DNA of 26,701 bases from Cyclostephanos tholiformis (Eukaryota > Bacillariophyta > Thalassiosirophyceae > Thalassiosirales > Thalassiosiraceae), in NCBI GenBank assembly GCA_036939975.1, contig JALLPB010000293.1, positions 1 to 26,701 on the forward strand, read 5' to 3'. A program made the position numbers and the translations under genes. Shown here in pieces: positions 1 to 26,701 of the stretch. The notes under the pieces were generated by a model, which worked only from the letters and a program-made list of their open reading frames with translations, searched no databases and was not told the origin of the DNA. Within the stretch, counting starts at the first letter, position 1; each line of letters begins with the position of its first letter.

Positions 1-6
1 TAGTGT

Positions 7-40
7 CTGGTGCTTAAACCCCGCTGGTGCTTAAACCCCG
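7..40. repeat. 17-bp tandem duplication
   Basis: The 17-mer CTGGTGCTTAAACCCCG occurs twice head to tail with no mismatch, about 45 nt before the start codon of the first gene. It lies in the presumed promoter or 5' UTR. It could be a doubled binding site or a chance slippage product; nothing in the sequence decides between them. Confidence 0.85.
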
Positions 41-85
41 ACTTGTACGGTAGGTACGATAGAAGTCATCCTTCGTTCCGAGGTC

Positions 86-1786
86 ATGGGAGCCGGTCAA
101 TCGAACCAGCGATCCACGGAGCCTCCGTCAACGTTGACGTCCTCCCCATTTTCCACTGCAGACGATGGCGCCTCCTCCCCCACCACCGATCCAAACGTCG
201 CCAAGTCGTCCTCGTCGTCGTCGGGAGGAGGAGGAGGAGGACGAGGAGGAGGTGTAGGAGGAGGCTGTCCCATGAAGAACACCGACGGGTCCTATCGCAT
301 CATGCCCGGCTTCGCGTCGCTTTTCGGTGGGAAGCATCCCCCCATCGCGGCCGCGGCTGCTGACAAGAGGGAAGACGATGGTGCTTCCTCCTCGCCGTCG
401 TCGTCGAAACAACCACCGAGACGGCGACTGTACGACGTGTACTCCCGTCCGGTCCCTCTCGATCCAACGAACAACATGCCAGTGTCGAATCCCGATGCCA
501 TCGCGCGTAATTCTCTACCCTCGTCGCGTCAGAGTTCGCCATTGCCCACCGAGCGCGTATCGAGCACAATACCCAAGGGGAATGAGGAAACGTGGACGTA
601 TCCATCCCCACAGATGTTTTACAACGCCCTCGCTAGGAAGGGTAAGCTCGATCCGGAAACTAAAGAGGAGGACATGGCGAGCGTGGTGGCGATACACAAT
701 TGCATGAACGAGGGGACGTGGAAGCGCATATTGCAGTGGGAGAAGGTGCTTACCGGTGGGGAGGACGGCGGTGGGACCGGAGGACCCCGACTGACGAAGT
801 TCCTAGGACGGCCCACCGATCTCTCCCCCAAGGCGTACATTAAGAATCGACTTTTCGGACATCCCCTGCCCTTTGACAGGCACGATTGGACTGTCACCAG
901 GACCGGGACTGACGGCATCGAGGAGGACGTCCGATATGTCATCGATTACTATCACGACGATGCCGCCGCTAGGGTCGACGATGGATCCGGACTTCCGGAC
1001 CTCGACGGCGACGTTGGGCCGAACGGCGGGTTGCGAAGTCTCCTTGTGGATGTCCGACCCGCGGTGGATGGGCCGCACGAGATTTGGGGCAGGGTGGTAC
1101 TAATGCCGCTCGCGAGGCGGGGATGCCGTTCGATGCTTGAATGTCTATTGTATGGCGGACGGGGATTCGGGGACAGGAGCAACTTCGAGCCGTTGCCGTT
1201 GATCCCGAGCAACAGTCTGAGGGAGAGTCTAAAAGATAGCGAGGCGGTGTGGGAGAATATTAAGAAGGATGCATTGATGAGGAAGGGGGTGGGCGCGAAG
1301 GATTGCGAGGGTCAGGCGTGCGCGTCTAACTCATCGCCGTCGGCGAAGGGGGGCGATAAAGACGACGTCGGCATTACCCCGAGTTCCATTCTGCGAGGCG
1401 AGGGATCCACCGTTGATCGTGAGAACGTCCAAGTGATGAGCAGGGAGAAGGCGACGAAGTTTGCGGCTACCTATTCTTTGATCCTTTCCCGTTGCGAGAA
1501 ATCGAAAAATGCGCTACGAACATGCGACTCCGAGGAGGAATGTCGAAAGGCATACGCCGGAATGACCGTATGCGCTGGACAGTTCATGTGCCCACTGCAG
1601 CACTCCAGCTTCGTCGCGAGTTTGGAGACGGAATCGACGAACGAGGAAATGTTCGAGGCGAGAATCAATACGGCCATGGAGATTTTGGGCGAATGCGTAG
1701 CTGAGTTTGATAGAGAAGCGAGCGTCGCCAAGAGTCAATTTCCGGCATTGTTCGATGAGGTAGTCTCGATAGGACGGAAGAAGTAA
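86..1786 (+). CDS. HCCS: Holocytochrome c synthase (cytochrome c heme lyase) with C-terminal twin CX9C extension
   Basis: The enzyme covalently attaches heme to apocytochrome c in the mitochondrial intermembrane space. The single-exon frame encodes 566 residues. Residues about 165-350 carry the family landmarks: W-T-Y-P-S-P-Q-M-F-Y-N-A-L at W170, V-V-A-I-H-N with H204 as the probable axial heme ligand, N-E-G-T-W, then G-R-P-T-D-L-S-P-K-A, G-H-P-L-P-F-D-R-H-D-W, V-R-Y-V-I-D-Y-Y and D-V-R-P-A-V-D. One heme-regulatory Cys-Pro motif (C61-P62-M63) precedes the domain, after a Gly-rich run at 47-60. The N-terminus M-G-A-G-Q-S resembles an N-myristoylation site, but there is no obvious mitochondrial presequence, as is usual for the family. 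Odd feature: about 210 residues follow the domain, including C470-X9-C480-X5-C486-X9-C496-X5-C502, a twin CX9C (CHCH-like) pattern. The start is the first ATG of a long frame. The family call is firm; the extension call is inference. Confidence 0.93.
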   Translation: MGAGQSNQRSTEPPSTLTSSPFSTADDGASSPTTDPNVAKSSSSSSGGGGGGRGGGVGGGCPMKNTDGSYRIMPGFASLFGGKHPPIAAAAADKREDDGASSSPSSSKQPPRRRLYDVYSRPVPLDPTNNMPVSNPDAIARNSLPSSRQSSPLPTERVSSTIPKGNEETWTYPSPQMFYNALARKGKLDPETKEEDMASVVAIHNCMNEGTWKRILQWEKVLTGGEDGGGTGGPRLTKFLGRPTDLSPKAYIKNRLFGHPLPFDRHDWTVTRTGTDGIEEDVRYVIDYYHDDAAARVDDGSGLPDLDGDVGPNGGLRSLLVDVRPAVDGPHEIWGRVVLMPLARRGCRSMLECLLYGGRGFGDRSNFEPLPLIPSNSLRESLKDSEAVWENIKKDALMRKGVGAKDCEGQACASNSSPSAKGGDKDDVGITPSSILRGEGSTVDRENVQVMSREKATKFAATYSLILSRCEKSKNALRTCDSEEECRKAYAGMTVCAGQFMCPLQHSSFVASLETESTNEEMFEARINTAMEILGECVAEFDREASVAKSQFPALFDEVVSIGRKK

Positions 1787-2289
1787 CTTAGTCGATTTCT
1801 TTCCTCCATTCATAGCCGTGGATGGCTTGCCTCGCTCCGAATTCGTTGGATTGAAAATTGACTGTAGAACAGCAGGGCGAACGAGAAAATTTACTCATCG
1901 TCGTATGAATACGAATCTTTCCCATGGTCGTAAATGGCAACAATCGGGGTAATCGATGTGAAGCTCGAAAGCTATGGTACAATATTTAAGCAAACAATCG
2001 TAGAGTCCCTGAACTCGTATTCCAAAATAACAAAAAAAATATTGACAATTGAATCATTAGAGTTCACAAATTTCTAAGAATATAAGTGAGCTACGCAATC
2101 TGTCTCTTATGAATTATTTCTCTATAAAATGAACTTTACCCATACCTGATTTTGATCGCTGCTGAGAAAGAAAGCTCTTAACCTTCACTCCACGACATTC
2201 AGAAGCGATTGAAAATATTTAGCTTTTTCAATCGCACATATATTCGACACAAACACAAACAACACCTAAAATAGCATGCTGATCGAACA
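1787..2289. other. Convergent intergenic region (3' flanks)
   Basis: This lies between the stop of the heme lyase gene (+) and the stop of the HA-domain gene (-). The DNA becomes AT-rich after about 1980. I see no convincing ORF, RNA gene or repeat, and take it as the two 3' UTRs. Confidence 0.6.
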
Positions 2290-4112
2290 TCAGAGGGCCA
2301 TGAACCAAGCAAAACCAATACTCTCGAGTCTCGCAACCTTCTCTGCAGTCATGGTAGTCTTAGTCTGTCCTTCTGAGTACTTCTTGTACTCTGCACGTTG
2401 AGTCGATACCCAACGTCCGAGGGCTGTGTTAGCCTTGTATTTGGTGGGGACGTGGCAATTACCATGCCTTGCCTTATATTGGACGAGTTCATTCTATCAC
2501 AAACGTAATATCGATCGAGACAGATCTGTTAGCAATAAAAGGTTCAACTAAAACGTGCTCCCAAACAATTATATCAAATTTACTCACAAATTTTTCATTC
2601 CAACTCGCTTGTCCTTTACGCTTTGCCCAGCGAAAGCCTATCATTTGAAGCCGTTCCAGCCTAGAGTTGGTGAGCGATGAGTTCTTCCCTTCCATGCGAT
2701 TCTTTTGCTCCATGCGTTGCTGATAAGCATAACAGGAAAATGTCAAACATTAGTGAGACTCTTCTTGCAATCAAACAAAAATGGTTGTTCACTCCATATC
2801 TCACCTTATTCACCCAAGTTCCAAGGCTGTTATTATCAGCATAGTTCTGCGGCACTTCGCAATGCCCGTGAGCACGCTTAAATTCGCATAACTCGGCATA
2901 CCTTTTTTCCCAGGATCCGCCTTCTCCTCCCGCCGAGCTCGTGTTACTTCCGCTACTGCTGGGAACTATAATGCGCGACTGCGGCCTCGAGGTAGGCGTA
3001 GATTTAGGAATAGGAGGATCCACATGAGTTCTTGAAACAGCTGCTGTTGGTGCATACGCTTGTGCGGATGCTTGATGAAAGTCGTGCACATACGCTTGTG
3101 CGGATGCCTGATGCAAGTCGTGCCGAAACGAAGGAGGCTGTTTTCGAGCAGTCGATGACAACGACGATAGTGATGGTATAGCTGATATTTCATACAATGG
3201 AATTGGTTCAAAGTCTTGAGGCTGCTGTGGGGGAGATTCCTCACTTTTCGTGGTTTCCCGTCTTCTTTGCTGCTCGCGTGCAGATGGTTTTCGGCCTTCG
3301 TCTTCTATGGATGGTGATTGAGAGGGATCCAAACCCTGCCCGTATCTATCGATGTATTGATGTGCCATGTGTGAGGGCGTGCCCTTGGTACTTACCGTCA
3401 CCGCCGACGGCGCATCTCCCGGAGTATGAGGTTGAGGTTGAGATGAATGAGGAATAGACAGATTTGGTCTCGAATAGCTTTGGTGTGAATAAGGCTGTAC
3501 CAAATATGGACCGCTTGCTCCAGATGAGTAATATGAATATTGGGTGTAGTCCTGTTGAAGATATTCATAAATTTGGGGGTGATAAGTTGGGTGGGGTGGA
3601 TGGTATTGTCTGCCACTCATAGCGGCAGAATTATTTTCTGGATCGGGAGGAGAATAAGGATAGTAACTTGGATACCTGAATTGATTCTGACTCTGGTAGT
3701 GATGTCTATGATATTGACCATCCTCGTCCGACTGATGTTGAGGTTGATAATAGCCACGTGGCTCTTCAAAATGCCTCCTCACAGGATGCGGCATACGAGC
3801 TGCCTGTTCCTTCTCTTCTGCCGGCGCGTCCGATTGTATGCTCGAGAATGCAGATCGCTGCCCGTCTCGCTGCTCAAATGATGGACTTTTGGTCTCACTC
3901 ATCATGCTTGCGTTCACAAATGATGACCGAGCTGATGCCTCGGCCGACGATACCGGTGATTCTCTGGGGTCCCGCGAATCCTCCGTCGTCTGACTGTCCA
4001 GAACGTCGCCTCGACACTGCAGAGATGCCCCCTCTTCATTATCGTTCAGCCGGTCGTCTTGGCGGTTCATCTTGATGTCTTTAGAAAGCAGCTCAATTAA
4101 AATTGGTACCAT
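2290..4112 (-). CDS. Low-complexity protein with two C-terminal helicase-associated (HA) domains, three exons
   Basis: Proposed exons on the minus strand are 4112-2805, 2719-2588 and 2493-2290, giving about 547 residues. Introns are 85 and 94 nt, start GTGAGA and GTGAGT, end CAG and TAG, and are both phase 0. Residues 1-395 are low complexity, rich in Ser, Gln, Pro, His and Tyr, with a 12-residue tandem repeat. HA repeat 1 (about 401-466) reads W-E-K-R-Y-A-E-L-C-E-F-K-R-A-H-G-H-C-E-V-P, then L-G-T-W-V-N-K-Q-R across the first splice. HA repeat 2 (about 474-545) reads W-N-E-K-F-N-E-L-V-Q-Y-K across the second splice, then H-G-N-C-H-V-P and L-G-R-W-V-S-T-Q-R. HA domains were first seen beside helicases and are thought to bind nucleic acid; diatoms carry many free-standing copies. 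No helicase motifs are present. Function is unknown beyond possible DNA or RNA binding. A second ATG at 4070 is an alternative start. Confidence 0.82.
3053..3124 (-). repeat. 36-bp tandem repeat inside the HA-domain gene
   Basis: Two near-identical 36-bp units encode H-D-L-H-Q-A-S-A-Q-A-Y-V and H-D-F-H-Q-A-S-A-Q-A-Y-A in the disordered part of the protein. Copy number may vary between alleles. Confidence 0.85.
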
Positions 4113-4954
4113 ACTGATTCGACCATTGACAACGCTACTTGTGAAATGCTACGTTTTGTATGGGGGTTGGATATTTGATGCCCAGAGAGGGGATTTAAAA
4201 ATTGAGTCGGATTGTCTAACTATCTTTGCACATGGACAGGTCTGATTGTGCGTTAATCGTCGTCGATGAGTGGCTCGGTTTCGTGGTGAACAGTCAATTG
4301 TTAGAGTTTTAGTTGCGCCTGCCAGTTTTTCTTAGGCTGAAGAGTGATCAACCACGAATCAAGACCCTACACTCGTGGAGGTGAGAAAGAGAAATTTCTC
4401 CGATCATCTGAGAAATTTTATTCGTGGCTGACGCAGTGACAGAAACTCCAACTTTGGTAGGTCCATTTTGGGTGTGAGGGAGTGACGAGCGAGTGATAAT
4501 GTTTTATTAATATTATAAGTATACCTATCTAATAAATATAGTATTCATACGATCGTACAGAGAAGCATGCCTCAATAGAGATACGTATCGAACGACAACA
4601 CAAAAAATAGTGATTCCTCTTTTGAATATTCATCCCTTCGGGGTTTTTACTTTGATACGATTCAGACGAACAGGAAAAGGGAAGATTTCTCGAAGCATGA
4701 TTTTCTGATAAGTAGAAATTGTGGCGAGACTCGTGTTCTTGAACAGTGAGATACTTCCATACCTCACATATGAAATAGTAACTTACCAACACAAGTCAAG
4801 TGCTAAATCCTGTCCGCAACGATGAGGTACCACACCTTAACCGGGGCTTAGGTACACATTACTGGTTCCCACAGTAGGGTGGCTACACTTTTTGCACCTA
4901 ACACCGTTGATATTCATATGTTTTCCACAGTGGCCATATGGGATATTCAGATAT
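4113..4954. other. Gene-free region between the HA-domain gene and the LINE 3' tail
   Basis: It holds the presumed promoter of the HA-domain gene and the 3' flank of the LINE insertion. A perfect 12-bp palindrome GAGAAATTTCTC lies at 4389-4400. I see no gene. A target-site duplication for the LINE could not be found by eye. Confidence 0.5.
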
Positions 4955-4979
4955 ATTAGATTAGATTAGATTAGATTAG
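4955..4979 (-). repeat. (CTAAT)5 3' tail of the LINE
   Basis: Five exact copies of ATTAG on the plus strand (CTAAT in element orientation) sit at the 3' end of the retrotransposon. This is the position where target-primed reverse transcription would start. Confidence 0.85.
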
Positions 4980-5124
4980 TTTATTCGCTACCATTAAGGC
5001 TTATGCGCCAGCGATTTTGAGCTCGCCGCTGGATTCATAGGGCTTGTTCCTCTATTTGTGTGGCACTAAACATAGAAGCCATTTTGCTGAGTGATTTTTG
5101 AGATGAAGACAAAGAGGGGATTTT

Positions 5125-6306
5125 TTATAAAGTAAACCCGTAGGCTTGAAAGATTTGGTTGTTGATTCCTGTTTCATCAGTGGCGTTACTATCACCGAGG
5201 AGTAGATCTTTGTACCAGGAGACAACAATATCCTCAAATGTAAGTGAGGTAGGATCAATGGTGCTTGATCGTAGGTTGCAGAGAAGGATGTCAATGCGAT
5301 TTTGACCGGCGTGTAGTGGCTCGCGCACATAGATTGCGGAGGCAGTATCCTTGACGATGGTGAGGATGTCTCGTATACCTGGTGGTACGTGAACAAGACC
5401 GTCTGGTGGAATTATCATGGCTCCCTCAAAAAACGTGGTGAGCCATAGGTGGAACGTGTTGTTTGCAATAACCGCCAAGGAGATGAGTCGTCGTCGAACG
5501 AGGGCAAGGTCACCGCGGGTGCCACCGAGGTTCTTTCGCACGGTTGGGTTGCTCCCCCATACCCTTTCAACTATCCGTGGAGTGAGGGCTTTTGCTCCTA
5601 GCATTAATAGGGAGAAGCGAGCAAGAATTCGAGCAATTTCTCGTCGAGTTCCTTCTTCGTTGAGTCGGAAGAAGGCCGAGAGGTTGGTGAGGCAGACATA
5701 ATCGCACAATAACATATTGAGGAAAGAATCATCATTAGGTTTCTCGCCGTAATGTTTTGCACCTCTTCGGGTGCGTAGTACAATCGACGAAAATATCATG
5801 TAATCCTTTGTCGTCATAGCACAGTTGTGGCCAGTGATTGCATCAAGTTCGGTGCTCCCCCGTGGTTCGCCGCCGTCACCGATGGTGGTGGCAGTGGTGC
5901 TGGTAGCAAAGGCCTTCGTGTGAAGAACTCGGTCATTATGGAAGTAGAAATGTCGATATGAGATAATGGCCCCTTTGTACCCCATTATCCATCCTCGGAT
6001 GGGGTGGCTGGTTGCGCTCCATTTGTTGGTTGGTGACACTAGGACGTTGGGGCTGAGAGGGTGTGGCAGGCGAGGTAGTGTCTTCTTTTTTACAGGTGCA
6101 ATCGACGTGTGTTTGGTAATGTTGTTGTACTCCTCCCAGTCCTCGCCATTATCACGAATGAAGTTCGCGATCTCACAGAAGATCTGTTGTGTGACAGCGT
6201 GTTTGGATGGCTGGTGGGGTAATGTCATCATTGTTTTAGTCGTAGTGGTTATGTGTGAGCTGTTCTCGTCGAGGGAGGCAAGTGGTGTACGGCGTATAGC
6301 ATCCAT
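5125..6306 (-). CDS. Second ORF of the LINE, downstream of pol, unknown function
   Basis: An intact 393-codon frame starts at an ATG and lies 212 nt downstream of the pol stop on the same strand, still upstream of the (CTAAT)5 tail. I recognise no domain. The protein is mixed alpha-like, with a Thr-rich N-terminus (T-T-T-T-K at 20-24), a basic stretch (about residues 225-290, with several R-R pairs and G-G-T-R-G-D), and no CCHC zinc knuckle, coiled coil or RRM that I can see, so it is not a recognisable LINE ORF1 or gag. It has no transmembrane segment or signal peptide. Because the frame is open over 1.2 kb in a mobile element, it is probably expressed or was until recently. It could be a host fragment carried by the element; a search of related genomes would decide. 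Confidence 0.65.
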   Translation of the reverse strand: MDAIRRTPLASLDENSSHITTTTKTMMTLPHQPSKHAVTQQIFCEIANFIRDNGEDWEEYNNITKHTSIAPVKKKTLPRLPHPLSPNVLVSPTNKWSATSHPIRGWIMGYKGAIISYRHFYFHNDRVLHTKAFATSTTATTIGDGGEPRGSTELDAITGHNCAMTTKDYMIFSSIVLRTRRGAKHYGEKPNDDSFLNMLLCDYVCLTNLSAFFRLNEEGTRREIARILARFSLLMLGAKALTPRIVERVWGSNPTVRKNLGGTRGDLALVRRRLISLAVIANNTFHLWLTTFFEGAMIIPPDGLVHVPPGIRDILTIVKDTASAIYVREPLHAGQNRIDILLCNLRSSTIDPTSLTFEDIVVSWYKDLLLGDSNATDETGINNQIFQAYGFTL

Positions 6307-6518
6307 TGTCGGTTAGGATATGATCGGTGAGGATGCTAAGGTGACGGTGATTTTGTGTTTGTTTGTTTATTCTGCTTTTTTGTGTTGTACGATGTGGTGC
6401 AGATGTTCGTTGGTGAATTTTTGAATTGAGAAGGAAGATTTACTAATAGGTTTTTGTAAGGAAGAGAAAGTCTGTAGGCGTGGCCCGCTCATTTTGATAG
6501 GAGATGGGTGTCTAATAG

Positions 6519-9500
6519 TCATAAGATTTCGCATAAGTAGGAATTCGCGTTGTTGATTAATTGAAAGTACTGTGATGCTTCAAGGTGCGTCAGGCCAGTT
6601 TGAGCAGAATTATGCTTGTCTGGATGGTAAATTCGTGCTAAAGCACGGTATCGGACTTTGACTTCTGTTTCGGTGGCTCCGAGGCCCAGCCCTAGGACTT
6701 TGAACGAGTGTTCGAGACTGTACCCTACTAGGAGGGGGTCAAAGTCCCCCTTGTGTTGGTGATATTGTGGGAGAGAGGATGACGGTCGTTGTGGTGGTGG
6801 TGGTTCGGGAGGACGCCGACGAGGGGGAGACTGAATAGGTGGTGAGTCCGCCGAATTTGTGTTATGATTTGGTTCGCCTGGCATGTGATTGTTGTGCTCA
6901 GAGGTGTTGGTACGCGGGCTGCGTCGTCGAGGTGGTGGCCAATTTGTGGGACGGGTGGGAATTGGTAACCGCGGAGAAAGGAGGCATTCGACGAGTTGTT
7001 CCCAATATTGCTCATGGGAGGCTTCGCGGTACCAGTCCCGGACTGATCCGTAATCATCGATGAGAACTTCAGGGACTTTGGCAAAAAGGAGGCGAAGGTG
7101 TCGTACAATAATGTCCTTGTTGTGAAGGTAAGGACGTCCAACTTTCCGTTTGTGTTGGCAGCATGCCGTAAGCATTCGACGGGCTGGGGCATCGTGTGGG
7201 CCACGTACCACTTTGCCGATGAAGCTGAGTTGTCGTGCCGCAATCATATGTTGTATGCATGGTATGTCGTAAAACATCTGACGCACTTTCTCGTTTCGTA
7301 TGTGATCCTTTTTTACGTCACTCATCGAGAGGTTGAGTATCCGTCGAATATTCCGATGGAGAAAAACTTCAAGTTGACGGAGAAGAGATTGCCGCAGAGA
7401 CCAATTTTCGCATCCCCATAAAAGGAGGTTGACGGGGATTGCGCGAAAGAGGAGGTACTTGCTGTACGTGTCGAGATGTGGGTTGCGCCACACCTCTTTC
7501 AAAGCTCCCATACTTTGGGAGGCAGCAGCAAGTCGGGCATTGATGTCGTCGTCGTCGCGGAGGTTGTACGAGATGCGCGATCCTAGATACTTGAATTTGC
7601 GTGAGAAGGTGACGTATCCGTCAGCCACGTTGATCGGTGCTGTTTCAGGAAGAGAATCGTATCGTATGTCTTCCCTTGCAGTGCGTGCTTGTTCTGATTC
7701 TCGTTGATGTGGAAGACATAAATCACTGGAAACAGTTGGGTTCGTGAGTCGTGGGTTGTCGTCATCTGAGTAGTCGTCGGCCAGTGGTGGATGATGATAT
7801 TTGTCATTGAAGAATTGAGGGGGTGGAAAAAAAACACATTCGGTCTTCGAGGAGTCACCGCCTCGGCCAATGTGGACTTCGAGTCCAAATCGTGCAAGGT
7901 GACCGTGTATCAGTGTTATTCCCTCGATAAGATCCGAACGAGTGGGAAAGGGGAAGGCTCCGTCGTCAACGTAGAGAAGCTGGAATATATTATATGCAGT
8001 GAGTTTGCGTGAGAGATATATTCTTGGGGGGTGACCTCTGATGCATCCGGTGTGTAGTTCTTCATCGGGTGCATGTCCCACGGTGAGTACATTTATTCCT
8101 GCGTGTTTCCAAGCAATTTCGAGGGTCTCGGCCGCGGCTGACATTAGGAAGAGAAATAAAACTGGCGCCATGTTGTCGCCTTGTCTAACTCCAACACCTT
8201 GTGATATTTCTCTAACCTCATTCTCAATTTTCAGCACTACTCTCAGGTTTGTATAAACAGTTTTTATTGCGTTAACAAACTTTGGGGGAGCACCGTAGCG
8301 TTCGAGGATCTGAAGGAGAAGGTTATGATTGGCGGTATCATAAGCTTTGACGAGGTCGACAAAGGCGACGAACGAAGGTAAGTCGTGATTTTTGTGGGCA
8401 TTCAAAAGCGTTTTCAGTGTGAAGAGGCCGTCTTGACATCCAAGTGTAGGAGTGCCTCCGAATTGAAATTTGGTGCCATGGAGCTCGAGAAGTCGGAATG
8501 CTCGTTTGTTCATTACAGACGAAAAAACCTTGCTACATACGTCCATTAGCATAACTCCTCGCCATTTGTTGGGGTCAGAGAGAGTACCTGATTTAGGTAC
8601 TGGAACGCATTGGCTTTGGTGCCAGTCCTTGTAGTCCGCATTTCCTTCGAAAAAATCGGAAACATACCGGTGAACACGTCGTCGCATAGTGGTATTCATG
8701 GCTTTATATGCTTCTGGCGGAATACTGTTGAGACCTGGGCTTTTACCAAATTTGAGTTTGTTAATGGCGTGATTTATTTCTTCGAATGTTATGGGTGAAT
8801 CAATGTCGTGTAGTGTAGGGTGTTGTGGAATGTCATCAAGGACAGAGAGATCGACTGGCCGGTGATTGTTGTAGACTCGTTCAAAGTGTGGACCGAACAC
8901 AGACATGTTTTCCTTGCTGTTCGACGCAAGTCGTCCGTTTTCCATTTTCATTGCCATCGTGACTTGTTTCTTGTGGTGGACTGTCATACCTCCAGTAAGG
9001 AGACGAATATGTTCCCATGCAAGCCGTGGGTTCATAGCCATGTCGTGTATTTTGGAACATAGGTGAGAAGCCCACTTTGCCTTCGCAATGATAACTTTGT
9101 CTTTAACATGTTTCGAAAGACGGTGAAGCGAGTCACGAAGGGTTGTTACAATGGAGGGTGGGAGGTGTCGTGCCGAGCGGAGTGTGTGGATGATTGTATT
9201 CCTTTCGGCAATCGCTGGTGCAAGATCATCGAGAGAGAATTGAAACCAGTCATTGCATGTTGTTTTGACGAGTAGGGCTGTTTCGGTACCAGCAGCAAGG
9301 ACAAGCTTGTTGAAGTGTTCGTATTCCAGGTCAGGCGTAGGTTCTGTGGAGGCAAGGAGGATTGAATTGTACTGCCGAGCCGCTGCTGTATCAGTGGCAA
9401 TCTTGCGCCAATCGATGTTACCACGGGTAAGTGTAGGACGTGTCTTGTGTTTAAGTGACGTCATCGTGATGTCTAATCTTACAGCAGTGTGGTCACTGTC

Positions 9501-10745
9501 GACCCCATCCGACGTGATGCGACAATTTTTAACTCTGCAGTGTAGTTGTTGGGAACATGCAAAAATGTCGATCATCGTTTGGTCACTGTCGTTAATGTTG
9601 GTGAATGTGTAGTGGCTCGGCGCCGAAAAAAATGTGTTTTCGATTCGTAGTCCATGGGAGAGGTAAACCGAGATCAAATTGATGCCACGTGTATTTCGCT
9701 GTCTTGGGCCATGTGGTCCGAGTACCTGGCGGAATTCATCACAATCGCGTCGGCCCAGTTTCGCATTAATATCAGCGCCCATAATGACGTGTGAATTGTG
9801 CGGTATTTGGTGTAGTAGTGATGTGAGTACTCCATTAAAGTCGTCATGGGGGATGTCGTGGCAGGGATGGTATGCAGATACCAAACATATGCGAAGTGAT
9901 TTCCCTTTGATTTTTCGTTGACAGTGATCACGACAGTCGAATTTAAGTGGGAGTCCGATAAAGCGACCAGCAAATGCGCCTGACGTATCAGTTGTGATTG
10001 GCGTGGGGGATCCAGCAGATTTCCATGCTTGGTAGAATCTTGGTGACAGAACAATGGCAACTCCGCGGAAGAGATGGTTGCGTCCAGTTTCACCAATGGG
10101 TGAGTTGGTACGGAAAATATGGTAACCTCCTATATTTGTGTCAAAGTCATCGTCTTCTAACCACGTTTCTTGTATAAGCCATGCATCAATGTCATCACAG
10201 CGCATGCAATAAACGAGGTACTCGAGTTTTGTCATGTCGCAGTCGCTGTTGGGGATGAGTGAACCATCTCCATTTCTCGATCGGCACCAAAGACCATGAA
10301 CATTTTGCGTGATAATTTTGCAGATATCCATGATGGGCTTGAAAGTAGAAAGTGGAGTGAGAGATGTGATCGGAGATGGAGAGTTGGAGGAAGTGAAAGA
10401 ATCGCCTTCATGATCTGGAGCAAAAGTATCAATGTCATAAGAATTCGGGTCGCGGGGCATGGCGTGATCGGCGTCATTGTCGGTGACATCAGTGGCCAAG
10501 GTAGTATATGAAATAGGGTTGCCTTGAATTAGGTCCCGGTGAATGTCACAAGATCTTGTGAGGGATGTAAGTGGCAACCAGTTGACGATGGCGTCGAAGG
10601 CCGTGTCGGGGTGGGCTTGGGCCGTGACGATTGTTGACAATAAGATCGGAAATGGAGAATCGTTGGAAGTGAAAGAATCGTCTTCGTGATCTGGAGGAGA
10701 TATATGGATAGCATCGATGTTGTAAAAATTCGGGTCGCGGGGCAT
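6519..10745 (-). CDS. LINE polyprotein: AP endonuclease, reverse transcriptase and C-terminal DnaJ J domain
   Basis: This replicates the retrotransposon: the endonuclease nicks target DNA and the RT copies the RNA at the nick. The frame is open from 10940, but its first codon there is TTG and a stop lies at 10959; the first ATG is at 10745, with others at 10460 and 10331. Numbering from 10940: two 95-residue tandem repeats (about 9-191); endonuclease (about 207-495) with Q-N-V-H-G, L-I-Q-E-T-W (E258), G-A-D-I-N-A (D390, N392), M-I-D-I-F (D458) and S-D-H (482-484); RT (about 715-1040) with F-V-A-F-V-D-L-V-K-A-Y-D (D862), G-V-R-Q-G-D and L-L-Y-V-D-D (D992, D993); a LINE-type post-RT region with L-L-L-W-G-C-E-N-W; a Pro-rich linker (about 1325-1392); and a J domain (about 1410-1473) with H1439-P-D1441 that ends the protein. 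There is no gag-like domain and no RNase H. Confidence 0.88.
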   Translation of the reverse strand: MPRDPNFYNIDAIHISPPDHEDDSFTSNDSPFPILLSTIVTAQAHPDTAFDAIVNWLPLTSLTRSCDIHRDLIQGNPISYTTLATDVTDNDADHAMPRDPNSYDIDTFAPDHEGDSFTSSNSPSPITSLTPLSTFKPIMDICKIITQNVHGLWCRSRNGDGSLIPNSDCDMTKLEYLVYCMRCDDIDAWLIQETWLEDDDFDTNIGGYHIFRTNSPIGETGRNHLFRGVAIVLSPRFYQAWKSAGSPTPITTDTSGAFAGRFIGLPLKFDCRDHCQRKIKGKSLRICLVSAYHPCHDIPHDDFNGVLTSLLHQIPHNSHVIMGADINAKLGRRDCDEFRQVLGPHGPRQRNTRGINLISVYLSHGLRIENTFFSAPSHYTFTNINDSDQTMIDIFACSQQLHCRVKNCRITSDGVDSDHTAVRLDITMTSLKHKTRPTLTRGNIDWRKIATDTAAARQYNSILLASTEPTPDLEYEHFNKLVLAAGTETALLVKTTCNDWFQFSLDDLAPAIAERNTIIHTLRSARHLPPSIVTTLRDSLHRLSKHVKDKVIIAKAKWASHLCSKIHDMAMNPRLAWEHIRLLTGGMTVHHKKQVTMAMKMENGRLASNSKENMSVFGPHFERVYNNHRPVDLSVLDDIPQHPTLHDIDSPITFEEINHAINKLKFGKSPGLNSIPPEAYKAMNTTMRRRVHRYVSDFFEGNADYKDWHQSQCVPVPKSGTLSDPNKWRGVMLMDVCSKVFSSVMNKRAFRLLELHGTKFQFGGTPTLGCQDGLFTLKTLLNAHKNHDLPSFVAFVDLVKAYDTANHNLLLQILERYGAPPKFVNAIKTVYTNLRVVLKIENEVREISQGVGVRQGDNMAPVLFLFLMSAAAETLEIAWKHAGINVLTVGHAPDEELHTGCIRGHPPRIYLSRKLTAYNIFQLLYVDDGAFPFPTRSDLIEGITLIHGHLARFGLEVHIGRGGDSSKTECVFFPPPQFFNDKYHHPPLADDYSDDDNPRLTNPTVSSDLCLPHQRESEQARTAREDIRYDSLPETAPINVADGYVTFSRKFKYLGSRISYNLRDDDDINARLAAASQSMGALKEVWRNPHLDTYSKYLLFRAIPVNLLLWGCENWSLRQSLLRQLEVFLHRNIRRILNLSMSDVKKDHIRNEKVRQMFYDIPCIQHMIAARQLSFIGKVVRGPHDAPARRMLTACCQHKRKVGRPYLHNKDIIVRHLRLLFAKVPEVLIDDYGSVRDWYREASHEQYWEQLVECLLSPRLPIPTRPTNWPPPRRRSPRTNTSEHNNHMPGEPNHNTNSADSPPIQSPPRRRPPEPPPPQRPSSSLPQYHQHKGDFDPLLVGYSLEHSFKVLGLGLGATETEVKVRYRALARIYHPDKHNSAQTGLTHLEASQYFQLINNANSYLCEIL
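6522..6743 (-). other. J domain (HPD motif) at the end of the LINE polyprotein
   Basis: The last about 65 residues follow the J-domain pattern: F-K-V-L-G-L at the start of helix I, E-V-K-V-R-Y-R-A-L-A-R-I-Y-H-P-D-K for helix II and the loop, then Y-F-Q-L-I-N-N-A-N-S-Y-L for helix III. HPD codons are at 6626-6618. J domains recruit and stimulate Hsp70. The frame is continuous with RT through a Pro-rich linker and no intron is needed. Confidence 0.87.
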
Positions 10746-10916
10746 GGCATGATCGGCGTCATCATTGGTTGTTTCAGCGGCCAAGGTAAGGCCAGAAACA
10801 GGGTTACCTTGAATTGAGTCCCATTGAATGGCACGAAATCCCGCAAGGGATGGAAGTGGCAGCCAGTGTTTGATGGCGTCGAAGGCCGTGTCGGGGTGGG
10901 CTTGGACCGTGACAAT
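10347..10916 (-). repeat. 285-bp tandem duplication at the 5' end of the LINE ORF
   Basis: Two diverged in-frame copies, about 95 codons each, start near 10916 and 10631 in element orientation. Shared blocks include Q-A-H-P-D-T-A-F-D-A-I, I-Q-G-N-P and D-A-D-H-A-M-P-R-D-P-N. The only in-frame ATG of the first copy is inside the repeat (10745). The layout resembles tandem 5' UTR monomers seen in some LINEs, here within an open frame. Confidence 0.85.
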
Positions 10917-10958
10917 TTTTGACAAAGATGTTGATTCCAAGCGACGGAGAAATACCTG

Positions 10959-11875
10959 TCATCGCAGGTTTCCTCGCTGGAGGGGTCGTGCAAAGATAGG
11001 ACGTGGGGGCGGTATTGGTGGTGGTGGAGACGGAGGTAATAGACAAAGATGAAAGCATCGATGACGAGGACGCGTTGGTATTCGAACAATCGCAGAGTAC
11101 ATCATCTTGTGCATCAGGCAGGTGTCGAGCGATGGCACAATGGACGTCCACGGACAATCCGCACTTGTGGGTTGCCGAAGTGGAAGTAAATCAGGTACAG
11201 AAGCGGAGCGTCCTCCATGAAGAAGGCCACGAAGGGGCGACCCGGCAATCATGGTGGTGATACATCGGGTCGAGAAGCGGATTTTTCGAACCATACTAAT
11301 TCCTATGTAATTTTTTCAATTTTTGTTGTTTATTTTTTTGATGGATGACAACAACCATGAGCCGATCTCGTGTAGTACGAGAGTGGAAAAATCCACCGAG
11401 GCAGCGCCGTCGCGCCGGCTTTAACTTGAAACTACCTTTCTAAACGATTAAATGAATCGACATGGTGGGTTGCATCGTACGGGTACGAGGCCAAACGATG
11501 CAAACCAGGAGGGTGCGGTAACTCGCTAGTTGTGCTGCTACTCCTTATACTATGCTATTTAAAACAGTTCAATACGTAGGATTCGATGAGAAGATACTCT
11601 TTCTCCCAATATGTTTAAACTGCGTATTGCTTAAACTGCGTACCCAACGGTAATGTTTCCGCCACTCTCATTAGGAGGTTGGGTGCCTTTCCTCATTACA
11701 GTGACGGACAGACCAACATTGACGTCCTTTCTTCAGCTCTATTCTGGCCTCTTCTTTTGTTTGGCTAAAAAAAGGATAGAAAAAGATTTAGGCTCTTGCC
11801 ACAGCTTCACCAAATCACTTGGCAGGACACCCGACCCCGACCTCAATAGCTTGAGGAGTGCGGAGGCCCGTCAAC
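10959..11875. other. Region between LINE pol and the selenoprotein gene
   Basis: The LINE-proximal part (to about 11300) has no recognised protein; a 111-codon minus-strand frame starts at an ATG (11294) and stops at 10959 in the same frame as pol, but is Pro/Arg-rich and unrecognised. The rest (about 11300-11875) is the presumed promoter and 5' UTR of the downstream gene. It carries a 12-nt direct repeat TTAAACTGCGTA at 11615-11626 and 11631-11642 (period 16). Confidence 0.45.
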
Positions 11876-12973
11876 ATGAAGGAGAAGGTGGGGTGAGTGT
11901 TATGAATGAGAAATAATTTGTGGGGAGCATGGAACGGGGCGGCAGCCAGGGGGGCGAGCTTTCTGTTTATGCTGACAAAACACTCATTTAGTTTCTTCAT
12001 TCTAATCGAACCGTCAACAATATATCTTCGTCTTCATAAAAAAATCAACATTGTTAAAACAGCGAATTTTACGCCCATATTGTCGACGGGGCAACCGTGT
12101 CTCAGTCGCTCGTGTCTTCCACGAAGCTCCTGTCATCCAAGAAGGTCCCCACTGTCATCCACTTTTACGATGGAGGGTGAGGAGGATGCCGCCCCTGCGC
12201 AGCACAAATGGAGGTATGGGCCTCGAGATATGGGAATCAGGCTCAGTTTCTCATGGTTTGTGTGGACGCAGCAGGGGTGGCAATTCAATTTGGAAAGTTG
12301 TTCCAGTTGACAAATGTTGTTAATTGTTGGATTCCTAGTCGAGGTTACATGCCGGTGGGGTGAGTGATTTATTGTTTATCGTTATGACTTTTAGGGCGTT
12401 CACTTGAAAGTCATCGATCACTTTTCGCGATGCAGGTATGGCCAATTGGGTTGTTCAGGATTCGTAGTCTCCGATGGACAGGGTTGCTTTGTAAGCCGTA
12501 AGACGAAAGCGTACCTCCAGCATGGCTACAACGCCTTTTTGCATGTTGAGGAGTTGCTTCACCAGAACTTCGCCATCCAGCCATGGACGAAAGACAAGAA
12601 CTCCAAGGCGGAAGATGTCTTGAATCCCAATTGGACCTTGCCATCAGTTGGTGATTATAGAATGGATCATGAACACGAAGAGTGCGAGGAGGCTCTTGCT
12701 CTTCTACTCCGTACCCATTCAGCTGAATCACTTAGGAAAGCACTCGAAAAATTGACAGAACACTTCCAGCACGAAGAAAGCTTGATGAAATCGTCTGGAT
12801 TCGGAATCCTGGGCGAGTCATTCTCTCCCTTCGCCAACCATGTCAAAGATCACGAAAGGATCCTTGACATAGGGTACTTCGAGTTGGCCAAACTGACCAA
12901 GACTAAGGAACCACACAAGTCTTTCTTGGCGATGACATGCTCCCATGCGCAAGAAAATGGGGCACCCGCCTGA
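11876..12973 (+). CDS. Thioredoxin-fold/hemerythrin fusion, probable selenoprotein (in-frame UGA at 12178), three exons
   Basis: Proposed exons are 11876-11892, 12063-12359 and 12436-12973, giving 283 residues. Both introns (170 and 76 nt) interrupt a codon after its second base and share the donor context GTGGG|GTGAGTG, with acceptors ACAG and GCAG. Residues about 6-145 form a thioredoxin-like domain: V-P-T-V-I-H-F-Y-D-G-G, then UGA (codon 45), G-G-C48-R-P-C51. The UGA falls exactly on the first Cys of the thioredoxin CxxC, giving U-x-x-C. The frame stays thioredoxin-like beyond it (F-L-M-V-C-V-D-A; Y-M-P-V-G-Y-G-Q-L-G-C-S-G-F), so readthrough as selenocysteine fits better than termination or splicing. 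Residues about 175-280 are hemerythrin-like: D-H-E-H185, H214-F-Q-H-E218-E, H240-x3-H244, H275. The usual final Asp ligand is Gly here. Likely role: redox coupled to a di-iron O2, NO or peroxide sensor; this is inference. The ATG at 11876 is the first after an in-frame stop at 11852. Confidence 0.8.
12178..12180 (+). other. In-frame UGA read as selenocysteine
   Basis: The TGA is flanked in frame by thioredoxin-fold sequence on both sides: F-Y-D-G-G before, G-G-C-R-P-C after. Aligned gaplessly with F-W-A-T-W-C-G-P-C of TlpA-type thioredoxins, the TGA takes the position of the nucleophilic Cys. An automatic caller would probably splice at the adjacent GTGAGG (12177), losing the active site. Confidence 0.75.
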
Positions 12974-12993
12974 CCACCAGCGGCGGATATTGT

Positions 12994-13073
12994 CTTGATT
13001 GACAAGTCCGTCGCTGAAAATGTTGTACGTGAATTTAGGTTGCACGCAACACGGTTTGATATGTTGTATCAAG
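12994..13073 (+). promoter_or_regulatory. Candidate SECIS element in the 3' UTR
   Basis: A eukaryotic SECIS-like stem-loop begins 21 nt after the stop codon. Basal helix: CTTGAT (12994-12999) with ATCAAG (13068-13073), and ACAA (13002-13005) with TTGT (13064-13067). Core: TGA (13015-13017) opposite GA (13058-13059), the expected sheared G-A pairs. Apical helix: TGTTG (13021-13025) with CAACA (13047-13051), and CGTG (13028-13031) with CACG (13043-13046). Apical loop: 11 nt starting with the AA (13032-13033) required in SECIS, 14 nt after the TGA. The base before the TGA is C rather than the usual A or G, which weakens the call. Found by hand pairing, not by a folding program. Confidence 0.6.
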
Positions 13074-13477
13074 GTCGTCTTAAATAGTAATTTGGGACTA
13101 CCCCTACCCCCATCGTGTGCCAAGCCAGTGTTCAACAACCCTCAAAGCAGAATGGTGACCTATATCGTGCATTATGCATCGAATAGTGGGTTTGATGTTG
13201 CTACGAGAACTCTTGATCCAAGGCTTCACCTATCCATTTTGGTCTCCCCTGAATTCATCAAGTGAATCTTCACGAGGGCAGATTTTCTAGCAGAATGACA
13301 ATGTAATGAATACTTCTTTTAGTGGAGTTGCAGTTTCGTTTGAGATTGCTTGTAGTCATCCCGAAGATTAACAAATAAAATGTGCAAAAAAATTCCACAA
13401 ATGATAATTATTTTCCGCATCCATGCCGATCAAGAATAGACAGAGGCAACACATCTATCATAAAGAAGAAGCTCATC

Positions 13478-14621
13478 TCAAACTTTAGAGTGGGAATCAA
13501 ACAAATTACGCAGCGGGCCGCTGCATGTTTTCCCCTGACGAAACGCTGTCCAGGAAAATGGATGTTGTAGGAGGTCTTTCTCTGGTGTCTTAATAAGACA
13601 TCTACCTAACAATTTGTCCAGCGTCTCACGTTTTTGCTTGTCATCAAGGTTCAACGCTTTCAATATCATTTGCTGATAAACCTCCATTTCGCGAGAAATC
13701 AAACAGCACAAGAATACTCTATTCAATGTACTAATATCATTGCCATGTGTAGTGAAGTTCTCGCTGCCGTGGGTAAACTTGAATCCTTCCATCATGCCAA
13801 AATCTCCCGTCCCTCCAAGGATTTGATCCAAAAGAATGACGTCTTCCCACAAATGTTCCGTTCGAACAACGGCTACTGAATGGTTTGGCCTTTGGCCTAA
13901 AGTGTACTTCAGGTAATATTCATAATTGAATTCAAAGTGAACTCCGCCACTTCCCAAGCAAAGCATCCATGCCCATTCTGGAGCATTTGACGCTGGCTCC
14001 ATTTCGTATATCATCAATCATCGCATCAAAGCTTTTCGAAAAGCACTGCGTATAAAATTCTGCATGAGTTGGGAATATTGTGTTATCGTGGTATTCATTC
14101 CGATGGTGGTTGTATGCTGAGATGAGTCTTGAAATCGGATCACGCACTGTGAAGAGAAACACGTTTGTGTTATCCAACAACCACTCCCTTACTTCTTTCG
14201 GGAGAAGAGTACCCCCCATGTGAAAGTAACCCAAAGTATGCCGTGTAAGTTTCGAATCAACTCCTGGAGGATGCCTGTAGCATGACGAGGTGCCATTCGC
14301 ATCACCACGGAACGTGTTGACCATGCATCTGACTGCCTCGGCAGTATTGAGTAATCCTAATCCTATGACGAAAGTGGACCCTCCAGCCTTTCCGACGTGG
14401 ATTAAATATATTCGAGGATTCTCAGGCATCAACTTACTAGTTGCATGTTCATCGCGGACGACTATAGAAGGAGCGTCATTGTCTCTCACTTCCAACGTGA
14501 TATATGTAAAGGCGTTCAAAATACGTCTCTGTTGGGGCAGATATGATAGAAACAGGACGAGAACATACATCAGCCACATCTGCTTCTTCGCTATGATTCT
14601 CGTGGAAATTCCGGCCGCCAT
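13478..14621 (-). CDS. Type II membrane sulfotransferase-like gene, interrupted by one frameshift
   Basis: This family transfers sulfate from PAPS to carbohydrate or other acceptors, usually in the Golgi. The ATG at 14621 starts a protein with a short cytosolic N-terminus, one membrane segment (M-W-L-M-Y-V-L-V-L-F-L) and a lumenal domain. The PAPS 5'-phosphosulfate loop is I-Y-L-I-H-V-G-K-A-G-G-S-T; the 3'-phosphate site is F-T-V-R-D-P-I-S-R-L-I-S-A-Y. The first frame stops at 13932. The continuation (H-F-E-F-N-Y-E-Y-Y-L-K, then V-V-R-T-E-H-L) is in another frame to 13478. One extra base near 13940 explains the change; an intron does not, since the shared open stretch is only about 86 nt and lacks good splice sites. 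It is either a sequencing error or a young pseudogene. It converges on the selenoprotein gene and diverges from the RdRP gene. Confidence 0.75.
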
Positions 14622-15157
14622 ATTGAGCAACTACGATACGACGGCAGGGCGGATGATACAGTGATTCGGGTATCCCGGAACGGCAGATCTGCTGACGACA
14701 GAACTTATATCCCGCTGGTTTTTGAACGGAGACTGAACCTTCCCAAATGTGCCCACACTTATGGCTAGCTCAGTGCGCATAGATGCACAAGTCCAAAAGA
14801 AACAAATGGTCCAGTGAGGATTGGCAAGTATCCTCTCTTATTGTTGACGCGTCGTTGTTTACTATATGGGTGCGGAGTTGGCGCGGAAAGGCGAGCAATG
14901 TTGTCACTCACTCATCTCAATCTCATCTCTCTCTACCACAGGCAGGCAAAGAGAGGTAGGTATGTTGTGTGTTTTATCCTATATATTATAAGTACGTATT
15001 GTATCGTATTTTTTTTCGGCGAAAAATCGAGACAACGCACGTCGCCACTGCACACACAATAACATCAAAAATAGGTAATAATAATATTCCCTTCGTCGAG
15101 CAGTCGCGATTCGATGCGAGAGTGGGCTGCATAGCCTGCTCCATCTCGTACGATATC
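14622..15157. promoter_or_regulatory. Divergent promoter region between sulfotransferase-like and RdRP genes
   Basis: About 535 nt separate the two start codons. A TATA-like AT run (ATATATTATA, 14981-14990) lies about 170 nt before the RdRP ATG. The RdRP frame is open back to 14969, but that upstream part begins with GTG and looks like 5' UTR. Confidence 0.45.
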
Positions 15158-17743
15158 ATGCCGCTCTCATTTCGAAACGCCCGACGATCAATATCGAAAT
15201 TGCGTCCCTTCAAACGGCGGTCTACGAGATCACTGGGTGCTCTCATCGGTAGTCTGGCAGTGCCGCCTGTCATAACTACTCAGAGTGGTTCTCTCCACCC
15301 GAATGACAATGGCACAAACTATGCGCTTATATCTCCGTTGGGAAGTGTCGACGGAGACCGTGGTACCCGGTATAGTTATAACGGCTTTGATGGATCAGCA
15401 TCAATTGAGAGCGAGATTGACACCTCAGAGGATGAAATTAGGCCAGGAGAACCACGTGATATTTCTCCCGATGTAGTGCCAATTGATATTGACACCGCAC
15501 AAGAGGAAAGGGCGGAAGATACCGATTCTATCAACACTGCATTTGTTATCCTAGATGCGACATCCCATCCCAAAAAACAACCGAATAACGCAGCATCAAT
15601 TGAGAGCGAGATTGACACCACGGAGGTTGAAATTAGGCCAGGGGAAACAGATGCCTTTGCTTCGGATGTAGTTCCAGTTGATATTGACACCGCACAAGAA
15701 GAGAGGGTGGAAGATGCCGACTCTATCAACGCTGCATTTGTCACATTTGTCGCCGTAGATACGACCTCTCCGATACCCGTGGAGCCTGACATGAATAATT
15801 ATGAAAATTCATCCCCCAATGGTCGCTTCGTCGTCGGTGAATGCGTTCGAGTTGTGAAAAGGGGCCACAAAAACTTTGGAGCGTATGGCAAAATCCAAAG
15901 GACAACTAAGTGCTATGTTTTCTTCTTCGACGAGAGCAAAAAGGCGACAGTCCAGATAGCGTCAACATCCGTTGAGCGTCATTCCGTCTCCAACGGTTCA
16001 TCACAAACTGTAAGCACAGTAGAAACTGTTTATTGTGATGTGAGCGGTAGTAGCATTGTGTCAGATGAGGGCGTTAATGGTGGGGGACCATGTGAAGGCT
16101 TTGCGGGGGTAGGACTATCGGCAGCAGTCAGCCTTGGCTTGAGCATTGAGAAGATTTGCTTCGGGAGTTCAAAAAAAATGACGAACGCATTCTCAAATAT
16201 CTGGGGCGTCGGCAATTACTTGCCCCCCATAGAAATCTCTCTTGAGTCCAATGATAACCCAGATGATTTACAACTGAAACTACGTCTTGACAACAAAGAC
16301 TATGCACTTTACCATGCTGAAGTTAGCGAGGACAAGACTGGTTCCTTATTCACCAAATCTAAAAAGGTGACGGCACATTATGTCTGCTCAGAGAACCTTC
16401 GGGATCATGAAGAGAATCAAGCTGATTTTGGCACGCTATCATCAGCCAAGACCTGGGCACGTCGTGGGCTCTACCTCTCTCCAGCAATGAAACTGAACAG
16501 AGAGTACGCTGTAAAGAATATTAGCGGGAGTGATTTGACTATGATTGACGACGTCGGTACTGTTGGATGTGGATTTATCTCATCAAAGTATCTGGAGGAC
16601 CTCCTTGGCAACGATGCACGGGCGAAACGTGCACTGGGCATCCAAATTCGCATTTTCGTTCCGACGTACGGTGTATTCAAGGGCATGTTGATGCGGAAAA
16701 ACATTATTGGCGAACCAATTCAGCTGAATACTTCTCTAAGGAAAGTCGCTCCATCAAGAAGCAAAGACGCATCTGATGATGGGTACATCGTCATCAAGAA
16801 TGTATTCCCGTCATCAGACAACTTCATCATTGGGCGCAAATTTCTAAGTTCACAAGACCCTAACAAGAAAAGATTAAAACCAATCACTGAATTGAAAGGA
16901 TTCAAGAAATCTCTCACAACTGCAAAATCTTGCAAGATATCATCTATGCATGTGAGACTTTTGACAGGACTTGGTGTAGCTGCCCTGTCGTTAGAGCAGT
17001 ACTCGAGGAACTACAAAAAAGATCCAGAAAAGTTATGCCATACTCATCTTGTTGGAATGGCAGATCCAACGAATAAGTTGCCTCCTAACTCAGTGTTTAT
17101 AACTGGAATGACAGGGTCAATACCTGACGAGCTCTTCATTACAAGATCGCCTTGTTTGGAAGCTACGGACGGACGAGTGATCAAGGTCGTGAGGACGAAG
17201 CCGGATGGAATGGAAAACGACGATTGGAATTTTCTGCAAAGCCTCACATTTGGGGCAGTAATTTTTGGGGATCCTAAACAAGGAGATCGGTCTCTGCCGG
17301 AACTTATTGCCGACGGAGATTTGGACGGAGACTTATACTTCGTCTGCTGGGATGAGACGGTAGTATCCCAGATTCGTCGCATTCCTATTACCGATGATGA
17401 GCGTTTCAAGCCGCCGGAACATGACGGGGGGGGGAAATATGACCCAGAGTGGTTTAGCAAAGCTCAAACCTTCATCTCACAAATTCCTAAACTTCATATT
17501 GGCATCGACCGTTTGGTATGCTTATTTTATAACGAGTGTATTCAAAGGGATGACATAGAGGATCCAGACGCGGTGTGCTTCGCGAGGTCATTCAAACAGG
17601 CATTAGATGTAAAAAAAGAGGGCGACCTCATCTTTCTCCCACGACATCTCTGGACTGTGGTGCCAGAGAAATTACAGAAGTATCTCACAGCAGATAATAC
17701 TGCTCTATCTAGGAACTTCGAAATAAATATTTTTGTTAAATAG
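15158..17743 (+). CDS. RNA-dependent RNA polymerase of the RNA-silencing (RDR/QDE-1) type
   Basis: This enzyme makes double-stranded RNA from single-stranded templates to start or amplify small-RNA silencing. From the ATG at 15158 the protein has 861 residues with no intron. Catalytic D721-L-D723-G-D725 (17318-17332), in D-G-D-L-D-G-D-L-Y-F-V, binds the metal ions. Other family landmarks are F-V-P-T-Y-G-V-F-K-G-M-L near residue 510, V-F-I-T-G-M-T-G-S-I-P with R-S-P-C-L-E-A-T-D-G-R-V about 60-80 residues before the catalytic motif, and A-R-S-F-K-Q-A-L-D-V-K-K-E-G-D after it. The N-terminal third has two 65-residue acidic repeats and, near residues 225-280, a small-barrel-like V-G-E-C-V-R-V-V-K-R-G-H (KOW/Agenet-like, uncertain). 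Only 136 residues follow the catalytic motif, shorter than in plant RDRs. The gene ends 15 nt from the PEPC stop on the other strand. Confidence 0.9.
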   Translation: MPLSFRNARRSISKLRPFKRRSTRSLGALIGSLAVPPVITTQSGSLHPNDNGTNYALISPLGSVDGDRGTRYSYNGFDGSASIESEIDTSEDEIRPGEPRDISPDVVPIDIDTAQEERAEDTDSINTAFVILDATSHPKKQPNNAASIESEIDTTEVEIRPGETDAFASDVVPVDIDTAQEERVEDADSINAAFVTFVAVDTTSPIPVEPDMNNYENSSPNGRFVVGECVRVVKRGHKNFGAYGKIQRTTKCYVFFFDESKKATVQIASTSVERHSVSNGSSQTVSTVETVYCDVSGSSIVSDEGVNGGGPCEGFAGVGLSAAVSLGLSIEKICFGSSKKMTNAFSNIWGVGNYLPPIEISLESNDNPDDLQLKLRLDNKDYALYHAEVSEDKTGSLFTKSKKVTAHYVCSENLRDHEENQADFGTLSSAKTWARRGLYLSPAMKLNREYAVKNISGSDLTMIDDVGTVGCGFISSKYLEDLLGNDARAKRALGIQIRIFVPTYGVFKGMLMRKNIIGEPIQLNTSLRKVAPSRSKDASDDGYIVIKNVFPSSDNFIIGRKFLSSQDPNKKRLKPITELKGFKKSLTTAKSCKISSMHVRLLTGLGVAALSLEQYSRNYKKDPEKLCHTHLVGMADPTNKLPPNSVFITGMTGSIPDELFITRSPCLEATDGRVIKVVRTKPDGMENDDWNFLQSLTFGAVIFGDPKQGDRSLPELIADGDLDGDLYFVCWDETVVSQIRRIPITDDERFKPPEHDGGGKYDPEWFSKAQTFISQIPKLHIGIDRLVCLFYNECIQRDDIEDPDAVCFARSFKQALDVKKEGDLIFLPRHLWTVVPEKLQKYLTADNTALSRNFEINIFVK
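15398..15787 (+). repeat. 195-bp tandem repeat in the RdRP N-terminus
   Basis: Two diverged 65-codon units start with A-S-I-E-S-E-I-D-T and share D-I-D-T-A-Q-E-E-R. The period is exactly 195 bp (15398 to 15593). The encoded region is acidic and probably disordered. Confidence 0.88.
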
Positions 17744-17758
17744 AACGGAATGTTAAAT

Positions 17759-20700
17759 TTATCCACTGTTTTTCATGCCTTGCGCAATACCCTTGATTGA
17801 TAAGAGGAGGGCATCTGTGCGGATGTCTTTAATGTTCTTTAACTCCGGCGTAAGATCTGACGAATCGTCATCGGGCATAGAGCGGAGAACCTTGAGTATC
17901 TCTGCCTGAACAACATTAATCGAATCAACGTATGGATTGCGTATCGTTGAAGATGCGCGCATCAATTGAACGTGAGGTCCACTAATTTCTGTTGCCCCTG
18001 AAACATCAATCACAGCCTGACGGGTCTCAACAAGCTTGTCTCGCATCTCGTTGCCGAGACTCATCAGTTGAGGGTCCACAAGCAACTCATCGTAATTCTT
18101 AGTGATAGAGAAATCAGTCTTGGATATTAGCATTGAAATGAGCGAAATAATCTCGCGAAACCAAGGCCATTCTTGATACATCTCACGAAGAACTCTCTGG
18201 TCCTCTTCGTTCTGGAAAAGATGAGGAAGAAGAGTGATAAAAGTTGAGGGATTTGTCCAGAGCTCAGAAATGTCTAACTTTGTTAACTTACGCCTGAATT
18301 CAAACCCGCACCGACGCCGAGCCAAGCAGAAAGGTGCATACGAGTCTGCGCCCAAGCAAAGGTCCAAGGGATCGCCCGTAGACTCTCGACGCCCCCCTTC
18401 GGATTACGCTTGGCAGGTCTGCTCCCAATATTCAATCTACCAAGCTCGAGCTCGGGCGTGGCTTGTCTGAAGTAGGGCACAAACCTAGGATCATCACGGA
18501 CGGTACTCCTATAGGCCGCACAAGATACTTCGCTCACACGCTGCATTTGATCCCTCCACTCTCGCTTCGGCTCCACCCGTTTGACAAAGGATTCCCTCAA
18601 CAGGGCCGCAGTGTAGATGTCGAGGGATCGTTGCGCAATTTCAACTGATCCAAAGTTTTGACCGATCATCTCGCCTTGCTCGGTGACTCGGAAGCGACCA
18701 TTGATGGTGTTTGGGGGGTGCGAGAGAATAGCTCGATAGAGAGCAGGGTTGCCTCCCCTACCTACGGTCCCACCCTTGCCGTGGAAAAAAGTGAGCTGGA
18801 TTCCAAATTTATCGGCTACTCTTGCCATTGCCTCCTGGGCAGTGTATTGCACCCAACAGGCGGCAAGCCTTCCGGCATCCTTCGCACTGTCAGAATAGCC
18901 GACCATGACCTCTTGCTTCCCGTTTATCGATCCAATATAACTCGCGATGCTAAAGAGAGTCTCGAGTTGCTTAGGGCTGTTTGTAAGGTCGTCCAATGTT
19001 TCAAACAGTGGCACCACGCGCATCTTAATAAATACGGTTTAAATTGCAGGGAGTCAATGAACGGTCAGCGGATTCGTTCTGGTGCACCAGAATAATTACT
19101 CATCATGATTGACGTCGTATGCGCTCACATCCAGAGCACGATCAATAGTACTTACCAGCTTGCCGTTAGCCGAAGTCATCCCAAACTGTTTCTGGAGCAA
19201 CATGACCGCCAACACGTCGCTGGCAGTATTCGCTTGACTAATAACGTATGCACCAAGGCTCTCCGGCTCAAGCTCGGATGCAACCTTGTACACCATCAAG
19301 GTCTTCCTAATATCAGGGTCAAGCCCTATTGTATTCGCCTCGATGTCACGGATACGAAACAGAGGTCTACGGTTATTGAGCTCAGACTGCAACCAATTCA
19401 ACCTAGCAGCTTCATCCCATTCCTGTTCATATCCAGAAAGCGGTCCATCAAAGTCAGAAAAAGACAAAGAGAGATGTATGCACGCGCAAGAAATTGAAAC
19501 ACTTGTCCATCGGCATCACAACCGGCGTGGGTATTTCCAAGGAGCAACGTACCTTGTAACTCCCAATTCCCAAATGACGAGTGATCGCATCCAAGGCCAG
19601 CGTGTGCCTAGTACTTTCCTCCCTTATGTCAAGCGGAACCAACGTCATGCCGAAAACCGCCACACGTCGGATGATGTCGGATACGTGTCCATCGGCGACC
19701 AACTCGAAGCCCGTCTCGACGAGTGAATTGTATATGACCTTCAACGGACCTAGCAATTCCTCCGACTTGACGATTGGCTCCACGTCCTCCCACCCGGCGA
19801 GGGCACCGAACGCGTTCTCCGACGACGAGAAGTGTATGTGATCGTTCAGGTGATGTAGCTTCGCCTCGCAATCCTTGACCGTGCGGACTAGTCGCTTGCG
19901 CAGGTGTCCGATGACGCGTCGGTACTTTTCGCGCACGTCGTACGACTCCTTCACGGTACTCGCTAATTCTTCCAATTCCTTCGAGAAACGACTGCTGATG
20001 GCCAAGTCGGAATACAGCAGGTTGAGGTCGTTCAGGAATAACTTCGCGGCACGTAGGCGCTGGTGCGTCACGACCTCGAGGGTGACCTCCGGCGTGCAGT
20101 TGGGATTGCCATCGCGATCGCCGCCGATCCAGCTTGCGAACTTGACGGGAGCGCACTCCACGGGCAATTTCTTCCCGAGCGTGACGCGACACTGGGCATC
20201 AAGTTTCCGCAGGTAAGACGGCACGGCGTCCCATAGAACAGATTCGATGACGGCGTTGCCGCCCGCGGCCTCCTTTTGGACCGTTGGTTTGACGCGTCTG
20301 ATTTTGTGTATTGATGGGGGGGAATCACACGCATATAATAATTATATAAGATGTGTGCAAAAAGAATTACGAAATTTTCACATATTGCATAGTCGAGGGT
20401 CATGCTGGTGGAGAGATTATTCTCCGATTCACGTACCGAATCTCGTCCGATCCCCAAATGGCGGCGATGATGCCACGGAGGTTGTTCATGGCCTCAGCGC
20501 GTTCGAACGGGTGCAAGTCGGTGCGTTCCACATAAGCAAGCAATTCGGAAATGTTCTTGTCTATTTACAATATTTAGATGATCGAAAAAAAAAAAATGAG
20601 AACGATCGGGATCGATGAGTTCACAACGAAAATATCACCACAAACGACAACACGCGCATAGAATGACTTGGGACGAACGAGAAAAATAAAACTCACATTT

Positions 20701-21486
20701 CCTGATGAGCGTCTTCCTATTCACCTCCGTGGGATGTGCCGTCAAAACGATCTCGCACTTCTGTGTCATGAGTCGATCAAATATCTTCTCGGGATCGACG
20801 GGGTTCACGTCGTCGTTGCCCTTGAGCAATATCTCCATCGTGCCGCAGATGCTATCCTCGACCATGGGCAGCGGCCCCACGGATCCCAGGGAGGAGGAGG
20901 AGTCGTTGTTGGTCATCGTGCGGACGAGTCTCATCCTGTGATGTACCTCCGCGGCATTTACCAAATTCAACGCAATGCCGAACGTCTTCATCACGCCCCT
21001 CGCGTCACGGGGGGATATGTCCCTCGCGAGTGTCTTCATTGCCTCGAAGCTGGCCTTGCTCTCGGCGACGTCGTCCTCCTCGTTGCTTGTCAGTGCCGCG
21101 CGGTTCATTCCGTGTTTGCGAAAGGTTGTGTACAGATCGTAAACGGCCGGATTCTCCCGCTTCACGACCTCGGCCAGCATGTTCGATAGCATTTCGATGT
21201 CGGAGATTAGGGGCGCGTCGAGGACCTTGTCGAGATCGGGCGATTCGACCCACCATTCCCTCTTGGGAGTCGCGGTTTCGACATCGCCCTGCTGGGCCGA
21301 CGCCGTCGTCGATGATGCGACGGCCTTGGCGACGGTCGTACCGCCTCCACCCCTCGGATGGAGGATGGCCGCCTTCGAGGGGGGGGATGTCGTAGTCGTC
21401 GACGATCTCGCTCTCGCTTGGAACGAAATCGCCGACGACGAGGATGCCGCGATGGCGAGGAGGAGGTGGGAGGCGTTCAATCTCAT
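17759..21486 (-). CDS. PPC: Phosphoenolpyruvate carboxylase, six exons, with probable bipartite plastid presequence
   Basis: The enzyme carboxylates PEP with bicarbonate to oxaloacetate: anaplerotic carbon supply, and a candidate for C4-like carbon concentration in diatoms. Proposed minus-strand exons: 21486-20697, 20560-20437, 20297-19553, 19422-19156, 19023-18292, 18211-17759; 1036 residues. The five introns are 80-139 nt, GT-AG, and all phases agree. Catalytic landmarks: V-L-T-A-H251-P-T-E-V-N-R in exon 1; W-I-G-G-D-R-D-G-N-P in exon 3; G-Y-S-D-S-A-K-D-A-G-R and F-F-H-G-K-G-G-T-V-G-R-G-G with R-V-T-E-Q-G-E-M-I in exon 5. The N-terminus is a hydrophobic signal with A-I-S before F22, then a Ser/Thr/Arg-rich stretch, like the bipartite leaders of secondary plastids. 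The plant phosphoserine motif is absent. The C-terminus is K-N-S-G rather than the usual Q-N-T-G. The last intron is open in frame, so an intron-retaining reading is possible but would insert non-family sequence. Confidence 0.92.
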
Positions 21487-22488
21487 ATCCCGGTTGGATC
21501 TATGGCCTTTTTTTATGCCTTACTACGCGCTATTAATATTTAGTATTTTTTGTTTTCGGGGGCAACTTAGTTGATGGTGGGTGCATTGTACTCCACGCGC
21601 AATCCTCCACCATCTCCTTCGGGGTTTGAACTTTCACAGGCTTTTTCACCTTTTTTATTTGTGTGGCTCAAGAAGCACCGAACCTCAAAAGATCCGGGCA
21701 ATTTGGTTCTTCTCACATAGGAATTCTTAGTACGAAACTGCGTCTCTCCTCGTGAACTCCACGTCATCATGACGTCACTGTAGGGTACCGAGGGAAAGTC
21801 TCTTGAAACATGACATAACAGATTGATGGACCAATCATTTTCCGATTACTTCAGAGATGATATTGCTCATTTTCCAAATGCCTGACACCACCGCCTGGGA
21901 GAACGACAAGTCGTCCATTGTCCATCATCTGTCTTTGTCTTAGAGTTTTCCAGTAGTCCATCATCAATCAACTGAAAAATCTGGGAACTGGGTCTCGTCA
22001 GATATGACTTTCTACGAAACTGCGCATCAACCACTCCATGTCAACATGACATCACAGTGGGGACAAGTACAAGAAGTCTCTTCACAATTCATCATCAAGA
22101 TCAAAAAATAATCATAGTTGAGGTAAAGTCACTTCACAAAGGAATCTCTTTGTCTACTGCATACCAAATCCAGCAGCAGGGGGTCTGGCTCAGAGATCGC
22201 TTCCCGCCATTTTCCAATGGTGAGCAAACAGAGGCTCTTTTTTTAACAACTCAATCATTGCCTTCCCAGATACTTGCAATTTTTTGCCGATCCCCAGCTG
22301 GCTGGGTGACCGAATCAATATTTGGCGATCATCACGCCATTTTGAATCATTTTCAACATGGCATGACAATTGCCACCTTTTGTTGTTTTTTGAAGCTGCT
22401 TGTGAAAACTCAGCATAACACGACAACAATGATGTCAAAATTAATCATGCTCGCTCAGCTCGTCCAAAAAATAACAATCAAATGATGA
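21487..22488. other. Upstream flank of PEPC and gene-free DNA
   Basis: The first few hundred bases are the presumed PEPC promoter. The rest has no supported gene. It holds diverged direct repeats (listed separately). Confidence 0.5.
21687..22090. repeat. Diverged direct repeats, two copies about 285 bp apart
   Basis: Copies lie at about 21687-21810 and 21971-22090. Shared blocks are ACGAAACTGCG, CTCCA, GTCA, CATGAC and AAGTCTCTT, in the same order and spacing. A further block, TCAGAGAT followed by CATTTTCCAA, recurs downstream (about 21850 and 22191), so the unit may be longer. Compared by eye; origin unknown. Confidence 0.55.
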
Positions 22489-23024
22489 AGGAAGAGGAGT
22501 AAGCAAGGAAGCTGAGGGGCAAGGAGGAAGACAGCGGCAGTGGTGGTCACAACAGATGACAGGGGGGGGGGGGGGGGTGACAACAAGGTCAAGGTCACAA
22601 ATGAGATCAATGGGGGGTGAGGGGTGCAATGTCATCACTAGGTGGGGGGGGGGCACCGTTGCCATTGATGGGGATGACGATGGTGTTTGAGGGGGCGGGG
22701 AAGGTGGGCGGGGGGGATGGGTCTATGGAGGAAAAAGAAGAGGAGGAGGATGATGGCAAATTGGGGAGTAGCAATGAGGAGGAGGAGGCCAAAAAGATGA
22801 TGAAGGCCATGCTGGTGAAGGAGGGGGGGGCAGAAGGGTGGAAGCCATTGCGATCATGGCGGTGATGAGAGGGAGGGGCAAGGAGACAGAGGAGGAAAAG
22901 ATGGACAAGGAGGAGAAGGGGGGAAGGCGATGTCCATGGCCAAGGATGACAACAATGGCAACATCAGGTTAAGTAGTGGCATAGAAGAGGAGGAGGAGGA
23001 GGAGGAGGAGGAGGAGGAAGGAGA
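22489..23024. repeat. Purine- and G-rich low-complexity region
   Basis: It includes an unbroken G16 run (22562-22577), many shorter G runs and a (GGA)n/(GAG)n tract at about 22985-23019. An 82-codon plus-strand frame (22617-22865) is open but is rich in Gly, Glu and Lys only because of base composition. Confidence 0.8.
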
Positions 23025-23295
23025 GTTGAAGTTTAGGCCTCACTTGAATTCCTCAGTAGATTGTACTAAATTCCTACTTCTATTTTAGTTCCCACAATTT
23101 GTAGGGTCCCCCCGAAACCATGAAGTCTGCCGCTCTGCCGCTCTGCCATAGCCCCAACAGATGGAAGCATGCCCCAATACTTTAGGGGCATCTTCCACTT
23201 GAGGATAAGGACAATTCCCATGCTTTTCATGTCCCATCTGCATTCAGTTTGGAAATTATAACATACAATATAAGCCTGGAAAAACACTAGATAAA

Positions 23296-24215
23296 TTGAG
23301 TGTTTTGTTAACGGGCATCCACACCCTCATTAATAGCCTCAATGACACACTTGTTGAGTGTTCTCTCAGTTGCCACCTGACAGATGCCCATGACATCTAC
23401 CAGCAGACAGTGATTGCCAAAGAGCTGTTGGAACTCCACCCCCTGGTCCTCTACACAGTCAGCGCAGAGCTGCACACCCGCAACCTCCCCTGTCCATACC
23501 CATGGTGCTTAGGCAGGCTATGCAATGGATGGATGATGAGACATCACTTTTGGGATGTACACCCAGCACTGGACCTTGTCAAGGTCCACAAGGAAGGTAG
23601 GTATTCGAGGTGTAAAAATTTTGGCATGCAGGTCAGCCCCCTCTACCCTCACCATTGGTATTTGCAAGAATGCCAGGTCAGGGCAGAGTGACGCAACAAT
23701 GCAAGATGGTGGTATCATCCGCTCTGACCCTATGCTAGCAGTTCACAATTCGTGGGGATGTTCTTGAGCATGTTGAGGTCTTTAAGTACCTTGGGTGGAT
23801 GATGGCACAGGACAACAACAACATCCGAGCAATTTGGGTACACTTGGGCTAGGGTGGGGCAGGTTCTCCAGAGCAAGAATGTGTGTGGTTTTATCAGGCT
23901 GTCGTTCAGGCCATCCTCCTCTACGGCAGCAAGACACGGGTTATCTCTCAAACCGCCCTTGCACAGCTTGAGGGATTTCACATTCACAGGGCCTATCAGA
24001 TGGCCAAGCAATTCAGACCCAAGTGCAACCCGGGCAACGTGTGGCTGTACCCACGATCAGAGGATGTTTGAAGGAGTGTGGGATGAAGACAATGGAGGTG
24101 ACTCATCTGATCCTAGTCAAATGCAGAGCAGGTGAGCACAAGAGGGGGGCCATATCACACCAATGGTGGTGGGAGTTGCCCATGGATCTGGACATCCCTG
24201 ATGCTCCGTGACCCT
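23296..24215 (+). pseudogene. Decayed C-terminal fragment of a second LINE family
   Basis: Three frame-broken blocks appear in the order of a LINE C-terminus. Block 1 (about 23296-23691) has a C-x4-C...H-x5-H-like finger (C-P-Y-P-W-C, R-H-H-F-W-D-V-H-P) and a second cysteine cluster. Block 2 (about 23742-23850) has V-F-K-Y-L-G-W-M-M-A-Q-D. Block 3 (about 23890-24070) has A-V-V-Q-A-I-L-L-Y-G-S-K-T and L-E-G-F-H-I-H-R-A-Y. Internal stops and frame changes separate them. The catalytic RT core (YxDD) was not found. The fragment belongs to a different family from the intact LINE and lies on the opposite strand. Confidence 0.7.
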
Positions 24216-24899
24216 AAACCATCCCATTTATGCCAGTGGGGGGGGACAGCTTACCTGGTGGGTACAATATGATGGTCTATCCTGCATGGGCCCAAGTATT
24301 GTTTTAATAATAGTAGTCAAGCATCTAGGGGGGGAGGGCACGTCCAGCAAGCTTTGGTAAGCTTTAATATTGGAAAAGGCCCTCTCTGCCTGGAGACTAA
24401 TTTAAAACACACACCTGTTGTTAGAATCATGCTTCTTTCACACATATATATAATCAATTTGACACACTTCAAATAATCCAATGCATGTGTTTTGGCTTTT
24501 AAAAAGATAACTCAAAACAATCATGGAACGTTTCTATCTTTGACACACTTAACAAGAAAGTTCCAGTCATTTTTTTTAACAAAACTTTCAGGGTAGTACT
24601 CACACCTAGTAGAGTAGATTTGAACACTCAGAAATGACTTAACAGCTTAACAGCTATCTCTGTTTTGGCGGGAGAAAAACTCGTACTTTTGGTAGGTACG
24701 TATGAGATTTCTATGTAGGAATAGTACAATAAGTTCTACCTAAAAAAACTCGGCGTGCCAAAATCTACCGTACAACACAACTCACAAATGGAGAATTTTT
24801 AACTAGTGCAATAAATGTGTGGCAAAAAGCTCCTTGTATGCCATCAATGTGAAGCACTTCGCAAAAATAGAAAAATACCGCACTAAAGCTGATGTTCTT

Positions 24900-24914
24900 G
24901 TGCATTCAATGCAC
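24900..24914. repeat. 7-bp inverted repeat with one-base spacer
   Basis: GTGCATT, C, AATGCAC: perfect arms around one base in AT-rich DNA. Confidence 0.5.
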
Positions 24915-24980
24915 TATCTAATTCCATGAACGGACAAAAATTTGCTAAAAAACTACGTTACTACGAAGCTTGTTAAAAAG

Positions 24981-25000
24981 TTGATGCTCATGAGCATCAA
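24981..25000. repeat. 20-bp perfect palindrome
   Basis: TTGATGCTCA followed directly by TGAGCATCAA, with no mismatch and no spacer, 7 nt before a TTAA. Confidence 0.7.
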
Positions 25001-25080
25001 TAGCTGTTAAGTTGTGAACCCTTTCCTGCCTTGGACCATGTTATGACCATTTTTTGACTTCAGCCATAGATTTCTTCTCC

Positions 25081-25178
25081 AAAAGTGGTCCAATTGTCAT
25101 GATTCAAAGTAAAGACACATTTATCAATGCGATGACAATGCAGTGTGCACTTTAAATCACCTCAATTGGACCATTTTT
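25081..25178. repeat. 30-bp imperfect inverted repeat, 38-nt loop
   Basis: Arms 25081-25110 and 25149-25178 match at 25 of 30 positions when folded, with the perfect core TGGTCCAATTG/CAATTGGACCA. A third TTGGACCAT lies at 25031. The position just past the transposase stop suggests subterminal repeats of the piggyBac-like element. Confidence 0.6.
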
Positions 25179-25256
25179 GATGAAGTTACAGTACCTCTAC
25201 ATAATGGTATAGTTGGCTTAATGGTGGGTTAATTTATAGGAAAAGTAAAAATTTTA

Positions 25257-26455
25257 CTACTTATGCTTATCATAACCCTCTTTCCAGCACTCTTTGCATA
25301 TTGGCTCTCTGCATACAGCACACTCCATTGTGGATGATTTGCACCTCTTTTTTTCCCTGAGCTGACAATTCAGTACTTAGCTGCTTTTGATAACAGATCC
25401 AACAATACTCTCCTAATTTCATTCCCAGACTGACCCAATCTCTGTTACATTTATTTGTCATCACCCATGTTCCAAATGTAAACTCAACAGTAACCTATGC
25501 TCTCTTTGATGGTGGGTGAGCAATGCCAGTGGTGATACCATTCGAGTAAAAAAAGCATTTGCCATAGTTGCAAGGTACAAAGGCCAACTGCCTCATGAAA
25601 TTTGGCTTCCTTGACTCTGGTGTCTTTCCATTCAGTGCTGATACCATAATTCATGAGCGCTATTCCTATATCTATCTGGAAATCATGTCATCCATGGTTT
25701 TTGTCATTGTATCTTCTCCATTCTCTTTTGCCAACACCCCCCTTTGTGAAGAAGCATACAACAACATATATTGCATGCACGACCCTGTTCAATCTCCAGC
25801 AAAAAATCTACAGGTAGTAGTAGCGGTTTGTCCAAATAGTAGTCAAATAGTCAGCACTGTCACAATCATTCCGATCCACCCCATTCATTGACTGAACATA
25901 ATCTGCATGAGCTTGCAGCTCACGTATTGTTGCTTGCTCTTGTTTCCTACAGACATGCCTCTTGACAGTAAGACCATCACTCATCCCAATTCTATTGTTG
26001 ACACAAACATGACCTGTTTTTTGTCTCCCCAGAAAGTGTATTGAATGTAGTGTGTCTTCTGTGGTGGAGGAGTTATCAACTTGATGTATGCTACCTGGAA
26101 CCACCCTCATTGCAGCATATTCCTAGCTCCATTAGAAAGCTTGAGGAATGGTACGTCTTCATTGGCTTGTTGTTTCTTCTACGTTGGAATGATGGTACCA
26201 ACCATTGACCAGTTATATGTCTCATACAAATGCTTCACCAATTTTATCGACATATAGTAGTTGTCCGAGTACACCATTCTACCTCATATCATCCCCGTTG
26301 CTCTTGTCACAAGATCTGCTGCATGGATGAGCCTCTCACAGATGTCAACAGTGGTTTAGTCAGTCTTGTTGTTGTCCTTCTCGCAGTATATAATGTTGAC
26401 TGGTTTGGCCACACAATGCATCATGAGGGGCCAGGGGTCGGATGTGTGGGCGCCA
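25257..26455 (-). pseudogene. Decayed piggyBac-like (DDE_Tnp_1_7) transposase
   Basis: Minus-strand blocks in piggyBac order run from the right part of the window down to 25257. They are: D-I-C-E-R-L-I-H-A-A-D-L-V-T; G-R-M-V-Y-S-D-N-Y-Y-M-S (catalytic-Asp region); D-V-P-F-L-K-L-S-N-G-A-R; I-G-M-S-D-G-L-T-V-K-R-H-V; M-N-G-V-D-R-N-D-C-D-S-A-D-Y; I-F-C-W-R-L-N-R-V-V-H-A-I-Y; and a C-terminal Cys-rich finger (Y-C-W-I-C-Y; E-C-A-V-C-R-E-P-I-C-K-E-C-W-K-E-G-Y-D) before a TAG at 25257. At least five in-frame stops and one or more frame changes break it. The N-terminal part is missing or lies beyond the right edge. Confidence 0.8.
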
Positions 26456-26510
26456 ATTTCCTGAGTTATTTGCCAAAAAAATAGCTTTTTTCATGCTTGT
26501 GCAGCTGAAA

Positions 26511-26587
26511 TAAAAAGAGGGAGAAGGGGGGGGAGAGGAAAAAGAAAAATGAGAGGAAAAAAGAAGGGGGGGGAAGGAAAATAAGAA
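26511..26587. repeat. Purine-rich low-complexity tract
   Basis: Almost only A and G on the plus strand, with runs of 8 or 9 G, upstream (in transposase orientation) of the piggyBac-like remnant. No coding signal. Confidence 0.75.
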
Positions 26588-26701
26588 GTGTACTATAAGC
26601 TGTGTGGAGCTGGTCTTTCGGTTAGTTGTGTGAAAGACAAGTCACCACTGTGGGAATGTCTGACTGTTTGGAAGGCATTGATCCACAAGAATGTGGGAAT
26701 G

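What the first reader, a model, noticed from the sequence alone, without database searches (positions are those of the whole stretch)
11876..12973. Thioredoxin-hemerythrin fusion with selenocysteine at the catalytic position
A frame continuous through UGA at 12178 reads as thioredoxin fold on both sides and puts U in place of the first Cys of CxxC (U-G-G-C, with another C three residues on). Splicing with two introns of equal phase then joins it to hemerythrin. The pairing of a Sec redox site with a di-iron O2/NO-binding domain in one polypeptide suggests a redox sensor or peroxide/NO-handling enzyme. I do not know a characterised protein of this make-up. Standard gene callers would hide it by splicing around the UGA.
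Basis: partly seen in the sequence, partly recalled or inferred. Interest (0 to 1): 0.93.

Follow-up and report, generated by a model that had tools for sequence, protein, structure and literature searches.

The report
Twin-selenocysteine thioredoxin-hemerythrin protein of diatoms
A likely diatom gene that joins a thioredoxin-like domain to a hemerythrin-like domain has two in-frame UGA codons, both likely read as selenocysteine; the first sits where the catalytic cysteine would be, and reading past the second would be needed to add the last two iron-binding residues.

Summary
UGA 12178-12180 is codon 45 of a frame with two phase-2 introns, and it aligns without gaps with the nucleophilic Cys of thioredoxins (U-G-G-C-R-P-C). 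Of 115 short N-terminal ORFs of relatives, 107 end exactly one residue before it.

The finding is also incomplete. The 'terminator' TGA 12971-12973 is most likely a second recoded UGA (codon 284). The frame runs on for 37 codons to TAG 13085-13087. It encodes the family's last hemerythrin helix (E 1e-10, the only significant hit in the window), with ligand motif H-x4-D, present in 20 of 20 relatives that extend so far; the five other ligands are present in 171 of 171 aligned relatives. So the canonical seven-ligand di-iron site would be complete only if UGA-2 is read through.

The genome has three tRNA-Sec genes and a Sec-type selenophosphate synthetase. No convincing SECIS was found, but Rfam's model found none in this whole genome. 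Jiang 2020 (PMC7539508) notes a hemerythrin domain in algal TlpA selenoproteins, so the fusion is known in outline; my searches listed no report of the second Sec or its link to the iron site.

The parts
11876..11892 (+). exon 1 (codons 1-5 and two bases), start Met (predicted)
   Evidence: relative with the same start, P0227 MKEKVGDFYAHIV
11893..12062 (+). intron 1, GT-AG, phase 2, 170 nt (predicted)
12063..12359 (+). exon 2: first part of the TlpA-like thioredoxin domain with the active site
12178..12180 (+). UGA-1, codon 45, likely Sec at the place of the nucleophilic Cys (U-G-G-C-R-P-C)
12360..12435 (+). intron 2, GT-AG, phase 2, 76 nt; absent from transcript-derived relatives
12436..13087 (+). 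exon 3: rest of thioredoxin fold, linker, hemerythrin-like domain, ends TAG 13085-13087
12674..13060 (+). hemerythrin ligand set: H185 (12674-12676), H214, E218, H240, H244, H308 (13043-13045), D313 (13058-13060)
   Evidence: conservation; alignment to myohemerythrin
12971..12973 (+).
12974..13084 (+). open frame after UGA-2 encoding the last hemerythrin helix (H-x4-D)
   Evidence: (E 1e-10)
12978..13016 (+). 16-bp RNA hairpin starting 4 nt after UGA-2, possible Sec redefinition element (prediction from one sequence)
   Evidence: -26.1 kcal/mol, z -5.75; 120 of 20000 synonymous recodings as stable
13014..13060 (+). weak SECIS-like candidate inside the coding frame (CUGA..AA..UGA); not convincing
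   Evidence: 2 of 200 shuffles reach its score

Best explanation
This gene, likely of a diatom, encodes a TlpA-like thioredoxin domain joined to a hemerythrin-like domain in a frame with two in-frame UGA codons, both likely decoded as selenocysteine, of which the second would have to be read through to add the last two of the seven canonical di-iron ligands. Shown by calls: the frame, where the relatives' short ORFs stop, coding homology on both sides of both UGAs, the ligand conservation, tRNA-Sec and a Sec-type SPS2 gene in the genome. Inferred: that both UGAs are read as Sec; U45 would act as the redox nucleophile with C48 as resolving partner and C51 as a third thiol, as in TlpA/ResA proteins or deiodinases; C273 and U284 would form a second redox pair in the loop before helix D; the di-iron site would bind O2, peroxide or NO. 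My commitment: a selenium-dependent reductase of peroxide or O2-derived species, in which the Trx site and the C-terminal Cys/Sec pair pass electrons to or from the di-iron site. Because helix D lies behind UGA-2, an iron-competent protein would be made only when selenium is sufficient.
Against: No convincing SECIS in 12971-14500; there is no positive control, since Rfam's SECIS_1 found none in the whole genome and my scan found no clear one at the SPS2 gene. No DNA of relatives could be read, so TGA (rather than TAA/TAG) is seen directly only in the window; whether W in relatives is TGA or TGG is inferred. The N-terminal search admits only short proteins, so 107 of 115 shows where short ORFs stop, not how often the column is open. 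No Cys homologue at column 45. SepSecS not found in this assembly; the two SelB-profile hits I examined are IF2 and eIF2-gamma types. GPx here is a Cys form and the MsrA match has no TGA. 152 of 172 long gene models lack the last helix (some are fragments). 54 of 10,658 60-nt stretches of the window fold as stably as the hairpin. Function rests on fold and residues only.
Confidence: 0.75

Rival explanations
1. One selenocysteine only: UGA-1 is Sec, but UGA-2 is the true stop and the downstream helix is a relic or part of the 3' UTR.
For: Most gene models of relatives lack the last helix (152 of 172, some of them fragments); a weak SECIS-like candidate lies just downstream.
Against: The downstream 37 codons match the family's last helix at protein level (E 1e-10), differ from P0005 by several conservative changes, and supply the two missing iron ligands present in 20 of 20; the five other ligands stay invariant in 171 of 171, which is odd for a bundle without helix D. 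Relatives with Cys at the same column are open there. Gene models end at stops by default.
Confidence: 0.14
2. The UGAs are not Sec but Trp: relatives carry TGG, and the window's TGAs are read through by near-cognate tRNA-Trp or are nonsense mutations.
For: Every residue shown at column 45 in relatives is W (9 of the 172 long ones, plus P0185).
Against: A stop at the column in 107 of 115 short N-terminal ORFs argues against a private mutation; W at both columns in 8 of 8 and otherwise identical W/stop pairs point to TGA read under a TGA=W table; Trp would be an odd substitute for the nucleophilic Cys; Cys occurs at column 2; the genome has tRNA-Sec and SPS2.
Confidence: 0.07
3. Split or non-coding reading: UGA-1 lies in an intron, or translation starts at Met54 and makes a stand-alone hemerythrin.
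For: Gene callers produce such models (125 of 172 start there; P0119 lacks the segment); 7 of 115 N-terminal ORFs continue into unrelated sequence, perhaps introns.
Against: Homology is continuous through the codon, with CRPC following at once (P0185); a protein starting at Met54 would lack the first strands and the active site of a fold that is otherwise kept.
Confidence: 0.04

Closest known systems
Algal 'TlpA' selenoprotein family (Jiang et al. 2020, PMC7539508; passages and one section read); 'thioredoxin-like'/'thioredoxin-fold' selenoprotein of Thalassiosira pseudonana (Lobanov et al. 2007, PMC2375036; passages read)
   Same: Sec-containing thioredoxin-like protein of algae; Jiang states that the hemerythrin domain is found in the algal TlpA selenoprotein and that 80% of members of TlpA (and three other families) contain Sec
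   Different: In the passages I read neither paper mentions a second Sec in this family, its position before helix D or the link to the iron ligands; their sequences and supplements could not be read here, so identity with this family is likely, not proven
Hemerythrin / myohemerythrin (1a7e, 2mhr)
   Same: Four-helix bundle; seven ligand positions, with 29, 4, 4 and 5 residue spacings inside the motifs (canonical numbering recalled)
   Different: Fused to a thioredoxin domain; longer loops (22 and 64 residues between the motifs), the second holding a Cys and the UGA codon; window scores 21.9 bits, below the Pfam cut-off of 25.3
TlpA/ResA/DsbE thiol-disulfide oxidoreductases
   Different: Nucleophile likely Sec; U-G-G-C-R-P-C with a third thiol
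Iodothyronine deiodinases (Dio2 9h48, Dio3 4tr3)
   Different: No hemerythrin domain (recalled)
SELENON Sec redefinition element (reviewed in PMC8704476, passages read)
   Same: Stem-loop placed just downstream of the UGA
   Different: Here only a prediction from one sequence

Membership tests
Eukaryotic selenoprotein | In-frame UGA with conserved coding sequence on both sides | tested here: met
   Both UGAs; stop at column 45 in 107 of 115 short ORFs of relatives
Eukaryotic selenoprotein | Sec machinery in the same genome | tested here: met
   tRNA-Sec (TCA) x3; SPS2 with TGA at its Sec site; SepSecS not found, no EFSec among the two SelB hits examined
Eukaryotic selenoprotein | SECIS element in the mRNA | tested here: inconclusive
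   None convincing; Rfam model found none in the whole genome, so the test has no positive control
Eukaryotic selenoprotein | Sec/Cys exchange between homologues | tested here: inconclusive
   Column 2: Cys in 4 relatives, 2 more possible (by eye). Column 45: no Cys seen
Eukaryotic selenoprotein | Selenium in the protein (75Se, mass spectrometry) | not testable with these tools
   needs cells or protein
Algal TlpA selenoprotein | Trx-like domain with Sec plus hemerythrin domain | tested here: met
   domains; Sec inferred; domain statement in PMC7539508
Algal TlpA selenoprotein | Sequence relation to the published members | not tested
Hemerythrin | Seven di-iron ligands (five His, two carboxylates) at canonical spacing within the motifs | tested here: met
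   H185, H214, E218, H240, H244, H308, D313; the last two lie behind UGA-2
Hemerythrin | Four-helix bundle fold | tested here: met
Hemerythrin | Pfam PF01814 score | tested here: inconclusive
   Window protein 21.9 bits against cut-off 25.3; many relatives carry PF01814 as a precomputed domain
Thioredoxin/TlpA | Trx fold with CxxC-type active site | tested here: met
   fold of P0023; U45/C48 align with both Cys of CGPC without gaps (E 0.013, weak as a sequence match)

The most novel reading that the evidence does not exclude
A selenium-gated iron site: decoding of a second UGA as Sec, helped by a hairpin placed right after it, is required to append the helix that carries the last two di-iron ligands, so one protein needs selenium twice to become an iron/oxygen-active enzyme and works as a selenium, iron and oxygen coincidence device across diatoms.
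Probability: 0.5. Interest if true: 0.86.

Novelty: new variant of a known kind. Interest (0 to 1): 0.72.

Why it matters
Diatoms are major marine producers, some of which need selenium, and iron often limits them (recalled). A protein in which Sec is both the likely catalytic residue and the gate to completing a di-iron site would couple the two trace elements in one polypeptide. It would also explain why the searched database holds this gene in pieces: an N-terminal scrap ending in HFYDGG, and a hemerythrin that starts late and stops before its last helix. The claim is directly testable.

Tried and rejected
SECIS: Rfam at gathering and permissive thresholds, three own descriptors, local stability scan, shuffle test. 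The best candidate (13014-13060) lies inside the coding frame; 2 of 200 shuffles reach its score, not enough. After the TAG (13088-13390) the best score is reached by 66 of 200 shuffles. A genome-wide SECIS_1 search gave nothing, so absence is not evidence.

DNA of relatives: viral contigs and genome-contig scans with alignment A2 found none; metagenome scans were capped at 0 and not tried. Other selenoproteins in the genome: GPx is Cys type, the MsrA match has no TGA, Rdx (SelT/W type) and deiodinase models gave no hit (no control genome rang for deiodinase). The two SelB-profile hits examined, of 10, are IF2 and eIF2-gamma types. PF01814 gave no hit in the own genome, not even at this gene, which scores below the Pfam cut-off. 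The protein search of the assembly matched only this gene's own exons.

Considered and dropped: reading CRPC as the canonical CxxC with U three residues before it (my first thought); the ungapped alignment with X at 45 puts U45 and C48 on the thioredoxin CxxC. The g2 match at 12972-13019 (minus strand, 29.8 bits against a gathering score of 70) is taken as chance, but it pointed to the hairpin. PMC5156380 (one passage) reports an iron-responsive diatom protein with hemerythrin-like and CHY domains, a different make-up.

Full report
What is there. The window is contig C291 of a 25-Mb, 1,566-contig assembly. The nearest named relatives of this gene are centric diatoms (Stephanocyclus meneghinianus 67% identity, CCRYP_015350 64%, Thalassiosira exigua 59%); one named hit, P0025, is labelled Alexandrium tamarense, a dinoflagellate, perhaps contamination; most hits are unnamed metagenome sequences. 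Exons 11876-11892, 12063-12359 and 12436-13087 give 966 nt ending in TAG, 321 residues, with UGA at codons 45 and 284.

Data limits. The two long searches returned 146 and 402 proteins, of which the best 120 each were listed, 172 different ones in all; counts 'of 172' refer to these. The N-terminal search returned 115, all listed.

First UGA. A profile of 9 relatives starting at the residue after the column hits 12181-12360 at E 5e-23, and a profile of 78 N-terminal ORFs hits 12058-12177 at E 7e-22, so coding homology is continuous through the TGA. The search with the N-terminal 44 residues admits only short proteins. Of its 115, 107 end exactly before column 45 (...HFYDGG), 1 (P0185) goes on with W-GGCRPCAAQ, and 7 run into other sequence, perhaps introns. 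This shows where the short ORFs stop, not how often the column is open. Of the 172 long relatives, 125 begin with the Met-x-x-Trp motif just after the active site (126 by position). Sixteen pairs of N- and C-terminal ORFs share the same longest-contig length (tables). For short contigs some of this may be coincidence; for the 7 pairs over 4 kb (P0173/P0062 21,894; P0222/P0075 4,497; P0199/P0130 4,677; P0259/P0145 5,329; P0282/P0169 29,740; P0279/P0108 993,534; P0263/P0079 1,679,170) two halves of one gene is the likely reading.

Trp or Sec. Where relatives show a residue at column 45 it is W (9 of the 172 long ones, plus P0185). All 8 proteins that cover both UGA columns have W at both, and sequences identical or nearly so appear once with W and once with a stop (P0185/P0189 at column 45; P0005/P0010 at column 2). 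The simplest reading is that some gene callers used a table with TGA as Trp. This is inference: I could not read their DNA. Trp would also be an odd nucleophile: with X at position 45, phmmer aligns FYDGGXGGCRPCA to FWAAWCGPCRQIA of thioredoxin 1t00 without a gap (E 0.013), so residue 45 takes the place of the first Cys and C48 of the second. In the frame up to UGA-2 all 4 Trp codons are TGG. The genome has three tRNA-Sec genes with TCA anticodon and a selenophosphate synthetase with TGA in SLKG-U-ACKVP. Sec is therefore the likely meaning.

Second UGA. Of the 20 long relatives with this helix, 10 have W at the UGA-2 column, 4 have Cys, 2 have a possible Cys and 4 have no residue there (assigned by eye). 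The other 152 lack the helix; some are fragments, many end a few residues after a Cys. H185, H214, E218, H240 and H244 are present in 171 of 171 aligned relatives, and H308 and D313 in 20 of 20. Spacings within the motifs (29, 4, 4, 5) equal those of hemerythrin (numbering recalled; one search aligns the first three ligands to myohemerythrin); the two loops between motifs are longer here. Without reading UGA-2 the protein would lack two of the seven ligands.

RNA. Directly after UGA-2 a 16-bp hairpin (12978-13016) folds at -26.1 kcal/mol, z -5.75; 120 of 20,000 synonymous recodings are as stable, and 54 of 10,658 60-nt stretches of the window. Nothing comparable follows UGA-1. It resembles Sec redefinition elements, of which SELENON's was tested by mutation (PMC8704476, passages). 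No convincing SECIS was found. The best SECIS-like stretch is 13014-13060, inside the frame, 2 of 200 shuffles reaching its score. Rfam's SECIS_1 finds nothing in the whole genome, nor did my scan find a clear one at the SPS2 gene, so this test has no positive control and stays open.

How it would work (inferred). U45 attacks the substrate; C48 or C51 resolves. C273 and U284 form a second pair near the di-iron bundle. Electrons from a thioredoxin or glutathione system would pass through these to reduce peroxide, O2 or NO at or near the iron. Because completion of the bundle lies behind UGA-2, selenium supply would decide whether the iron site exists at all.

Known or new. Lobanov 2007 (PMC2375036, passages) lists one thioredoxin-like selenoprotein in T. 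pseudonana. Jiang 2020 (PMC7539508, passages and one section) says in one sentence that the hemerythrin domain is found in the algal TlpA selenoprotein. My searches for hemerythrin with selenoprotein, selenocysteine, diatom or Thalassiosira, and for TlpA selenoproteins, gave listings in which I saw no mention of a second Sec here; supplements were not readable. I therefore call the gene a new variant of a known kind: the fusion is known in outline, the second Sec and the gated iron site appear new.

Noticed in passing
window 6522-10958 (-): A 1,479-residue open frame with reverse transcriptase (PF00078) and, at its C-terminal end, a DnaJ domain (PF00226, E 2.8e-9): a non-LTR-type element with an unusual J-domain tail, or a frame running into a host gene.
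   Followed up: no
window 14960-17740 (+): Open frame of 927 residues with a eukaryotic-type RNA-dependent RNA polymerase domain (PF05183, E 1.9e-26).
   Followed up: no
window about 18286-20341 (-): Exons of phosphoenolpyruvate carboxylase (PF00311).
   Followed up: no
window 35-1783 (+): Cytochrome c/c1 heme lyase (PF01265, E 5e-53).
   Followed up: no
window 13478-14630 (-): Sulfotransferase-family frame (13935-14630, PF03567, E 1.7e-5) convergent with the selenoprotein gene; if the frame 13478-14017 (no Pfam hit) is its other exon, under 400 nt remain for the 3' UTR.
   Followed up: partly
L012 (G000:C1166): Sec-type selenophosphate synthetase with TGA in SLKG-U-ACKVP.
   Followed up: partly
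L003, L004, L005: Three tRNA-Sec genes with TCA anticodon on separate contigs of one assembly.
   Followed up: no
P0056, P0068, P0106, P0113, P0144, P0150, P0157, P0159: A subgroup of relatives has an inserted segment (with a VLPCSLAP-like or similar motif) between the Trx and hemerythrin domains.
   Followed up: no
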